Below are positions 1-64,000 of a stretch of DNA of 64,000 bases, piece after piece. Numbering within the stretch: the first letter of the stretch is position 1; every line of letters starts with the position of its first letter. The notes below the pieces were generated by a model, which worked only from the letters and a program-made list of their open reading frames with translations, had not been told where the DNA came from and searched no databases. Source of the stretch: Phosphitispora fastidiosa (lineage in GTDB: Bacteria > Bacillota > Thermincolia > Thermincolales > UBA2595); assembly GCF_019008365.1 (NCBI RefSeq), contig NZ_JAHHUL010000001.1:372001-436000 (forward strand), read 5' to 3'. The position numbers and the translations under genes were made by a program.

Positions 1-139
1 CCCACCTGACAGCATCGGCAATATTACTCTTGCCGCTCCCATTAGGTCCAACAACAGCGGTAATGCCCGGGGTAAACTGGAGTTCTATTTTATCAGCCAG
101 GGATTTGAAGCCCTGAACCTCAATTCTCTTCAGGTACAA
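1..139 (-). CDS. smc: Chromosome segregation protein SMC, N-terminal fragment (runs off left edge)
   Basis: Only the first ~46 codons are present. The translation begins [17 protein letters not shown] and contains the SMC-type Walker A motif GPNGSGKSN, which binds ATP in the head domain. SMC is the ATPase that compacts and organises the chromosome with ScpA and ScpB. The start is a TTG at 139 preceded by a good AAGGAGG site; no ATG fits. In Firmicutes smc usually follows rnc, and here rnc lies ~7 kb upstream on the same strand, so the usual neighbourhood is split by the genes between 242 and 7476. Identity is firm although the gene is truncated by the window. Confidence 0.93.
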
Positions 140-220
140 AAGGGTTCCTCCTTACATTTTGAAAAAACCAGCCTTAATGACACTTATCAATTAAAGCTTT
201 CCTGTTTTAATGAATTCAAC

Positions 221-253
221 AAAAAAAGGGCACTTTCCTTCTCAGTCCCTTTC
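221..253 (-). terminator. Rho-independent terminator after the small Cys-rich gene
   Basis: On the minus strand a short GC-containing hairpin (AAAGGGAC pairing with GTGCCCTTT, one bulge) runs into a stretch of seven T. It overlaps the stop codon of the gene at 242-385 and would separate it from smc. Confidence 0.6.
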
Positions 254-385
254 TTCAAAAAACATTTCTTTGGTTTCACAGACCAGTTGACCATTTTGGC
301 TTTTGATGCACACCTTTTTAGCGATACACCACTTCCCGGAGCGATTCCAGCGGCACCACTCTTCATTACAGTAAACGGTGGTCAC
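242..385 (-). CDS. Small Cys-rich protein, DUF1540-like (47 aa)
   Basis: A short gene starting with GTG at 385, with an AGGGTG ribosome site seven bases upstream and a terminator right after the stop. The 47-residue product has five cysteines (C6, C11, C20, C26, C36 approx.) in a C-x4-C-x8-C-x5-C-x9-C spacing with an Asn/Trp/Gly-rich centre. This resembles the short Cys-rich DUF1540 family of Firmicutes, which may bind metal; that assignment is from pattern memory, not a search. It sits alone between smc and the divergent cobT leader. Function unknown. Confidence 0.6.
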   Translation of the reverse strand: MTTVYCNEEWCRWNRSGKWCIAKKVCIKSQNGQLVCETKEMFFEERD

Positions 386-454
386 AACAATTCACCCTTT
401 TTAATCAGGGTATGCAGAGCCGCAGTTTTTGTGATATTCGTTAATAACAATTAC

Positions 455-481
455 AAAAGCCGGGAAATTTCCGGCTTTTAA
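455..481. terminator. Symmetric hairpin with A/T flanks
   Basis: AAAGCCGG and CCGGCTTT form a near-perfect hairpin with A-rich and T-rich flanks, so it could terminate on either strand. It sits between the small Cys-rich gene and the cobT promoter; no adjacent gene clearly needs it. Confidence 0.5.
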
Positions 482-566
482 TGTTACAATAAATAAAGAA
501 GTTAAAGAAAGGATGGGTTTATGAAGAACTCAATTTTAATTCTAATTACATATTAAAAATTATTTA

Positions 567-595
567 TTGATAATTTCAGGCAACTCTTTTATAAT
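567..595 (+). promoter_or_regulatory. Sigma-A promoter of the cobT transcript
   Basis: TTGATA at 567-572 and TATAAT at 590-595 with a 17-base spacer, a near-consensus vegetative promoter. Transcription would start near 602, about 25 bases before the riboswitch. Confidence 0.8.
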
Positions 596-625
596 AATAA
601 TATACTTTCAAACAAAAAAATATCC

Positions 626-805
626 CAAAGGTTATTGGTGCCTCTAATGAGGAGAATAGGGAATTGGGTGAAAATCCCAAGCGGTCCCGCCACTGTAAGT
701 GTTAGCATGCCTTCAACAGACCACTCGAGTTTTTCGGGGAAGGTGAAAAGCATGTGATGATCACAAGCCAGGAGACCTGCCATAGCCGTCATATTGCTGC
801 ATCTC
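626..805 (+). promoter_or_regulatory. Cobalamin (B12) riboswitch aptamer
   Basis: The conserved blocks of the AdoCbl riboswitch are present in order: GGTGCC near 639, GGGAATTGGGTGAAAATCCC around 659-678, GCGGTCCCGCCACTGTAA around 681-698, and the B12 box GCCAGGAGACCTGCC around 767-781. It lies between a consensus promoter and cobT. A terminator follows at once, so B12 binding most likely causes premature termination and lowers cobT expression when the cofactor is plentiful. Confidence 0.95.
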
Positions 806-837
806 GTGGAATGATGCAGGTATTGGTGAATGATGGC

Positions 838-875
838 AAAGTTCACAGCTTTATAAGCTGTGAACTTTTTGTTTT
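838..875 (+). terminator. Riboswitch expression-platform terminator
   Basis: AGTTCACAGCTT and AAGCTGTGAACT form a perfect 12-bp stem with a three-base loop, followed by TTTTTGTTTTT. It lies about 40 bases after the B12 box and 225 bases before cobT, as expected for a riboswitch-controlled terminator. Confidence 0.88.
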
Positions 876-910
876 TCTCCGGCAGGTAAGCTCTTGGAAA
901 TGAGCGGGAA

Positions 911-1016
911 TGGTGAGCTATTGCATCGATTTTCCGCACTGCCGCCTATGAGTCTAAGCTGCCACTCCCCCCGGCAACAAGGCAGTGCCAGGAAAATCTT
1001 GTACAACATCTCACCA
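911..1016. repeat. Palindromic repeat, long copy, in the cobT leader
   Basis: The ends (911-935 and 991-1016) are imperfect inverted copies of each other and enclose a second inverted pair, GCACTGCC at 936-943 and GGCAGTGC at 981-988. The last 26 bases match 24 of 26 positions of the 3' arm of the element just after cobT (2147-2204), so the two are copies of one repeat. It sits between the riboswitch terminator and the cobT start and will be folded in the mRNA leader. Confidence 0.8.
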
Positions 1017-1100
1017 TATAAAGAATCCAAGGTATAAAGCCTTGAATATACAAAAAAAATTAAATAAAAAAATTTATTAAAAATCAAGGAGGAAACAAAA

Positions 1101-2141
1101 ATGAGTTTACTTGAAAAGACCCTGCAGCAAATTGGGGATTTAGACCGTGCCAGCATGGAACAGACCCAGGAGAGGCTGAACAATCTGATCAAGCCCCCCG
1201 GGAGCCTAGGCGTACTCGAGGAAATGGTCCTTCAGCTTAGCGGCATCTACAGTGACCCTATGCCCAAAACAGGAAAAAAAGTAATCATAGTCATGGGAGC
1301 TGACCATGGTGTGGTCCAGGAAGGGGTTAGCGCATTCCCCCCAATGGTAACTATTGCTATGATGCCAACCTTTGCTGATGGAATTGCCAGTGTCTGCGTA
1401 CTTGGCAGGCATGCCGGGGCAGAGATTGTCCCCGTTGATATCGGAGTGGCTGCCCCAATTGACCACCCGGGGGTCATCAACCGGAAGATAAAATTCGGGA
1501 CCGATAATATGCTCAAGGGCCCGGCAATGTCCCGGGAAGAAGCCGTCAAGGCAATTGAAACCGGAATTGAGATAGCCAATAATGAAATCAGCAAGGGTGC
1601 CCGGGTTCTGGGTACCGGGGACATGGGAATTGGTAATACCACCCCCAGCAGCGCCATCCTTTCGGTTTTGGGCGGTTTCACCCCTGAAGAGGTTACCGGA
1701 CGGGGAACCGGTGTTGACGACCAATCTCTTTCCAATAAAGCAGTAGTAATTCAGAAGGCCATTGAGTTAAACCGTCCGGATAAGAACGATCCTGTTGATG
1801 TCCTGGCAAAAGTGGGCGGCCTGGAAATTGGCGGCATAGCCGGAACCATACTGGCAGCATCAGCAAGCAGGGTTCCGGTTGTGGTTGATGGTTTTATCTC
1901 CAGCGCCGGTGCTCTCATTGCCGCCAGACTGGCTCCCAATTCGGTGAGCTTTATGATTCCATCACACTGTTCCGCAGAACAGGCCCACCGGACCATGCTT
2001 GAATGCGTGGGATTAAGGCCAATCCTGGATATGAAAATGAGACTAGGGGAAGGCACTGGGGCGGCCCTGGCCATGTCGGTGCTGGATGCATCAATAAAAA
2101 TGCTTCATGAAGTGGGGACCTTTAAAGATATCGGCATGTAA
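1101..2141 (+). CDS. cobT: Nicotinate-nucleotide--dimethylbenzimidazole phosphoribosyltransferase
   Basis: A 346-residue protein of normal length for CobT. The enzyme transfers phosphoribose from nicotinate mononucleotide to the lower-ligand base (5,6-dimethylbenzimidazole or a relative) in the last part of cobalamin synthesis. The typical N-terminal ALN-type region with KPPGSLG, the GDMGIGNTTP block, and the C-terminal EGTGAALA containing the catalytic Glu are visible. The start ATG follows AAGGAGG. The gene stands alone behind a B12 riboswitch, so it is probably repressed by its product. It is flanked by two palindromic repeats. Other cobalamin genes are not in the window; the RdhA-like protein at 26748 is a likely corrinoid user. 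Confidence 0.96.
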   Translation: MSLLEKTLQQIGDLDRASMEQTQERLNNLIKPPGSLGVLEEMVLQLSGIYSDPMPKTGKKVIIVMGADHGVVQEGVSAFPPMVTIAMMPTFADGIASVCVLGRHAGAEIVPVDIGVAAPIDHPGVINRKIKFGTDNMLKGPAMSREEAVKAIETGIEIANNEISKGARVLGTGDMGIGNTTPSSAILSVLGGFTPEEVTGRGTGVDDQSLSNKAVVIQKAIELNRPDKNDPVDVLAKVGGLEIGGIAGTILAASASRVPVVVDGFISSAGALIAARLAPNSVSFMIPSHCSAEQAHRTMLECVGLRPILDMKMRLGEGTGAALAMSVLDASIKMLHEVGTFKDIGM

Positions 2142-2146
2142 GATAA

Positions 2147-2204
2147 TGAGGTGTTGTACCCGATTTTCCTCGCTGCCACGGGGGAAATCTTGTACAACAC
2201 CTCA
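2147..2204. repeat. Palindromic repeat, short copy, after cobT
   Basis: Perfect 13-bp arms TGAGGTGTTGTAC (2147-2159) and GTACAACACCTCA (2192-2204) surround a 32-base centre, beginning five bases after the cobT stop. The 3' arm and neighbouring bases match the element at 911-1016. There is no T-run on the cobT strand, so it is not a standard terminator. Confidence 0.8.
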
Positions 2205-2242
2205 CCAAATGCCACAGTACGAAACATCCGGGCAGTAAGAAT

Positions 2243-2800
2243 TTAGCTTGCTGCGACAATCTTGCGAATCCCTTCGATAAAAGCGTTAAAACTCAAAGAA
2301 CAATTTGTATCAATCTTCATGAATTTAGCAATTTTTTTCGAACCACTATATTTTTGATATTCGGGCACCATTTTTTGCAGTACTTCGCACGGGTTAGCAA
2401 GTTTATCTGGGTTTCGAAATTGAGCTTTCTCTTGTTTTCTAGCAATTCCTTTGTAATTGAAAGCTTTTTCAACTGCTGAAAGGTCACCTAAAAACCATGA
2501 TTCCAACTCGTGACAGACCACACGAACTAACGCATCAGTTCGTCCGCCTTCAAAGCACAGTTGCAATAGCCTTTGTTTAACCTGTTTGCAATCACTATTG
2601 TCCTGGTCACGAAGCACTACAAACTGTACTTCGGGAATTCTATAAGCACGCAATTTACGAGGAATTGATTTCTCCATGTCTGTTTTACCTTCATGTTTAA
2701 TAGTATGAAAGGTACATCCGTCTGGTAATATGGATGGAAGTATTTCGTCTAAAACTGCTTTCATTGAAATCTCTTCCAATAAAAATACTATATGCTTCAT
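2243..2800 (-). CDS. TOPRIM-like protein, DUF4276 type, partner of the AAA ATPase
   Basis: A 185-residue protein. Near the N-terminus LLEEISMKAVLDEIL places a Glu where TOPRIM proteins have their first acidic residue; FVVLRDQDNSDC gives the Asp-x-Asp motif, and HELESWFLGD is typical of DUF4276 proteins. TOPRIM folds of this kind are nucleases in OLD- and PARIS-like systems. The start chosen (ATG at 2800) overlaps the ATPase stop by four bases (ATGA), implying translational coupling. The pair is AT-rich compared with its neighbours, suggesting acquisition. A role in phage defence or DNA repair is inferred from family and pairing only. Confidence 0.7.
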   Translation of the reverse strand: MKHIVFLLEEISMKAVLDEILPSILPDGCTFHTIKHEGKTDMEKSIPRKLRAYRIPEVQFVVLRDQDNSDCKQVKQRLLQLCFEGGRTDALVRVVCHELESWFLGDLSAVEKAFNYKGIARKQEKAQFRNPDKLANPCEVLQKMVPEYQKYSGSKKIAKFMKIDTNCSLSFNAFIEGIRKIVAAS

Positions 2801-3978
2801 TGCGGTCCAGCTCCCTCGAAGAAGCCTTGCTTCCATAATGCCCCTGGCAAATCACCTTCAACTACTAAATTTCTGAGCAGTTCATCGTCGGATGCACGTT
2901 TAACTTCACTGTAACCATCACTTTTTGTTAACCAAAATAATTCGTTTAATTCAACTCCGTTAACAAAATCAGGCGAATGCGTAGAGATAAACACTTGTCC
3001 TCCCGCTCGTGTGTAAGCTCTAAACTCTTCTGCAAGTTCAAATAAAAGTTCGGGATGCAGTTGATTTTCAGGTTCCTCAATACATAACAATGGGTGTGGC
3101 TTGGGGTCATTCAATAATAACAAGTAAGCAAACATTTTTATAGTCCCATCAGAAACATATCTCGCAACAAACGGGTCTTTAAAAGAACCATCTTGAAACC
3201 TGAGTACTATTCGTCCATCGGGAGTTTCCACTGCTTCTACAGACTTTATACCTGGGACTCTGTATTCCATTTTGCGTAAAATTTGCTTAAATTTTTCCGG
3301 ATAATGTTGATACATAAACTGCGCTACTAGTGGCAAGTTCTCTCCTGTAGGCGAAAGGTGTTCTGCGTAACCCGCATCAGCACTAGCACGAGCCGCTTGA
3401 ACATGAAAATCGGAAACATGCCACCCTTCAATTAATCTCCTGAAAGCAGCTACTTGCTTAAACTTTTGAAATTGCCCTAGTCCTTTAATAGCAAGAATGT
3501 CTGGCGAATCAAGTTTTTGTTCTTCACGCTCTTCCTTTACCCCTAATCTACCATATTCGCTTTCATTTACGATAGCTGTCCCTGAGCCATTTGAAAAATC
3601 CAGAAAGTGCCATGGTGCACCTTGTTGTCCACGACGATATTTTAATACTTCTCTTGATACTACTGGCAGACCAGAGCAGTCTAAACCAATATGGAGCTCA
3701 TATGTAACTAATGGTTCCCCCGGTTCTGGCCTAAATTTAATTTCAAATTCGATTGGTCCTTGCTGGTCTCGTGATACAACTTCCTTAAATCCGCCTCGTT
3801 TTGTTAAGGCTGCTCTTACATTGTCTATCAAGGAATCATGCAAAAAACCAAAAGCATCGAACAAAGTTGATTTTCCGGAGCCGTTCGCTCCTAAAAAAAC
3901 AACCATATCCGGTAAATTAACGAGTCTTAGGTCTTTAAAAATCTTAAAATTCTTTAACCGTAGTCCTTCAATTTTCAT
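2797..3978 (-). CDS. AAA family ATPase (AAA_21/RecF-like SMC-type)
   Basis: A 393-residue ATPase with an ABC/SMC-like head. Walker A GANGSGKSTL lies at ~29-38, a signature-like YVSDGTIKM near 290, and Walker B LLCIEEPENQLHP near 310, followed by the H-loop STHSPDF near 345. This arrangement (RecF/OLD-like, no long coiled coil) is common in two-gene anti-phage modules. The ATG at 3978 follows GGAGGGG and begins MKIEGLRLKNFK; the upstream in-frame codons are not needed. It is the first gene of a two-gene operon with the TOPRIM-like gene and has its own promoter at 4055-4084. Confidence 0.85.
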   Translation of the reverse strand: MKIEGLRLKNFKIFKDLRLVNLPDMVVFLGANGSGKSTLFDAFGFLHDSLIDNVRAALTKRGGFKEVVSRDQQGPIEFEIKFRPEPGEPLVTYELHIGLDCSGLPVVSREVLKYRRGQQGAPWHFLDFSNGSGTAIVNESEYGRLGVKEEREEQKLDSPDILAIKGLGQFQKFKQVAAFRRLIEGWHVSDFHVQAARASADAGYAEHLSPTGENLPLVAQFMYQHYPEKFKQILRKMEYRVPGIKSVEAVETPDGRIVLRFQDGSFKDPFVARYVSDGTIKMFAYLLLLNDPKPHPLLCIEEPENQLHPELLFELAEEFRAYTRAGGQVFISTHSPDFVNGVELNELFWLTKSDGYSEVKRASDDELLRNLVVEGDLPGALWKQGFFEGAGPQ

Positions 3979-4054
3979 AAGACCCCTCCAACAATAATCT
4001 TTCAAATAATATTCTTCATAAAAATTAATTACCCTTCCAAAAACACCCTTTATT

Positions 4055-4084
4055 ATTATATCTTGCCTAATCTTTTCTAAACAA
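4055..4084 (-). promoter_or_regulatory. Promoter of the AAA/TOPRIM cassette
   Basis: On the minus strand TTGTTT (4079-4084) and TATAAT (4055-4060) are separated by 18 bases, about 75 bases upstream of the ATPase start. The -10 is perfect; the -35 has two mismatches. Confidence 0.55.
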
Positions 4085-4192
4085 AATTTCAATCATAGCT
4101 ATATTTCGTCCGTACAAGACAAGTGCCAAACACATATTTTGTATATTATTGGTAACACTAACGGCAAATACCTTATCAAGGAGCAGGTTAAT

Positions 4193-4639
4193 TTGCCAAA
4201 TTTAATGCAGACAATCAAATCCTACGGGCTTACAGAGTTTTACTTTTCCCTTTCTGTTGCGGACAAAGAGGATCTGGCACAGTATTCCAGGTATCTCGTC
4301 TGTCCGCCGGACAAGACTGTATGCAGTCCCGGGTGTGACAGCTGTTTTCTTGTCCAAAACGGGGCCCAACTGCTCTGGGCGTCGGCGGCAAATGCAATTC
4401 CGGATAACAAACTTGACTTTGCCCGGCGGCTGCTCGACCATGCCCTGTCGATTTCCGGAAATGACGAAGACACCGCCTGGATACATGCTAACCTGGCCCA
4501 GGTTCATTACGAAAACCACAAGCTTGACCGGGAATCACTAAAAAAGAGTATTTACCACTGCCATGAACTGATAAAAATGGGGTTTATGAAATCATGGGCC
4601 AATAATATGATTGAGGAAATGAGTGTCTTCCATGTCTAA
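4193..4639 (+). CDS. Hypothetical protein with N-terminal Cys motif and helical C-terminus
   Basis: A 148-residue protein I do not recognise. I place the start at the TTG at 4193 because AAGGAG lies nine bases upstream; an in-frame ATG at 4205 is an alternative, and the ORF extends further upstream without a ribosome site. Residues ~37-53 hold four cysteines (C-x6-C-x3-C-x2-C), enough for a zinc or Fe-S site. The second half, with regularly spaced Ala/Leu and the LDFARRLLDHALSI and AWIHANLAQVHYE segments, looks like one or two TPR-like helical pairs. Codon use and base composition match the chromosome backbone. It converges on the S41 protease gene. Confidence 0.65.
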   Translation: MPNLMQTIKSYGLTEFYFSLSVADKEDLAQYSRYLVCPPDKTVCSPGCDSCFLVQNGAQLLWASAANAIPDNKLDFARRLLDHALSISGNDEDTAWIHANLAQVHYENHKLDRESLKKSIYHCHELIKMGFMKSWANNMIEEMSVFHV

Positions 4640-4673
4640 TCAATAGAGTGCTTATGTTAACCGAAGTTTAGGT

Positions 4674-6179
4674 CTAGCTGTCCAACAACTCTACCGCCTT
4701 GGCATACTGTTTGTCTGTCTCCTTAATGAGTCGTTCCAGTTCTCTGTTCAGTGCGCTCTGGGTGGTAAAATCCAGCACCCCGTAGGAATAGAGTCCCATA
4801 TCCTTTTGGAATGTGGCGACTGCCCTTACGGTTTTCACATCATACTTCATATCAGGTTCGTCAAGATCGTAATCAAGCATCTGCAGTATTTTTTCTGCAT
4901 TAAAGACATCGACACTCTCGGTATGCAGAGTCGGTTTGGATTTTACGGTAAGCCGGCTGACATTGTAAACACTGATTCCGTTTAGCAATACAGGGTCCTC
5001 TACAACAACATCCGGTGTCAGCCCGACCCCGTCGATAGTCCTGCCTGCCGGGGTAAAGTACTCTCCCGTAGTCAGTTTCACCCACCCAATTATCTCATCA
5101 TCGGCAGGAGTAACCTGATACCGGGAAATCAGCTCAAAACCGTCCACAAGCCTTACTCCAAGCCGCTTCTGATACTTTTCGGATGCCTCGGGTGTCAAGA
5201 GCGGAATTACATTCTGAACCCGCGATTTGCCAAAGGTCCTGGTTCCCACCAAAACCCCTGCTCCGGTATCCTGAACCGCTCCGGCCAGAATTTCACTGGC
5301 GCTCGCGCTCATACCGTTTATCAGTACCACCAGTTCATACCTGACTTTTTCCAGATCAGAATAATATTCTCTGTCTTCCGCCTCCTCAGACTTGAAGTCA
5401 AGTCTGGTAATCAGCCCTTTGGGGATAAAGTACCTGCCTGCTGCAACTACCTCATTCACCTCTCCACCGGGGTTACCCCTCAGGTCAAGAATAATTTTGC
5501 TGATATTCCTGTCCTCCATATCTTCCATGACCGGAGCAAGAAATTCCGCGGTGTTTGCATTAAAGACATCTATTTTTATGTAACCTATCTCATTATTTAT
5601 TTCATAAGAAACCGGGTTGACCCTGACAGGTCCTCTGACGGCCTCAACTTTTATCACGCCCTGCTGTCCGCCTCTGATAATCTCCAGAGCAACCGTAGTC
5701 CCGGCCTCCCCCTTGATTAATGCTGAAGCATTATATATAGCAGTACCGATAATATTTTCCCCATCTACAGCGACAATCCGGTCTCCAGGAACAATTCCCG
5801 CAGCTTCAGCCGGTGATGCGGGAAACACCTTGGTGACCAGCACATAATCCCCAGCCTTTGAAATCATAACCCCGATACCAAAATACTCACCCTGCATGTC
5901 TGAAATAAAATCACTGGCTTCGTCCGGAGTAAAGAAGACAGAATAGTCGTCAAGTCCGGCAAACATTCCTTTAAGCGCGCCCTCCAATAGCTGCCTGTCA
6001 GAAACATCATCCCGGTAGTTGTCCTGAATGAAGTCCATCATACTGTCCAGATACTCTAAGGAACCGGCGTTGCTGTTTTCCTGTGCTGAAACGAAATTGG
6101 GTCCCGAAAGACATAGCAGGGTGATAACTGCAATAACTGAGACAGCTTTGCTGAGCGGCCTGCAAAAGTTCCTGTTCAT
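4674..6179 (-). CDS. C-terminal processing protease, S41 family, secreted
   Basis: A 501-residue S41 peptidase. It has an N-terminal signal or anchor segment (residues ~9-28), a helical S41 N-terminal region, a PDZ domain (~90-175, containing GIGV and GIVPGDRI), and the protease core. The catalytic Ser is in GMSASASEI and the Lys lies ~25 residues later in TFGKSRVQ, the normal Ser-Lys dyad. The last ~70 residues look like a peptidoglycan-binding-type domain, common in Firmicutes CtpA/CtpB. It probably cleaves envelope or sporulation signalling proteins outside the membrane. The start at 6179 (MNRNF) is chosen because the signal peptide follows it; the upstream extension runs through a noncoding palindrome. 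Confidence 0.9.
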   Translation of the reverse strand: MNRNFCRPLSKAVSVIAVITLLCLSGPNFVSAQENSNAGSLEYLDSMMDFIQDNYRDDVSDRQLLEGALKGMFAGLDDYSVFFTPDEASDFISDMQGEYFGIGVMISKAGDYVLVTKVFPASPAEAAGIVPGDRIVAVDGENIIGTAIYNASALIKGEAGTTVALEIIRGGQQGVIKVEAVRGPVRVNPVSYEINNEIGYIKIDVFNANTAEFLAPVMEDMEDRNISKIILDLRGNPGGEVNEVVAAGRYFIPKGLITRLDFKSEEAEDREYYSDLEKVRYELVVLINGMSASASEILAGAVQDTGAGVLVGTRTFGKSRVQNVIPLLTPEASEKYQKRLGVRLVDGFELISRYQVTPADDEIIGWVKLTTGEYFTPAGRTIDGVGLTPDVVVEDPVLLNGISVYNVSRLTVKSKPTLHTESVDVFNAEKILQMLDYDLDEPDMKYDVKTVRAVATFQKDMGLYSYGVLDFTTQSALNRELERLIKETDKQYAKAVELLDS

Positions 6180-6283
6180 GAAAATCCTCCTCAGTATAGT
6201 AACATAAAAACCAATGTTTTCATGATTCGACATTAGTTTGGAAAACCCTCTCCACCTGTAGCTCTTACCTGCGGAAAGACAAA

Positions 6284-6332
6284 AGGCAGATGTACCCGCA
6301 GGCGTCTCATGCCTTCCGGAACACATCTGCCT
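6284..6332 (-). repeat. Structured intergenic element, copy A (short form)
   Basis: Perfect 10-bp arms AGGCAGATGT/ACATCTGCCT. On the minus strand the 5' arm is followed by GTTCCGGA, the same block seen after the 5' arm in the elements at 27770 and 54560. A TTTTGTCTTT follows the 3' arm, so this copy may also act as terminator for the radical SAM gene upstream (6403-7476). It lies between that gene and the S41 protease. Confidence 0.7.
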
Positions 6333-6348
6333 CATTGTAAATAAATAT

Positions 6349-6399
6349 GGGCTGCCGACTGCTGACTAGCCATTTTAGCTGGTCACCAGTCGATAGCCC
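6349..6399. repeat. Long imperfect hairpin next to copy A
   Basis: GGGCT/AGCCC outer and CGACTG/CAGTCG inner pairs with further matches form a ~51-base hairpin with few mismatches. It starts four bases after the radical SAM stop codon on that gene's strand. Confidence 0.6.
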
Positions 6400-6402
6400 T
6401 TA

Positions 6403-7476
6403 CTAAAGTTCTGTCCTGTGCATCTGGTAACAGGCCTGTTGTCCGTCAATACCAACAACCTTGATACTGCCCCTGGCAAGAACACTGCTTGGTTTGGTAA
6501 TCAGGCGCTTGAGACCAATCTTTTGGGCCAAATACTTTACATTACCTGCTGAATGTCCCCTGACCACAGAAATATCCTGGTCCGGAACTTCAACTACTAT
6601 TTCCCGGGCATGGGAAATACCGGCCACTTCCACCAGGAGATGTTCCAGCATATCCCTTGCCGCCGCACTCTCAACAAGCTCCCTAAAGGCGGGATGGTAA
6701 GGCCCGGCTATCACATCTCCCGTGAGGTTAATCTGTTCACTTGGCTGCAGCCCTATTCTGATTACATTAATTCCTTCCTTTTCAAACATAACCAGGATTT
6801 TTTTGCAGCGCTGCACAGCCTGCCACAGTTCCAGGGGAAGGTAATCGCCTTTGCAATACAGTTCCTCAAGATGTGTCCCCTTTAAAACCAGGCATGGATA
6901 AATCCTCACCATATCCGGCGCCAGCGCTGTCAGTTCAGACGCGGTAAACAGGTCCGCTGCCTCTGCAGCCCCGGGAAGCCCGATCATCATCTGCAGGCCC
7001 AGGCTGAAACCCCATGACCTGAGTAAGGCTGCGGCCCTCAGCACATCTCTGCTGGTATGCCCTCTGCCTGACTTCCAGAGAACTTCATCATCCATAGACT
7101 GGACTCCCAGTTCAACAGTAGAAACACCGTATCCTGACAGCAGGAGCAAAATGTCTTCCGATATCGCATCAGGCCTGGTAGAAACCCTAATGCTGTTAAT
7201 ATCGCCTTTGACCATGAATTCATAGGCGGGCTGCAGAAGTTCCTTCTGCAAGTCCTTATCCACTGCTGTGAAGCTTCCCCCATAAAAGGCTACTTCCCTA
7301 ACAATCCCCTCACCCTTGGGCATCGTTTCCAGGTAAGATTGTATTTTTCTGCGCACTTCCCTGCTGTCGGGAACCTGCTCCAGTCCGGTAATCTTCTTCT
7401 GATTGCAGAAAACACACCGATGCGGACAGCCAAGGTCGGGAACAAAGACAGGAATAATATAATGTGATTTATTCAT
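6403..7476 (-). CDS. Elp3-like radical SAM protein
   Basis: A 357-residue radical SAM protein. The Fe-S cluster motif is in DLGCPHRCVFCNQKK (C-x3-C-x2-C), followed by the VAFYGGSFTA glycine-rich motif and the Elp3-like C-terminal region. In Firmicutes this uncharacterised protein is typically encoded beside rnc and smc, which is the context here. It lacks an acetyltransferase domain, so it is not full Elp3. The start at 7476 (MNKSHYIIP) overlaps the rnc end by eight bases (ATGAATAA); an upstream in-frame start inside rnc is less likely. A tRNA- or macromolecule-modifying role is plausible but unproven. Confidence 0.85.
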   Translation of the reverse strand: MNKSHYIIPVFVPDLGCPHRCVFCNQKKITGLEQVPDSREVRRKIQSYLETMPKGEGIVREVAFYGGSFTAVDKDLQKELLQPAYEFMVKGDINSIRVSTRPDAISEDILLLLSGYGVSTVELGVQSMDDEVLWKSGRGHTSRDVLRAAALLRSWGFSLGLQMMIGLPGAAEAADLFTASELTALAPDMVRIYPCLVLKGTHLEELYCKGDYLPLELWQAVQRCKKILVMFEKEGINVIRIGLQPSEQINLTGDVIAGPYHPAFRELVESAAARDMLEHLLVEVAGISHAREIVVEVPDQDISVVRGHSAGNVKYLAQKIGLKRLITKPSSVLARGSIKVVGIDGQQACYQMHRTEL

Positions 7477-8200
7477 TATTCCACAAGCCTGCCAAATCAA
7501 GTTCGCCATTATTAATTTTCTCTAAAACATCTTTTGCCGCCAACTGTTCGGCCTCTTTCTTAGTCCGTCCGGTTCCCTCGCCCCACAGCCTGCCCCTGAT
7601 ACTTACTCCGGCAACAAAGGTCTTGCAGTGGTCGGGACCATGCTCCTTTATTATCTCATAGGAAAGAGGGCTGTCACAGTATTTCTGGACAAGTTCCTGA
7701 AGGTGGGTCTTATAATCTGTGATAATACCCCCATCCTTAACAACTCTCTCAATAACCGGCCCCAGCTTATCCAGAATAAACCGGTAGGTTGTGTCCATGC
7801 CGCGATCAAGGTAGATTGCTCCGATAAGAGATTCCATGGCATCTGCAAGGATTGAGGGACGTTCCCTGCCCCCGCTCCTTTCCTCTCCCTTGCCCATATA
7901 CAAATAATCCCCCAGGCACAGGGAACCGGCCACTTCTGCCAATGACGGCTCACATACGATGCCTGCCCTGATCTTTGTCAGGGTTCCCTCAGGATACTGG
8001 GGATACTGTCTGTAAAGATAATCACTGATAACCAGTTCCAGTACCGCATCTCCCAGAAATTCCAGCCGCTGGTTATGCTCCATTTCAGCATTCTTGTTTT
8101 CATGGGCATAAGAACTATGGGTAAGAGCCAGGGTAAGGTGACTACTGTCATCCCATGCAATACCTAATTTTGCTTTCAGTTGATTCAGGAAATCACTCAT
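7469..8200 (-). CDS. rnc: Ribonuclease III
   Basis: A 243-residue RNase III. The signature QRLEFLGDAVLELVIS is at ~43-58 and the second acidic motif DAMESLIGAIYLD at ~118-130, followed by a double-stranded RNA-binding domain (~160-230). It cuts double-stranded RNA, including rRNA precursors. The ATG at 8200 overlaps the fabF stop by eight bases, making it the last conserved gene of the lipid run before the radical SAM gene. Confidence 0.96.
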   Translation of the reverse strand: MSDFLNQLKAKLGIAWDDSSHLTLALTHSSYAHENKNAEMEHNQRLEFLGDAVLELVISDYLYRQYPQYPEGTLTKIRAGIVCEPSLAEVAGSLCLGDYLYMGKGEERSGGRERPSILADAMESLIGAIYLDRGMDTTYRFILDKLGPVIERVVKDGGIITDYKTHLQELVQKYCDSPLSYEIIKEHGPDHCKTFVAGVSIRGRLWGEGTGRTKKEAEQLAAKDVLEKINNGELDLAGLWNNE

Positions 8201-9431
8201 ACTTTTTCACTACCACAGTGGCATTATGACCACCAAATCCGAAGGAATTGGACATCGCCACCTTGACATTACGGCTTACAGCCTTATTGGGCACATAGTA
8301 CAGGTCACACTCGGGGTCCGGGTGTTCATAGTTAATCGTCGGGGGGATGATACTATTTACGATAACCAGAGCACAAATAATGGTTTCAATGCCCCCGGCA
8401 GCGCCAAGCAAATGACCTGTCATCGACTTGGTGGAACTTATGGCAATATCCCGGGCATGTTCCCGAAAAACTTTTGTAATGGCCTTGGTTTCGCTAATAT
8501 CACCAACCGGAGTTGATGTGCCATGAGCGTTAATATAATCCACTTCACCGGGGTCAATACCGGCATCCCTGAGAGCAAGTTCCATTGCCCTGGCTGCACC
8601 TTCCCCTTCGGGGTCTGAAGCAGTGATGTGATACGCATCACAAGTTACTCCATACCCGGCCAGTTCAGCATAAATCCGGGCATTCCTGGCAAGGGCATGG
8701 TCAAGTGATTCCAGAATCAGGACACCTGCACCTTCACCCATAATAAAACCGTCACGTTCCCTGTCAAAGGGACGGCTTGCCTTCTCAGGGGCATCATTCC
8801 TCGTGGACATAGCCTTCATGGAACAGAACCCTGCCATGGCCAGAGGAATAATCGGAGCCTCGGTGCCTCCTGTTACCATTACATCAACCTCACCCCTCTG
8901 GATAAGCCGGAAGGCTTCTCCGATTGAGTTTGTACTAGATGCACACGCACTGACACTCGTCAGGTTGGGTCCCTTAAAACCATAGCTAATAGCTACCTGA
9001 GCGCCTGCGATATTAGCAATCATCATCGGGACAAAGAAAGGGCTTATCCTGCCGGGGCCCTTTTCAATAAGAACCCTGGCCTGATTTTCCACGGTCTCAA
9101 TGCCCCCAACACCTGAACCCAGCAGAATGCCGACACGCTCCTTTTCCAGTTGATCCGGTTGGATTCCGGCATCCTCCAGAGCTATATTTGTGGCCGCAAT
9201 GGCAAAATGGGTATATCTATCCATCCTGCGGGCCTCTTTTTTATCAAGATAGTCTAATGGATCAAAGTCTCTGATTTCACCGGCTATCCTGGTAGGCAGC
9301 TGGTGTGCATCAAACCGTGTGATTGGCACAATGCCGCTCCTGCCGTTGACAATTGAATCCCAGAACTTATCCCGGCCCGTGCCAACCGGTGTCACCATCC
9401 CTACTCCGGTTACTACAACTCTTTTATCCAA
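8193..9431 (-). CDS. fabF: 3-oxoacyl-[ACP] synthase II
   Basis: A 412-residue beta-ketoacyl-ACP synthase that elongates fatty acids by condensing malonyl-ACP with acyl-ACP. The Cys-His-His triad is visible: SACASSTNS (Cys ~164), NAHGTSTPVGD (His ~303) and KSMTGHLLGAAG (His ~340). I choose the TTG at 9431, giving MDKRVVVTG as in other FabF proteins; it lies four bases after the preceding gene's stop. The ORF extends 12 codons further upstream, into the preceding gene. Part of the FapR-led operon. Confidence 0.95.
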   Translation of the reverse strand: MDKRVVVTGVGMVTPVGTGRDKFWDSIVNGRSGIVPITRFDAHQLPTRIAGEIRDFDPLDYLDKKEARRMDRYTHFAIAATNIALEDAGIQPDQLEKERVGILLGSGVGGIETVENQARVLIEKGPGRISPFFVPMMIANIAGAQVAISYGFKGPNLTSVSACASSTNSIGEAFRLIQRGEVDVMVTGGTEAPIIPLAMAGFCSMKAMSTRNDAPEKASRPFDRERDGFIMGEGAGVLILESLDHALARNARIYAELAGYGVTCDAYHITASDPEGEGAARAMELALRDAGIDPGEVDYINAHGTSTPVGDISETKAITKVFREHARDIAISSTKSMTGHLLGAAGGIETIICALVIVNSIIPPTINYEHPDPECDLYYVPNKAVSRNVKVAMSNSFGFGGHNATVVVKKYE

Positions 9432-9435
9432 ATTG

Positions 9436-10392
9436 CTACACCCCACTCTCGGCCTTATCCATCTCAAGAAGAAGTCTTTTAAAAATTTCTTTTACCGGTA
9501 ATATATCTTTTATTTCACCGACTCTTTCCCCGGAAAAAACAAGTCCGTTCTCTGTATCACCCTGCTGTGACCTGATGAGAGCCTTTAGAATGCAGAAGGA
9601 CCGGGAACATTTTTTAAGACAGTTATCACAGGTATCGGGTTTCAGGTCATCTCCGTCAAACAGCCGCCTGATGAAACTGTTCATAATACTCCTTCCCGGA
9701 AGTCCTACCGGACTCTGGATAAGGACAACATCTTCAGGCTCGGCCTTAAGGTACAGTCTCTTAAATTCCTCTGAGGCATTACATTCCTCACTGGCTACAA
9801 ACCTGGTGCCCATCTGGACTGCATTGGCTCCCATCCCGAAAGCCTCTTTGATGGCGCTCCCGTCAATAATTCCGCCGGCTGCAATAACAGGAATTTTAAC
9901 AGCTGCTCTTACTTTGGGAATAAGATCCTTCATTGATTCCAAAGTACCCAGATGCCCTCCGGCTTCCTTACCTTCAACAACAACTGCAGCGGCCCCCAGC
10001 CTTTCAGAAAGCTGGGCTAGTTTTGGTGTTGAGACAATAGGCACAACCGGCACCCCGGAGGCTTTGCCCCAGGTAAACATATCCCTGGAAAACCCGGCCC
10101 CGGAAACAATCAGGTCAATACCTTCATCTATTGCGGTCTTCACAAGGTTAGCAAATTCCCTGGCAGCGAACATTATGTTGATACCTACTATCCCCTTGGT
10201 TAAATCCCTGGCTTTAGCAATCTCTTTTCTTAATTCATCAACACTCATCCCTGTTGCCGCGATCAAGCCTACTCCACCCTCTTCAGCAACAGCTGCGGCA
10301 AGGTCGGCTGTTGAAATCCTAACAGCCATGCCACCCTGGATTATAGGCATGTCAGGTATTAAGTCCCCGATCTTAAAGTCCGGAAATTTCAT
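9436..10392 (-). CDS. FabK-like/nitronate monooxygenase-like flavoprotein with C-terminal Cys cluster
   Basis: A 318-residue TIM-barrel flavoenzyme of the NPD/FabK family. The N-terminal PIIQGGMAVRIS, IVSGAG, EGKEAGGHLG, IPVIAAGGI and MGTRFVAS motifs mark the FMN and substrate site. It is a second, divergent copy beside the canonical fabK at 12486. Near the C-terminus it carries an extra cluster, CDNCLKKCSRSFC, absent from the other copy, which could bind a metal or Fe-S cluster. It lies between acpP and fabF, so a role in enoyl reduction or removal of a reactive by-product is likely. The ATG at 10392 follows a GGAGGAGAG site. Confidence 0.82.
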   Translation of the reverse strand: MKFPDFKIGDLIPDMPIIQGGMAVRISTADLAAAVAEEGGVGLIAATGMSVDELRKEIAKARDLTKGIVGINIMFAAREFANLVKTAIDEGIDLIVSGAGFSRDMFTWGKASGVPVVPIVSTPKLAQLSERLGAAAVVVEGKEAGGHLGTLESMKDLIPKVRAAVKIPVIAAGGIIDGSAIKEAFGMGANAVQMGTRFVASEECNASEEFKRLYLKAEPEDVVLIQSPVGLPGRSIMNSFIRRLFDGDDLKPDTCDNCLKKCSRSFCILKALIRSQQGDTENGLVFSGERVGEIKDILPVKEIFKRLLLEMDKAESGV

Positions 10393-10484
10393 TTCTCTCC
10401 TCCATTTCTTCACTGCAGAAAGGACACAAGGCTGACAAACTCTGCAGTTAAAAACCCTCAAAGACCAGTCAGAATAATTCGTAA

Positions 10485-10512
10485 GGAGTCCCGCATGTAT
10501 CCACGGGACTCC
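10485..10512. repeat. Intercistronic hairpin between acpP and the fabK-like gene
   Basis: GGAGTCCCG and CGGGACTCC form a perfect 9-bp stem with a 10-base loop, 12 bases after the acpP stop. There is no T-run, so it more likely stabilises or processes the mRNA, which fits the need for extra ACP, than terminates it. Confidence 0.6.
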
Positions 10513-10524
10513 GGCAAACCACGC

Positions 10525-10764
10525 TTACTGGTTTTCCTTTTCTTCGATGTATTTGACAGCATTTCCCACAGTCTTAATTTTTTCAGCATCCTCATCAGGA
10601 ATTTCCATATCAAATTCCTCCTCGAAAGCCATAACCAGTTCAACTATATCTAATGAGTCTGCACCCAGGTCGTCTACAAACGTGGATTCCAAGGTTACCT
10701 CTTCATCTTCGACACTCAACTGGTCCACGATTATACTTTTCACCTTGTCAAAAACAGCTGACAT
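10525..10764 (-). CDS. acpP: Acyl carrier protein
   Basis: A 79-residue acidic protein with the phosphopantetheine attachment serine in [13 protein letters not shown] (Ser ~38). It carries growing acyl chains through the cycle. The ATG at 10764 follows an AAGGAGGTG site; an in-frame start three codons upstream has none. A strong hairpin follows the gene. Confidence 0.97.
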
Positions 10765-10805
10765 TTCCAGCACCTCCTTCCAGCAAACATCTAAGTATTT
10801 TCAAA

Positions 10806-11549
10806 TTACTGCATTACCATCCCGCCATCAACAGCAATGGTCTGCCCAGTAATATAACTGGCCGCATCAGACACCAGGAACAAAACCGCATCTGCCACAT
10901 CCTGAGGATTCCCAATCCTGCCAAGAGGAATCTGGTTTATCAGTTCTTTTTTCATATCCTCAGGTAGAGCATCGGTCATCTGGGTTTCAATAAACCCGGG
11001 AGCGACAGCGTTACATGTAATCCCCCGCGACCCCAGCTCTCTGGCTACCGATTTTGAAAAACCGATAATTCCTGCCTTGGAAGCCCCGTAATTGGCCTGT
11101 CCGGCATTTCCCATCAAACCAATCACAGACGATATGCTGACTATCCTACCATACCTCTGTTTCATCATTATCCTGGAAACAGCCTTGGTACAAAGGAACG
11201 TGCCTTTTAAGTTTACATTGAGAACTGTATCCCAGTCCTCTTCTTTCATCCGTAGTAACAGTGTATCTCGGGTGATACCGGCATTATTCACCAAAATATC
11301 TATTCTGCCAAATTCAGCTACGGCTTTTTTTACAAAATTGTCAACTTCATCTGCAACAGTAACGTTTCCTGATAGTTCCAGAGCTCGCTGACCCAGATTA
11401 CGGATTTCAGCAGCAACTTCGGCAACTGATTCCTGGCTAAGGTCAACTACTGCCACATCAGCTCCACTTTCTGCAAGCCTGAGAGCTATTGTTCTTCCTA
11501 TACCGCGGCCTGCACCGGTAACAAGCGCAGTTTTGCCTCTAAGAACCAT
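10806..11549 (-). CDS. fabG: 3-oxoacyl-[ACP] reductase
   Basis: A 247-residue short-chain dehydrogenase. The NADPH-binding TGAGRGIGR lies at ~12-20, NNAG at ~88, and the Ser-Tyr-Lys triad includes YGASKAG at ~153-159. It reduces 3-oxoacyl-ACP to 3-hydroxyacyl-ACP. Length and motifs are normal, and the start follows AAGGAGG. It sits between fabD and acpP in the operon. Confidence 0.96.
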   Translation of the reverse strand: MVLRGKTALVTGAGRGIGRTIALRLAESGADVAVVDLSQESVAEVAAEIRNLGQRALELSGNVTVADEVDNFVKKAVAEFGRIDILVNNAGITRDTLLLRMKEEDWDTVLNVNLKGTFLCTKAVSRIMMKQRYGRIVSISSVIGLMGNAGQANYGASKAGIIGFSKSVARELGSRGITCNAVAPGFIETQMTDALPEDMKKELINQIPLGRIGNPQDVADAVLFLVSDAASYITGQTIAVDGGMVMQ

Positions 11550-11550
11550 T

Positions 11551-12483
11551 CTATATAACCTCCTTCAAATTATCAAGGGTCTTTTCTAATGACGTCACAT
11601 CCTCGACATTTAAAAATATTTTTTCCCTGACAATTTTTTTGCCTAATCCCGATAATACCTTACCCGGGCCTGTTTCAATAAATACTTCTGTACCTATTTC
11701 CGCCAACTGCCTGGTGCACCCTTCCCACCTTACGGGACTGCTGACCTGTCTTAGCAGCAGCCGCCTGACCTCGGCAGCGGAACCGACCGTCTCGGCCGTA
11801 ACATTTGAAATCAGCGGACAGACAGGCTCATTAAATGTAACCTTATCCAGCTCTGCAGCCAGTCGCTCAGCTGCTTCCTGCATCAAACTAGAATGAAAAG
11901 GTCCGCTCACCTGTAATGGAACAACTCTCTTAGCCCCATATTCAAGACATAACTCCATGGCCTTGTTAAGAGCCCGTGTTTCACCTGCGATTACAATCTG
12001 GCCGGGACAATTATAGTTGGCAGCTTCCACTACACCTTCCAGCGAGGCTTTCTGACAGGCCTTGAGCACATTATCTGTGTCCAGCCCCAAAACCGCTGCC
12101 ATCCCGGCATCAGAGGAGCAAGCCTGCATAAACAGTCCCCGTTTCCTGACCAGCTGCACTGAATCCGGAAAGGTCAAGGCCTGTGCGGCCACCAGGGCAG
12201 AGTATTCCCCAAGGCTGTGCCCGGCAGCAGCGTCAGGAGTTATGCCATGTTCCCGCAACACCTCCCGGCAGGCTGTACTTACGGTTAGAATTGCCGGCTG
12301 GGTATTAGAGGTCATTTTCAATTCATCCTCCGGGCCTTCAAAACACAGCTTCTTGAGGTCAAATCCAAGGACTTCATTCGCCTGCTCAAAAACCTGCCTG
12401 GCAATAGAAAAACTATCATATAATTCCTTGCCCATACCTACATATTGCGACCCCTGCCCGGGGAAAACAAAAGCAGTTTTCAT
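11551..12483 (-). CDS. fabD: Malonyl-CoA:ACP transacylase
   Basis: A 310-residue FabD. The serine hydrolase-like GHSLGEYSAL motif (Ser ~92), QGSQYVGMG near the N-terminus and the catalytic His in GPFHSSLM are visible. It loads malonyl groups onto ACP. It ends one base before fabG starts and begins just after fabK. Confidence 0.96.
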   Translation of the reverse strand: MKTAFVFPGQGSQYVGMGKELYDSFSIARQVFEQANEVLGFDLKKLCFEGPEDELKMTSNTQPAILTVSTACREVLREHGITPDAAAGHSLGEYSALVAAQALTFPDSVQLVRKRGLFMQACSSDAGMAAVLGLDTDNVLKACQKASLEGVVEAANYNCPGQIVIAGETRALNKAMELCLEYGAKRVVPLQVSGPFHSSLMQEAAERLAAELDKVTFNEPVCPLISNVTAETVGSAAEVRRLLLRQVSSPVRWEGCTRQLAEIGTEVFIETGPGKVLSGLGKKIVREKIFLNVEDVTSLEKTLDNLKEVI

Positions 12484-12485
12484 GG

Positions 12486-13421
12486 CTACACCTCCAGGGT
12501 GGCCACTACTGACCGGGCTCCTGTGATTATTTCATTTATAATTTCCTCAGCTGTCTTGATCTCTTTTATCAGGCCGGCTATCTGCCCACAGGCAACAGTG
12601 CCTGTTTCTGTGTCACCGTCAATCATGGCCGATTTCAGCTTCCCGGCGCCAAGTTCCTCCATTTCCGTAACAGGTGCACAGTTTCTTTCCATTTCTTCAT
12701 AAAGTTTGGTCAGCTTGTTTTTCAGTGACCTTACCGGATGACCGGTAACACGACCGCTGACTGCAGTATCCCTGTCCTTTGCCTTCAAAATCATCTGTTT
12801 GATGTTTTCGTGAATTTCGCACTCCAGGGCACACATAAACCTCGTTCCAATCTGCACTCCTGCTGCCCCGAGGGCAAGAGCCGCAACCACTCCCCTGCCG
12901 TCCGCTATTCCTCCGGCTGCTATGACAGGTATTTTCACAGCATCAACAACCTGAGGAACCAGCGCCATTGTCGTTAACTCACCAATATGTCCTCCCGATT
13001 CCGTACCCTCGGCCACCACAGCATCTACTCCAGCCTTTTCCAAACGCTGAGCCAGGGCTACAGACGGAATCACAGGAATAACTTTTGTCCCAATCTCCTT
13101 AAGCTGGGGTATGTATTTTGCAGGGTTTCCGGCTCCGGTTGTAATCACCGGCACCTTTTCTTCGAGAATAACCTGCATTACCTCCTCAACAAAGGGTGAC
13201 ATCATCATAACATTGACCCCAAAAGGTTTAGCCGTTATTTCCCTGGCCCTTATCACCTGTTCCCGGACCCATTTTCCGTCATTATGGCCTGAACCGATGA
13301 TACCCAGGCCCCCGGCTTCAGATACGGCCGCTGCCAGCGAAGCCGTAGAAACCCATGCCATTCCGCCTTGAATAATGGGATACTCTATACCCAGTAAATC
13401 ACAGATCACAGTTTTTCTCAT
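12486..13421 (-). CDS. fabK: Enoyl-[ACP] reductase II (FabK)
   Basis: A 311-residue FMN-dependent enoyl reductase with IQGGMAWVSTASLA at the N-terminus, ITTGAGNP, AEGTESGGHIG, IPVIAAGGIADGRG and IGTRFMCA. FabK replaces FabI for the last step of each elongation round in many Clostridia. No fabI is visible in this cluster, supporting FabK as the functional enzyme. The start follows AGGAGGAATTAG. Confidence 0.93.
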   Translation of the reverse strand: MRKTVICDLLGIEYPIIQGGMAWVSTASLAAAVSEAGGLGIIGSGHNDGKWVREQVIRAREITAKPFGVNVMMMSPFVEEVMQVILEEKVPVITTGAGNPAKYIPQLKEIGTKVIPVIPSVALAQRLEKAGVDAVVAEGTESGGHIGELTTMALVPQVVDAVKIPVIAAGGIADGRGVVAALALGAAGVQIGTRFMCALECEIHENIKQMILKAKDRDTAVSGRVTGHPVRSLKNKLTKLYEEMERNCAPVTEMEELGAGKLKSAMIDGDTETGTVACGQIAGLIKEIKTAEEIINEIITGARSVVATLEV

Positions 13422-13459
13422 CTAATTCCTCCTACTGATTATTCCAAATGTTCTTCCGG

Positions 13460-14488
13460 TTATACTGCCCATCTGATTACCCCGGCTCCCCATGTAAGGC
13501 CTGCTCCGAAGCCCACCAGGGCAATATTGTCACCTTTTTTGATTTTCCCTTCAAGCAAAGCTTCATGTAAGGCAACTGGTATTGATGCCGAAGACGTATT
13601 TCCGTATTTGGCAACATTTACATATACCTTTTCATCCGGCAGTCTCAGCCTCTTTGCTGCAGCCTTAATGATCCGGATATTGGCTTGGTGAGGTATAAAA
13701 AGATTAATGTCTCCGTTGGTCATCCCAGCTTTGAGAACAGCGTTGGCAGCACATTCACCCATAATGCGGACAGCAAATTTAAATACCTCTGAACCAGCCA
13801 TTTGTAAATATTCTGCGTATCCGGCCCTGCTTTCTTTACCGGAAGTTCCCGGGATCCCGCAGCACAAGGATCCGGCCGCACTGAGCTTTAACAACTCGCC
13901 GCCGGAACCATCGGAGCCCAGTTCGAGGGAAAGAATACCAAACCCCTGGTCAACCGGTCTCAAAACTACCGCACCGGCGCCGTCTCCGAATAAAACGCAG
14001 GTATTCCTGTCGCCCCAGTCAATTACCCTGGATAAAGCCTCTGCTCCAATAACCAAAACTGTTTGATACATACCGGTTTGAACAAACTGGCTGGCTACAG
14101 CCAATGCATATACAAAACCGGTACATCCTGCGGAAACGTCAAATGCTGCCGCCTTTATGGCGCCAATCTTTTCCTGTACCAGACAGGCCGTTGACGGAAA
14201 GTACATATCAGGCGTTACAGTGGCCACAACAATTAAATCAACTGCATCAGGTGTTAATCCGGCATTTTCCAGTGCCATTTCTCCTGCCTTTACGGCGAGG
14301 TCAGAAGTTGTCATGGTTTCGTCAATAATCCTGCGCTCTCCAATACCTGTCCTTGTTTTCACCCATTCATCAGAGGTATCAACCATTTTTTCCAGTTCCT
14401 GGTTTGTTAATACCCTCTCCGGAAGACAAATACCGGTACCGGTTATCCCCACCGGTATGCTACCCACTGGCACTGTCATCATCTCCAT
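13460..14488 (-). CDS. fabH: 3-oxoacyl-[ACP] synthase III
   Basis: A ~342-residue initiating condensing enzyme. The catalytic Cys is in SAGCTGFVYAL (~120), the His in PHQANIRI and the Asn in YGNTSSAS. It condenses acyl-CoA with malonyl-ACP to start chains. The gene overlaps the plsX end by up to 29 bases; the exact start is uncertain, since ATG and GTG codons between 14488 and about 14461 are all in frame before the conserved VGITGTG. Confidence 0.95.
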   Translation of the reverse strand: MEMMTVPVGSIPVGITGTGICLPERVLTNQELEKMVDTSDEWVKTRTGIGERRIIDETMTTSDLAVKAGEMALENAGLTPDAVDLIVVATVTPDMYFPSTACLVQEKIGAIKAAAFDVSAGCTGFVYALAVASQFVQTGMYQTVLVIGAEALSRVIDWGDRNTCVLFGDGAGAVVLRPVDQGFGILSLELGSDGSGGELLKLSAAGSLCCGIPGTSGKESRAGYAEYLQMAGSEVFKFAVRIMGECAANAVLKAGMTNGDINLFIPHQANIRIIKAAAKRLRLPDEKVYVNVAKYGNTSSASIPVALHEALLEGKIKKGDNIALVGFGAGLTWGAGVIRWAV

Positions 14489-15479
14489 TCGGTTTCTCCG
14501 TAATACTGTCTTTTATACAATTAACTACATGAATCTCAACACATTCTTTGGCCACCCGGATGGCGTTTTTGATTGCCCGGGCTTGTGAACTGCCGTGGCT
14601 GATAACCGCTACTCCATTAACTCCCAGGAGGGGAGCTCCGCCGCTTTCAGCATAATCAATTTTTTTCCTGAGGCCTTTGGCCTGCGAAAATACCAAGGCA
14701 GCGCCGATTTTGACAAAGATGTTTTTCATGAACTCTTCTCTGAGCATAGACATAAGGTCCTTGGCCAGGCCTTCACCAAACTTCAGGACAATATTTCCCA
14801 CAAAGCCGTCACATACAATAACATCGGCAATTCCGCCCGTAATGTCACGGCCCTCCACATTGCCCACAAAATTCAGCCCGCTTTCCTTAATAAGCTGATA
14901 TGCTTCCACATATAGGGGATTCCCCTTGGTTTCCTCTTCGCCGATGTTAAGCAGGCCTATCCTCGGGTTTGTTGCACCAAGAATCTTATTAGAATAAATA
15001 CTACCCATAACCGCAAACTGGAGGAGGTTTTGGGGATCACATACCGCATTTGCGCCTACATCCAGAAAAAGGCTTCTGCCTTTTACTGTAGGAAGCACGC
15101 TAGCAATAGCCGGGCGGTGAATGCCTTTTATCCGTCCCAGTCCCAGCAGGGCCGCACCCATAGCCGCTCCCGTATTGCCTGCCGAAACAACCGCATCAGC
15201 AGCGCCTTCCTTTACCAGCCTGGTACTGACAACGATAGACGAATTCTTCTTCTTTCTGATAGCTGCTCCAGGCGCTTCTCCCATTTCAATTACTTCCGGA
15301 GCATGAATCACGGAAACAGCGGCTTTTCCGATTTCATATTGGGCCAATTCCTTTTTGATCCTAACCTCATCCCCAACCAGGATTATTTCCAATCCAAGCT
15401 CCTGTGATGCTTCAACTGCGCCTTTAACTGTTTCAACCGGGGCGTAATCGCCTCCCATGGCATCAACCGCGATTTTCAA
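14460..15479 (-). CDS. plsX: Phosphate acyltransferase PlsX
   Basis: A 339-residue PlsX, starting MKIAVDAMGGDYAP as in the family. It makes acyl-phosphate from acyl-ACP for phospholipid synthesis by PlsY and PlsC. It follows fapR with a 17-base overlap and precedes fabH, the standard FapR-regulon order. Confidence 0.97.
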   Translation of the reverse strand: MKIAVDAMGGDYAPVETVKGAVEASQELGLEIILVGDEVRIKKELAQYEIGKAAVSVIHAPEVIEMGEAPGAAIRKKKNSSIVVSTRLVKEGAADAVVSAGNTGAAMGAALLGLGRIKGIHRPAIASVLPTVKGRSLFLDVGANAVCDPQNLLQFAVMGSIYSNKILGATNPRIGLLNIGEEETKGNPLYVEAYQLIKESGLNFVGNVEGRDITGGIADVIVCDGFVGNIVLKFGEGLAKDLMSMLREEFMKNIFVKIGAALVFSQAKGLRKKIDYAESGGAPLLGVNGVAVISHGSSQARAIKNAIRVAKECVEIHVVNCIKDSITEKPNGDDDSASG

Positions 15480-16056
15480 TTTTTACTCCCTCCTCGAGGT
15501 CAACGGCAAATACTCTGAATTTGCCTTTAAAAACCACCTCAGCTCCGGATTTGGATGTTACCGAAATATTATATTTATTACCACTTTTGCTGTTTATAAC
15601 CGCCTTGGCTACAATTCTCTCCCCCAGTGAAATGGGCCTTTCAAACGACACCCTAGCTACACCCGTAAGAGCCACCTCGGCATCAACAATGGCTACAGCC
15701 AATGAATTTGCCTGGGCAAACAGGATATGCCCCCTGGCAATCCGGTTCCTCTCAAACACCATGTCCCCCGTTATCTCCAAGAGGGACAGACCGGATTTTT
15801 CAAGTTCAAGGTCGATTAGATCACCAATAATTTCCCTGCCTGCCAGGGACTTGACCTTGGCATAAGAGTTCTCGGCATACTGCTTTGTTCTTTCACGAAG
15901 TTCAGGAATACCCATTTCAAGCCTGTCAAGCCTGATAGTCTGCACACTGACATTAAACATGCGGGCCAGTTCCTCATCTGTAACAAACGGGTTCCCGGCA
16001 ATAAATGAATTTAGTTTTTTGTGTCTAATGGGTTTTGGCAGAGATACACTACCCAT
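15463..16056 (-). CDS. fapR: Fatty acid biosynthesis transcriptional regulator FapR
   Basis: A 197-residue repressor with an N-terminal HTH (~20-55, VTDEELARMFNVSVQTIRLDR) and a hotdog-fold effector domain that senses malonyl-CoA. Its promoter and a 17-bp FapR operator lie at 16080-16129, so it probably represses its own operon until malonyl-CoA accumulates. The gene heads the lipid run. Confidence 0.95.
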   Translation of the reverse strand: MGSVSLPKPIRHKKLNSFIAGNPFVTDEELARMFNVSVQTIRLDRLEMGIPELRERTKQYAENSYAKVKSLAGREIIGDLIDLELEKSGLSLLEITGDMVFERNRIARGHILFAQANSLAVAIVDAEVALTGVARVSFERPISLGERIVAKAVINSKSGNKYNISVTSKSGAEVVFKGKFRVFAVDLEEGVKIENRG

Positions 16057-16079
16057 TCTTCCCCCACCACCATTTATAT

Positions 16080-16096
16080 TTAGTACCTGGTCCTAA
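16080..16096. promoter_or_regulatory. FapR operator
   Basis: TTAGTACCTGGTCCTAA, an imperfect 17-bp palindrome one base from perfect symmetry outside the centre and very close to the known FapR site. It begins a few bases downstream of the -10 box, where bound FapR would block transcription. Confidence 0.9.
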
Positions 16097-16100
16097 CAAT

Positions 16101-16129
16101 AGTATATAATACCATCTTTTATATTGCAA
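16101..16129 (-). promoter_or_regulatory. Promoter of the fapR-fab operon
   Basis: On the minus strand TTGCAA (16124-16129), 17-base spacer, TATACT (16101-16106). The FapR operator follows immediately. Confidence 0.75.
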
Positions 16130-16249
16130 GATATCACAGAAAAATATTCCTCCAAGCAGTAGATGTCCTGTCATTACTAATAAATTTCATCGCTCTGGGA
16201 GCCTGCAAAAAATAATCCTCTATTCCGAAATTACTCCGGGATAAACAAA

Positions 16250-16280
16250 TAAGCAGGCTGTCCCTCTGACAGCCTGCCAT
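16250..16280 (-). terminator. Terminator after rpmF
   Basis: GCAGGCTGTC and GACAGCCTGC form a perfect 10-bp stem with a five-base loop, followed on the minus strand by TTATTTGTTTA. It separates rpmF from the fapR promoter. Confidence 0.75.
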
Positions 16281-16319
16281 AATATTTGATCAGGAAAACA
16301 CCTGATGCGACCAATACAA

Positions 16320-16502
16320 TTATTCATTTACGGTTGCAATAACCTCTTTATCCTTGTAATAGCCGCATCCCGGGCAAACCCGGTGAGGCATTTTGGGTTC
16401 ATGGCATTGCGGGCATAAAATGAACCTCGGGGCTTCTATCTTCTGCTGTGCTCTGCGCATGTTTTTCCTGGTTTTGGAATGTCTTCTCTTCGGTACTCCC
16501 AT
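16320..16502 (-). CDS. rpmF: 50S ribosomal protein L32
   Basis: A 60-residue L32 starting MGVPKRRHSKTRKNMRRA with the zinc-binding C-x2-C...C-x2-C pattern (CPQC, CPGC) intact, so this is the zinc form. It follows yceD, the near-universal arrangement. Confidence 0.97.
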   Translation of the reverse strand: MGVPKRRHSKTRKNMRRAQQKIEAPRFILCPQCHEPKMPHRVCPGCGYYKDKEVIATVNE

Positions 16503-16523
16503 TTCCTACACCTCCTTTAAATC

Positions 16524-17045
16524 TCAGCGGTTAAAATACTTTTTCAGGACTTCCATCCTGGGGTCTATCTCTTCTTTAGTGCATTTACAGGTTTCATTAT
16601 TCAGGTTGACACCGCAAAGGACACATAGACCCTTACAGTTTTCGTCACACACGGATTTCATGGGAATATGCAGGTAAAGGTTTTCCCTGATAACACTGCC
16701 AAAATCAACTTTGTTCCCTTGAAAAATGTGAACATCTTCCGGATCCCTGACCTCGTCAGACAACCCCTGAGCATCAAACTCATGGCAGAAATCTTCCTTA
16801 AAGTCAAAGCCTGCATGGTATGGATACCGCTCCACACACCGGCTGCACACCAGCTCAGTGTCACCGTCGAATCGCCCACTAAAGACAATTACCTTCCCGG
16901 TGTTTTTAACATCAAGGGAAATCTGAACCGAATTGACGAATTCAACCCTGTCATTCCCCAGTGTCAGAGGCTCGATATCCTTCCGGAGATCAAAATGAAA
17001 TTTTTTTCCCGGTATCTTCCTGACAGTAGTTAGATCGATGAACAT
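16524..17045 (-). CDS. YceD/DUF177 family protein
   Basis: A 173-residue DUF177 protein with a C-terminal CENCKGLCVLCG Cys cluster and an internal CSRC pair. In bacteria and plastids the family is linked to 23S rRNA accumulation and is encoded directly before rpmF. I start at the ATG at 17045 because GAGGTGG lies seven bases upstream; a GTG three codons earlier overlaps that site. Confidence 0.88.
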   Translation of the reverse strand: MFIDLTTVRKIPGKKFHFDLRKDIEPLTLGNDRVEFVNSVQISLDVKNTGKVIVFSGRFDGDTELVCSRCVERYPYHAGFDFKEDFCHEFDAQGLSDEVRDPEDVHIFQGNKVDFGSVIRENLYLHIPMKSVCDENCKGLCVLCGVNLNNETCKCTKEEIDPRMEVLKKYFNR

Positions 17046-17092
17046 ATTATCCACCTCATAGTATCACAACAAGTATTATACTCATTAGGGAT

Positions 17093-18115
17093 TTACTTTG
17101 TCAAGGAAAAAGTGACTTCCCCTGCCTTAATTTCCATATTGTGAGCCTGAACCGCAGTTATGGCAGTTACATTAACTATATCTTCCACACTGCAGCCTCT
17201 TGACAGGTCATTTACAGGCTGGGCTATCCCCTGTAGAATAGGGCCAATCGCTTCTGCCCCGGCAAGCCGCTGCCCCAGCTTGTAGCCAATATTTCCTGAC
17301 TGCAGATCCGGAAATATCAACACATTGACCCGTCCAGCCACAGCGCTCTCAGGGGCCTTGCTCGCTCCCACATCAGGAATCAGGGCTGCATCTGCCTGCA
17401 GCTCCCCATCAACACTAAGGAATGGATATCGTTTACTCGCTATGGCCGTTGCCTGGCGCACTTTGGCCACCATCTTATGTTCCGCACTGCCTTTGGTGGA
17501 AAAGGAGAGCATCCCAACCCGCGGTTCATCAATTCCGGCCAGTGTTTTGGCAGTCATTGCAGAAGAGTATGCAATTTCAGCCAGTTGCTCCGCTGTTGGG
17601 TCAGGATTAACAGCACAATCGGCAAAAACCATCACACCCTGCTGGCCAAAGCTCCGGTTGCCCATTATCATTATAAAGGCTCCGGAAACAACTGATATGC
17701 CTGGCGCTCCCTTGATAATCTGCAGGGCCGGTCTGAGAACATCTGCCGTGGGGCTCAATGACCCCGCAACCACTCCATCGGCATATCCCGCCTTGACCAT
17801 CATGGTCCCATAATACAGAGGGTTTTCCAAAAGGCGGTCCGCTTCCTGTTTAGTCAGCCCTTTGCCTTTTCTTAGCTCATAGAGCATTCCACTGAGTTCT
17901 TCCTTATGGTCCTGTGGAAAATCCACATATTTTATACCCGGCTTTATGGGCCAGCGTATATTATGCCTGTTGCCTTTTAACAGCATGACCTCCGCAACGC
18001 CGGTTTCAGCTACTACCTCTGCAGCCTCCCGTACCCTGGGGTCGGTAGATTCGGGAAGTACTATCCTGGCCAAATGCTTTTTTGCCTTTTCCCTTATCTG
18101 TTTAAGCAGCTTCAT
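17093..18115 (-). CDS. pta: Phosphate acetyltransferase
   Basis: A 340-residue Pta that interconverts acetyl-CoA and acetyl phosphate. The C-terminal part contains [17 protein letters not shown] and the family block [13 protein letters not shown]. It lacks the long N-terminal regulatory domain of the enterobacterial form. Acetate kinase, often adjacent, is absent; the next gene is yceD. The start follows GGGGGAGG. Confidence 0.94.
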
Positions 18116-18316
18116 GGTCCTCCCCCTTCATCCGGGAACAACTATTATAGTTATTACACAAAGAGGAAGTTTTCATCATAATTTTTTAACTAAAATATAC
18201 CCAAAGCTTAACATATGGCAGGTTTTATTGGCTTAAGATGGAAATAATATAGTAACTAACCTGTTTGTCAGGCTGGAACACACCGGGAACAGACAGGAAA
18301 AATTTAGGAGGCGCCA

Positions 18317-19606
18317 ATGAATATAGTCGGAATTATTACTGAACATAATCCATTTCATAATGGACACCTGTATCATGTCCGGAAAGCCAGGCAAGAATGT
18401 GCAGCTGACCTGGTGGTTTCCGTGATGAGCGGGCATTTTTTGCAGCGGGGGGAACCAGCCCTGTTCAACAAATGGGCCCGGGCCGAAATGGCAGTGCGCA
18501 GTGGTGTCGACCTGGTAGTGGAGCTCCCGACTGCATTTTCGGTGCGCAGCGCCAGTGCCTTTGCCCTCGGTTCTATTTCCCTGCTGGATAGAATGGGTGT
18601 GGTCACCCATGTCTGTTTTGGCAGTGAAGCAGGCAATACTGATATGCTGTGGCCTGCAGCCCGGGTGCTGGCCCGCGAGCCGGTAAAATTCAAAGAAATC
18701 CTAAGTACGCTGCTCAGTACCGGTCTGCCCTACCCCGCAGCCCGAGCCGCAGCCTTAACCCGTCACCTTGCCCAACAGGGAGTTGAGGTGACTGAAGAAA
18801 CCTTTAAAAGCCCCAACAACATCCTTGGCATTGAATACCTGAAGGCGCTGATAAATACCGGCAGCAGCATCGTGCCCGCTGCTATCAAGAGATTTGCCTC
18901 CGGCTACCACGACAGAGAAATCGGCACTGACAGCGCCGGAGTGGACAGCAATAATATTATCAGCGATGCCCCAGCCAGTATTGCCAGCGCCACCAGTATC
19001 CGGGAACGCCTGATAAGTGACAATAACCGCACAGATGGTATTGCAGCGGTTGTCCCGGCTGCGTCTCTGGAAGTGATTAAACGTGAGATTGCCGGCGGTC
19101 AGGGGCCTGTCTATATAGATAACTACGACAGGATTCTGTTTTACCTGCTGCGAACCCTGTCTCCCGAATACCTGTCACTGTTAAATGATGTTGGCGAGGG
19201 TCTGGAAAACCGTATTCTGGAAATGTCCCTTACAGCCGGTTCGGTCAGGAAGCTGCTGGAAGGGATTAAGACAAAACGCTATACCTGGACACGGATACAA
19301 AGGATACTCTCATACATCCTCCTGGGTTATACCAGGGACATGGCAGATGCCTTTGAAAAAAGCGGTCCTTTATATGTAAGAGTTCTAGGACTGTCGGCCC
19401 AGGGCCGGGCATCCCTGAAAAATATAAAAAAACAGGCCTCAGTACCTGTCATCACCAGGACATCACCCTACCTTGGTCAAGGTGACAATGTGTCTCAAAT
19501 GCTAGCTTTTGATGTCAGAGCTACAGACATTTATACCCTGCTTTATCCGGGTCGGATCGTAACGCGCCAGGGCCTTGACTGCAAAATCATGCCTTTTGTC
19601 AAATGA
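18317..19606 (+). CDS. tmcAL: tRNA(Met) cytidine acetate ligase (YlbM)
   Basis: A 429-residue nucleotidyltransferase-like protein. The N-terminal GIITEHNPFHNGHLYH contains the HxGH-type motif. TmcAL activates acetate with ATP to make N4-acetylcytidine at the wobble base of elongator tRNA-Met. It is divergent from pta in the conserved ylb region. The start follows TTAGGAGGCG. Confidence 0.93.
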   Translation: MNIVGIITEHNPFHNGHLYHVRKARQECAADLVVSVMSGHFLQRGEPALFNKWARAEMAVRSGVDLVVELPTAFSVRSASAFALGSISLLDRMGVVTHVCFGSEAGNTDMLWPAARVLAREPVKFKEILSTLLSTGLPYPAARAAALTRHLAQQGVEVTEETFKSPNNILGIEYLKALINTGSSIVPAAIKRFASGYHDREIGTDSAGVDSNNIISDAPASIASATSIRERLISDNNRTDGIAAVVPAASLEVIKREIAGGQGPVYIDNYDRILFYLLRTLSPEYLSLLNDVGEGLENRILEMSLTAGSVRKLLEGIKTKRYTWTRIQRILSYILLGYTRDMADAFEKSGPLYVRVLGLSAQGRASLKNIKKQASVPVITRTSPYLGQGDNVSQMLAFDVRATDIYTLLYPGRIVTRQGLDCKIMPFVK

Positions 19607-19728
19607 CCCTGTGCTGATAGGCGCATACCTGAACTCCTTATTTTTTTTCGTTCTACCAGACAGGTTCTCTTTATATAATTTTAGTGCCGAATACCTACCG
19701 GCGTAACATTATATGGGGGGAACTTATT

Positions 19729-20964
19729 ATGCACCCGAATCAAAGGAAAATCCGTTTCACTGCTATATGCCTGATTGTTCCTGCAATCGTCCTTTTAATA
19801 TTCTGTATGGTCATTTATCCAAGAGAAGTTTTTGAGGCCTCTAAGGCAGGAATAAGCGCTTGGTGGAACATTGTGTTTCCGGCGCTGCTGCCCTTTTTTA
19901 TCAGTTCTGAACTCCTGATGAGCTATGGTGTCGTCCAGTTCATGGGAGTGCTCCTGGAACCCGTGATGCGTCCCCTGTTTAACCTTCCCGGGGCAGGTTC
20001 CTTTGTCATGGCAGTTGGATATAGTTCCGGATTTCCCATCAGCGCCTCTCTGACCGCTCGCTTACGAAAAGAAAGGCTCTGTACCAGATATGAAGGTGAA
20101 CGTCTGATGTGTTTCACTAACAATGCTTCTCCCCTGTTTATGCTGGTGGCCGTAGGTGTGGGCATGTTCGGCAATCCACGTCTGGGTGTCGTCATTGCCC
20201 TGGCTCACTATGCAGCTAATTTCATCCTTGGTCTGCTGCTCCGTTTTTACAAGACCAATGACCCCGAATTCACACCCAGAGTTGAACCAAAAGATAATAT
20301 CCTGCGCCGGGCCCTGGCAGAAATGCATAAGGTTACGGGGTCAAACCCGCTCCCCTTCGGGAGAGCGCTGGGGGATGCGATAAGTTCCTCTGTCAACAAA
20401 CTCCTCCTGATCGGAGGTTTTGTAATTGTCTTTTCTGTTATCATCAGGGTAACCATGCTTACCGGGGTCATGTCCCTGATAACTCAGGCGCTGAGTATCC
20501 TGGCGGCGCCTGCCGGATTTTCCGATGCCGCTGTCAGCGCACTGGGCCAGGGTTTTTTCGAAATGACCCTGGGTACCAAAGCGGCTTCAGAAACAGTTTC
20601 TCCACTGGCCCAAAGAGCTGCCGCAGCCAGTATCATTCTTGGCTGGAGCGGACTGTCGGTTCTGGCCCAGGTGGCTGCAATGACAGGAGAAACAGATCTA
20701 AGAATGAAACTGTTTACTCTGAGCAGAATCTTTCACGGCTGTTTGGCCGGCTTGTTATGCTCCATTATGCTTAATTTAAAACCGGTCCTGATCTGGCTGG
20801 CAAAGCCGGCAGTCGCTGTTCCCGGTTCAGGATATACTTTTTCCTGGTGGTTAAGCCTTGCCATAAGCAGCAGGCTCTGCTTTTACACAGTAACATTCTG
20901 GGTTGCCACAGCGCTAGTTGTTTATATATTTCGTACTTTTTCCGTTATTCGGATACGCATCTAG
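19729..20964 (+). CDS. ylbJ: Sporulation integral membrane protein YlbJ
   Basis: A 411-residue multi-pass protein of the nucleoside-recognition/gate type. YlbJ is made in the mother cell and needed for spore cortex formation. Hallmarks are GYSSGFPI, FTNNASPLFML and the repeated gate region SDAAVSALGQGFFEMTLG. I start at the ATG at 19729, preceded by TGGGGGGAA; the ORF extends 15 codons upstream without such a site. It is downstream of tmcAL on the same strand. Confidence 0.92.
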   Translation: MHPNQRKIRFTAICLIVPAIVLLIFCMVIYPREVFEASKAGISAWWNIVFPALLPFFISSELLMSYGVVQFMGVLLEPVMRPLFNLPGAGSFVMAVGYSSGFPISASLTARLRKERLCTRYEGERLMCFTNNASPLFMLVAVGVGMFGNPRLGVVIALAHYAANFILGLLLRFYKTNDPEFTPRVEPKDNILRRALAEMHKVTGSNPLPFGRALGDAISSSVNKLLLIGGFVIVFSVIIRVTMLTGVMSLITQALSILAAPAGFSDAAVSALGQGFFEMTLGTKAASETVSPLAQRAAAASIILGWSGLSVLAQVAAMTGETDLRMKLFTLSRIFHGCLAGLLCSIMLNLKPVLIWLAKPAVAVPGSGYTFSWWLSLAISSRLCFYTVTFWVATALVVYIFRTFSVIRIRI

Positions 20965-21027
20965 ATCTCGGGCTGCAGCCTGCCCCTTGCGGATGTTTGT
21001 GGAAAAGACAATCGTATCCTGCAGTAT

Positions 21028-21078
21028 AACAAGAAAATTGACTTCGTCAAATTTATCTTCGATGTCAATTTTCTTGTT
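21028..21078. repeat. Inverted repeat with 15-bp perfect arms
   Basis: AACAAGAAAATTGAC (21028-21042) and its exact reverse complement (21064-21078) enclose 21 bases. It lies 64 bases after the ylbJ stop and begins a 180-base run of palindromes. There is no coding potential in the 316-base spacer. Confidence 0.8.
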
Positions 21079-21079
21079 C

Positions 21080-21151
21080 AAAGGGGGCCAGCCCCCTATG
21101 ACGTCGCTTCGCTCCTGTTACCCCCGGAGAATAGGGGGCATACCCCCTATA
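21080..21151. repeat. Two GC-rich hairpins in the ylbJ spacer
   Basis: AGGGGGC-CA-GCCCCCT at 21082-21097 and ATAGGGGG-CATA-CCCCCTAT at 21131-21150 are perfect hairpins joined by a 33-base linker containing GTCGCTTCGCTCC. They sit between two AT-rich inverted repeats. Possibly one compound mobile or structured element. Confidence 0.7.
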
Positions 21152-21160
21152 ACCCCCATT

Positions 21161-21206
21161 ATTAAGGAAATTATCCACAACCCTGCAAAAGGGTAATTTC
21201 CTTAAT
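21161..21206. repeat. Inverted repeat with 13-bp perfect arms and inner stem
   Basis: ATTAAGGAAATTA (21161-21173) pairs with TAATTTCCTTAAT (21194-21206); CCCT/AGGG inside extends the structure. It is the last palindrome of the spacer and precedes the terminator of the opposite-strand operon. Confidence 0.75.
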
Positions 21207-21210
21207 AAAT

Positions 21211-21239
21211 AAAAAAGCGCATGTCTTTAAAACACGCGC
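21211..21239 (-). terminator. Terminator of the rsmD-coaD operon
   Basis: On the minus strand GCGCGTGT and ACATGCGC pair across a seven-base loop and run into TTTTTT, 42 bases after the last gene of the operon. Confidence 0.75.
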
Positions 21240-21280
21240 ATAAGTTATGTATTCCTGGATGCATCAATGCATGCCATATA

Positions 21281-21757
21281 TTACTCAGTGGGGGCAGCTT
21301 CCTGCTCACTTTTCGGCGGAGTGCGGAGTTCTTCTCTGGCATTCCTGATCTGATTCAGAATTTTTTCGATATTATCCTCACCCTTGCCCAATAGATCGTC
21401 CGCATACTGGTATGCGCCAATTTTAATTTCCCGGGAAATGGTTTTAGCTTGTTCCATTACTTCGGAGGCCTGTTCCCTTGCCCGTTTCACCAGCTCATCT
21501 TCACCTGCCATCCGGCTCAGTTCATCCCGGGCTTCAATAACAATTCTCTTGGCTTCATTTCTGGCTTCCTCGATTATTCGTTCCCGCTCCACAGCTACTG
21601 ACTTGGCCAGACGCATTTCCTCGGGGAGAGCGGTGCGAATGTGGTCAATCATATCAAGAATCAGGTCATCATCAATCAGTATTTTACCGATTAAGGGGAC
21701 CTTGGTGCTTTCTTCAACCAGTTCTTCCAGCTCATTCAAGACATCCAGGATATCCAT
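21281..21757 (-). CDS. Coiled-coil protein similar to ATP-synthase b subunit/DivIVA (unknown role)
   Basis: A 158-residue, highly charged protein. Residues ~55-130 (EERIIEEARNEAKRIVIEA onward) are a long Glu/Arg/Ala-rich helix like those of F0 b subunits or DivIVA; no membrane segment is present. The tail is Pro/Glu rich. Such genes follow coaD in several Clostridia, but I do not know a tested function; a cell-division or scaffolding role is possible. The ATG at 21757 is chosen because GGGAGGA lies six bases upstream. Confidence 0.75.
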   Translation of the reverse strand: MDILDVLNELEELVEESTKVPLIGKILIDDDLILDMIDHIRTALPEEMRLAKSVAVERERIIEEARNEAKRIVIEARDELSRMAGEDELVKRAREQASEVMEQAKTISREIKIGAYQYADDLLGKGEDNIEKILNQIRNAREELRTPPKSEQEAAPTE

Positions 21758-21848
21758 GTCCATTCCTCCCAATAACAATGTTTTACCTGAAACTACAATT
21801 ATATTTCAACCCGGAAAGGCATTTTCCCTTTTTATGGTGTAAACAATT

Positions 21849-22352
21849 TCAGGAGTTTTTACTGCGCTGCCATAATTCTTCGAATCTTTCTTTCAAAGCC
21901 TGCTCCACTATACTGGGAACAAAATCAGCGATACATCCTCCCAGTGAAGCCACTTCTTTGAGCACACTTGAACTCACAAATGACCATTTTGCCTGTGACA
22001 TCATAAATACAGTCTCAACATCAGGCTGAAGTTTTTTATTGGTCAAGGCCATTTGAAATTCATTTTCGAAATCCGAAATTGCCCGCAGTCCTCTTATGAT
22101 TACCTGGGCGTTTTTTTCAGCTGCATGCTTAACAGTTAAGCCTTTAAAGCTGTCGACTGATACATTGCCGTATGACTTAAGGGCTTCCCTGAGCAGTTCT
22201 ACCCTCTCTTCCAGGGTGAACAGTGGAGTCTTGCCGGAATTTATAGAAACAGAAACAATAACATGCTCAAATAGAGCGGCAGCTCTTTCAATTATATCGA
22301 TATGGCCATTGGTCACAGGATCAAAACTGCCGGGATATATAGCAAGTCTCAT
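21849..22352 (-). CDS. coaD: Phosphopantetheine adenylyltransferase
   Basis: A 167-residue CoaD catalysing the fourth step of CoA synthesis. YPGSFDPVTNGHIDI (HxGH motif), VIIRGLRAISDFENE and the C-terminal SSSVLKEVASLGG are intact. The ATG at 22352 follows AAGGTGG and overlaps no gene; upstream in-frame codons overlap rsmD. Confidence 0.97.
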   Translation of the reverse strand: MRLAIYPGSFDPVTNGHIDIIERAAALFEHVIVSVSINSGKTPLFTLEERVELLREALKSYGNVSVDSFKGLTVKHAAEKNAQVIIRGLRAISDFENEFQMALTNKKLQPDVETVFMMSQAKWSFVSSSVLKEVASLGGCIADFVPSIVEQALKERFEELWQRSKNS

Positions 22353-22369
22353 AATAAGCCACCTTTCTG

Positions 22370-22954
22370 TTAACACTGCCCCTCTCCGCGCGTAAAAGCC
22401 CCGGATTCCATCCGATAAAATGACAGCATCGTATCACCATACCTCTGCTGCCTAAACAACCTGAAGCAGAAAATTTTTTCCGGAAGCACATCTACTTTGC
22501 TGCTTTCTGCAATAATTACGCCTTCAGACCTAAGAATCGGACTACGACACACCTGGCCTATGCTCTGCTGCACAAGTTCCCTGCCGTAAGGAGGGTCCAT
22601 ATAAATAATATCAAACTGTTGTTTTCTTTTTGCCAGCACCGCCACAGCATTATCCGCATCTGTACAAAAAACCTCCGCACTGCCGGACAAGCCGGTCAAC
22701 TCAAGGTTATCACTAATTATTTTAACAGCCCGCGGATTTTTTTCGATAAATACAGCCCTCTCGGCTCCCCGGCTGATGGCTTCAATGCCAATTGCCCCGG
22801 TTCCTGCATAAAGGTCCAGAAAACGGCATCCGGGAATCCACTCAGTGATAATGTTGAAAAGGGATTCTTTTGTGCGGTCCATTGTGGGCCGGGTTTCCAT
22901 ACCCTTTAGTGACTTCAGCCTGCGTCCCTTTGCAGTACCGGTTATTACCCGCAC
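22370..22954 (-). CDS. rsmD: 16S rRNA (guanine966-N2)-methyltransferase
   Basis: A 194-residue methyltransferase. The SAM-binding FLDLYAGTGAIGIEA and catalytic MDPPYG motifs are visible. It methylates 16S rRNA in the small subunit and commonly precedes coaD. The start is GTG at 22954. Confidence 0.95.
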   Translation of the reverse strand: MRVITGTAKGRRLKSLKGMETRPTMDRTKESLFNIITEWIPGCRFLDLYAGTGAIGIEAISRGAERAVFIEKNPRAVKIISDNLELTGLSGSAEVFCTDADNAVAVLAKRKQQFDIIYMDPPYGRELVQQSIGQVCRSPILRSEGVIIAESSKVDVLPEKIFCFRLFRQQRYGDTMLSFYRMESGAFTRGEGQC

Positions 22955-23040
22955 CTGTTCCGCTCACCTCTTTGGAGGATTTTTAGCACATCCAAATTAT
23001 AACACAATTTCATCTAAAAATCGATTTTATTATTGCACTA

Positions 23041-23892
23041 TCAAGAAGATTTGGCAATAAATCTTTTCATTATCTGATTTGCCGCAGTATTTATAATGAA
23101 TATTGTTATAATTAAAACTGTTGCCGTACCAAAAGCCTTCTCAGTGGCCTCCTTTGTACCAACTTCCATAGCAACCAGGTAAAGGTGCATGGACATGGTC
23201 CGCGCCGGGTCAAACACGCTTTCCGGCAGCCTCAGGGAACCTCCGAGGGTTAACATCAGAGCAGCGGTTTCTCCGATAACGCGGCCTATGGAAAGAATCA
23301 CTCCGGTGATAATTCCGGGCAAAGCGCTTGGCAGCACAACCTTCACAATAGTCTGCCACTTAGTAGCGCCTAAAGCCAGACTGCCTTCACGGTATGAGGA
23401 TGGCACCGTTTTTAGAGCTTCCTCCGAAGTCCTTACCAAAGTTGGCAGAATCATCGTAGCTCCGGTGAGGGCGCCTGATATCAAGGACCATCCGTGAGTA
23501 ATGGGTTCCAGCAGAATTACAAAAAAAGCAAAGCCAAACAAGCCAAATACAATAGAAGGTATCCCTGCCAGAGCTTCGGTACCGAATCTGATAATCCGGG
23601 TAACTTTCCCTTCCCTGGTATACTCGGTAAGGAAAATAGCAGCCCCGACCCCGATTGGTGTAGCTATCAACAGTGTTAAGAGCGTAAAATATATGGTAGC
23701 CACAATGGTGGGGAAAATACCGCCCTGAGACCCCATCTTCCTGGGTTTCTCGGTCAGGAATTCCCAATTAACAACATGGAGACCTTCAAAAAGAACATAT
23801 CCGATAACAAGCATCAATATGGCCACAGTGGAAAAACCTGCAATCCAAAGTGCTGTTTTGGCTATTTTCTGGCTTGTTTTAACTGAGATCAT
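23041..23892 (-). CDS. pstA: Phosphate ABC transporter permease PstA
   Basis: A 283-residue inner-membrane permease with about six membrane segments and the EAA-type loop YREGSLALGATKWQTI that contacts the ATPase. It overlaps the pstC stop by four bases. The ATPase pstB and phoU do not follow; the next gene, rsmD, belongs to a different conserved cluster. Confidence 0.93.
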   Translation of the reverse strand: MISVKTSQKIAKTALWIAGFSTVAILMLVIGYVLFEGLHVVNWEFLTEKPRKMGSQGGIFPTIVATIYFTLLTLLIATPIGVGAAIFLTEYTREGKVTRIIRFGTEALAGIPSIVFGLFGFAFFVILLEPITHGWSLISGALTGATMILPTLVRTSEEALKTVPSSYREGSLALGATKWQTIVKVVLPSALPGIITGVILSIGRVIGETAALMLTLGGSLRLPESVFDPARTMSMHLYLVAMEVGTKEATEKAFGTATVLIITIFIINTAANQIMKRFIAKSS

Positions 23893-24782
23893 GACTGGCT
23901 GACCCCCTTTTGGGCGAGAAAACTAGCCACTGTATTCAGCAGCATGATAATGACAAACAGAACTATACCGGTTGCAAACAAAGCCTTAACGTGATCACCG
24001 GCAGCATATCCCATTTCAATGGCAATATTCCCGGTCAGGGTACGGACCGGTGCGAAGATTGAGTCCGGGACAGCAACTGTATTCCCCGCAACCATGATAA
24101 CTGCCATCGTCTCTCCAAGGGCACGTCCCATTCCCAAGACAATAGCTGCTATGATGCCTGAACTGGCGGCAGGTATGGTAACTTTGTAAATTGTCTGCCA
24201 GTCTGTCGCCCCAAGTGCAAGTGATGCTTCTTTGTATTCATTAGGGACGGAACGGATGGCATCTTCAGATATATTTATTACAGTAGGTAATATCATAATA
24301 GCAAGAATAATGGCAGCTGACAGCACACTGTACCCTCTTTGGTATTCTGGCTTCAGGATATTAGCCAGATATGTCCTTTCTATATGCATCAGTAGTTCAT
24401 TAACTATAACCATCCCAAACAGGCCATAAACAACTGAAGGAATACCGGCCAGGAGCTCCACAGCCGGTCTCACAAATTTACTTACTCTGGGAGGAGCAAA
24501 TTCTGCCAGGAAAATAGCTGTAGCCACCCCAAGAGGTACTCCCAGAATAAGGGCGCCAAAGGTAACCGCAAAGGTACCCACTATCATGGGCAGAATTCCA
24601 AAAATATCTTTTGTGGGATACCATTCTTGTCCCAGCAGAAAATCAATCACACCTACTTTTTTTATGAGAGGTAACCCTTCGATAAAGATGAATCCTCCGA
24701 TTAAAACAACTGTGATTACAGATATGAATGCGCTGAATAAAAGTATTTTTTCATATACTTTTTCCTTCGCCTTGTAGTCCAA
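23889..24782 (-). CDS. pstC: Phosphate ABC transporter permease PstC
   Basis: A 297-residue permease partner of PstA, with about six membrane segments and the loop YKEASLALGATDWQTI. It starts with TTG at 24782, the only in-frame start with a GGGAGTG site at suitable distance. A hairpin separates it from pstS. Confidence 0.92.
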   Translation of the reverse strand: MDYKAKEKVYEKILLFSAFISVITVVLIGGFIFIEGLPLIKKVGVIDFLLGQEWYPTKDIFGILPMIVGTFAVTFGALILGVPLGVATAIFLAEFAPPRVSKFVRPAVELLAGIPSVVYGLFGMVIVNELLMHIERTYLANILKPEYQRGYSVLSAAIILAIMILPTVINISEDAIRSVPNEYKEASLALGATDWQTIYKVTIPAASSGIIAAIVLGMGRALGETMAVIMVAGNTVAVPDSIFAPVRTLTGNIAIEMGYAAGDHVKALFATGIVLFVIIMLLNTVASFLAQKGVSQS

Positions 24783-24806
24783 TATGCATCACTCCCAACG
24801 GAATTA

Positions 24807-24825
24807 GGGCGGACATTGTCCGCCC
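24807..24825. repeat. pstS-pstC intercistronic hairpin
   Basis: GGGCGGAC-ATT-GTCCGCCC, a perfect 8-bp stem two bases after the pstS stop with no T-run. It probably protects the upstream mRNA so that more PstS than permease is made. Confidence 0.65.
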
Positions 24826-24827
24826 GC

Positions 24828-25676
24828 TTATTTTACAGGAATGAACTCTTCGGCAACTATTTGCTGGCCTTCTGCACTAAGTACAAACTCAATAAAGGCT
24901 TTGGTGGCAGCATCAGGTTCACCCTTGGTGAGGTAAAGAAAAGGCCTTGCAATCTTATATGAACCATCAATTACAGTCTCAGCCGAAGCTGCAACTCCGT
25001 CAACTTTTACCGCTTTGACAGCGCTGTCAACTGAACCCATGGAGATAAATCCGACAGCATAGGGATCACTGATGACACCTTTTTTAACCGCACCGGTGGA
25101 GTTCTGGACAATAGCATTAGCGATAAATTTGGCATCATCACCCAGCACTATTTCCTCGAAAGCGCCTCTGGTACCCGAACCTGCCTCACGGACAATTACC
25201 GTAATCGGCTTGTTTCCTCCGCCAACTTCATTCCAGTTTTTAATTTCACCGCTAAAAATCTTCTTAACCTGTTCCACAGTAAGGTCTGCCAAATTATTGG
25301 CCGGGTTAACAACAACTGCGATCCCGTCCCTGGCAACAGCTGTTTCCGTCAGGCCATAGGCTTTTTCTTCGTCTTTCAGTTCCCTTGAAGAAGTGCCAAT
25401 ATTAGCTGTTCCTGAATTCGCGGCTTCTACTCCGGCGCTTGACCCGCCACCCTGTACATTAACCATCACATCAGAATACTGTTCTTCAAAGGCGGCTACC
25501 AGTTCCTCCGACAATGGCTGGACTGATGTGGACCCGGCTACCTTGACCGTTCCACTGACGTCGGAAGCATTTTCATTATCCTTTTGTTCTGAACGTCCGC
25601 ATCCTGCAGCAAATACTGCTGTAACTACTACCAGTACCATCACTGCTGCGATTTTTAAACTTTTCAAAGCATGCAT
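24828..25676 (-). CDS. pstS: Phosphate-binding lipoprotein PstS
   Basis: A 282-residue periplasmic-type binding protein anchored by lipid. The signal peptide ends in VFAAGCG (lipobox Cys ~26). Ligand-binding motifs AGSTSVQPL, GSSAGVEA and REAGSGTRGAF are present. The ATG at 25676 follows GGGAGGAG upstream and begins the signal peptide. A Pho box and promoter lie at 25742-25805. First gene of pstSCA. Confidence 0.95.
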   Translation of the reverse strand: MHALKSLKIAAVMVLVVVTAVFAAGCGRSEQKDNENASDVSGTVKVAGSTSVQPLSEELVAAFEEQYSDVMVNVQGGGSSAGVEAANSGTANIGTSSRELKDEEKAYGLTETAVARDGIAVVVNPANNLADLTVEQVKKIFSGEIKNWNEVGGGNKPITVIVREAGSGTRGAFEEIVLGDDAKFIANAIVQNSTGAVKKGVISDPYAVGFISMGSVDSAVKAVKVDGVAASAETVIDGSYKIARPFLYLTKGEPDAATKAFIEFVLSAEGQQIVAEEFIPVK

Positions 25677-25741
25677 CTTCCCGATTCTCCTCCCTTTGCT
25701 CTGCTGTTTTGTTAGCAGGTATCTGACTACCCACAACTGTG

Positions 25742-25805
25742 ATTATAGATGATTAATGTAAAGATGCAATTGATACCATGTTAAGATTGTGTTAATTCTT
25801 GTAAA
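25742..25805 (-). promoter_or_regulatory. Pho box and promoter of pstSCA
   Basis: On the minus strand five hexamers close to TTAACA (TTTACA, TTAACA, TTAACA, TCAATT, TTTACA) recur every 10-11 bases between 25805 and 25757, the spacing of PhoP/PhoB boxes. A promoter, TTGCAT (25764-25769), 16-base spacer, TATAAT (25742-25747), overlaps the proximal repeats. Activation under phosphate limitation is expected. Confidence 0.8.
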
Positions 25806-25808
25806 GTT

Positions 25809-26549
25809 TTATCTGAGTTCTAATGCAGCCAATCCGGCAGCACCGTAAAGCGGCGCTTCCTCGCCCAACTCCGCCGGCAGGATATCCGGCATATTCTTTC
25901 CTGCGTGCCTGTGCCAGGACAGGTTTACTGTTTTCCAATAGCTCTCATTCTCAGTTCCTGGTAAACCGTGAAAGACAATCACGCCGGCGCTGATTTCCCC
26001 GGAAAGTCTCCGCAGCTCCGGAAAAAGTTTCCTGTCCCACTCCTTAACTGTCCCGTAATCCCCGGCATCGCCCGTGAATACTTTGATTTCGTCTCGCAGC
26101 AGCCTGCCGTCTTTAATAATTCGTACCTCAACACAGTCCCCGAAATAGACCGTAATTGTATTTTTCTGTCCCCATCCGGCACCCTCTTTCAATTCTGCCA
26201 GGGCAATCACATTAAGAAGGTCGTCTACAAAAACCGGTTTGTCCAGTAAACGCTGCGCCATCGCGGTAATAGGCACGTTTTCCCATTTCATTTCAGGCGC
26301 GGTTGTGATCACACCGTTTTTAAAATCAACCTGGCCGTCGATTGCAATACCTATCCCGGCAACATTTTCATATTTCGAGCCACGATAATCAACGAGGTAC
26401 TTAACACCTGCAGACAACCTTTCCACAACAAGGTTAGGTTCATGAATATCCAAATTCTCTTCCCGGAAATGCAGGTAATGGCCCCGCAAATCAAACATCC
26501 CTACCTTTACGGAATTAGCTTTAATATGAACACCCATTGTATATCTCAT
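25809..26549 (-). CDS. Degenerate ROK-family protein (no HTH)
   Basis: A 246-residue protein resembling the sugar-kinase-like half of ROK proteins: MGVHIKANSVKVGMFDLRG at the N-terminus, GIGIAIDGQVD, and LYGAAGLAALEL at the C-terminus. It lacks the DNA-binding domain of ROK repressors, the usual phosphate-binding DxGxT sequence is altered, and the zinc motif of ROK proteins is not seen. It is likely not an active kinase; ligand sensing is possible. It is divergent from the RdhA-like gene and ends against the pst Pho box. Confidence 0.68.
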   Translation of the reverse strand: MRYTMGVHIKANSVKVGMFDLRGHYLHFREENLDIHEPNLVVERLSAGVKYLVDYRGSKYENVAGIGIAIDGQVDFKNGVITTAPEMKWENVPITAMAQRLLDKPVFVDDLLNVIALAELKEGAGWGQKNTITVYFGDCVEVRIIKDGRLLRDEIKVFTGDAGDYGTVKEWDRKLFPELRRLSGEISAGVIVFHGLPGTENESYWKTVNLSWHRHAGKNMPDILPAELGEEAPLYGAAGLAALELR

Positions 26550-26747
26550 ACCATTCCCACTCCTTCTTTATGATTAGCTGTCGAGACATATCTAATACTG
26601 TTTGTTTATATTACCATTTTCTCGCGATTTTTTGAATCGTAAAATTATTTCTGTTTCGGGAAGGAATCTTTTTGAAAAAATAGAATCTCTGATATTATTT
26701 CAAAAGCAGCACTGAATTCAAATAATCTTAAAAGGAGCGGCTAATAA

Positions 26748-27698
26748 ATGAACAAAAAACAATTCTTGGGCAGTACCGAAATAGTCGGCCGCCAGGAACG
26801 TTTTGACCAGCGCAATGTAGCCTTTACCCGGCTGGGTATGGGGCTGCTTGGCGAAGATGTCAAAGACTGCTGGATGAGCGAATCTCCCGATCCCTTCTGG
26901 CGTATGCTCTACGCCTATACCAGAAAAGAAAACAGTATTGTCTGGCACCTCCGCCGAGCCGTCAACGGTCCGGTTAAGCCGGAGCGGGTAAAACTGGACA
27001 GCCCTGGCGAAACCAGCACAAAGATTAAGAGAGCAGCTAAATTCTTCGGGGCCTCTCTGGTTGGCATCACTCTTCTGGACCAGGCTTATGTATATACCCA
27101 CCGCGGTCGGAACACCGACCTGGAAGATGGAACCTTCGGAGAAGAAATTGTAAACAATCATAAGTATGCCATTGTAGTGGGCTATGTAATGGATTATGAC
27201 CACATAGAAAAATCCAATAGTTATGAATCTGATGCAGAAACCGGAAGGGCGTATGTAGAAGCAGCCAAAATAGCAGTTATGCTGGCGGAGTTTATCCGTG
27301 AGCTGGGATACCCGGCCCTGGCACATCACTTCAGGCAGGAAGAAGTGCTGCACGCCCCCCTGGCGGTCGCTGCCGGCCTGGGAGAACTGGGCCGCAACGG
27401 TTATGTCATCTCCCCTGATTATGGCCCCCGGTTCAGGACAGGTGTGGTAACCACCGACCTGCCTATGGAAATTGACAAACCCACTAACAACCATATTCAG
27501 GACTTTTGTAATTACTGTGCTATCTGTTCCCAGCTATGTCCGGCTGATGCCATTCCAGACGGCGAAAAAACCGTTGTCCGCGGGGTCAGTAAATGGCCGC
27601 TAAATGCCGATGCCTGTATAAAGTACTGGGCCGCTGATCCGGACAACAACCTGGCCTGTGCCCTTTGTATGAAGTACTGCCCCTACAATACCCGGTAA
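26748..27698 (+). CDS. Reductive-dehalogenase-like corrinoid/Fe-S protein, cytoplasmic, short
   Basis: A 316-residue protein. The middle shows RdhA-family features: AAKFFGASLVGITLLD, the Tyr-containing YVYTH, ELGYPALAHHF and AGLGELGRNGYVISPDYGPRFR with TDLPMEIDKP. The end has two cluster motifs, C-x2-C-x2-C-x3-CP and C...C-x2-C-x3-CP. In RdhA enzymes a cobamide and two Fe-S clusters reduce organohalides. This copy has no Tat signal, no rdhB anchor gene nearby, and stops right after the second cluster, so it is a short soluble member. QueG is a distant alternative, but its typical sequences are not seen. The substrate is unknown. The start follows AAAAGGAGCGG. Confidence 0.82.
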   Translation: MNKKQFLGSTEIVGRQERFDQRNVAFTRLGMGLLGEDVKDCWMSESPDPFWRMLYAYTRKENSIVWHLRRAVNGPVKPERVKLDSPGETSTKIKRAAKFFGASLVGITLLDQAYVYTHRGRNTDLEDGTFGEEIVNNHKYAIVVGYVMDYDHIEKSNSYESDAETGRAYVEAAKIAVMLAEFIRELGYPALAHHFRQEEVLHAPLAVAAGLGELGRNGYVISPDYGPRFRTGVVTTDLPMEIDKPTNNHIQDFCNYCAICSQLCPADAIPDGEKTVVRGVSKWPLNADACIKYWAADPDNNLACALCMKYCPYNTR

Positions 27699-27769
27699 CA
27701 GGGTATTCGCGGTTAAAAAAATGGGGACAAAGGAGTAGTCCATAAAGGCTATATTTGACCATGAAAATA

Positions 27770-27890
27770 AGGGATGGCAGATATGTTCCGGAACGACGAG
27801 TCTGATGTCCGCTTGTCGGCGCCCCGCGCAAGCGGGAGCCGGTAACAAGCTGAATCGTAGCCGTCGTGGAGGAATATATCTGCCATCCCT
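27770..27890 (+). repeat. Structured intergenic element, copy B
   Basis: Perfect 15-bp arms (27770-27784 and 27876-27890). After the 5' arm comes GTTCCGGA, then a stem strand ACGACG (27793-27798), AGTCTG, an inner hairpin CCGCTTG/CAAGCGG (27809-27815/27829-27835), GTAGC, the partner strand CGTCGT (27862-27867) and GGAGGAAT. The order matches the reverse strand of 54560-54678, with different but compensated stems. It lies downstream of the RdhA-like gene in the same direction, in a 246-base spacer with no other feature. Confidence 0.8.
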
Positions 27891-27944
27891 GTACTTTTAT
27901 GATTCAAAGATAATAGCCACGGTTATGGGCTACCTCCATTGTCG

Positions 27945-28412
27945 CTATTTTGTAAATCTGTCTGCCACCTTGGTAGCTCCATACGAAAAGGGCTTCACCT
28001 TGGCGGCAAATCCGCTCAGGTTAATCATCTGGACTACCTGCTGGATCAGGTCTCTTGTCCGTCCTTTTTCGCCAATATCAACATGAATCTCAATTGTCAC
28101 TTCAGGAAGCATACTTGATAGGTATTGGATAATATGCCCCGCCATTTCAAGACTCCTGGAAGCCTCTTCAAATATCCTGTGTCTCAAGGTGAAAGGGGTT
28201 TTATCATAAGTACGGCGGTAATAAAACCGAGCCCCTTTTCCTTCCCGGTGGACGATAATTGCCGTCACAAAACAAGTCGCCTTTCCAGGTTGGGAATCAG
28301 TGCCAATTATCAGGCGAAACCTATCTCTGGGATGCTGACTGACAAATTTACCTATATCATCACACATCTCTCCGATTTCCAGCTTTCCTCTCGTGGGACT
28401 GATAAAATGCAT
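27945..28412 (-). CDS. DUF458 (YkuK-like) RNase H-fold protein
   Basis: A 155-residue protein with an N-terminal region leading to LIIGTDSQ (first Asp of the RNase H-like fold), then FVTAIIVHREGKGARFYYRR and IEIHVDIGEKGRTRDLI. This fits the DUF458/YkuK family of Firmicutes, thought to be RNase H-like and linked to sporulating bacteria. Biochemical role not established. Convergent with the RdhA-like gene. Confidence 0.8.
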   Translation of the reverse strand: MHFISPTRGKLEIGEMCDDIGKFVSQHPRDRFRLIIGTDSQPGKATCFVTAIIVHREGKGARFYYRRTYDKTPFTLRHRIFEEASRSLEMAGHIIQYLSSMLPEVTIEIHVDIGEKGRTRDLIQQVVQMINLSGFAAKVKPFSYGATKVADRFTK

Positions 28413-28613
28413 AAATTATACACCTCTGTTACTATTATATCAGATGTCTTAAAATACATACACCCGCAAAATTATTACAATATTTTTACCCGAAATATTG
28501 AAAAATTTGCGTTGTTTGCAAGCTTCTTTACTTTTTATTTGAGTTGTAATATGATAGAAAAGATAGAATTTCGGGGAATTAATACATAAAGAAATTGAAC
28601 ACGGAGGCCTGGA

Positions 28614-29789
28614 ATGTCGGGTATTAAAAACAAGCATGTTATCTGCATATCTTCAGTTGACTGGGACCCTATCTGGACCCGAAAGCAACAGGTAATGTCC
28701 CGGCTGCCGGAATCAAACACCATTCTCTATGTAGAACCGCCGATTACACTACTTTCCCCGTTCAAGGACCATGGTATGTGGAAAAAATGGCGGATGTGGT
28801 TTCAGGGCTTGCGCCGGCTCAATAATAATATATTCCTGTATTCCCCGCCTGTAGTACTGCCCTTTGGCAACAAATTCCGTCTGATTAACCGGTTAAACCA
28901 GTGGTGGATTTCACTTTTCCTGAAAAAGGCGATAAAATCCCTTAACTTTAGGAATCCGGTTTTATGGACATATATGCCAAACACAGCTGACCTGCTTAAC
29001 AGCATCGGAGACTATGATATGCTTATATATGACTGTGTTGATGAACACTCAGAATATACCGGAATTATTAACAAGGCCACGATGACAGATATGGAAAAAG
29101 ACCTGATGGCCCTTTGTGATATTGTTTTTGTAACTGCCAAAGGCCTCTATGAGGCCAAAAAAAACCTGGCTGAAACAATTTATTTTCTCCCCAATGCGGC
29201 AAATGTAGAACACTTCATGAAGGCCCAGGATCCGGATACAGCAGTTCCTGAAGAAATGGCAGCAGTCCCCGGTCCTGTTATCGGTTTTGTCGGGGTCATT
29301 CAGGACTGGATTGACCTTGATTTGGTCAAGGATGCAGCTGCAGCCCATCCCGAATGGTCTTTTGTTATGATTGGCCCGGTAGGCCCCGGAATAGACGTAT
29401 CAGCCCTAAAAGCTATGCCCAACGTGTATTTCCTGGGCCGCAAGGATGTCGGCGACCTTCCCCGCTATATAAAGGGGTTTGACGTCTGTATCAACCCTTT
29501 TAAAATCAATGAACTGACCGACAAAGTCAGCCCGTTGAAGTTTTATGAATACCTTGCTTCCGGAAAACCGATTGTATCTGTCGCGATGCCGGGAGTATCA
29601 GATTTTGCCGATGTTGTTGAAATTGCCGGCAGTTCTGATGAATTTATCCGCGGAATTGAACAAGCCCTGTCTCAGGAAACTCCTGAAAAACTCGAAAAAC
29701 GCCTGGAAAGAGCAAGGGAGAATTCGTGGGAAAGCCGGGTTGAATTTATGACTGAGAAAATAATGGAAAAATATAAACATAAAAGTTAA
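28614..29789 (+). CDS. Glycosyltransferase, GT4-like
   Basis: A 391-residue glycosyltransferase with two Rossmann-like halves. The C-terminal half has GFVGVIQDWIDLDLV, VYFLGRKDVGDLPRYI, INPFKINELTDKVSPLKFYEYLASGKPIV, the donor-binding region of GT4 enzymes (Glu in KFYEYL). It probably adds a sugar to a surface polysaccharide or lipid carrier. It is 25 bases upstream of a UDP-sugar dehydrogenase gene, with which it likely forms an operon. The ATG at 28614 follows CGGAGG. Confidence 0.85.
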   Translation: MSGIKNKHVICISSVDWDPIWTRKQQVMSRLPESNTILYVEPPITLLSPFKDHGMWKKWRMWFQGLRRLNNNIFLYSPPVVLPFGNKFRLINRLNQWWISLFLKKAIKSLNFRNPVLWTYMPNTADLLNSIGDYDMLIYDCVDEHSEYTGIINKATMTDMEKDLMALCDIVFVTAKGLYEAKKNLAETIYFLPNAANVEHFMKAQDPDTAVPEEMAAVPGPVIGFVGVIQDWIDLDLVKDAAAAHPEWSFVMIGPVGPGIDVSALKAMPNVYFLGRKDVGDLPRYIKGFDVCINPFKINELTDKVSPLKFYEYLASGKPIVSVAMPGVSDFADVVEIAGSSDEFIRGIEQALSQETPEKLEKRLERARENSWESRVEFMTEKIMEKYKHKS

Positions 29790-29814
29790 AACATGATCAA
29801 AGGAGGAAACGATA

Positions 29815-31134
29815 GTGTCTAACAAGCATCTGGACCCAGCAGGGGTTAAAGTAGCTATTTTTGGTCTTGGGTTTGTGGGTCTTCCCCTTGCCCTGAGTTA
29901 CGCATTGCGTGGCTGCAGTGTTACCGGTGTGGATGTTGACTCTCACCTGGTGGAACAATTAAACAGTGGGATTACACATCACCTGGAAAAATATCAGGAG
30001 ACTCCTATTCAGCAGATTCTAAAAGAGCAGCTAAGCTCAGGAAAGTTCAGGGCTACCACCGATTCCGCAGAAGCGCTGGCAAACTGCAGTTTCTTCGTAA
30101 TGACAGTCGGTATACCTGTTGTAAATAATGAACATGATTTCAGCCATATCGAATCATGCTCACGGACCATAGCTTCAGGGCTCAAGAAAGGCGATCTGGT
30201 GCTTGTCAGAAGCACTCTCGTGCCGGGAATGACCCGGAATTTCGTGAGACCTATTCTTGAGGAATCAGGGCTTAAAGCCGGGGAAGACTTCTACCTGGCA
30301 TATTCCTCAGAACGTATCGCCGAAGGAAAGGCCTTTGATGAGTTTGAAAACATGCCTACCCTTGTCAGCGGATTTAACGATGCCAGCCGCGAAAAGGCCC
30401 GTCAACTTATGGGCATTGTTACCAAAGCTGAACTTCATCTTGCCAGTTCAATCGAAGCGGTAGAATCAGCCAAAGTAATGGAAAACATCTCCCGCGATGT
30501 AAACATAGCCATGGTCAATGAGTTTGCCCGTTTTTGTGAGGGAATTGAGATTGATATTTTCGAGGTCATCAAACTGGCAAATACACATAAAAGGGTTAAG
30601 CTTCTCATGCCTGGCCCAGGTGTTGGTGGGTACTGTATCCCCAACGCCCTGCACTACCTTACCCCAAAAGCTGATGAACTGGGTGTGCCTCTTAAACTAC
30701 TGCGCACTGCCAGGAAAATAAATGAAGATGTGCCTGCCTTTGTGGTCAGTATGGTGACCAAACACCTGCCAGTTGCTCCCAGAGATGCCAAGGTTGCTGT
30801 GCTGGGATTGGCCATGAAGGATTACTCCAGTGATGACAGGCTGAGTCCGGCCCTGGAAGTTATTAAACTCCTGGAAATGTCTGGAATCAAAGTGGCCGCA
30901 TTTGACCCGGCTGTTCCCACCGAACACAGCTTTAAGGTAAATTCCTTAGAAGAAGCTGTTCAAGACGCTAATGCCATTCTGGTATTGGCAAAACAAAACG
31001 GCATCGGTTATTCAAATTACCGGCTGTTTAAGAGCTTGATGAGCCAGGCAGGCGCACCGGTGATTGTTGACACTAAAAACCTTTACAACAGAACCGAGGT
31101 CGAAGAACAAGGCTTCATATTTAACTCAATATAA
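29815..31134 (+). CDS. UDP-N-acetyl-D-mannosamine/UDP-sugar 6-dehydrogenase family
   Basis: A 439-residue nucleotide-sugar dehydrogenase. NAD-binding FGLGFVGLPLAL is at the N-terminus; the catalytic Cys is in GPGVGGYCIPNA. It oxidises a UDP-hexosamine or UDP-hexose at C6 to the uronate. The pattern is closest to WecC/TviB-type enzymes; the exact substrate cannot be read from sequence. It starts with GTG after GGAGG and is followed by a strong terminator. Confidence 0.88.
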   Translation: MSNKHLDPAGVKVAIFGLGFVGLPLALSYALRGCSVTGVDVDSHLVEQLNSGITHHLEKYQETPIQQILKEQLSSGKFRATTDSAEALANCSFFVMTVGIPVVNNEHDFSHIESCSRTIASGLKKGDLVLVRSTLVPGMTRNFVRPILEESGLKAGEDFYLAYSSERIAEGKAFDEFENMPTLVSGFNDASREKARQLMGIVTKAELHLASSIEAVESAKVMENISRDVNIAMVNEFARFCEGIEIDIFEVIKLANTHKRVKLLMPGPGVGGYCIPNALHYLTPKADELGVPLKLLRTARKINEDVPAFVVSMVTKHLPVAPRDAKVAVLGLAMKDYSSDDRLSPALEVIKLLEMSGIKVAAFDPAVPTEHSFKVNSLEEAVQDANAILVLAKQNGIGYSNYRLFKSLMSQAGAPVIVDTKNLYNRTEVEEQGFIFNSI

Positions 31135-31148
31135 GTTTAAAATTCCCT

Positions 31149-31186
31149 CAATGTCCAAGGCTTTCACGCCTTGGACATTTTGTTTG
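31149..31186 (+). terminator. Terminator of the glycosyltransferase operon
   Basis: AATGTCCAAGGC and GCCTTGGACATT form a perfect 12-bp stem with a six-base loop, followed by TTGTTTGTTT. Confidence 0.88.
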
Positions 31187-31318
31187 TTTCTGGATCAAAC
31201 TCACCTTTCACAAAAAAATATTGTATACAATTTCTCTGTCTGCATAATATACATCATTTTGGATATTTTAATCTCGTGATTATTTTTTCTGCAATTCATT
31301 ATGTTTAGGGGGGTAAAA

Positions 31319-32308
31319 GTGAGAAAACGGGAATTATATGAAAATATGGGCATTGGAATAGATATGGCCCTGGAAGCTCACGATATAGTAAGGGGAGACA
31401 CCGGTCAGGAAGTGCCGGGAGTCGTGATGGACAAAAAAACTTATGACAATGCCGAGGTTTCCATTATACGCATCATGGATAACTCTGCAGAAGCTATGAT
31501 GGGTAAACCGGTCGGTACATATATAACGATTGATGCCCCGGAAATCAGACAAAATAATAAGCAGGTGCACAACGAAATTGCCGAAGTTCTGGCAGAACAG
31601 CTAGGCTCAATGCTTAAGCTTGGTCCTGATGACAGTGTCCTATTGGTTGGACTGGGCAACTGGAATGCTACACCGGATGCCCTGGGTCCGCGGGTAATCA
31701 ACTATACCCTGGTAACCAGGCATCTAAAAAAATATGCTCCACAGGATTTAAGCGGCGGTCTCCGTTCCGTCAGCGCATTGGCTCCGGGAGTCCTTGGGAT
31801 TACCGGGATTGAGACAGCTGAAATAATCAGGGGGGTTGTAGAAAAAACCCGGCCAAACCTGATAATTGCCATTGATGCCCTGGCAGCCCAGAATACGGAG
31901 CGGATTGCAACTTCCATCCAGCTTGCAGATACCGGGATAGCCCCCGGTTCCGGCATCGGTAACCAGAGAATGGGAATTAACCGGGAAACAATGGGAGTAC
32001 CTGTTATTGCCATTGGAGTACCTACCGTGGTAAATGCCGCCGTAATTGCCCAGGGCACCCTGGACAGCTTTCTGAAGCAGATGGCGAATAACCCTGCTGC
32101 TATCGGGCAGAATACAGGTTCTTTTAATCCTATCATTTTGGAGAATATAGTTAAGGAAGTGCTGGGACCATATAAGACAAACCTGATGGTTACACCCAAA
32201 GAAATCGATGAACTTATTGAAGCAATAGGTAAAATTATTTCCGGAGGAATCTCAATTGCTCTACATCCATCAATTGATCCTGAAGAGTTTCACATGTATC
32301 TTCACTAA
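31319..32308 (+). CDS. gpr: Germination protease GPR
   Basis: A 329-residue protease that degrades SASPs when spores germinate. It starts at the GTG at 31319 after AGGGGGG; an in-frame ATG six codons upstream would place that site inside the gene. The N-terminal pro-region, GLGNWNATPDALGP, GLRSVSALAPGVLGITGIET and DALAAQNTERI with the conserved Asp are typical of GPR. It faces two SASP genes, its substrates, across a shared terminator. Confidence 0.95.
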   Translation: MRKRELYENMGIGIDMALEAHDIVRGDTGQEVPGVVMDKKTYDNAEVSIIRIMDNSAEAMMGKPVGTYITIDAPEIRQNNKQVHNEIAEVLAEQLGSMLKLGPDDSVLLVGLGNWNATPDALGPRVINYTLVTRHLKKYAPQDLSGGLRSVSALAPGVLGITGIETAEIIRGVVEKTRPNLIIAIDALAAQNTERIATSIQLADTGIAPGSGIGNQRMGINRETMGVPVIAIGVPTVVNAAVIAQGTLDSFLKQMANNPAAIGQNTGSFNPIILENIVKEVLGPYKTNLMVTPKEIDELIEAIGKIISGGISIALHPSIDPEEFHMYLH

Positions 32309-32318
32309 GAAACTAAAA

Positions 32319-32348
32319 GGTAAGCAGGCCTTTTAAGACCTGCTTACC
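32319..32348. terminator. Shared terminator between gpr and the SASP gene
   Basis: GGTAAGCAGG and CCTGCTTACC form a perfect 10-bp stem between the convergent genes. T-runs are weak on both sides, so strength is uncertain. Confidence 0.65.
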
Positions 32349-32356
32349 AATCTATA

Positions 32357-32587
32357 TTAGAACTGGGGTTTTTGTTGTCCGGCCAGAGATTGCTCATAAG
32401 CCTCAATCATTCTTTTAACCATATGACCGCCAACGGCGCCGCAATCTCTGGACGAAATATGGCCCCAGTAACCACCCTGAATCTGATTGGTTATGCCAAC
32501 TTCATTAGCCATTTCATACTTGAAGTTGTACATTGCCTGAGAAGCTTCAGGGATAACTAAACCATTCCTTTTTTGACCAGTACCCAT
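32357..32587 (-). CDS. Alpha/beta-type small acid-soluble spore protein
   Basis: A 76-residue SASP. The GPR cleavage region KYEMANEVGI and the DNA-binding GGYWGHISSRDCGAVGGHMVKRMI are intact. SASPs coat spore DNA and protect it from UV, and feed the germinating cell. It is a close paralogue of the gene at 32647. The start follows GGGGGG at a long 11-base spacing. Confidence 0.96.
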   Translation of the reverse strand: MGTGQKRNGLVIPEASQAMYNFKYEMANEVGITNQIQGGYWGHISSRDCGAVGGHMVKRMIEAYEQSLAGQQKPQF

Positions 32588-32646
32588 CTAGTGAAAATCC
32601 CCCCTTCCATTTTGTCTTCGTTATCTGGATTCACTGTGGGGGTTGA

Positions 32647-32865
32647 TTAAGCCTTCCCTGCCAGTGACTGTTCATAAGCCTCAATCATCCTTTTAACCAT
32701 GTGACCACCGACAGCGCCACAATCTCTTGAAGAGATTTGTCCCCAGTAGCCACCCTGAATCTGGTTGGAAACACCAACTTCATTAGCCATTTCATACTTG
32801 AACTGGTACATTGCCTGTTGAGCTTGAGGTACAACCAGTTTGTTGCTTTTTTGACCACTACCCAT
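32647..32865 (-). CDS. Alpha/beta-type small acid-soluble spore protein
   Basis: A 72-residue SASP nearly identical to the next copy in the core (KYEMANEVGV, GQISSRDCGAVGGHMVKRMI). The tandem arrangement suggests duplication. AGGAGGTG precedes the ATG, and a sigma-G-like promoter lies at 32898-32927. Confidence 0.96.
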   Translation of the reverse strand: MGSGQKSNKLVVPQAQQAMYQFKYEMANEVGVSNQIQGGYWGQISSRDCGAVGGHMVKRMIEAYEQSLAGKA

Positions 32866-32897
32866 GCTTTTTCACCTCCTCTCTTTGATGCTAGTTA

Positions 32898-32927
32898 TAG
32901 TATAGGCTCCCATTAAGAGCGTTATAC
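32898..32927 (-). promoter_or_regulatory. Sigma-G-like promoter of the SASP gene
   Basis: On the minus strand GTATA (32923-32927), 18-base spacer, TATACTA (32898-32904). The spacing and -35 match forespore sigma-G promoters; the -10 differs from CATNNTA at its first base. Confidence 0.6.
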
Positions 32928-32972
32928 TAGAAATGATTAACTGACAGTTCAGCATTAAGTTGCAGTAAAGAT

Positions 32973-33158
32973 TTACTTTGAATCAATTTCTTTTTCCTCA
33001 AAAACCTGATTGGTGAAGCCTTGGTCTGCGGCGAAGTTCTGGTCCAGTGATAATGGTTTAAAAAAGTTGCTGTTGGCAAATTCCAACTCCGCCTGATTCT
33101 TGAGATTATCTATCTTATTGTTCTGATTGAATTTATTGTTTTTATGCAGTTTTATCAC
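32973..33158 (-). CDS. Small Asn/Gln-rich hypothetical protein upstream of the SASPs
   Basis: A 61-residue (or slightly shorter) hydrophilic protein rich in Asn, Gln, Lys and Phe, with NKFNQNNKIDNLKNQAELEFANSN-like composition (only the style is meant). I do not recognise a family. The GTG at 33158 overlaps the GGGAGG site; a CTG at 33149 has better spacing, so the start is uncertain. A sigma-G-like sequence at 33170-33198 and its place before two SASP genes suggest a spore-interior protein, possibly a storage SASP. That is inference. Confidence 0.55.
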   Translation of the reverse strand: MIKLHKNNKFNQNNKIDNLKNQAELEFANSNFFKPLSLDQNFAADQGFTNQVFEEKEIDSK

Positions 33159-33169
33159 CTCCCATTAAG

Positions 33170-33198
33170 TATTATCGTCAGTATAATTTAATTAATAC
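33170..33198 (-). promoter_or_regulatory. Possible sigma-G/F promoter for the small Asn-rich gene
   Basis: On the minus strand GTATT (33194-33198), 17-base spacer, GATAATA (33170-33176). Each box differs from the sigma-G consensus by one base; it lies about 12 bases before the coding region's ribosome site. Confidence 0.4.
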
Positions 33199-33286
33199 TG
33201 TGTAATTCTTGGTTCATTTAACAACAAATTTTTTGGGGTTGATTAAATTTGATTCTTCCTAACGGGCATACTAAAATACGGAAAGG

Positions 33287-35071
33287 ATGTGTGGAAAATT
33301 GTTTTCATTAACTATAGACGGATTAAAAATAAGTGTTGAACCGGGGACAACGATTTTGGAAGCTGCCAGAAGCACCGGAATCTACATACCCACTCTCTGC
33401 TATTTAAAAGAACTCAATGTAACAGGCGCCTGCCGGGTCTGCCTGGTTGAAATAGAAGGGACAAAAACGCTTCAGCCTTCTTGTGCAATGCCGGCTGCCC
33501 AGGGAATGATCGTGAATACCCATTCCCCGCGAGTGGTTAAAGCAAGAAAAATGGTCCTGGAACTCTATTTATCCAACCACCCTTTTGACTGCCTGACATG
33601 TGTGCGAAATCAGAGATGTGAACTGCAATCTCTGGCAGAACGATACCATATCACAAATCTGCTGGTAAAAGGCGAAAGAAAAAACCCGCCGAAAGATGAC
33701 CAGTCACCTGCAATGGTCAGGGAACCCGGTAAATGCATCGTATGCCGGCGGTGTGTCAGAGTTTGCAGGGATGTCCAGGAAATCGGCATATACCAGATAG
33801 TAGAAAGGGGTTTTGACGCCGTAGCATCACCCGCATTTAAGAAGAGCCTTGCCGAGACACCCTGCATCTACTGTGGGCAATGCCTGCTCTTGTGTCCAAC
33901 TGCTGCCATACATGAGCGTGAGGATCAGGAGAAGGTTTGGGAAGCCCTGAATGACCCCTCTAAACATGTGATTATCCAAACGGCGCCGTCAATCAGAGCC
34001 ACGATTGGTGAAGCATTTGGCATGCCGGTGGGTTCCCTGGTAACGGGGAAAATGGTTGCAGCTATAAGAAGACTTGGCTTTGACAAAGTTTTTGATGATT
34101 GCTTTGGGGCTGATGTAGTGGTTATGGAAGAAGGGCATGAACTGATGCATCGCCTGCAAAATGCCGGACCCCTGCCCCAGTTTACTTCATGCTGTCCGGG
34201 TTGGCTGCGGTTCTGCCTGTTATTCTACCCGGAGCTGATTCCCCACCTGTCCAGTGTCAAATCTCCACAACAGTTATTTGGGGCGCTGGCAAAAACTTAT
34301 TATGCTAAAAAAGCGGGTCTGGATCCAAAATCGATTTTCAGTGTTTCAGTAATGCCATGTGTGGCCAAAAAATGGGAAGCTGTAAGAGAGGAAGGCACCA
34401 GGGCAAGCGGAGGCCAGGATGTGGATGTGGTCCTGACAACCAGGGAGCTGGCACATATGCTGCGTACCGCAGGCTTGAATCTAGCTGATATGCCGGAAGA
34501 GGAATATGATAATCCCATGGGTTATGCCTCAGGGGCCGGGGTTATCTTTGGTTCCGGCGGCGGGGTTTTGGAAGCGACTTTAAGAACAGTATACGAGAAG
34601 ATGACAGGCAAACAACTGGAAAAAATACCATTACGAGAAGTAATGTCATTTGAAAAAGTACAGGAAGCAGAAATAGACCTTGGTGAACGTAAATTACGCT
34701 GTGCTGTAGCCAGGACTACCGGTGAGGCCCGCAGGCTCATTGACAGGGTTAAATCTGGGGAACTAAAGTATGATTTTATTGAAATAATGGCCTGTCCCGG
34801 GGGCTGTGTAGGAGGCGGCGGACAGCCGGTTTATCCCGGGCTGGACACCTGGGACGGTCAGATGGAGCAGCGCTATAAAAGGGCTGAAGCCCTTTTTCAG
34901 CAGGATAAGCTGAAAGAAATCCGGAAATCTCATGAAAACCCTTATGTACAGCTGCTTTATGACGAATTCCTGGGTGAACCGTTAAGTGAGCGTTCCCGGC
35001 AGCTGCTGCACACCCCTTATACGGAAATACCCCTGTACGATCTACAGGGGTCAGCATCAAGCATGGATTAA
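33287..35071 (+). CDS. [FeFe] hydrogenase, CpI-like, single subunit
   Basis: A 594-residue hydrogenase. N-terminal 2Fe-2S domain (cysteines ~39-70), His-ligated cluster HPFDCLTCVRNQRC (~104-117), two 4Fe-4S motifs (CIVCRRCVRVC, CIYCGQCLLLC), then the H-cluster motifs TSCCPGW, MPCVAKKWEA and MACPGGCVGGGGQP. The C-terminal small-subunit-like helix region is also present. It reversibly makes or uses H2 in the cytoplasm. No NuoE/NuoF-type partners are adjacent, so electron partners are unknown. A TTG at 33299 is an alternative start, as the ribosome site abuts the ATG. Confidence 0.94.
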   Translation: MCGKLFSLTIDGLKISVEPGTTILEAARSTGIYIPTLCYLKELNVTGACRVCLVEIEGTKTLQPSCAMPAAQGMIVNTHSPRVVKARKMVLELYLSNHPFDCLTCVRNQRCELQSLAERYHITNLLVKGERKNPPKDDQSPAMVREPGKCIVCRRCVRVCRDVQEIGIYQIVERGFDAVASPAFKKSLAETPCIYCGQCLLLCPTAAIHEREDQEKVWEALNDPSKHVIIQTAPSIRATIGEAFGMPVGSLVTGKMVAAIRRLGFDKVFDDCFGADVVVMEEGHELMHRLQNAGPLPQFTSCCPGWLRFCLLFYPELIPHLSSVKSPQQLFGALAKTYYAKKAGLDPKSIFSVSVMPCVAKKWEAVREEGTRASGGQDVDVVLTTRELAHMLRTAGLNLADMPEEEYDNPMGYASGAGVIFGSGGGVLEATLRTVYEKMTGKQLEKIPLREVMSFEKVQEAEIDLGERKLRCAVARTTGEARRLIDRVKSGELKYDFIEIMACPGGCVGGGGQPVYPGLDTWDGQMEQRYKRAEALFQQDKLKEIRKSHENPYVQLLYDEFLGEPLSERSRQLLHTPYTEIPLYDLQGSASSMD

Positions 35072-35400
35072 GTTTGTTTTACCAATTCAAAAATAATGTG
35101 CCAAACCTTAGTTCCTTCACTGACAGCATTTGGAGTCTTCTTTACCAAGGCCTCCTTAAAGCTGTCCAGTGTAAGGTAACCGGCAGATACGGCATCAAAG
35201 TGGAGAATCTGGCTGAAATTATGACGGTGTATTGCCAGTATTTTGACATAGGCAAAAGGAATGATATCTGTTTCTGTAACACAACTGCAGATATCTTCTT
35301 CTTTAAACAGAGGTCTGGTGAATTCATAGACGTCTGTAAGCCTTCTCTTTAGTACCTTTTCCTCCTCATCAGGAGTAAAAACAAGTGTGTTTTCGGGCAT
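35068..35400 (-). CDS. Hypothetical protein (110 aa), convergent with the hydrogenase
   Basis: A 110-residue protein of mixed alpha/beta character with two Cys (ICSCVTE) and no membrane segment; I do not recognise it. It overlaps the hydrogenase end by four bases. Codon use matches neighbouring genes. Role unknown. Confidence 0.5.
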   Translation of the reverse strand: MPENTLVFTPDEEEKVLKRRLTDVYEFTRPLFKEEDICSCVTETDIIPFAYVKILAIHRHNFSQILHFDAVSAGYLTLDSFKEALVKKTPNAVSEGTKVWHIIFELVKQT

Positions 35401-35499
35401 CCCGGCAAAACTCCCCTATTCAAAGATTTCAGTTTAGGCAGAAGACCTGCCCTATGGAAATTATATTGCCAAAACATTCCCCTTGTCAATAACACCTGC

Positions 35500-37596
35500 T
35501 TAACTGGTACTGAAATAATTGTCTGTATCCCTAAATCTGGCCATTAATTTTTCCCGCAGCTTAACATTTTCGGGAAGCTTTAAACAGGGATCCCGGCGCA
35601 ATAGCGCCATGGCCTCCTCTCTGGCGGCGCTGAGAGCTTTATAATCCCTGATAATATCAGCTATCTTCAGGTCAGGCAGCCCCGATTGCCTGGTTCCAAA
35701 AAATTCTCCGGGACCTCTCAGCTTAAGGTCCTCATCTGCTATTAAAAACCCGTCATTAGTCCGAGTCATAATATCCATCCGTGCTTTGCCCTCAGCAGTT
35801 GCCGGATTGGCAATAAGGATGCAATATGACTGGTGTGCTCCCCTGCCTACCCGGCCTCTTAACTGATGCAGCTGAGCCAGCCCGAACCTGTCGGCATTTT
35901 CAATTACCATTACTGTGGCATTAGGCACATTTATTCCCACTTCGATGACAGTGGTTGCTGTGAGAATGTTGATGCTCCCATTCTGGAAAGCCTTCATTAC
36001 CATATCCTTGGCATCTTGTTTCATCCTTCCGTGCATCAGGCCAACCTGAAGGTCGGGAAAAATATCGGACTGCAGCAGAGCTGCTAGTTCAAGGGCAGCG
36101 CTGATATCCATTTTTTCTGATTCCTCTACCAGGGGACACACATAATAAACCTGCCTCCCCTGATTTACCTGTTCGCGGATAAACTTATATATTCGCTGTT
36201 TCTCAGTATCAGCAATCCAGTAGGTTTTTATTTCACGGCGTCCGGGGGGAAGTTCATCTATTACGGAAATATCCAGATCACCATAGACCGTTAGAGCAAG
36301 AGTACGAGGAATCGGTGTCGCCGTCATCACCAGGACATCAGGTCTTTGGCCCTTATCGTTAAGCTTTGCCCTCTGTTTAACCCCAAACCGGTGCTGCTCA
36401 TCAGTAACCGCTAGTCCCAATTTTTGAAACGCTACCCCATCCTGTATCAGGGCATGAGTCCCAACCACGATATCCGTTCTGCCATCTCTGATATCCTGAA
36501 TAATCGCTTCTTTTTCCTTTTTCCCCAAGCTTCCGGTAAGCAGGGCTACCTGTACCCCCAGGGGGCCGAGCACTTCCATTAGTCCTTCAGCGTGCTGAGT
36601 TGCCAGGATTTCGGTTGGCGCCATCATCACACCCTGGTATCCGCTTTCAACAGTCTTCACAAGTGCGGCTGCAGCTACTACCGTTTTTCCTGAGCCCACA
36701 TCACCCTGAATCAGCCTGTTCATGGGCTTTTTACTTTCCATATCCCTGCTGATTTCATTAAGAACCCTTTTCTGAGCGCCGGTCATTTTATAGGGCAGTC
36801 TCCCCAGAAAACCTGCGGTCAGAGGACCGTCTTTCTTATGACAAATACCTACTGTCCGGGAAACTGTCCCGCGTAGCATACAAATACCGGTCTGCAGCAC
36901 CAGGAGTTCCTCAAAAACCAACCGGCGCCTGGCTTTTTGCGCATCATCCAAATCTCCGGGAAAATGAATACTGCTAATAGCCCGGTCAATCGGCATCAGG
37001 TTGTATTTCTCCAGCACATCAGATGGCAGAAACTCTTTGATACTATCCAGGCGCTGCTCAAGGGCATCTTTAATAATTAACCGCAGCGTTCTGGGCGGCA
37101 AGCCTTCTGTTGCCGGATAAACAGGAACGATCCCTGCACTATTAACCGGTTCTTCATTTTCAATAACCTCATAATCAGATACAGAAAGCTGTAAATCACC
37201 ATACTTTCGCTCTGCTTTACCGGTGACAATAATCTTTGTACCTTTATGTACCTTTCTTTTGATATAGGGCTGATTAAACCACACCGCGCAGGCGGTTGCA
37301 GCCCCATCAAAAAGAGCAGCCTTAGTTATGGTCATCCCGCGTCCGGGGCGAATATCCCTAACGCCGGTCACAATGCCAAATAATGTTGCGGTTTCCCCAT
37401 CTTGCAGCTGAGATATCTTCTTTACCAGGCTTCTATCCTCATATTTTCGGGGAAAATGATACAGCAAATCCTCTATTGTATGAATCCCCAGCCTGCTCAG
37501 CAGCATCGCCCTCTTGGGGCCAACACCTTTTAACGACTGCAGTCCGGAGGAAGCTGATTTTTTATATCTGTCAGGTGACTTGTCAACACGTTCCAT
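35500..37596 (-). CDS. recG: ATP-dependent DNA helicase RecG
   Basis: A ~698-residue helicase that remodels stalled forks and Holliday junctions. N-terminal HhH-like LKGVGPKRAMLLSRLGI and wedge/OB domain precede Walker A GDVGSGKTVVA, DEQHRFG, TATPIPRTLAL, and the C-terminal LHQLRGRVGRG. The ATG at 37596 is favoured over a GTG four codons upstream that overlaps the likely ribosome site. Placed after fakA/fakB as in many Firmicutes. Confidence 0.95.
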   Translation of the reverse strand: MERVDKSPDRYKKSASSGLQSLKGVGPKRAMLLSRLGIHTIEDLLYHFPRKYEDRSLVKKISQLQDGETATLFGIVTGVRDIRPGRGMTITKAALFDGAATACAVWFNQPYIKRKVHKGTKIIVTGKAERKYGDLQLSVSDYEVIENEEPVNSAGIVPVYPATEGLPPRTLRLIIKDALEQRLDSIKEFLPSDVLEKYNLMPIDRAISSIHFPGDLDDAQKARRRLVFEELLVLQTGICMLRGTVSRTVGICHKKDGPLTAGFLGRLPYKMTGAQKRVLNEISRDMESKKPMNRLIQGDVGSGKTVVAAAALVKTVESGYQGVMMAPTEILATQHAEGLMEVLGPLGVQVALLTGSLGKKEKEAIIQDIRDGRTDIVVGTHALIQDGVAFQKLGLAVTDEQHRFGVKQRAKLNDKGQRPDVLVMTATPIPRTLALTVYGDLDISVIDELPPGRREIKTYWIADTEKQRIYKFIREQVNQGRQVYYVCPLVEESEKMDISAALELAALLQSDIFPDLQVGLMHGRMKQDAKDMVMKAFQNGSINILTATTVIEVGINVPNATVMVIENADRFGLAQLHQLRGRVGRGAHQSYCILIANPATAEGKARMDIMTRTNDGFLIADEDLKLRGPGEFFGTRQSGLPDLKIADIIRDYKALSAAREEAMALLRRDPCLKLPENVKLREKLMARFRDTDNYFSTS

Positions 37597-37656
37597 TAGG
37601 AGCACCAACTTTTCAACTGATGTCCGGAAATAACCAACGGGAATAACTGTTCAGGG

Positions 37657-38502
37657 TTATTCCGGGCAAACAGCAATTCCGATAACCTCCGGCCCGGTAT
37701 GTGACATAATTACCGGACCCAGTTTGGCTATTATCGGTGTCTGAAGGTTAGACCCGGGCACAATTTTTTCTCTGAGCCGCATCAGACTTGCATAATTGCT
37801 GCCATAAACCAAAGAAGAGCTGTACTTCTTCGATCCTTCAGTCATATCCCTGACTATTTCCGCCATTCTTTTGATTGCCCTGCCTTCCCCTCTTACTTTT
37901 TCCAGGGGAACAACCACCCCGTCATTTAGTGTTAGGATCGGTTTTATCTTCAGGAGACTCCCCACAAAGGAATTTGCTTTACCTATGCGTCCACCTTTTT
38001 CAAGGTATTCTAAAGTCCCTACCATAAAGATTATAAACCCTTTATCTACTCTTTCATTGACAATGTCAAGAATCTGCCGCACAGCAGCCCCATTCCTGGC
38101 GGCCTTGGCAGCAGCCAGGACAATGAGTCCAAGCCCCATGCTGGCTGAACAGGAATCAACAACATAAACACCACGGGAATCCACCATTGCCTTGGCAGTT
38201 TTGGCCGATTGGACAGTTCCACTCAGCTGTGACGAAATATGAATTGAGATAATACTGTCACCCTTGGATGTAAGCTGTTCATATATAGCAACAAATTCTC
38301 CCGGTGAAGGCTGTGAGGTAACCGGCAGATAATCTTCTTTTTTCAGCCTGCTGATAAATTCATCTGAAGAGATATCAACCCCGTCACGGTATATATCCTT
38401 CCCAAAGCTGACCTTCAGAGGCACTACTACGATATCCAGTGCTTCTACTAGCTCCTGCGGCAGGTCGGCAGTACTGTCTGTGACAATTCTGACATTACCC
38501 AT
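37657..38502 (-). CDS. DegV family fatty-acid-binding protein (FakB-like)
   Basis: A 281-residue DegV protein, opening VRIVTDSTADLPQEL, with TSQPSPGEF and the Ser/Thr-rich fatty-acid head-group pocket. FakB proteins bind a fatty acid and present it to FakA for phosphorylation. It directly follows the fakA-like gene, 20 bases apart. Acyl-phosphate made this way would join the PlsX product for phospholipids. Confidence 0.9.
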   Translation of the reverse strand: MGNVRIVTDSTADLPQELVEALDIVVVPLKVSFGKDIYRDGVDISSDEFISRLKKEDYLPVTSQPSPGEFVAIYEQLTSKGDSIISIHISSQLSGTVQSAKTAKAMVDSRGVYVVDSCSASMGLGLIVLAAAKAARNGAAVRQILDIVNERVDKGFIIFMVGTLEYLEKGGRIGKANSFVGSLLKIKPILTLNDGVVVPLEKVRGEGRAIKRMAEIVRDMTEGSKKYSSSLVYGSNYASLMRLREKIVPGSNLQTPIIAKLGPVIMSHTGPEVIGIAVCPE

Positions 38503-38521
38503 CTCAAAAACCTCATTTCTT

Positions 38522-40144
38522 CTATTCAACAGATATTATGTAATAATATAGCGGTTGTCCCCCCTGGTGCACCTCAAATTCAATATGGGGAAACTTTTCT
38601 TCGAGCATATCCAGCACCTCTTCGGCCTCCTGACGGGTAACCTGTTCACCGTAATACAAGGCACAGACCTCATCATCTGAAGTTACCAGATTTTCCAAAA
38701 GTCCGGATAACGTTTCAGGGAGGTCTTTTCCGGAAATAATTATTTTATCATCAGTCAAACCGATAATACTTCCTTCATTTATTTCAGTTCCGTTGACACT
38801 GGTGTCTCTTACGGCATAGGTTACTTCTCCGGTCTTTACGTGTTTCAGAGTTTCCAGCATCAATCCGGAAATTTTTTCAATACCTGCCTCGGGAGACACT
38901 GTCAGCAAAGCAGAAATACCTTGGGGCATAGTTTTGGTAGGAATAACTTGAATGTTTTTATCGGTAAGATTTTCTACCTGTCCTGCAGTCATAATAATAT
39001 TCTTGTTGTTTGGCAGGATGAACACTGTATCGGCATTGACCCGATCCACGGCATCTTTCAGTTCCTGTGTGCTGGGATTCATGGTCTGACCCCCATAAAC
39101 TACTATATCTGCCCCCAGACTTTCCATAATGCTTTTAATTCCTGCTCCGAATGCAATAGATACAATCCCAAATTTTTTCAGCCCGTCTGCCTGCTTTTCC
39201 TGCTTACCTTCAAGAGCGGCTTCAGACTGTTCACTCATGTTACTGACCTGGACCTGGGTAAGGGAACCAAATTTGAGGCATACTTCGAGCACTTCCCCAG
39301 GATGGCTGCTATGCACATGTACCTTCGTTAAGCCATCATTCTCAACAACTATCAGGCTGTCGCCGAGACCCTCCAGGAGGTCCCTCAGTTCCTGTCCGCC
39401 TTCAATCTGGTTTCTAATAAGGACTTCGGTACAGTAGGGATACTTGAGGTCACCTTCCAAAGGTACGGCATCTTTGCTATCCGGAGCGGCAGTGAAAACC
39501 GGTTTTTGCGAAGGAAGCGGCTGTTCTCCGCCAACAGAAAGGTAAAAGCCCTTTAATATAACCAGCCATCCCATCCCACCTGCATCAACAACTCCGGCTT
39601 CCTTCAATGCCGGCAGCAGCTCTGGGGTTTGGTTAAGGGTATCTTCAGCAACTGAACATGCCTTAGCAAGAAGTCCGGCCACAGATGCATTATACCCAGC
39701 AGCCCTGACCGCTTCCGCAGCAGCTTCCCTGGCAACAGTTAAAATAGTTCCCTCAACAGGTTTCATAACCGCCCTAAAGGCAACTCTGACTCCTTCATTA
39801 AGGGCTTCTGCAAAGACCTCCCCGGTAACGGTTTCCCTGCCCCTAAGCCCAAGAGCCAGACCTCTTAAAAGCTGTGAAAGAATGACGCCCGAATTACCCC
39901 TGGCCCCCATCAAAGCGCCTCTGGAAGCAGCCTCAGCTACCTCTGTAATTGATGACCGGCTGCCAGCCTTAGCAGCTTCTTCAACGGCGGCAGTCATCGT
40001 TAGATACATATTGGTGCCGGTATCACCATCCGGCACCGGGAAAACGTTTAGGGAATCGATTGTTTTATATTTATCTTGCAGACACAAAAGAGCTGAATCC
40101 AGCATGGCTTTTAAATTATAGCCAGTTAAATTATGAGTTTCCAC
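38522..40144 (-). CDS. fakA: Fatty acid kinase FakA (DAK2/YloV family)
   Basis: A 540-residue protein with an N-terminal DAK2 ATP-binding domain (NVFPVPDGDTGTNMYLTM, GARGNSGVILSQLLRG) and a C-terminal DegV-like half. It phosphorylates fatty acids bound to FakB. The start is GTG after GGGAGGG. It lies between the Asp23-family gene and the FakB-like gene, the standard Firmicutes order. Confidence 0.93.
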   Translation of the reverse strand: METHNLTGYNLKAMLDSALLCLQDKYKTIDSLNVFPVPDGDTGTNMYLTMTAAVEEAAKAGSRSSITEVAEAASRGALMGARGNSGVILSQLLRGLALGLRGRETVTGEVFAEALNEGVRVAFRAVMKPVEGTILTVAREAAAEAVRAAGYNASVAGLLAKACSVAEDTLNQTPELLPALKEAGVVDAGGMGWLVILKGFYLSVGGEQPLPSQKPVFTAAPDSKDAVPLEGDLKYPYCTEVLIRNQIEGGQELRDLLEGLGDSLIVVENDGLTKVHVHSSHPGEVLEVCLKFGSLTQVQVSNMSEQSEAALEGKQEKQADGLKKFGIVSIAFGAGIKSIMESLGADIVVYGGQTMNPSTQELKDAVDRVNADTVFILPNNKNIIMTAGQVENLTDKNIQVIPTKTMPQGISALLTVSPEAGIEKISGLMLETLKHVKTGEVTYAVRDTSVNGTEINEGSIIGLTDDKIIISGKDLPETLSGLLENLVTSDDEVCALYYGEQVTRQEAEEVLDMLEEKFPHIEFEVHQGGQPLYYYIISVE

Positions 40145-40170
40145 TTATGTCCCTCCCCTGAAGCTGACTA

Positions 40171-40527
40171 TCAGGTGTTCAGTTTAACTCCCTGAACATT
40201 TACATTGATTTTTTTGACGACAAGTCCTGTTTGATTTTCCACACTGTACTTAACCCGTTCAATGACATTTTTAGCAACTTCAGCAATATTAACACCATAG
40301 CCCACAACTATGAAAAGGCTCAGGGTTACTTCACGTCCGCTGATAGCTACCTCTACTCCTTTTTTGATATCCTCTTTTCCCAGCAGCTGGTAAATACCAT
40401 CTTTCAGTTTTCTGGATGCCATCCCAACAAGTCCGTAACACTCTACTGCAGTGACACCCGCAATAGTTGCAATAACTTCTTCAGATATATTAACTGCTCC
40501 CATATCACCGTGCTGACTCAAAACCAT
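40171..40527 (-). CDS. Asp23/Gls24 family (YloU) protein
   Basis: A 118-residue Asp23-like protein (ISEEVIATIAGVTAVECYGLVGM ... VKYSVENQTGLVVKKINVNVQGV). The family is membrane-associated through partners and linked to envelope homeostasis. It precedes fakA. A TTG at 40521 with better ribosome-site spacing is an alternative start. Confidence 0.9.
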   Translation of the reverse strand: MVLSQHGDMGAVNISEEVIATIAGVTAVECYGLVGMASRKLKDGIYQLLGKEDIKKGVEVAISGREVTLSLFIVVGYGVNIAEVAKNVIERVKYSVENQTGLVVKKINVNVQGVKLNT

Positions 40528-40620
40528 CCACTCCCTTCAAGCAGTTTTCTGCCTATCTGCCAAAAAAGATGAGGTTCCCCCCATCTTATTTTTGCCTAAC
40601 AGTAAATTAATTTCTGAGAA

Positions 40621-40818
40621 TCATGAGTTGTCCGCCAATGAATTCAGGTCTTTGAGCAGGACATCAATATTAATCCCATGCATATTTGCACCGGCCTCAA
40701 TAGACTCCTCTACAGCTCCCATACAGCTTAAACAAGCCATACCATGCTGTCTGAAAATCTCTCTTGCCTTCGGATGAGCTTGCAGGGCCTCAAGTATCGA
40801 CATCTCCTTGCTAAACAT
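40621..40818 (-). CDS. DUF1858 domain protein
   Basis: A 65-residue DUF1858 protein: SILEALQAHPKAREIFRQHGMACLSCMGA, with the CLSC pair typical of the domain. The domain is found alone or fused to redox or ScdA/Ric-like proteins and may bind a metal or take part in thiol chemistry; its function is unproven. The start follows AAGGAGGG. Two tandem-repeat arrays lie directly upstream. Confidence 0.85.
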   Translation of the reverse strand: MFSKEMSILEALQAHPKAREIFRQHGMACLSCMGAVEESIEAGANMHGINIDVLLKDLNSLADNS

Positions 40819-40836
40819 ACCTTGCCCTCCTTCTTG

Positions 40837-40924
40837 TTAAACCATCATTACCTATATATTAAACCATCATTACCTATATATTAAACCATCATTACCTATA
40901 TATTAAACCATCATTACCTATATA
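40837..40924. repeat. Tandem array, four 22-bp units
   Basis: Four identical head-to-tail copies of a 22-base unit (ttaaaccatcattacctata plus ta) beginning 18 bases upstream of the DUF1858 start. The array runs directly into an 18-bp array. No spacers of varied sequence, so not CRISPR. Confidence 0.95.
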
Positions 40925-41032
40925 TTATTATATCTCTTTACCTTATTATATCTATTTACCTTATTATATCTCTTTACCTTATTATATCTATTTACCTTAT
41001 TATATCTATTTACCTTATTATATCTATTTACC
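40925..41032. repeat. Tandem array, six 18-bp units
   Basis: Six copies of TTATTATATCTATTTACC, with two units carrying C instead of A at position 12. On the minus strand each unit contains TATAAT, so the array presents six -10-like boxes at 18-base intervals towards the DUF1858 gene. Confidence 0.95.
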
Positions 41033-41116
41033 TGGTAATATTATATTTACAAATTCTATGAAACTTAATATAAATCCTTCTTTATTAATAATTCATAATT
41101 AATAATTTCTCTACTC

Positions 41117-41145
41117 TTGCATAAAACCCATTTTTTTGTTACAAT
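41117..41145 (+). promoter_or_regulatory. Promoter of rpmB
   Basis: TTGCAT (41117-41122), 17-base spacer, TACAAT (41140-41145), about 30 bases before the rpmB ribosome site. Confidence 0.7.
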
Positions 41146-41181
41146 AGTAAAGCTATGAATTCATTAAGGAGGTGGATCTCC

Positions 41182-41370
41182 GTGGCTAAATGTGAAATCT
41201 GCGGTAAGGGAGTAAAAACCGGAATCAAGCTGAGTCACTCCCATATCCGTACTAAAAGAACATGGTCACCAAACATTCAAAAAGTGCGCGCCCTGGTTAA
41301 CGGAACTCCTGCCAGGATAAATGTATGTACAAGGTGCCTCCGTTCCGGAAAAGTTAACAGGGCAGTTTAA
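41182..41370 (+). CDS. rpmB: 50S ribosomal protein L28
   Basis: A 62-residue L28 starting at the GTG at 41182 (MAKCEICGKG), after GGAGGTGG. The zinc-type CEIC and CTRC pairs are kept. It is transcribed alone and ends in a strong terminator. Confidence 0.97.
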   Translation: MAKCEICGKGVKTGIKLSHSHIRTKRTWSPNIQKVRALVNGTPARINVCTRCLRSGKVNRAV

Positions 41371-41431
41371 CTGCCCGGCGAAGTATTGTTGCGCACGGTA
41401 TATATAATAAGGCAATATTTTGTTCAAGCTG

Positions 41432-41462
41432 TAAGCCACTTTCAAGTGGCTTTTGGTTTTTT
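41432..41462 (+). terminator. Terminator of rpmB
   Basis: AAGCCACTT and AAGTGGCTT form a tight hairpin followed by TTGGTTTTTT, just before the convergent hslO stop. Confidence 0.85.
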
Positions 41463-41465
41463 ATG

Positions 41466-42338
41466 CTAGCTTTGTGCCTCTTTAAGCAGCTTCTCCATTT
41501 CGTGTCTCTCAAAATAATACTTCTCGCCGCAAAAATGGCACCTTATTTCGGTCCTTCTTTGATGCTCAATAATGTCCCTGATTTCTGCTTCTCCCATGCC
41601 AATAAGCACCTGCTCAATTTTTTCCCGGGAACACCGGCACAGGAAGCTTACCGGCCTTCGGTCAATTTCCACAAAATCTCCCAGCAGTATTTTAAACCAT
41701 TCTTCAGGTGCAGACCCCTCATTTATGAGTGAACTGATGCCGGGCAAAGACAGAGCCCGTTGTTCAAGTGCTGCCAAATCCTCTGCTCCGGCGCCGGGAA
41801 AGGCCTGAACAAGGTAACCCCCTGCAGCCCTGACACTTATATCTGTATCTACCAGCACTCCCAGGGCTACAACAGAAGGTATCTGCTCTGACCTTGCATA
41901 GTAGTACGCTATGTCTTCACCTATCTCACCTGACACAATAGGAACACTGCCAGTATAGGAATCCTTTAAGCCCATGTTTTTTGTTACATACAACTCGCCT
42001 TTCTTCCCTACCAGCCCACCGACATCCAGTTTCCCGTTCCGTGATGGCAGGTCTGCTTCAGGACACTGAGCATAGCCCCTGACATTACCTGCCGAATCTG
42101 AAGTCACTATCAGGGCGCCCAATGGACCGTCACCGATTATCCTTAGTGTCAGCAGGTCATCTCCCTTTAGATTTGCAGACATGAGTACACCGGCTGTCAG
42201 CCCCCGTCCCAGGGCCGCAGATGCTGTCGGCGAGGTATCATGCCTCCTCCTGGCTTCTTCGGCTAATCCGGTGGTTACTGCAGCATAGACTCTTAAATTT
42301 TCCTTTTTATTAGTTCCCACTACAAGATAATCCTTCAT
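41466..42338 (-). CDS. hslO: Redox-regulated chaperone Hsp33
   Basis: A 290-residue Hsp33. The redox switch CRC...C-x2-C (FLCRCSRE near 236 and RCHFCGEKY near 268) binds zinc when reduced and forms disulfides on oxidation, switching on chaperone activity. It is 13 bases after the first phosphatase-like membrane gene, probably in the same transcript. Confidence 0.95.
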   Translation of the reverse strand: MKDYLVVGTNKKENLRVYAAVTTGLAEEARRRHDTSPTASAALGRGLTAGVLMSANLKGDDLLTLRIIGDGPLGALIVTSDSAGNVRGYAQCPEADLPSRNGKLDVGGLVGKKGELYVTKNMGLKDSYTGSVPIVSGEIGEDIAYYYARSEQIPSVVALGVLVDTDISVRAAGGYLVQAFPGAGAEDLAALEQRALSLPGISSLINEGSAPEEWFKILLGDFVEIDRRPVSFLCRCSREKIEQVLIGMGEAEIRDIIEHQRRTEIRCHFCGEKYYFERHEMEKLLKEAQS

Positions 42339-42351
42339 TAAAATCCCCCAT

Positions 42352-44640
42352 TTACAAAACCTTCTTATCTGTCAAAGCAAGTCCGGCCAGGAATGGCGCC
42401 ACCGCATAAGTAATCATGGTAGCTGCAGCCACGATACCGGAATCATTGAAGGCCAAGGCGGCAAAGCTGGCAATTATTACCGGAGTAAGCACCTTGTTAA
42501 ACCATGGATACCGTTTTCTAAAACCTTCATACTTCCCCGGAAACCCTTTCTTTAATAACAGTATAGCCAAAATACAGGTAAAGAAAAACCAACTCCAGGT
42601 AGTAGATTTTAAGAGTCTCAGGTTTACTGCCAGTTTCCGGGAAATAATGTTCCGGATCTCCGTAAAACCGTTTTCATTTATGAGGCCAACTGCCCTTCCA
42701 ATATGGGTCTGTGCCTCAACAGCCCTCGTCAGGTCATAGAATGTAAAACAAATTATACTCAGGATAACTGCTGCCGAAACCGCCAAGACAGTCCTTTTGT
42801 TGATACCTGACCCGAAGAGAATTAACCCGGCGCTGCTCATACCTGCAACAGCAGCAATAGCGCCTCCGGCATTTGTTCCCAGTGCAGGTGCGGCAATTGC
42901 AAGAATCACCATTATATACAAGGGCGCTAATAGAAGCTTTAACCATTTGAAATGTGAGTTTTTCACGGTATCCAGAAGCAGCCCGCTAAATACCAGAGCA
43001 GCTCCTATCAATACCCCCATATACTCATTACCTATTCCGTAAAACCTGGCCCCGGCCATGGGGTCATAACTCATAGGAGAAGTCTTGCCCAGAGTGGTTC
43101 CCGCAAACAGATCAGCAATAATCAGCAGGACTGTCATCCCCGTAGTAACTGCAAAAGGCGCCAGTGAACCCACAGGGAATAGTTTTACTGCCAGAAACGT
43201 TATCACAGCAGTCACGGTGATAACTTCGATTATTATTAAGAGCATCCCGTACCGGGGCAGCAGGTTTACGCACAGCAATACACCGGGAACAGCAGTGAGA
43301 GCCGCCAATAGCGGAACTGCCCGCCTGGCCAGGGGTCTCCTCAGGCCGACAGCAAGTGCACATACAGCTATCACTATTAGCTCTATATTAAGATATCCCC
43401 TGACCAGAGGTTTCCGTGCCTTTGCAGTAAACACCAGATCCTCATTTAGCCGGCTTAAAGCGGATAGAGCATCAGCTTGCATTGTCCCCGATCCGGTGAC
43501 ATCCCGGGTTCTGATAGCCTGTCCTGTAAACAAGGGTCCCGGATCCTTATCTCTTTCGGTTTTCCCCGGCAAGTCAAAAAATGCTATCACGGCTGAGGCA
43601 ATATCAACATTGGCAATCAGGCCCGGCCTTTTAACTGTGCCTGACCAGGCAAGGCCCTGTTCAACACCTTTGCCGGCCATTATAAAAGGTGTCACCAGGT
43701 TTCCGTTCCTAATGGCTTCCCCGGGTGGTCCCGGAACTACAATCAGCAGCATATCATTTTCCAGGTCAATTTTCCCCAAGAGCCTGCCCAGAAAATCATC
43801 AACCCGTTTAATGGCATCATACCTGTGTTTGAGCATTACTTTATCATCCAGCACCGGCGCTTTTTCACTAATCCTCGAGGTATCACCGGTTTCAATAACT
43901 ATAAAATCAGCTTCGCCTCCAAGCTTGACAACTTCATTTAATATATAGGTAAAATTAGTCCGAACTCCTGCAGGACTTCCGGGGTCAGGCCTGTATGTCT
44001 TGTCTGAAACATCTCCAAAGTCCGTGATCCCGTTAACATCCATGGAAATACTTGCCACCTGCCGCCGCAATCCTTTTTGGGGACTTCTGCTGTCGGGCAG
44101 ATCAGCATTTCCCAGCACCGCAGTTTTCAACCCGTTATCATGCAATACGGTTCCAATAGAGCCAATACTCCAGCCATATTTCTGTCTGTGATTAACCTTC
44201 TCCATTTCAGCAATCCCCAGATGCACCACCTGTCCATTACCAGCCCTGATTCCGGTGCGTCTGAAATAGGCATGTCCCGCCGTATCATTCTCCATAGGCT
44301 CGGACAGGTTAAGCCCCAGATCCCCCGACGACCCGCCCAGAATTTTTGTTCCTGCACCAATTGTGGCATAGGTGTTCTCAGGTTCTCTGGACCCACCGGC
44401 CGCAGGATTTGTGGTCATCAACCCACATACTCCGGTTAAAGCCAGCTTTTTCATCACCGGGGCATCTGCTTTCATCAAATCATCCCAGGTGATGCGATCC
44501 ACTACTACCATAATTGCCCTGCCGCCCCAATCCCGTTCACTCTGAGGAGAGCCAAGGGCCGGTGCAGACATACCCGGACAGGCTGAAAAAAGCAAAACCA
44601 TGATCATTATTAATATGTATAACCGTACCTTTTGTAACAT
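42352..44640 (-). CDS. Alkaline-phosphatase-superfamily-like multi-pass membrane protein (copy 1)
   Basis: A 762-residue protein with a signal segment (~5-25), a ~370-residue extracytoplasmic domain and about ten C-terminal membrane helices. The outer domain resembles phosphodiesterase/sulfatase folds (IMVVVDRITWDDL; TYATIGAGTK; LGNADLPDS; VIETGDTSR; NVDIASAVIAFFDLPG), but the SDHG-like metal site reads VPGPP, so it may be inactive or altered. The membrane part has ARFYGIGNEYMGVL and LGTNAGGAIAA. It is paralogous to 46226-48436, with two cell-wall enzymes between. Function unknown; envelope polymer work is inferred. Confidence 0.75.
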   Translation of the reverse strand: MLQKVRLYILIMIMVLLFSACPGMSAPALGSPQSERDWGGRAIMVVVDRITWDDLMKADAPVMKKLALTGVCGLMTTNPAAGGSREPENTYATIGAGTKILGGSSGDLGLNLSEPMENDTAGHAYFRRTGIRAGNGQVVHLGIAEMEKVNHRQKYGWSIGSIGTVLHDNGLKTAVLGNADLPDSRSPQKGLRRQVASISMDVNGITDFGDVSDKTYRPDPGSPAGVRTNFTYILNEVVKLGGEADFIVIETGDTSRISEKAPVLDDKVMLKHRYDAIKRVDDFLGRLLGKIDLENDMLLIVVPGPPGEAIRNGNLVTPFIMAGKGVEQGLAWSGTVKRPGLIANVDIASAVIAFFDLPGKTERDKDPGPLFTGQAIRTRDVTGSGTMQADALSALSRLNEDLVFTAKARKPLVRGYLNIELIVIAVCALAVGLRRPLARRAVPLLAALTAVPGVLLCVNLLPRYGMLLIIIEVITVTAVITFLAVKLFPVGSLAPFAVTTGMTVLLIIADLFAGTTLGKTSPMSYDPMAGARFYGIGNEYMGVLIGAALVFSGLLLDTVKNSHFKWLKLLLAPLYIMVILAIAAPALGTNAGGAIAAVAGMSSAGLILFGSGINKRTVLAVSAAVILSIICFTFYDLTRAVEAQTHIGRAVGLINENGFTEIRNIISRKLAVNLRLLKSTTWSWFFFTCILAILLLKKGFPGKYEGFRKRYPWFNKVLTPVIIASFAALAFNDSGIVAAATMITYAVAPFLAGLALTDKKVL

Positions 44641-44684
44641 ACTAGCCTCTCCTTAGCCGGTCGGGGTGCAGTCCCCACGGTGTT

Positions 44685-45395
44685 TCAGCTTTTTCGGTCC
44701 AACAGTTCAGAAAGGGTTACAAATCTGTAGCCTTGCAGCTGCAGACTTTCAATAATCATAGGCAGTGCTCTCACCGTCCCGCTTCTGTCAAGACGGCTGT
44801 CATGGAGCAGGATGATGCCCCCGGGCCTGGCTTGTGCTGCCACTAATAAGGCCATTTCGTCAGGATTACATGTCTTCTTGGATTCTGCAGCAGAAGTCCA
44901 CAGTACTGTGTCCATCCCCTGATGTTTGGCTTCCTGTTTAACCTTCAGGTCATATTTACAGCGAGGCGGGCGAAACCAATTTACATCTTGCCCCGTGTAT
45001 TTGTATATTATTCCATTTGTTTTCGTTATCTCCTCCCTCACCGCGGTACGGTCAAGAGAATCCATGTTGCGGTGAGTATAAGAGTGATTTGCTATTTCAT
45101 GACCGGCCTCATACTCCAGCTTAAGCAGTTCCGGGTATTTCTCCACCTGTTCCCCCACCACAAAAAAGGTACCCTTAATCCGGTAATCATTGAGTATCCT
45201 AACAATCTCAGGTGAAAAGCGAGGGTCCGGACCATCATCAAAGGTCAGGGCGACAATCTTTTCATCAGTAATTCCGTTAAAAATAACAGGCGGATTTATG
45301 TAGTAAATGAGGTTCAGGAAAAAATAAGATACTGCCAGTGCAGCAGCAAGGAATGGCGCCGGTTTTATTATCTCGTACTTTGCCATTAAATTCAT
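44685..45395 (-). CDS. Polysaccharide deacetylase, NodB type, membrane-anchored
   Basis: A 236-residue protein with an N-terminal membrane anchor (~14-34) and a NodB domain. The motifs LTFDDGPDP, HSYTHRN, RPPRC and LLHDS are present, giving the metal ligands and catalytic base. The third motif has Cys where Tyr-Gly is usual. It probably removes acetyl groups from peptidoglycan or another envelope sugar, as in spore cortex or lysozyme resistance. It lies between the L,D-transpeptidase and the copy-1 membrane protein. Confidence 0.88.
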   Translation of the reverse strand: MNLMAKYEIIKPAPFLAAALAVSYFFLNLIYYINPPVIFNGITDEKIVALTFDDGPDPRFSPEIVRILNDYRIKGTFFVVGEQVEKYPELLKLEYEAGHEIANHSYTHRNMDSLDRTAVREEITKTNGIIYKYTGQDVNWFRPPRCKYDLKVKQEAKHQGMDTVLWTSAAESKKTCNPDEMALLVAAQARPGGIILLHDSRLDRSGTVRALPMIIESLQLQGYRFVTLSELLDRKS

Positions 45396-45469
45396 TTACC
45401 CCGCTTTTTCAGAAATTATTTGTTTTCCGGAATAATTATATTCGACAAGAATCCTTTTTCCCCTCCTGA

Positions 45470-45500
45470 AAAAAACAAGAAGGGCCGTGAGCGGCCCCTT
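45470..45500 (-). terminator. Terminator after the L,D-transpeptidase
   Basis: On the minus strand GGGGCCGC and GCGGCCCT-like arms (GGGGCCGCTCACGGCCC) form a GC-rich hairpin followed by TTCTTGTTTTTTT. Confidence 0.8.
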
Positions 45501-45527
45501 GCTTACCTGAGTCTAATAATTTTTTCT

Positions 45528-46199
45528 TTATAACCCCAGTACTCCCCAAATATCAACATCAACCTGACCGGTTACCTCGAATCCCCGGTCCTTTTGCAGC
45601 TTTTTCAGAGCAGCTTCCGTGCCGCCTCCAAATATCCCGTCAACAGGTCCTTTAAGATACCCCTCTCTGATCAGCCCCTGCTGTACTTCCATGACCACAC
45701 TTCCTTTGGACCCACGGTAGACTTTATCCCGAAGCTCATATAAAGCCGGATAGAGCTTCCCCTCTATTCTGACAACCGTACCCTGTTCGACCCATTGATA
45801 GAGTTCCTCCACATCACGGTTGTGCATCCGGATACATCCGTGACTGGCATGTGACCCGATTGACCACGGCTTATTGGTGCCATGAATCCCATATATCCCC
45901 CATGGTACATTCAGTCCCATCCATCGGGAACCAAAACCGGTACCCCAGTTTTTGGCCTTGCGTTTAACCTGCCAGACACCTATCGGTGTAGGTGTTTCCT
46001 GTTTGCCCACAGCAACGTGGTATACCTTGAATTCCTTTTCGTCATCATAAACAGTTAATGTCTGCCTGTCTACACTGATAACCAGTTCAACGTTACCTGC
46101 AGGCGCCTCCTTTGCAGGATTTACATCTGCTACGGCTCCACCGGGCAGTCCCAGGACAACAAAAACAAAGATAACTACCGCGAGATAATTTGTAAGCAA
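45528..46199 (-). CDS. L,D-transpeptidase (YkuD) with peptidoglycan-binding domain
   Basis: A 223-residue secreted protein: signal peptide (~1-25), YkuD domain with SHASHGCIRMHNRD (catalytic His and Cys) and a C-terminal PG_binding_1 domain (LIREGYLKGPVDGIFGGGTE). It makes 3-3 cross-links or attaches to peptidoglycan stems, in Firmicutes often on spores. The start is a TTG with GGAG nine bases upstream. It is 26 bases after the copy-2 membrane gene. Confidence 0.93.
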   Translation of the reverse strand: MLTNYLAVVIFVFVVLGLPGGAVADVNPAKEAPAGNVELVISVDRQTLTVYDDEKEFKVYHVAVGKQETPTPIGVWQVKRKAKNWGTGFGSRWMGLNVPWGIYGIHGTNKPWSIGSHASHGCIRMHNRDVEELYQWVEQGTVVRIEGKLYPALYELRDKVYRGSKGSVVMEVQQGLIREGYLKGPVDGIFGGGTEAALKKLQKDRGFEVTGQVDVDIWGVLGL

Positions 46200-46225
46200 C
46201 TTCTCATCTCCTTGAATAATCTCGC

Positions 46226-48436
46226 TTATATTCTTTGTTTTTGCCTACAGGTGTATACGTCAAAAATATCATTTTCAACTGCCAATACCCCCATTGGCAT
46301 GGTCATATAAGTAAACATCAACCCTGTTGCTATCAGGCCGGTATCATTAAACAAAAATGCGATAATACCGCCATACAGGATAACTTCAAAAGCGCGGAAT
46401 AATAAGGGGAAATGTTCTCTGACCTGACTGCTGCCGGCTGCCTGTTTGCGAATTACAAAATAGTAAATATATAACTGGACAACAAATAGGGCATTCCATG
46501 GCGGCAGGGCCAGAGTTATGGCAAACAGTGTGAGTTTTGAGATCAGCACTTCCATAAACTTTGACCCAAATCCCTCTGAAATCAGCGCCCCCATAACTTT
46601 TCCGGCATGAGTCTGCCCACCGAACAAATAATCCAGATAAGCTATAAACAGTTCCAGCAGGAACACAAAGATAACAGCTAAAAAGAGCCTCCTCTTCTTC
46701 ACCGGATAGTGGGAAACCAAGGCTAGAAGCGCAATAATTGCGGTACTCATTGCTGCGATGGTTCCCCCTACATTTGACCCATTACCCGGAATCTGTGACA
46801 GAATTATCGGAATAAAGGCAGTAAAAACCAAGACCAGTCTGAGATACCTGCCAATCTTAAATTTTTCCAGCATATAAAAGAGGGCAAAAACCGATGACCC
46901 CAGCAAAATACCCATGCAATCATTATTTATCCCATAGTAACGGCCACCCATGAAAACATTGTCAAAGCCAAGGGGAGTGTTAATAATATACCGGTATCCG
47001 GTTAACAGGTCAGTCACCAGAAAAACTGCTGCCGCCAGGCTTAGCGCTGCCATTCCCGCAAGGGTTCGGTCTGTGCTCTTGGATAGAACAATTCCCAGGG
47101 CTGCCGTTATTAGTATTGTAAGTAAAGCATCCAGGTAATACCTGACGGCAGAAATATCCCTGACAAGTGAATAAACTACAAAAACTACCACTGGGAGGGC
47201 CAGGACCATTAATGCCCCTGCACGTCCCGCCCGGGGCTTGAACAATACCTTTCTTCCCGTCAGAGGCATAAACAGCGCCGCCAGCGCATAGACCAGCAAA
47301 AATGTGTATAGGCCATGCACCACATAACGGGACCGGTTTAAGTGTATAAACCTGGACAGGCTGCCGGAAACAGTGTTCAAATTATCATTGTCGGCTTCGG
47401 CAGAAATTCCCTCCCCCACAAAAGCAGGATTAGATTCTACAGATATTAACCTGTCAAACAGAGTCGGACCGATATCGATGTTAGCCGTCAATCCTATCCG
47501 TTTAGTGGTATCTGAGACAAGAACACCGGAAACCGGGGTGTTTTTGTCATAGATTATAATTGGTGTAAGGGCGCTGGCGCCCTTACCATCAGGCGGGGTG
47601 GGACTGATAACGGCAAGAACTGTGCTGTCATCCATCTCCCTGAGCAAGTCACCCAGAAATTTATCGGCATTTGTTAAAGCCCTAAGCTTGGCCTCCCGGA
47701 ACGCGTCTCCTTTTAAACCGAGTCGCTGCTGTGCCTCATATACCCTGGCAGTATCACCAAAATCAATGAAGATGAGGTCAGAGTTTTCCATGGCTGCAAC
47801 TGAATCTGCCAGCAGCCTTTCTGGATTGGTACGGTGGCCCCAAGGAGCTTTTTCATCCTTTATGAGCAAATCTTCATCGACATTACCGCAGCTTATCTTA
47901 CCCTTGTTGTCAGTTGCCAACAGGGTTGATTCCCGCATCTCCCTGTCAGTATCCGCATTGCCAACAATAGCGGTCCTAAACCCATGCTGCCTGGCTGTTT
48001 CCCCAATTTGTCCAAAAACATAGTTAGAGAAATCCCTGGAAATAATTTCTCTCAGGTCAGCGGCATTTTCTACTGTTATCTCATACAAAGACCCAAGGGG
48101 TTTACCGTTTTTCGCGGCTACTTCAGCAGTATCAAGATATGTACGTACACCCATACCAATAGACAGATAGGCGCTGGCCCGGTTTCGTTCCGTATAGGAC
48201 TGTACCCTTGTATTCAGCAGTCCCACTCCGCCGGAATCAATTGTTTTCCGGAAATTAGGCAGATTTCCATAAGAAAGGTCTTGAAGCGCGATATTATCTA
48301 CAATAAGAACAACCGCCTTTTTCCGGCCTGTATCAGCTTCTGCTGCCAGGGGTACAGCGACAGCCAATACAACTGCCGCTGTTATACAAAGCAGCAGCGT
48401 TCTGATACTCTTGTTGGCAAATGTTTTCAAGGACAT
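46226..48436 (-). CDS. Alkaline-phosphatase-superfamily-like multi-pass membrane protein (copy 2)
   Basis: A 736-residue paralogue of 42352-44640. Signal peptide to ~32, extracytoplasmic domain (VVLIVDNIALQDL; YLSIGMGVRTY; VGNADTDRE; IFIDFGDTAR; NIDIGPTLFDRL), then about ten membrane helices with GRYYGINNDCMGILL and GSNVGGTIAA. The SDHG-like site is again lost (ISPTPPDG). Shared order of motifs shows duplication followed by divergence. It heads the run that continues with the L,D-transpeptidase. The start follows GAGGGAG. Confidence 0.75.
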   Translation of the reverse strand: MSLKTFANKSIRTLLLCITAAVVLAVAVPLAAEADTGRKKAVVLIVDNIALQDLSYGNLPNFRKTIDSGGVGLLNTRVQSYTERNRASAYLSIGMGVRTYLDTAEVAAKNGKPLGSLYEITVENAADLREIISRDFSNYVFGQIGETARQHGFRTAIVGNADTDREMRESTLLATDNKGKISCGNVDEDLLIKDEKAPWGHRTNPERLLADSVAAMENSDLIFIDFGDTARVYEAQQRLGLKGDAFREAKLRALTNADKFLGDLLREMDDSTVLAVISPTPPDGKGASALTPIIIYDKNTPVSGVLVSDTTKRIGLTANIDIGPTLFDRLISVESNPAFVGEGISAEADNDNLNTVSGSLSRFIHLNRSRYVVHGLYTFLLVYALAALFMPLTGRKVLFKPRAGRAGALMVLALPVVVFVVYSLVRDISAVRYYLDALLTILITAALGIVLSKSTDRTLAGMAALSLAAAVFLVTDLLTGYRYIINTPLGFDNVFMGGRYYGINNDCMGILLGSSVFALFYMLEKFKIGRYLRLVLVFTAFIPIILSQIPGNGSNVGGTIAAMSTAIIALLALVSHYPVKKRRLFLAVIFVFLLELFIAYLDYLFGGQTHAGKVMGALISEGFGSKFMEVLISKLTLFAITLALPPWNALFVVQLYIYYFVIRKQAAGSSQVREHFPLLFRAFEVILYGGIIAFLFNDTGLIATGLMFTYMTMPMGVLAVENDIFDVYTCRQKQRI

Positions 48437-48510
48437 AACATGTCTCCCTCTTGGTCTGATATGTTTTCAAAAGCCTAAATACAATTTTAGCACCTTATCG
48501 TCCTGTAGTA

Positions 48511-48536
48511 AAATAAAAAACCGCTCTCAGGCGGTC
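48511..48536 (-). terminator. Terminator of the HDOD gene
   Basis: ACCGC/GCGGT stem followed on the minus strand by TTTTTTTATTTT, just after the HDOD stop. Confidence 0.8.
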
Positions 48537-48540
48537 CGGA

Positions 48541-49377
48541 TTAAAGGAAATCCACACTTATGTTACCCCTAATTTCTTCAGCCATTTTATGAAGCATCTC
48601 GTATGTAAGACTCCACTTTTCCAGCATCTTATTATCAAGCATAATGCTGTTGTTTCCGATTTCACTGTATCCTGCCAACACAGCCAATATGCTGCCAAAG
48701 TATACCACCTGAACTGTCTTCGGATTTTCACAGGGGGCCAGCGGAGTATGGTGCAGACCAATCGGATCAACCAGAGCTGAAGGAAGGTTCCACTTTTCGG
48801 CTACAAGTCTGCCAATATCCGTATGTGTTAAATTAAACACTTCTTTTTCTGCCTGATAGAGTGAACATCCTTTCGCCGCTGCAAATCTGACAGCCTCGGC
48901 ATAGTCGTCAGGCAAAAAGAAATTAAAAACTATTTTGCCGATATCATGAAGCAGGCCGGCAATAAATATCTGCTCCTTTTCAAGAACTCCCATTTTGTGG
49001 GCCAACAATTTGCTTGATACTGCACAGGCATAAGAATGACGCCATATCTTTTCCGGATTTACGGCTCTCCTGCCCTTTAATGAACTCAAAGTCTTATGTA
49101 CAGATGCCCCCAGCACAAGAGTCCTTAGCGTTTTCATGCCAAGGATGGTAACTGCCTCTGAAATGGTGGCAACCCTCCTGTGCATGCCATAATATGCTGA
49201 ATTAACCATTTTCAGCACTTTCGAGGCCAATACCTGATCCTGACATATTATCCTGCTCACATCAGCAGAATTTGCCCGGGAGTCTTCGGTTAACCGGACA
49301 AGTTGATGGGTTACCTGCGGCAGTGAAGGCAAATCACCAAGCTTCATTAATATTTTGCTCAAGGTAAGCTGATCCAT
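48541..49377 (-). CDS. HDOD domain signalling protein
   Basis: A 278-residue protein, almost entirely an HDOD domain (LPSLPQVTHQLVRLTEDSRAN at the start; GLLHDIGKIVFNF; HHTPLA). HDOD proteins occur in bacterial signalling and usually lack phosphodiesterase activity, though an HD pair is present here. I start at the ATG at 49377, six bases after GGGAGG; the ORF extends upstream without a better site. Confidence 0.88.
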   Translation of the reverse strand: MDQLTLSKILMKLGDLPSLPQVTHQLVRLTEDSRANSADVSRIICQDQVLASKVLKMVNSAYYGMHRRVATISEAVTILGMKTLRTLVLGASVHKTLSSLKGRRAVNPEKIWRHSYACAVSSKLLAHKMGVLEKEQIFIAGLLHDIGKIVFNFFLPDDYAEAVRFAAAKGCSLYQAEKEVFNLTHTDIGRLVAEKWNLPSALVDPIGLHHTPLAPCENPKTVQVVYFGSILAVLAGYSEIGNNSIMLDNKMLEKWSLTYEMLHKMAEEIRGNISVDFL

Positions 49378-49489
49378 GTGCATCCTCCCAGGATAACCAA
49401 ATATAAATAAACTCATGCTTAATCAAGTTAATTCTACCAAAATAAGCATTTTCCTTCGACACATTTCGATATTTTTTTCGCATTAAGAT

Positions 49490-49521
49490 AAGAAGCCTGC
49501 TTAACTCATCAAGCGGCTTCT
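49490..49521 (-). terminator. Terminator after the small Cys gene
   Basis: AAGAAGCC and GGCTTCTT flank a 16-base loop; T-rich sequence follows on the minus strand. It separates the small gene at 49539 from the HDOD gene. Confidence 0.65.
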
Positions 49522-49538
49522 TAATATGTATGCTTTGT

Positions 49539-49736
49539 CTATCCTATTGTAAGGCATTCCCTGTCATTCGGAAGTAGATTCTTTGGCACTTTCCTGCCCT
49601 GCAAGAAGAGCTGATACCTGATACATTTTTCAAAAGCTCTGTTACAGTACATTTTTACAATAGTTTTCTTTAAGACCATTAACAAATCATCTGTTGCCAA
49701 GAGAAAACACTGTTGTCCCAATGGGCATTTGTACAT
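49539..49736 (-). CDS. Small Cys-containing hypothetical protein (65 aa)
   Basis: A 65-residue protein opening MYKCPLGQQCFLLA, with a later YCNRAFEKCIRYQ, four Cys plus a Pro-rich end (KVPKNLLPND). Small proteins with this spacing (C-x5-C ... YC-x6-C-x-RY) recur in anaerobic Firmicutes; a metal site is possible. The start is uncertain, as the ORF continues upstream; 49736 is chosen because the conserved pattern begins there. Confidence 0.5.
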   Translation of the reverse strand: MYKCPLGQQCFLLATDDLLMVLKKTIVKMYCNRAFEKCIRYQLFLQGRKVPKNLLPNDRECLTIG

Positions 49737-49927
49737 AGTTAAAAACCCGCCTTCCTTGCCAATTATCCCCTTCTGAAATCCTTCTACGTTTCTTCGACAA
49801 TACTCTTCTTTTCCCTTTGCATTCTGCCTATAATGCGGTTTTGTGGGCGTGAAATACCGGAATGGAGGGTTGAAATACCCCAATAATTTATCCCTACAGT
49901 CTTCGAAGTATTACCAGATGATGCACC

Positions 49928-49956
49928 TTGCAAAATAAAGATTAATAGTATATAAT
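49928..49956 (+). promoter_or_regulatory. Promoter of the tRNA-Pro gene
   Basis: TTGCAA (49928-49933), 17-base spacer, TATAAT (49951-49956), 11 bases upstream of the tRNA 5' end. Confidence 0.78.
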
Positions 49957-49967
49957 ACTTATTGTGT

Positions 49968-50044
49968 CGGGGCGTAGCTCAGTTTGGTAGAGCGCTACCT
50001 TGGGGTGGTAGAGGCCGCACGTTCAAATCGTGTCGCTCCGACCA
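49968..50044 (+). tRNA. tRNA-Pro (anticodon GGG)
   Basis: A 77-base tRNA with acceptor stem CGGGGCG/CGCTCCG, D arm containing GCTCAGTTTGGTAGAGC, anticodon stem CTACC/GGTAG with loop TTGGGGT (anticodon GGG), T arm GTTCAAATC and an encoded CCA end. It reads the CCC and CCU proline codons. Confidence 0.96.
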
Positions 50045-50070
50045 TTTAATTTAATCCGATTATTTAACCG

Positions 50071-50108
50071 GCAGAGTGCTGACAATGTTCAGTACCCTGC
50101 TTTTTTTG
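50071..50108 (+). terminator. Terminator of the tRNA gene
   Basis: GCAGAGTGCTGA and TCAGTACCCTGC pair with two mismatches across a six-base loop, followed by TTTTTTT. Confidence 0.82.
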
Positions 50109-50266
50109 TGAGCCTGCTCCTCAGCATAGCATTATATCTGCCCCTCAGAACCTTTTGGGGAACAACTTTTTAAATATTCAAACATCTTGAAGGAAATTTA
50201 AAAATACCGGCGAATATAAAATTTGAGAATATTTTGTCAAATTAAAAAAAGGGGGGGGAGCTTTGG

Positions 50267-51577
50267 TTGGACTATTCCAATTTTGACTATATAAATTTCC
50301 GCCTTTACATTAAAATTTTCTCTTTCGTGATTGCCCTTCTGCTCACCCAGATGACCCTGGTAGAATGGCGTCGCTTTAGAAATACTGTCTATAAATACCT
50401 TGCCCTGGGCTTTGGCACAATGCTGCTGCAAATCTCGCTTATCGCAGGTATTAGTATATATTCCATCATCTCAGACACGTCATACAATACTTCATTAATT
50501 CCGGTCGCTGACCATGCTTTACGAACACTTAGCTATATATTTATCGGTGCCGCATTTGTCACCGCAAAACCAGACTATCATTCCAGATTTTTGCTGGTTA
50601 ACCTGGCCCTGTTAATCCTGTTCACCCCATTTGTGGGAGCCTTATGGCTGCATAACAGTAATGCAATCCAACCTCCCTTTATGGGTATCGTAGAAGAATC
50701 ATTTTATGAATTATGGAATACATTTCTGCTAATCTATACAATCACGGCCATCTCTAAATCTGATGTGCACATCAAACAGGGTCTGATCATCTCAACATCT
50801 GTTCTGGTAGTAAAACAGCTTATTCATTTAACGAATATATACTTGCTTACAGACCAATCGGTACTTTTCCTGGCTGCCGAGCCTGCTCTCTTGATATTAT
50901 ATTTCTATGCAACGATTTCTACGATTCATAAGGAAATAATCGGGAATATTATCCAGGCTGATAAAGAAAAAACCATGGTCAAGGAAAAATCTTATCAGGA
51001 TGTCATCAGAGCCCTTATCACTTCTCTTGAGGCCAAAGACAAGTATACCAGAGGCCACTCTGACAGGGTGACTGAATACGCGATGTTAATAGGCAACAAG
51101 CTTGGCCTTACTCCTGAGGAGCTTACCAAACTGTACTGTGGGGCAATTCTTCACGACATAGGAAAAATCGGTATAGATGAAGGTATCCTAAACAACCCCC
51201 TGAGTTTAGGAGATGATGAAATTACACGCATAAAAAAACACCCCGAAATTGGGGCGAAAATAGTCTCTTCAATTGATTCTTTAAGTTATGTAGCACCAGC
51301 GGTACTTTACCACCACGAACGCATTGACGGCACCGGATATCCTTTTGGTCTGAAGGGCGCCGAAATCCCCCTTCACGCCAGGATTATTGCCCTATCTGAT
51401 GCTTTTGACGCCATGTTATCAGTCAGGTCATATCGCAATCCTGTATCCAAGCAAACAGCGATCAATGAAATAATTTCAGGCGCCGGTACCCAGTTTGACT
51501 CTGACCTGGTAAAAGTGCTTGTTGATGAATTGGGCTTCTCCATGGACAACAATAAGGCAGTCACTCGTACTGCGTGA
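50267..51577 (+). CDS. HD-GYP domain protein with membrane sensor region
   Basis: A 436-residue protein. The N-terminal ~230 residues hold about seven hydrophobic membrane segments; the C-terminal HD-GYP domain carries LHDIGKIGI and HHERIDGTGYPFG with all usual metal ligands, so c-di-GMP hydrolysis is likely. The start is TTG with GGGGGGGGAG six bases upstream. It is transcribed alone after the tRNA gene. Confidence 0.92.
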   Translation: MDYSNFDYINFRLYIKIFSFVIALLLTQMTLVEWRRFRNTVYKYLALGFGTMLLQISLIAGISIYSIISDTSYNTSLIPVADHALRTLSYIFIGAAFVTAKPDYHSRFLLVNLALLILFTPFVGALWLHNSNAIQPPFMGIVEESFYELWNTFLLIYTITAISKSDVHIKQGLIISTSVLVVKQLIHLTNIYLLTDQSVLFLAAEPALLILYFYATISTIHKEIIGNIIQADKEKTMVKEKSYQDVIRALITSLEAKDKYTRGHSDRVTEYAMLIGNKLGLTPEELTKLYCGAILHDIGKIGIDEGILNNPLSLGDDEITRIKKHPEIGAKIVSSIDSLSYVAPAVLYHHERIDGTGYPFGLKGAEIPLHARIIALSDAFDAMLSVRSYRNPVSKQTAINEIISGAGTQFDSDLVKVLVDELGFSMDNNKAVTRTA

Positions 51578-51610
51578 AAAGTCATCTGCAAAAGTTCATC
51601 AAGAAAAACA

Positions 51611-51680
51611 GGATGCAGGCCGCTCAGGGTAACCTTGGATATTAGTCCATAGGACACCGACGCCTGCATCATTTAATTTA
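51611..51680. terminator. Long hairpin between HD-GYP and thrB genes
   Basis: GATGCAGGC (51612-51620) and GCCTGCATC (51662-51670) are exact inverted 9-mers around a 41-base centre, followed by ATTTAATTTATTT on the plus strand. It lies between two convergent genes. Confidence 0.6.
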
Positions 51681-52583
51681 TTTCATAACTTCAAGAGCTA
51701 TAGCGCCAACAGGGTTTGGCTCCAGCTCCAGTACTCTGGCCTTAATTCCGCTTTGCAGAAAGGTATCTTTCATTACAGAAGCAATCAAATCAGTATTATG
51801 GTCACAGAAGGCAATCAAGGTTGGCCCTGCTCCGCTCAACGATATCCCCCGGGCCCCTGCCAGTTTAGCTGCTGCAAAAACCCGCTTCATGCCAGGCACC
51901 AGGTTTGCCCTGTAGGGCTGATGTATCCTATCATCCATTGCTGTAGCCAGAAGAGTGAAGTCCTGCTTCATCAAAGCAGTAACCAGAAGAGCTGTTCTGC
52001 CAATATTATAAACGGCATCAGAAAGAGATACTGACTGTGGCAGCACCTCCCGGGCAAGTTTGGTGGGCAGTACAAAATCCGGGATAGCCACAATACATTT
52101 GAGTTTAGCCGGTGGTTCAATTTTGGAGTACTTCACTTCCCCATCAGCCTGTGCTGAAACAACTATCCCCCCAACAAGAGCCGGAGCCACATTGTCCGGA
52201 TGTCCCTCAATTTCTGTGGCCAGATTAATTAACGCCTTCTCCCCAAGGCGGTTTCCTGACAGGATATTTGCCGCTAACAGCCCCCCCACTATTGCGGAAG
52301 CGCTGCTGCCTAAACCCCTGGCAACAGGAATATTGTTTATTATTTTTATCCTTAGGCCTCGTGGTTCATAACCCGTATGCTTGAAAACCCTTAAGGCAGC
52401 GATATACACAATATTGCCGGGGTCACGGGGTATTTTTTCCGCACCGTCTCCCTCAACATCAATCTGCAGCCCGGCGCGGGTCTCTTCCATCTCCACAATG
52501 TTGAACAGTTTTAGGGCCATGCCCAAGGTATCAAAACCCGGACCCATATTAGCCGTAGTGGCCGGTATCTGAACTCGAATCAT
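51678..52583 (-). CDS. thrB: Homoserine kinase
   Basis: A 301-residue GHMP kinase that phosphorylates homoserine for threonine synthesis. TTANMGPGFDTLG at the N-terminus and the ATP loop PVARGLGSSASAIVGG are intact, and GARGISLSGAGPT lies near the end. The ATG at 52583 follows GGAGG at good distance. Third gene of the ACT-hom-thrB run; thrC is absent. Confidence 0.95.
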   Translation of the reverse strand: MIRVQIPATTANMGPGFDTLGMALKLFNIVEMEETRAGLQIDVEGDGAEKIPRDPGNIVYIAALRVFKHTGYEPRGLRIKIINNIPVARGLGSSASAIVGGLLAANILSGNRLGEKALINLATEIEGHPDNVAPALVGGIVVSAQADGEVKYSKIEPPAKLKCIVAIPDFVLPTKLAREVLPQSVSLSDAVYNIGRTALLVTALMKQDFTLLATAMDDRIHQPYRANLVPGMKRVFAAAKLAGARGISLSGAGPTLIAFCDHNTDLIASVMKDTFLQSGIKARVLELEPNPVGAIALEVMK

Positions 52584-52607
52584 TTCCAATCCTCCGAAAT
52601 CTGCCGC

Positions 52608-53900
52608 TTATTCGCCCTCAACTCTGATAACATTACATATCTCTTCAACTATAGACAATCCTCCGATAATTTTCAAGGCATCCTGAATATTTTTTTCCAG
52701 TACGTCATGGGTAACCCATACAATTTCAGCCAGACTTCCGATATTCCTCTTCTGAATCACCGAATCCAAGCTTACTTCCTGGTTACCAAATACACTGGCA
52801 ATAGCCGCCAATACACCCGTTCTATCCAAGACCTTCATACGCACATAGAACTTGGCCTTGGTATCCCCGATATCTCTGATAATCTTATTATCATAACAGG
52901 TACAGGCAATACGTCCCCTGACATTCATGATTTTATTTCGGGCGGCATCTATAACATCTCCTACCACCGCAGATGCAGTGGGCAGTTCACCAGCCCCACG
53001 CCCATAAAACATAACATCTCCAACAGCATCACCCTGGATAAAAATGGCATTAAAAACATCATTTACCGATGCCAGGGGATGGCTCTGTGGAATAAACGTG
53101 GGATGAACCCTGACTTCGATTTCGCCATCAGTCTCTTTCCCTATTGCCAGGAGCTTGACAACATAGTTCAATTCCTTGGCATACATGATATCCCTTGCAG
53201 TAATTTTAGAAATACCTTCACAGTAAACATCCTTGAAGGAAACCCTGGTATTAAAAGCAATAGATGATAGAATGGCCAGTTTGCGGGCAGAGTCATATCC
53301 CTCAACATCAGAAGTAGGGTCAGCCTCAGCATAGCCCTTCTCCTGAGCTTCTGTCAATACATCTGCATAATTGCTGCCATCCTGGCTCATTTTGGTTAAC
53401 ATATAATTGGTCGTCCCATTAACTATTCCGTAAATAGCCTTGATTTGGTTGCCTGACAGGCCTTCCTTTAATGGGTGGATTATGGGAATTCCACCACCTA
53501 CACTGGCCTCAAACAGTAAATCAACCTTGTTTTTTCCAGCAGCGCCGAAAAGTTCCTCACCATCCTGAGCCAGCAGGTCTTTATTTGCAGTAACAACACT
53601 CTTCCCAGCCTGCATTGCTCTCAGGATAAGTTCCCTGGATAGGGTAGTTCCCCCAATAACCTCAATTACAATATCAATATCCTTATCATTGATAATATCA
53701 TCCGGATTTTTAGTCAGGACAGCTTTCGGGACACCGGCTTTTTGCGCTTTCTCAAAATCAATTTCCAGGACCTTCTTAATCTTTATATCAATACCGGCCC
53801 TTTTCCGGATAATATCCTGGTTGTTGTTTAAAACCTTCCATACTCCACCACCAACAGTGCCGCAGCCTAACAAAGCTGCCTGAATGCATTTCCCTCCCAT
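52608..53900 (-). CDS. hom: Homoserine dehydrogenase
   Basis: A 430-residue enzyme with NAD(P)-binding GCGTVGGGV, catalytic-domain blocks and a C-terminal ACT domain (VLDRTGVLAAIASVFG) for feedback control. It reduces aspartate semialdehyde to homoserine. The ATG at 53900 follows AAAAGGAGGG. It lies between the ACT gene and thrB. Confidence 0.95.
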   Translation of the reverse strand: MGGKCIQAALLGCGTVGGGVWKVLNNNQDIIRKRAGIDIKIKKVLEIDFEKAQKAGVPKAVLTKNPDDIINDKDIDIVIEVIGGTTLSRELILRAMQAGKSVVTANKDLLAQDGEELFGAAGKNKVDLLFEASVGGGIPIIHPLKEGLSGNQIKAIYGIVNGTTNYMLTKMSQDGSNYADVLTEAQEKGYAEADPTSDVEGYDSARKLAILSSIAFNTRVSFKDVYCEGISKITARDIMYAKELNYVVKLLAIGKETDGEIEVRVHPTFIPQSHPLASVNDVFNAIFIQGDAVGDVMFYGRGAGELPTASAVVGDVIDAARNKIMNVRGRIACTCYDNKIIRDIGDTKAKFYVRMKVLDRTGVLAAIASVFGNQEVSLDSVIQKRNIGSLAEIVWVTHDVLEKNIQDALKIIGGLSIVEEICNVIRVEGE

Positions 53901-53926
53901 TTTTAGCCCTCCTTTTAGTGTCAATG

Positions 53927-54376
53927 CTAACTCTGTCCGATTACTTCAACTTTTTTTACACCCTTAATGAGGCCAACCGCCTGTAAAAGAGTGGCTACAG
54001 GCACGGTCATCCCGGCTGTATCTATGGATACAGTCGCATTGGCAAGTCCCTGTAATGGGATACCCTGGTTAATTGTCAGGATATTACCCTGTTCTGCCGC
54101 TATTGTATTCAAAATGGTAGACAGGACTCCTGACTTGTGTTCCAGGAGAAGAGATACAGTAACAATCTTGTTATGTACCGCCCGATGAAAAGGAAATACG
54201 CCATCGCGATATTTATAAAAAGCGCTTTTTGACATTCCAACTTTCTGCACAGCTGTATTTACAGTCCCAGCTTCGCCACGGGCTATTATTTCTTTAACAT
54301 CTGCAGTCTTTTTAATTGCCTCAGGCAAAATATCCACAGCAACGATATAATATTGCCTGGCCTCTTCTCTCACCAT
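53927..54376 (-). CDS. ACT domain protein (UPF0735/PheB-like)
   Basis: A 149-residue protein: N-terminal segment with YYIVAVDILPEAIKKT and a helix-turn-helix-like GMSKSAFYKYRDGVFPF, then an ACT domain (LLEHKSGVLSTILNTIAAEQGNILTI). The family is usually encoded before hom in Firmicutes and may sense an amino acid; function is unproven. It is preceded by a consensus-like promoter. Confidence 0.88.
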   Translation of the reverse strand: MVREEARQYYIVAVDILPEAIKKTADVKEIIARGEAGTVNTAVQKVGMSKSAFYKYRDGVFPFHRAVHNKIVTVSLLLEHKSGVLSTILNTIAAEQGNILTINQGIPLQGLANATVSIDTAGMTVPVATLLQAVGLIKGVKKVEVIGQS

Positions 54377-54434
54377 ATGTCGCCACCGTCTCTCCCACGC
54401 GGAATATCATCCACCATGCACGGACTTTCTCTAA

Positions 54435-54463
54435 AGTATACCATCTGTATGAAAAAATATCAA
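54435..54463 (-). promoter_or_regulatory. Promoter of the ACT-hom-thrB run
   Basis: On the minus strand TTGATA (54458-54463), 17-base spacer, TATACT (54435-54440), about 60 bases before the ACT gene start. Confidence 0.75.
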
Positions 54464-54484
54464 GCCAATTTCCCGAAGAAAAAT

Positions 54485-54512
54485 ATAGAAAAACGGGCGG
54501 GATTTCCCGCCC
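54485..54512 (-). terminator. Terminator downstream of the BASS transporter and element C
   Basis: GGGCGGG-ATTT-CCCGCCC hairpin with GTTTTTCTATATTTTT following on the minus strand. It would end the transporter transcript after the structured element at 54560-54678. Confidence 0.75.
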
Positions 54513-54559
54513 TTCAGGATGTTGACAAAGTCAGTGATTTTAAGCTTAAAATGTTATAA

Positions 54560-54678
54560 GACAGGGGTAGATGAATTCCTCCGGCGGGCTACATCTCCGC
54601 CGGCAGCAGCTCCCGCTTCGCCGGTCGCTGGCCGGTCGGACGACAGACTCCGCCATCCGGAACACATCTACCCCTGTC
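54560..54678 (-). repeat. Structured intergenic element, copy C
   Basis: Perfect 14-bp arms (54560-54573 and 54665-54678). On the minus strand the order is arm, GTTCCGGA, stem strand GGCGG (54654-54650 complement), AGTCTG, AAGCGGGAGC, GTAGC, partner strand CCGCC (54587-54583 complement), GGAGGAAT, arm, as in 27770-27890. The stems differ but stay paired. It lies 40 bases downstream of the transporter gene in the same direction. Confidence 0.8.
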
Positions 54679-54718
54679 CATATTAGAATTTAATGCTTAA
54701 AATATGAGGCTGACTTTC

Positions 54719-55699
54719 CTACTTTTCTGCCGGTGCGGTCCTTTCCCCGATGAAACCATACCTTTCATTCAACTTGCCGTACCAGGCAGCGGTCTGTACC
54801 TGGATGATAAATGCCAGGGTAACAATCAGTCCCGCCTTAACACCAAATGAAGCCAGGGCTACTCCCAGAGAGATAGACAGGTTCCGCATCACCGTACCAT
54901 AGACCAATGCAATGGCATCTTCCCTGCCGAAAAAGGCCCTGCCGGCAACAGTACTGATAAGAAAATTGAATACATAAAACAGGAGCAGAACTATAAACCC
55001 TGTTATAATCAGATCAGGCTGGCTGATTATCATCCTGGCCTTCATGCTGATACTGGAAAATATGATCAGGAGCATGGCCCACTGGCTGAAACTGGGCAGA
55101 AGAGGCTTGAGCCTTGCCTGAAATTCCTTGGGTTCCATCCTTTTCATGAGGAACTTGAACGTTAAATTACCTAATATAAGCGGCAAAAAGACAATAACCG
55201 ATATGGTGAAAAACAATTGAGTAATATTAATCGGGACCATTTTGCCTACCATGACAAGCAAGTACCAAGGGGCCAGCAGTGAACCTGTAATTAACCCTAC
55301 AGCAGTCATTTTGATGGCTGCAGGAACATTCCCCTTAAATATCATAGTCCAGGATATAGTCATCCCACTGGTAGGCAGCAGAGATGCCAGAGCCAGTCCG
55401 GCGATCATTTCGGGTTGTTCAGGCAGCAACAGGATACCCAGCATATACGCCAGCAGCGGAATAATCACGAAGTTTATTGCCAGTGAAAACCCCAATACCC
55501 TGATATGTGTAAGATTATAGGCCTCCTGAACCTTGAAACCTATCATAGTGGGATAAATCATCAAGAAAGTTAAAGGCAGAATTACTGCTTTGAGAAAAGA
55601 GGTATCGGTATAGTACCCGGTAATAAACCCCGCAAGCAACGTAACCGGTATAGCTACAATTAGATTCTTTGAAGGAAAGTGAAAAATTTTGGTTAACAT
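54719..55699 (-). CDS. BASS-family transporter (arsenite/bile-acid symporter-like)
   Basis: A 326-residue protein with about ten membrane helices and the family feature LASLLPTSGMTISWT in a broken helix region. It is near ACR3-type arsenite carriers and bile-acid/sodium symporters; the ACR3 cysteine is not evident, so the substrate is uncertain. A consensus promoter and a CsoR-type operator precede it, suggesting control by metal or sulfur stress. The start at 55699 has a GGGG-type site upstream. Confidence 0.78.
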   Translation of the reverse strand: MLTKIFHFPSKNLIVAIPVTLLAGFITGYYTDTSFLKAVILPLTFLMIYPTMIGFKVQEAYNLTHIRVLGFSLAINFVIIPLLAYMLGILLLPEQPEMIAGLALASLLPTSGMTISWTMIFKGNVPAAIKMTAVGLITGSLLAPWYLLVMVGKMVPINITQLFFTISVIVFLPLILGNLTFKFLMKRMEPKEFQARLKPLLPSFSQWAMLLIIFSSISMKARMIISQPDLIITGFIVLLLFYVFNFLISTVAGRAFFGREDAIALVYGTVMRNLSISLGVALASFGVKAGLIVTLAFIIQVQTAAWYGKLNERYGFIGERTAPAEK

Positions 55700-55751
55700 A
55701 TTAATCCCCTTTCTGGCAATATCCTGCCCCGGAAAAGCCGGAATTAGTCTT

Positions 55752-55768
55752 ATACCCCCCAGGGGTAT
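55752..55768. promoter_or_regulatory. CsoR/CstR-type operator
   Basis: ATACCCC-CCA-GGGGTAT, a 17-bp inverted repeat with the G/C-tract form used by CsoR-family repressors. It begins nine bases downstream of the -10 box of the transporter promoter. No csoR gene is visible in the window. Confidence 0.7.
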
Positions 55769-55776
55769 TTTCCTAG

Positions 55777-55806
55777 ATTATACTCTGCGTATCTCTCATC
55801 TGTCAA
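55777..55806 (-). promoter_or_regulatory. Consensus promoter of the BASS transporter
   Basis: On the minus strand TTGACA (55801-55806), 18-base spacer, TATAAT (55777-55782): both boxes perfect. Such a strong promoter next to an operator implies tight repression. Confidence 0.88.
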
Positions 55807-55831
55807 GGTAGAAAGGGTAAAAAACGAAAAC

Positions 55832-55856
55832 AAAAAAAGCCCTTGTTAAAGGACTC
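55832..55856 (-). terminator. Terminator of oppABC
   Basis: On the minus strand AGTCCTT and AAGGGCT pair (one G-T) across a four-base loop and run into TTTTTTTG, seven bases after oppC. Confidence 0.78.
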
Positions 55857-55862
55857 TAAGAT

Positions 55863-56687
55863 TCAACAGCGGTCAAGGGCATCCCTCAGGCCATTGCCCC
55901 AGAAGTAGAAGGCCATTATGGTAATACTGATAAATAAAGCGGGGAAAAACAACTGCCAGGGATAAAGACCTATCGTGCCAATCCCTTCACTGACAAGCAC
56001 CCCCCAGCTGGCTTTGGGAATACTTACTCCCAGTCCGAGAAAACTCAGAAATGCCTCTGCAAAGATTGCTTCAGGTATGCCAAATATCATAGTTACCATC
56101 ACAGGCCCAGCAGTGTTGGGGATAATATGCCGGAAAAGCACCTGCCCGGTGCCGGCTCCGATAGATTTCGCCGCCAGTACATACTCCCTCTCTTTTAGGC
56201 TGAGCACCTGGGCTCTAACAATTCTCGCCATGTTCATCCAACCGGTAATACCCAGGGCCGCAAAGACGGTTATCAAGCCCGGTTCGATTACAACCATCAA
56301 TAGGATTACATACAGAATAAAAGGAACGGCAGAAAAAATATCCACAATCCGCATCATGATATCATCTGTTCTGCCTCCGGCATAACCGGAATACCCGCCA
56401 TATGCAATTCCTAACAGACCGCTGACGATACAAGCCAAAATACCTACTGCCAGTGAAATTCTTGCTCCATAGCAGACCCGTGTGAACAAGTCCCTCCCAA
56501 GGCTGTCTGTGCCAAACCAATGGTCCCCGCCAGGCCCCAGGTTAGCGTTCTCCAGGTCTTGGCCCGCATAAGAATAGCCGCTGACAGCCGGCCCAGCCAA
56601 AGCCATAATTACCAGCAGTCCTATTACCATCATCCCCAGCACCGCCGGTTTATTTCTTTTTAAAACAGTCCAGGCGGCATAGTTCAT
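55863..56687 (-). CDS. oppC: Oligopeptide ABC transporter permease OppC
   Basis: A 274-residue permease with about six membrane helices, the N-terminal HWFGTDSLGRDLFTR motif of the family and the EAA loop EYVLAAKSIGAGTGQVL. It overlaps oppB by four bases. No oppD or oppF ATPase gene follows; a terminator and the transporter at 54719 come next. Confidence 0.92.
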   Translation of the reverse strand: MNYAAWTVLKRNKPAVLGMMVIGLLVIMALAGPAVSGYSYAGQDLENANLGPGGDHWFGTDSLGRDLFTRVCYGARISLAVGILACIVSGLLGIAYGGYSGYAGGRTDDIMMRIVDIFSAVPFILYVILLMVVIEPGLITVFAALGITGWMNMARIVRAQVLSLKEREYVLAAKSIGAGTGQVLFRHIIPNTAGPVMVTMIFGIPEAIFAEAFLSFLGLGVSIPKASWGVLVSEGIGTIGLYPWQLFFPALFISITIMAFYFWGNGLRDALDRC

Positions 56688-57631
56688 CCCTTCAACCTCC
56701 CAGACCCGCTCAGGCTTATCCTGGGGTCTACCAGCACAAACACAATATCAATAATAAAGTTTATGGCCAGGAGAACTGCACTATAAAATAAAGTAACCCC
56801 CATGATTACGGTATAGTCCCTGTTTGTAATACTAGTAACAAAATATTCCCCCAACCCAGGTATAGCAAAAACCTTTTCAATCACAAAACTCCCGGTCAAT
56901 ACACTGGCAGTCATTGGCCCCAGGTAAGCAATAACCGGTATCAGGGCATTTCTAATCCCATGTCGATAAACAACAGCCTTTTTGGATAGTCCTTTGGCCA
57001 GAGCAGTCCTGATATAGTCCTGGCGGAGAACCTCCAGCATGCTGGAACGCATCAGGGCAGCAATAAATGCTGTCGGACCGGCGGCCAGCGCCAGTGTAGG
57101 GAGTACCAGGTGTTCGGCGGTACCCCACATGGCAGGTGGAAACCAACCCAGCTTGAGTGAAAACACATAAATAAGAAGCGGGGCCATCACGAACCCCGGA
57201 ATGGAATAATTAAGCGCTGCCAAGCCTACTGCCAGGAAATCCTGCCATTTGTTGTGGTTTAATGCAGCAAAAATTCCCAGGGAACATCCAGCAGTAACCG
57301 CAATACAGACAGCTGCTATGCCCAGGGTGGCCGAAACGGGAAAACCTTCCCGGATAAGTTCATTTACAGTCCTGTCCGGATATTTAAAAGAAGGGCCAAG
57401 ATCCCCGCGGAACAGCCCTCCCAAATAGTCCGCATACTGCTTCCAAAGCGGCTGATCCAAGTGGTATCTGGCATTAAGATTGTTGATTACCTCAGGGGGA
57501 AGCTGCTTTTCAGAGGCAAAGGGGCCGCCAGGAACAGCGTGCATCAGAAAAAACACCAGTGTTGCAATTGTCAACAGACCCAGCAGGCTGTTTACCAACC
57601 TGCGCATAATATATCCAGCCAAGGTCTCCAC
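56684..57631 (-). CDS. oppB: Oligopeptide ABC transporter permease OppB
   Basis: A 315-residue permease with about six membrane helices, MHAVPGGPF near the N-terminus and the EAA loop DYIRTALAKGLSKKAVVYRH. GTG at 57631, TTG at 57622 or ATG at 57607 could be the start; the first is kept. Second gene of oppABC. Confidence 0.92.
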   Translation of the reverse strand: METLAGYIMRRLVNSLLGLLTIATLVFFLMHAVPGGPFASEKQLPPEVINNLNARYHLDQPLWKQYADYLGGLFRGDLGPSFKYPDRTVNELIREGFPVSATLGIAAVCIAVTAGCSLGIFAALNHNKWQDFLAVGLAALNYSIPGFVMAPLLIYVFSLKLGWFPPAMWGTAEHLVLPTLALAAGPTAFIAALMRSSMLEVLRQDYIRTALAKGLSKKAVVYRHGIRNALIPVIAYLGPMTASVLTGSFVIEKVFAIPGLGEYFVTSITNRDYTVIMGVTLFYSAVLLAINFIIDIVFVLVDPRISLSGSGRLKG

Positions 57632-57632
57632 C

Positions 57633-59246
57633 CTATTCTACATATGCATTCCTAAAATCGGCATAAGTCCCAAAAGGCGGAACAATAATGCCTTGAATAT
57701 TTTCCCGGATAAGATTATCATTGACATAAAAATATAGCGGCATGACCGGCATTTCATTCATAAGAACAGCTTCCGCCTCATGCATTGCCTTCATTCTGAG
57801 AAAGTTATCGCCAGTTCCGTTAGCCTGTGCAATAAGGCTGTCATAGCGGTAATTTGACCATCCTGTAATATTGTTACCCCCGCCGGACAAAAACACATCC
57901 ATAAAGGTCATCGGGTCGAGGTAATCCGGCCCCCATCCTGACCTGGAAATATCATAATTCATGGCTGCCTGGTCTGCCATATAGACCTGCCACTCCTTGG
58001 GAGCAAGCTTAATCTCTATGCCCAGGTTCTGACGCCACATTTCCTGGATGGCCTCAGCTGTCTTACGGTGTCTTTCATTATTGTTAAACTGCAGGGTAAG
58101 CGGTGGAAACCCCCTGCCTTGTGGGTAACCGGCCTCTTCCAATAACCTCCGGGCCGCTGCCACATCTTCGGTAAAATACCGGTTCCCTCCTTTTTCTCTG
58201 AAGTCAACTGCAGCCGGTTCATCAGTGAAACCAAAAGGCACCCAGGCATAAGCAGGTTTCTCTCCTGCCTGAGTCACATGTTGGACTATAGCTGCCCTGT
58301 CAATGGACATCGCCAGGGCCTTTCTGACCTTGGGGTTGTCCAGGGGTTTCCGCTGGGTATTAAACCAAAATATTTCTGCTGAAAGGTCAGGGAAAATACG
58401 GAAATCAGAATCGTGCTTTTTCAACGCAATCTCCTGGGCCGGTGTCCGTTCCACAAAATCGAGTCTGCCGGTTTTGTACATGGCATATGCGGTATTGTCG
58501 TCTTCCAATAGATAAATCTCCAGTTTATCCAATTTTACGTCTCCGGCAGCCCAGTAGTTGGGGTTTTTAACCAGGGTGATTTTTTGCTTATGTTCCCATG
58601 TTTCTAATAAGAACGGCCCATTTCCCACATAGTTTTTCGGCGATGCATACCAGTCAGGATATTTCTCCACTACCTTTGGGTTTACCGGCATCAGAGTCTG
58701 AAAAGCAGTCAGACCAAGAAACTGCCTGGCCGGAGCCTTAAGGGTGACCTCAAGGGTATGGGCATCTTTGGCCTTTACAGCGACATCTTCGGCCGTTCCT
58801 CTGCCGCTGTTGTATTCCTCAGCCCCTTTGATGTAATAAAGCTGGTAAGCATAGTCAGAAGCAGTATCAGGGTTTAAAACCCGCAGCCAGCTAAATCTGA
58901 AGTCTTCTGCAGTTACCGGGTCACCGTTTGACCATTTGGCATCCCGCAGCCTAAATGTATAAACAAGGCCGTCATCAGAAATTTGCCACTCAGCAGCAAT
59001 TCCCGGCTGTGGTCTGTTGGCATCATCATACCTGACCAGACCTTCAAAAAGCGCATTGGCAACAGTGCCTTCGACCATACCGGTCATTTTAGCCGGGTCG
59101 AGAGACTCAGGCTCAGCGCCCAGATTGTACCTGACAACCTGGCTGGCTTTCTGCGGAACGGCAGTTTGTTTCTGAGCCACACCACAACCGGTTACCATTA
59201 TTAAAAAAAGAATCAAGCCTAAAGCCGCGCCCTTTTTATTTATCAC
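57633..59246 (-). CDS. oppA: Oligopeptide-binding lipoprotein OppA
   Basis: A 537-residue SBP_bac_5 protein. Signal peptide with lipobox IMVTGCG (Cys ~22) anchors it to the membrane. GAEPESLDPAKMTGMVEG and the DPMTFMDVF and NDNLIRENI regions are typical of OppA/DppA. It binds peptides outside the cell for OppBC. The start is GTG at 59246. In the 198-base upstream gap an inverted TTGACAT/ATGTCAA pair (59375-59381/59388-59394) lies on the spoIVA side. Confidence 0.92.
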   Translation of the reverse strand: MINKKGAALGLILFLIMVTGCGVAQKQTAVPQKASQVVRYNLGAEPESLDPAKMTGMVEGTVANALFEGLVRYDDANRPQPGIAAEWQISDDGLVYTFRLRDAKWSNGDPVTAEDFRFSWLRVLNPDTASDYAYQLYYIKGAEEYNSGRGTAEDVAVKAKDAHTLEVTLKAPARQFLGLTAFQTLMPVNPKVVEKYPDWYASPKNYVGNGPFLLETWEHKQKITLVKNPNYWAAGDVKLDKLEIYLLEDDNTAYAMYKTGRLDFVERTPAQEIALKKHDSDFRIFPDLSAEIFWFNTQRKPLDNPKVRKALAMSIDRAAIVQHVTQAGEKPAYAWVPFGFTDEPAAVDFREKGGNRYFTEDVAAARRLLEEAGYPQGRGFPPLTLQFNNNERHRKTAEAIQEMWRQNLGIEIKLAPKEWQVYMADQAAMNYDISRSGWGPDYLDPMTFMDVFLSGGGNNITGWSNYRYDSLIAQANGTGDNFLRMKAMHEAEAVLMNEMPVMPLYFYVNDNLIRENIQGIIVPPFGTYADFRNAYVE

Positions 59247-59444
59247 TGAATCCCGCGCCCCCTTAAAAATAAATGCTTAAATTGCCTATCACTTCGACAT
59301 ATATCGCTAAATTCCTCCTAATTATTCCAGTGTGACCGGAATTCAGTTAATTAATAAACCCGTCCTAACCGGCATTGACATCACAATATGTCAAAACACG
59401 TTTAAAACGGGTTATATATGCTTTAGCCTGCAATCGGCATCAGA

Positions 59445-60923
59445 TTAAATTATTATACAGATTAGGCCTCCACTGCCGTCATTGACAATCCTCTGCAGGG
59501 TTTCCTGGAGTTTGGCCTGGGCATTTTCCGGCATCCGGTGCAGTTTGTTTTGGATGCCTTCCCTGACCAGGTCATGGAGTGATTTGCCGAAAATGTTTGA
59601 CTCCCAGATTTTTTGCGGGTTTTCCTCAAATTCATTGAGCATGTACCGAACCAATTCCTCACACTGTTTTTCGGTACCTATTATAGGAGTCAGTTCAGTG
59701 GTAATGTCAGCCCTGATAATATGAAGGGACGGGGCGCTTGCCTTAAGCCTGACACCAAACCTGCTGCCCTGACGAATCAGTTCCGGTTCTTCCAGGTTCA
59801 TTTCATCGAGACGCGGGGTTACCACACCATATCCACTTTCCTTTACTTCATTAAGGGCTGAAGCGACCTTGTCAAACTCCTTCTTCGCAAAGCTGAGGTC
59901 TCTCATCAGGCGCAGCAGGGTATGTTCACCTTCAATTTCAAAACCGGAGACCTCCTGGAGAATCTGGTAAAACATGCCCTCCTCAGCATCCATGTCGATA
60001 GTGGCAATACCTGTGCCCATATTCATTTCACTAAGGTTTACCATCCCAACAAAATCAAAAGTCCCCAGCTGGTCAACCGCATTATCAATATCCCTCAACC
60101 GGCGGACTTCCCTTACGGTATTACGTACAGCGTCCTCAAACTTTTCACGAAGCCAGTGCTTCTCTTCCAACTCCTCGATCCACTTGGGGAGGGTAATATT
60201 AACTTCATTTACCGGGAATTCGTAAAGGATTTCTTCAAGAATTTCCAGGATATCCTCCGGCATCATTTCGGCCACATCCATACTCAGGACAGGAACATTG
60301 TACTTTTCCCGCAGCGACTCCGCAAGTTCCTGGGTTTCGGGAGCTTTGGGCTTGATAGAATTCAAGACGACAATGAAGGGTTTGTCAAGTTCCTTAAGTT
60401 CTTCCACTACCCTTTCTTCGGCAGGAATGTAATTAGCTCTGGGAATCTCGGTGATACTCCCATCGGTGGTAACTACCAACCCGATTGTTGAATGGTCGGC
60501 AATAACCTTCCGGGTTCCCATTTCCGCTGCCTCCTGAAAGGGTATCTCCTCATCAAACCAGGGGGTTCGAACCATTCTCGGGCCATCATTTTCCTCATAG
60601 CCCAAGGCTCCTTCCACGGAATAACCAACACAGTCGACAACCCGCATTTTCACCTTCAAGCTGGCGCTCACAGGAATCTCCACAGCTTCCTGGGGTATAA
60701 ACTTGGGTTCGGTCGTCATTATCGTCCGTCCGGCGCCGCTTTGCGGCAGTTCATCCCTGGCCCTCTCCCTGTCATGCACATTCTTAATATTATTGATAAC
60801 CAACAGGTCCATAAAACGCTTAATAAAAGTTGACTTACCAGTCCTCACCGGGCCGACGACACCCAAATAGATGTCTCCCCCGGTTCTCTCAGCTATGTCC
60901 CGAAAGATGTCCAGTTTTTCCAA
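59445..60923 (-). CDS. spoIVA: Stage IV sporulation protein A
   Basis: A 492-residue ATPase that polymerises on the forespore surface as the basement layer of the coat. Walker A GPVRTGKST lies at ~24-32, and TTEPKFIPQEAVEI and VVDCVGYSVEGALGYEE are signature blocks. The C-terminal IVNDGSGGLICIII tail is typical. It starts with TTG after AAAGGAG. A mother-cell (sigma-E) promoter is expected but I could not identify one with confidence. Confidence 0.97.
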   Translation of the reverse strand: MEKLDIFRDIAERTGGDIYLGVVGPVRTGKSTFIKRFMDLLVINNIKNVHDRERARDELPQSGAGRTIMTTEPKFIPQEAVEIPVSASLKVKMRVVDCVGYSVEGALGYEENDGPRMVRTPWFDEEIPFQEAAEMGTRKVIADHSTIGLVVTTDGSITEIPRANYIPAEERVVEELKELDKPFIVVLNSIKPKAPETQELAESLREKYNVPVLSMDVAEMMPEDILEILEEILYEFPVNEVNITLPKWIEELEEKHWLREKFEDAVRNTVREVRRLRDIDNAVDQLGTFDFVGMVNLSEMNMGTGIATIDMDAEEGMFYQILQEVSGFEIEGEHTLLRLMRDLSFAKKEFDKVASALNEVKESGYGVVTPRLDEMNLEEPELIRQGSRFGVRLKASAPSLHIIRADITTELTPIIGTEKQCEELVRYMLNEFEENPQKIWESNIFGKSLHDLVREGIQNKLHRMPENAQAKLQETLQRIVNDGSGGLICIII

Positions 60924-61142
60924 CTACACACACTCCTTTCTTGCAAATTCTATTTGAAGTGTTAAGGTTTTTCCCCTGGCCATCCCTCCTCTGCAGACAC
61001 TTTAATAAGATATCAAATAAAATTCTAATTTGGTAATAGCAGGTCCCTGAATTTTTTACCATTGGCATACATTAACAATATATATATATGAGACTAACCC
61101 CCCTTTATGACGGTAAAAAAAAAGAATTTAAAATTAAATAAC

Positions 61143-61171
61143 TTGATAGATATCGTCTATATTGCTATACT
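61143..61171 (+). promoter_or_regulatory. Promoter of typA
   Basis: TTGATA (61143-61148), 17-base spacer, TATACT (61166-61171), about 20 bases before AAGGAG. Confidence 0.75.
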
Positions 61172-61207
61172 AAGAATGTTGCGTTTAATAAGGAGTGTGA
61201 TTTTTTA

Positions 61208-63052
61208 ATGAGTCATGAAACAGAAGTTATAAATATAAGGAACATTGCCATTATCGCCCACGTAGACCACGGAAAAACAACCTTGGTTGACTGTATGCTC
61301 AGACAGAGCGGAATATTCAGGGATAATGAGACAGTTGCGGAGCGAATCATGGATTCCAATGACCTGGAACGGGAACGCGGTATCACAATTTTGGCCAAAA
61401 ACACAGCGGTCATGTACAATGAAATTAAGATAAACATTGTTGATACACCGGGACATGCCGATTTCGGAGGAGAGGTTGAACGCGCCCTCAGCATGGTGGA
61501 TGGCGTACTGCTGCTGGTAGATGCCTTTGAAGGCCCCATGCCGCAAACCAAGTTTGTGCTGCGCAAGGCCCTGGAAGCAAGTCTGAAACCCGTCGTTGTG
61601 GTTAATAAGGCAGACAGGCCTGATGCCAGGCCTGATGAGGTTATTGACGAGGTTTTTGAGCTTTTTCTCGAACTTGGGGCCACCGATGAACAGCTGGACT
61701 TTCCCGTTATTTACGCCTCTGCAAGAGACGGCTGGGCCAAAGAAGAACTTGAAGACAGCAGTACTAATATGAAACCACTGTTCGAAACAATTATTTCCAG
61801 CGTGGATGCTCCTTCCTGTGATGCAGCGGGGACCTTTCAAATGCTGGTGGCAAACCTGGAATATGATAATTACCTTGGCAAGTATGCTGTCGGCAGAATA
61901 AACCGGGGCACCGTTTCCCAGTCAGACACAATTGCGGTAATCAGACATGACGGAACTGTAGCACGGGGCAAAATTGCGAGGCTTTTCACTTACTCAGGGC
62001 TGAAAAAAACTGAGATCAACACTGCTGAAGCAGGTGACATCATTGCTGTGGTCGGCTTTGAGGATGTCAACATCGGGGAGACGCTGGCAGATATCAACAA
62101 TCCCCAGCAGCTTCCGGTAATCACTGTCGATGAACCCACCCTTTCCATGCATTTCATGGTCAACAACAGTCCCTTTGCCGGAAGAGAAGGCGAGTTCGTC
62201 ACCTCCCGCAAATTAAGGGAACGACTCTACCGGGAACTGGACGCCAATGTCAGCCTGAGGGTGGAGGATACTGACAGCGCCGATGCCCTGAAGGTTTCGG
62301 GACGTGGTGAGCTTCACCTGTCCATCCTGATTGAAAACATGAGGCGTGAGGGTTACGAAATGCAGGTTTCCAAACCGGAGGTTATCTATAAAACCATAGA
62401 CGGTACACTGATGGAACCAATGGAATACCTGATGATAGATGTCCCTGAGAATGCCATGGGAACGGTTATTGAAAATCTGGGCAAACGCAAAGGTGAAATG
62501 ATTAATATGACCCCGATAAGCACCAGTGAGACAAGAATCGAGTTTAACATTCCCGCCAGGGGACTAATCGGGTTCAGATCCGAGTTTCTCACCGAAACCA
62601 GAGGCCGGGGGATTATGAGCCATAACTTTAACGGCTACGAGCCATACAAAGGGGAGATCAAGGCCAGATACAACGGAGCCCTGATAGCATGGGAAACCGG
62701 AGAGGCAGTAACCTATGGGATGCTGCAGGTTGAAGACCGGGGCATACTTTTTATAAAGCCCGGAACAAAGGTATATGAAGGTATGATTGTAGGCATGAAC
62801 AACCGTGACAAAGACCTTGAGATTAATGTCTGCAAGCGCAAACACCTGACCAACATGAGGGCCAGCGGTTCCGACGAGACACTGAAACTGAAGGAACCAA
62901 GGCTGCTGTCCCTTGAAGAATCCATTGAATTTATTAATGATGATGAACTTGTAGAGATAACGCCAACAAATGTGCGGATGAGGAAAAAGGTCCTGAATAA
63001 GGATGAACGGGCCAAGTACAATAAGCAGTTAAGTGTAATGAAGGCCCAGTAG
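61208..63052 (+). CDS. typA: Ribosome-associated GTPase TypA/BipA
   Basis: A 614-residue translational GTPase. G1 AHVDHGKTTL, G2 RERGIT, G3 DTPGHADFGGEV and G4 NKADR are intact, followed by EF-G-like domains and the C-terminal TypA region. It helps 50S assembly and growth under stress or cold. Transcribed alone, ending in a strong bidirectional hairpin. Confidence 0.96.
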   Translation: MSHETEVINIRNIAIIAHVDHGKTTLVDCMLRQSGIFRDNETVAERIMDSNDLERERGITILAKNTAVMYNEIKINIVDTPGHADFGGEVERALSMVDGVLLLVDAFEGPMPQTKFVLRKALEASLKPVVVVNKADRPDARPDEVIDEVFELFLELGATDEQLDFPVIYASARDGWAKEELEDSSTNMKPLFETIISSVDAPSCDAAGTFQMLVANLEYDNYLGKYAVGRINRGTVSQSDTIAVIRHDGTVARGKIARLFTYSGLKKTEINTAEAGDIIAVVGFEDVNIGETLADINNPQQLPVITVDEPTLSMHFMVNNSPFAGREGEFVTSRKLRERLYRELDANVSLRVEDTDSADALKVSGRGELHLSILIENMRREGYEMQVSKPEVIYKTIDGTLMEPMEYLMIDVPENAMGTVIENLGKRKGEMINMTPISTSETRIEFNIPARGLIGFRSEFLTETRGRGIMSHNFNGYEPYKGEIKARYNGALIAWETGEAVTYGMLQVEDRGILFIKPGTKVYEGMIVGMNNRDKDLEINVCKRKHLTNMRASGSDETLKLKEPRLLSLEESIEFINDDELVEITPTNVRMRKKVLNKDERAKYNKQLSVMKAQ

Positions 63053-63060
63053 AAAAAAAT

Positions 63061-63096
63061 AAGCCGGCGATGCCAATTTTGGGCATCGCCGGCTTA
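63061..63096. terminator. Bidirectional terminator between typA and the phosphohexomutase
   Basis: AAGCCGGCGATGCC and GGCATCGCCGGCTT form a perfect 14-bp stem with a seven- to eight-base loop. A/T-rich flanks on both sides let it serve both convergent genes. Confidence 0.85.
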
Positions 63097-63138
63097 ACCA
63101 TAGATATGTAAATTATCCGTTTTATCGGGAATGAGGCC

Positions 63139-64000
63139 TTACGCGTTGTTTGCATAGCGTATGGCTTTATTTATAATTTCCTTCAGACGGCCGGGGTCAT
63201 TAGCCTCAGCATAAATGCGCACGATAGGCTCCGTACCGGAAGCCCGGAACATTACCCAGCCATCCGACAAATATAGTTTGCATCCATCCGATAAATTGTT
63301 TGACAAAAACTCCAGCCCATCCAACATCCTCGGCGGGTTCCCGGCAAGTGTCTTCATGAGATGATCCTTTTTTTCCATTTCCAGGTGGATATCTTCCCGT
63401 TCATAACAGAACCGGCCTAGTTCCCCCATCATCTCATCAATTAACTGGCCCAGCGTTTTGCCATAAGCGGCCACCATCTCAATTAAAAAATATCCCAGCA
63501 TAATGCCATCCCGTTCAGGGATATAGCCCTTCAGACCAATGCCGCCTGACTCCTCACCACCAAGCAAAATATCCTCATTTAGCATCAGTGTAGTGATATA
63601 CTTAAACCCAACCGGCGTTTCATAAAGCTTCAGGCCATACTTCCCGGCGACTTGCTTCACCAGTTCCGATACTGTTACCGTCAGCGCAATCCCACCGGTC
63701 CAGCCACGCTTTTCAACAAAATATTTTATCAGGAGGGCCATAATCTGGTGAGGGTTGATAAAACGACCGTCGGCGTCCATAGCGCCTATGCGGTCACCGT
63801 CACCATCTGTGGCCAGGCCGATGTATGCCTGATGTTCCCCCATGGCCTGCCTTAGTGCAGCAAGGTTTTTCTCGATGGGCTCCGGGTTTGTGCCGCCAAA
63901 AGAAGGATTATACTCACTGTGCAGTTCAAGCATATCCAGTCCGTATTCCTTTGCCAGTTCACTCGGGTATCCCATCGCCGCGCCGTGCATGACATCAAAT
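63139..64000 (-). CDS. Phosphoglucomutase/phosphomannomutase, C-terminal part (runs off right edge)
   Basis: About 287 C-terminal residues of an alpha-D-phosphohexomutase. The metal-binding ATDGDGDRIG, sugar-binding GGEESGGIG and phosphate-binding RASGTEPIVRIY motifs are present; the catalytic phosphoserine region lies outside the window. It interconverts hexose 1- and 6-phosphates for envelope polymers or glycogen. The upstream end is cut by the window edge, so the length is unknown. Confidence 0.92.
   Translation of the reverse strand, partial: FDVMHGAAMGYPSELAKEYGLDMLELHSEYNPSFGGTNPEPIEKNLAALRQAMGEHQAYIGLATDGDGDRIGAMDADGRFINPHQIMALLIKYFVEKRGWTGGIALTVTVSELVKQVAGKYGLKLYETPVGFKYITTLMLNEDILLGGEESGGIGLKGYIPERDGIMLGYFLIEMVAAYGKTLGQLIDEMMGELGRFCYEREDIHLEMEKKDHLMKTLAGNPPRMLDGLEFLSNNLSDGCKLYLSDGWVMFRASGTEPIVRIYAEANDPGRLKEIINKAIRYANNA

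Follow-up and report, generated by a model that had tools for sequence, protein, structure and literature searches.

We found that the gene at positions 26748 to 27698 (+ strand) of the window, a stretch of 64,000 nucleotides from Phosphitispora fastidiosa, encodes a 316-residue reductive dehalogenase (RdhA) homologue that ends just past its second 4Fe-4S cluster motif. The protein has the family affiliation, fold and catalytic residues of an RdhA, has neither a Tat signal nor a C-terminal tail nor an rdhB partner, is under purifying selection, and is paired with a ROK-like gene. We consider it fairly likely that this member of the RdhA superfamily is a cytoplasmic, non-respiratory reductase containing a cobamide and Fe-S clusters, with electrons probably coming from a soluble donor. 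RdhAs that are cytoplasmic and lack Tat and rdhB have been described before; what is new is the minimal architecture stopping at the cluster, its conservation, the correspondence of the missing part to a quinone-docking module, and the ROK-like partner. The gene comprises the following features.

26731 to 26737, + strand: ribosome-binding site AAAGGAG, read off the sequence and conserved in orthologues L026 and L027.
26748 to 27698, + strand: tail-less rdhA homologue, 316 aa (open reading frame, profile, PDB matches, tree and AlphaFold model).
27240 to 27254, + strand: codons T165 to Y169, with the substrate-site Thr and the catalytic Tyr (alignments, residue counts).
27435 to 27437, + strand: codon of R230 (alignment, residue counts).
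27507 to 27680, + strand: two 4Fe-4S cluster motifs, C254 to C311, with W294 inside (sequence).
27681 to 27698, + strand: gene end, the five codons for PYNTR and the stop codon following C311, the quinone/RdhB-docking tail missing (sequence, orthologue and tail comparison, PMC10624902).

The ATG at 26748 follows the ribosome-binding site at a distance of about 11 nt, and the codon immediately 5' of this ATG is an in-frame TAA, so that an in-frame N-terminal Tat peptide is impossible. Indeed, no Tat signal was found in the protein or its orthologues, and a hydropathy scan found none of the N-terminal transmembrane helices that characterize transmembrane (hybrid) RdhAs. All eight cluster cysteines (C254, C257, C260, and C264; C290, C304, C307, and C311) are present, forming the motifs CxxCxxCxxxCP (C254 to C264) and CxxCxxxCP (C304 to C311, with C290), and only five residues follow C311 in what is a single RdhA core. 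A sequence-only reading of this DNA had described a 316-residue protein with RdhA core motifs and two Fe-S motifs, lacking an export signal and ending right after the second cluster; the open reading frame, the profile match and the eight cysteines bear this out, and we can add that the end is fixed in four orthologues.

The RDH model TIGR02486 matched the protein at 1.7e-45 and 156.3 bits, just under its curated cut-off of 160.35, and the QueG model TIGR00276, whose cut-off is 200 bits, reached 51.5. The Pfam Dehalogenase model PF13486 did not match the 316-residue protein, but it did not match any control either, and its silence is thus uninformative. Among PDB sequences, NpRdhA (5e-52) was matched better than PceA, the Sulfurospirillum enzyme (1.5e-23), and QueG (8e-07). 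The AlphaFold model (pLDDT 89.6) superposed on NpRdhA, PceA and QueG with TM scores of 0.85, 0.76 and about 0.5, respectively, which agrees with the RdhA-type cobamide fold proposed earlier for the protein; a lack of the corrinoid pocket, named beforehand as a refuting outcome, did not emerge from the model. In a maximum-likelihood tree of 71 sequences, the RdhAs, including our protein, were split from QueG and the short QueG-like Fe-S proteins at 100/100, so that the phylogenetic check against QueG suggested at the outset came out on the RdhA side. Taken together, the profile match and tree side, the two 4Fe-4S motifs, and the core fold with its Tyr and Arg place the protein in the RdhA superfamily.

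QueG shares with it the cobamide/Fe-S type of core with two clusters and a conserved Tyr, and many short QueG-like Fe-S proteins likewise end just past the second cluster, so we also weighed whether the protein might, in the manner of QueG, reduce epoxyqueuosine in tRNA or some other epoxide. However, QueG has a DYH motif and a C-terminal HEAT domain (PMC4646009), whereas our protein has RAY at the former position and no HEAT-repeat domain, and a separate 388-aa QueG-type gene exists in G000, one of the four genomes with the tail-less gene. With tree and fold both favoring RdhA, we regard this alternative as very unlikely; tree, fold and motifs all speak against a QueG identity. The short QueG-like 4Fe-4S proteins themselves (L053, L054, L055, and, in the same genome as the window, L076) are 233 to 258 aa long, occur several per genome, and have their C-terminal end shortly past the second cluster.

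Within the RdhAs, the clade of our protein fell together with CprA-like, catabolic and short cytoplasmic homologues in a group of loose support (91/99), and its nearest row outside the orthologues was L005, with 39 percent identity. The label "CprA-like" refers to Desulfitobacterium CprA, which we take these sequences to resemble; no named record of it was among the sequences compared. In AU tests, for which the groups were picked after the tree had been seen, a clade with the catabolic sequences was rejected (p 0.001), as was one with the CprA-like sequences (p 0.001), whereas the tests did not reject grouping it with the short cytoplasmic homologues (p 0.20) or letting it branch off first among the RdhAs, toward QueG (p 0.19). 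Near the closest non-orthologous RdhA relative (G027), a manganese catalase gene (L060, 3890 to 4654, + strand) is divergent from the rdhA homologue, which hints at an oxidative-stress context there.

Alignments equated Y169 with PceA Tyr246 and NpRdhA Tyr426, T165 with PceA Thr242 and NpRdhA Ser422, R230 with PceA Arg305 and NpRdhA Lys488, and W294 with PceA Trp376 and NpRdhA Arg552; these four residues are identical in all four orthologues, our protein counted. The position of PceA Asn272, which is Asn in most RdhAs sampled, is Gln197 in 4/4 orthologues in the MAFFT alignment. Judged from these alignments, the predicted substrate site is that of the PceA-like set except at Gln197. Ser, Lys and Arg occupy the three substrate-site positions in all catabolic (5/5) and CprA-like (7/7) sequences sampled, and Arg and Trp predominate at the R230 and W294 positions in the other RdhAs sampled. 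Since our protein has Thr, Arg and Trp where the ortho-halophenol enzymes have Ser, Lys and Arg, halophenols are not specifically favored as its substrate.

These residues also bear on whether the protein could be a catabolic enzyme that, like NpRdhA and BhbA, dehalogenates aryl halides. Catabolic RdhA enzymes have been described (PMC6797604, PMC10463259), and a vestigial duplicated cobalamin domain is a feature of them (PMC10463259). Like our protein, as judged from its sequence, NpRdhA and BhbA are cytoplasmic and without Tat or rdhB, and they have the same core fold; NpRdhA is moreover the best match in both PDB sequence and model superposition, and near the N terminus the stretch LGSTEIVG is similar to the one in CprA-like proteins. 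On the other hand, NpRdhA and BhbA are 700 to 1100 aa long, carry their own vestigial second domain and often a fused reductase, and use Lys488 and Arg552 for halophenols; our protein has no duplicated or reductase domain, R230 and W294 replace the Lys and Arg found in all 12 catabolic and CprA-like sequences sampled, and the AU tests rejected a clade with either group. A catabolic aryl-halide dehalogenase is therefore an unlikely identity for the protein.

Both other genomes of the genus contain an orthologue (93 and 90 percent identity), as does a metagenome-assembled genome (MAG) of a different genus in the same family (75 percent), whereas searches of five further family members and one member of the order gave QueG-like matches only. 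All four proteins are exactly 316 aa long and end in CPYNTR or CPFNNR, pairwise dN/dS values of 0.05 to 0.13 indicate purifying selection, and the 1 kb downstream of each gene contained no credible trace of an RdhA tail. Equal length and purifying selection imply that the gene was not cut short by a frameshift, and the early end common to the four orthologues implies a fixed ancestral feature. The joint absence of Tat, rdhB and tail could be taken as a sign that a respiratory rdhA has lost its function here and is decaying; this is hardly credible, because the selection test contradicts decay and because the length is the same in four genomes of two genera with cluster cysteines, Tyr and Arg intact. 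Of the 48 RdhAs that we compared, most of them taken from 398 sampled genomes of the phylum, none of the others stops at the cluster; the shortest complete tail among these is 27 aa (L049).

The absence of rdhB, as had been claimed from the sequence, was confirmed at the genome level: an RdhB profile found nothing credible in the four clade genomes (G000, G001, G002, and G007), apart from one match at E 0.05 inside a 568-aa frame, but gave best E values of 8e-32 to 5e-37 in four control genomes. What the tail does in membrane enzymes has been seen in the menaquinol:organohalide oxidoreductase of Desulfitobacterium, where cryo-EM of DhPceA showed that two helices past the second cluster bind menaquinone and, together with the C terminus, dock on PceB; the residues of the menaquinone pocket at or after the last cluster are S486, W487, K489, H495, A498, R499, A511, D515, and Y520 (PMC10624902). 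The numbering of our aligned PceA chain differs from that of PMC10624902 by an offset of 48, and since this offset places Y337 and R396 correctly, our protein stops at about the position of K489 and lacks the remainder. By this alignment, the absent tail would be the counterpart of the menaquinone- and PceB-docking module of membrane dehalogenases. Besides, among the 44 RdhAs with a readable neighborhood, a tail WxH motif went with a neighboring rdhB (13/15 with the motif, 2/29 without; Fisher 2e-7, uncorrected for ancestry).

Respiratory RdhAs such as PceA and CprA thus share with our protein the cobamide and two-4Fe-4S core and, for PceA, equivalents of Tyr246, Arg305 and Trp376, but they have a Tat signal, RdhB and a menaquinone-binding tail past the second cluster, whereas our protein has none of these and is not of the respiratory type. 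The cytoplasmic and non-respiratory nature proposed in the sequence-only reading is accordingly supported. The simultaneous lack of export signal, anchor and quinone module fits a cytoplasmic enzyme with a soluble donor.

Other RdhA homologues share parts of this organization. Dehalococcoidia DEH-C11 and Desulfobacula toluolica are described as having homologues with neither Tat nor rdhB (PMC4959651), and Tat-less ones are described from subseafloor metagenomes (Smkt1 cluster, PMC3939436); those of DEH-C11 and the Smkt1 cluster resemble our protein in being predicted cytoplasmic or Tat-less, mostly with no rdhB. The short cytoplasmic homologues L029, L031, L033, and L042 (about 355 aa) are also without Tat and rdhB and keep the Tyr, Arg (or Lys) and Trp, but unlike our protein they have a tail, of 45 to 47 aa and without a WxH motif. 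A further clade (L036, L040, L043, L045, L047, L048, and L051) comprises homologues of about 400 to 420 aa without Tat or rdhB. Beyond the second cluster they have a Cys-rich tail, in most of them with the pattern CxxCxxC...GC, that might form another metal site. L039 (1189 to 3261, + strand) encodes a 690-aa frame with two tandem RdhA cores, cluster motifs in both and no Tat.

In all five genomes of one genus (g190; L058, 5018 to 6633, L098, L099, L100, and L101), a cobalamin adenosyltransferase gene stands immediately before a short cytoplasmic rdhA and abuts or overlaps it. This pairing supports a cobamide link for short cytoplasmic RdhAs, with a corrinoid-handling role as a possibility. 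The tail-less protein might then be a cobamide-handling reductase that reduces or dealkylates corrinoids, for example delivering cob(I)alamin to an adenosyltransferase, and does not act on organohalides. The adenosyltransferase in g190 is of the PduO type, the B12-processing protein CblC shows a weak fold likeness to our model, and the grouping with the short cytoplasmic clade was not rejected. However, the gene link comes from one genus of a related clade, no adenosyltransferase gene adjoins the tail-less rdhA, and the latter keeps the Tyr and Arg of dehalogenase catalysis; we thus hold this role to be rather unlikely.

Upstream of the tail-less rdhA lies a divergent gene that recurs with it.

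25809 to 26549, - strand: degenerate ROK-like protein of 246 aa, divergent from rdhA (Pfam ROK, motif checks).
26550 to 26747, no strand: intergenic region common to the divergent pair, with promoter-like matches at chance level.

Pfam ROK matched the N-terminal half of the 246-aa protein (4e-13), and the DxGGT nucleotide motif, the CxCGxxGCxE zinc motif and a helix-turn-helix were all absent from it, so it does not qualify as a ROK kinase. Its AlphaFold model (pLDDT 67) is too weak for interpretation. In 21 genomes searched, the short form occurred in all four with the tail-less rdhA, always adjoining it, and in 0/17 others, where the remaining matches, one 181-aa frame excepted, were ROK proteins of ordinary length; as the four genomes amount to only two genera, independent support for the pairing is thin. 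On the MAG contig, the other conserved neighbors are lost and the ROK-like gene is kept, still divergent. Its dN/dS is 0.16 to 0.18. A regulatory or sensing role for this protein is our guess; the promoter and terminator scan of the intergenic region gave no clear excess over chance, and a literature search on reductive dehalogenases with the ROK family found no report among the papers covered.

No halogen-related gene adjoins the tail-less rdhA. The cobamide gene cobT, which had been pointed out as lying in the same window, is indeed present (1101 to 2141, + strand), but it is 25 kb away and no operon neighbor; with cobT under its own riboswitch, we discarded the idea of a functional link between the two genes. 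That cobalamin riboswitch (618 to 798, + strand, 112.7 bits) lies ahead of cobT, and through it B12 probably controls the assembly of cobamides. Elsewhere in the window, a DUF4276 protein gene (2243 to 2836, - strand) overlaps an AAA ATPase gene (2797 to 4092, - strand), and the two match the PADLOC defence candidate HEC-01, a two-gene system (E 4e-71 and 2e-183).

For the cytoplasmic, non-respiratory reductase that we favor, the cobamide would be bound base-off in the nitroreductase-like core, and the two 4Fe-4S clusters would pass electrons to it. Because the menaquinone- and RdhB-binding region is missing, the outer cluster would probably take its electrons from a soluble carrier, for example ferredoxin or flavodoxin. 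The reaction may be the reductive cleavage of a carbon-heteroatom bond, most probably carbon-halogen, in a small molecule entering the cell, with Tyr169 as the putative proton donor and Arg230 assisting. The purpose might be detoxification or salvage, perhaps controlled by the divergent ROK-like protein. Nothing ties the protein to any particular metabolic intermediate, the kind of substrate suggested for it earlier. A broader and speculative idea, which we think improbable, is that the short cytoplasmic RdhA homologues, the tail-less one included, are reductases of cobamides belonging to the cell or of another non-halogenated metabolite and not dehalogenases, each with a dedicated partner (the adenosyltransferase in one clade, the degenerate ROK-like protein here).

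These findings touch on two questions, namely, which electron donors serve non-respiratory RdhAs and what role RdhA homologues play in organisms not known for organohalide respiration. A core-only enzyme of 316 aa with a recurrent partner gene would be a small expression target for direct tests of donor and substrate.
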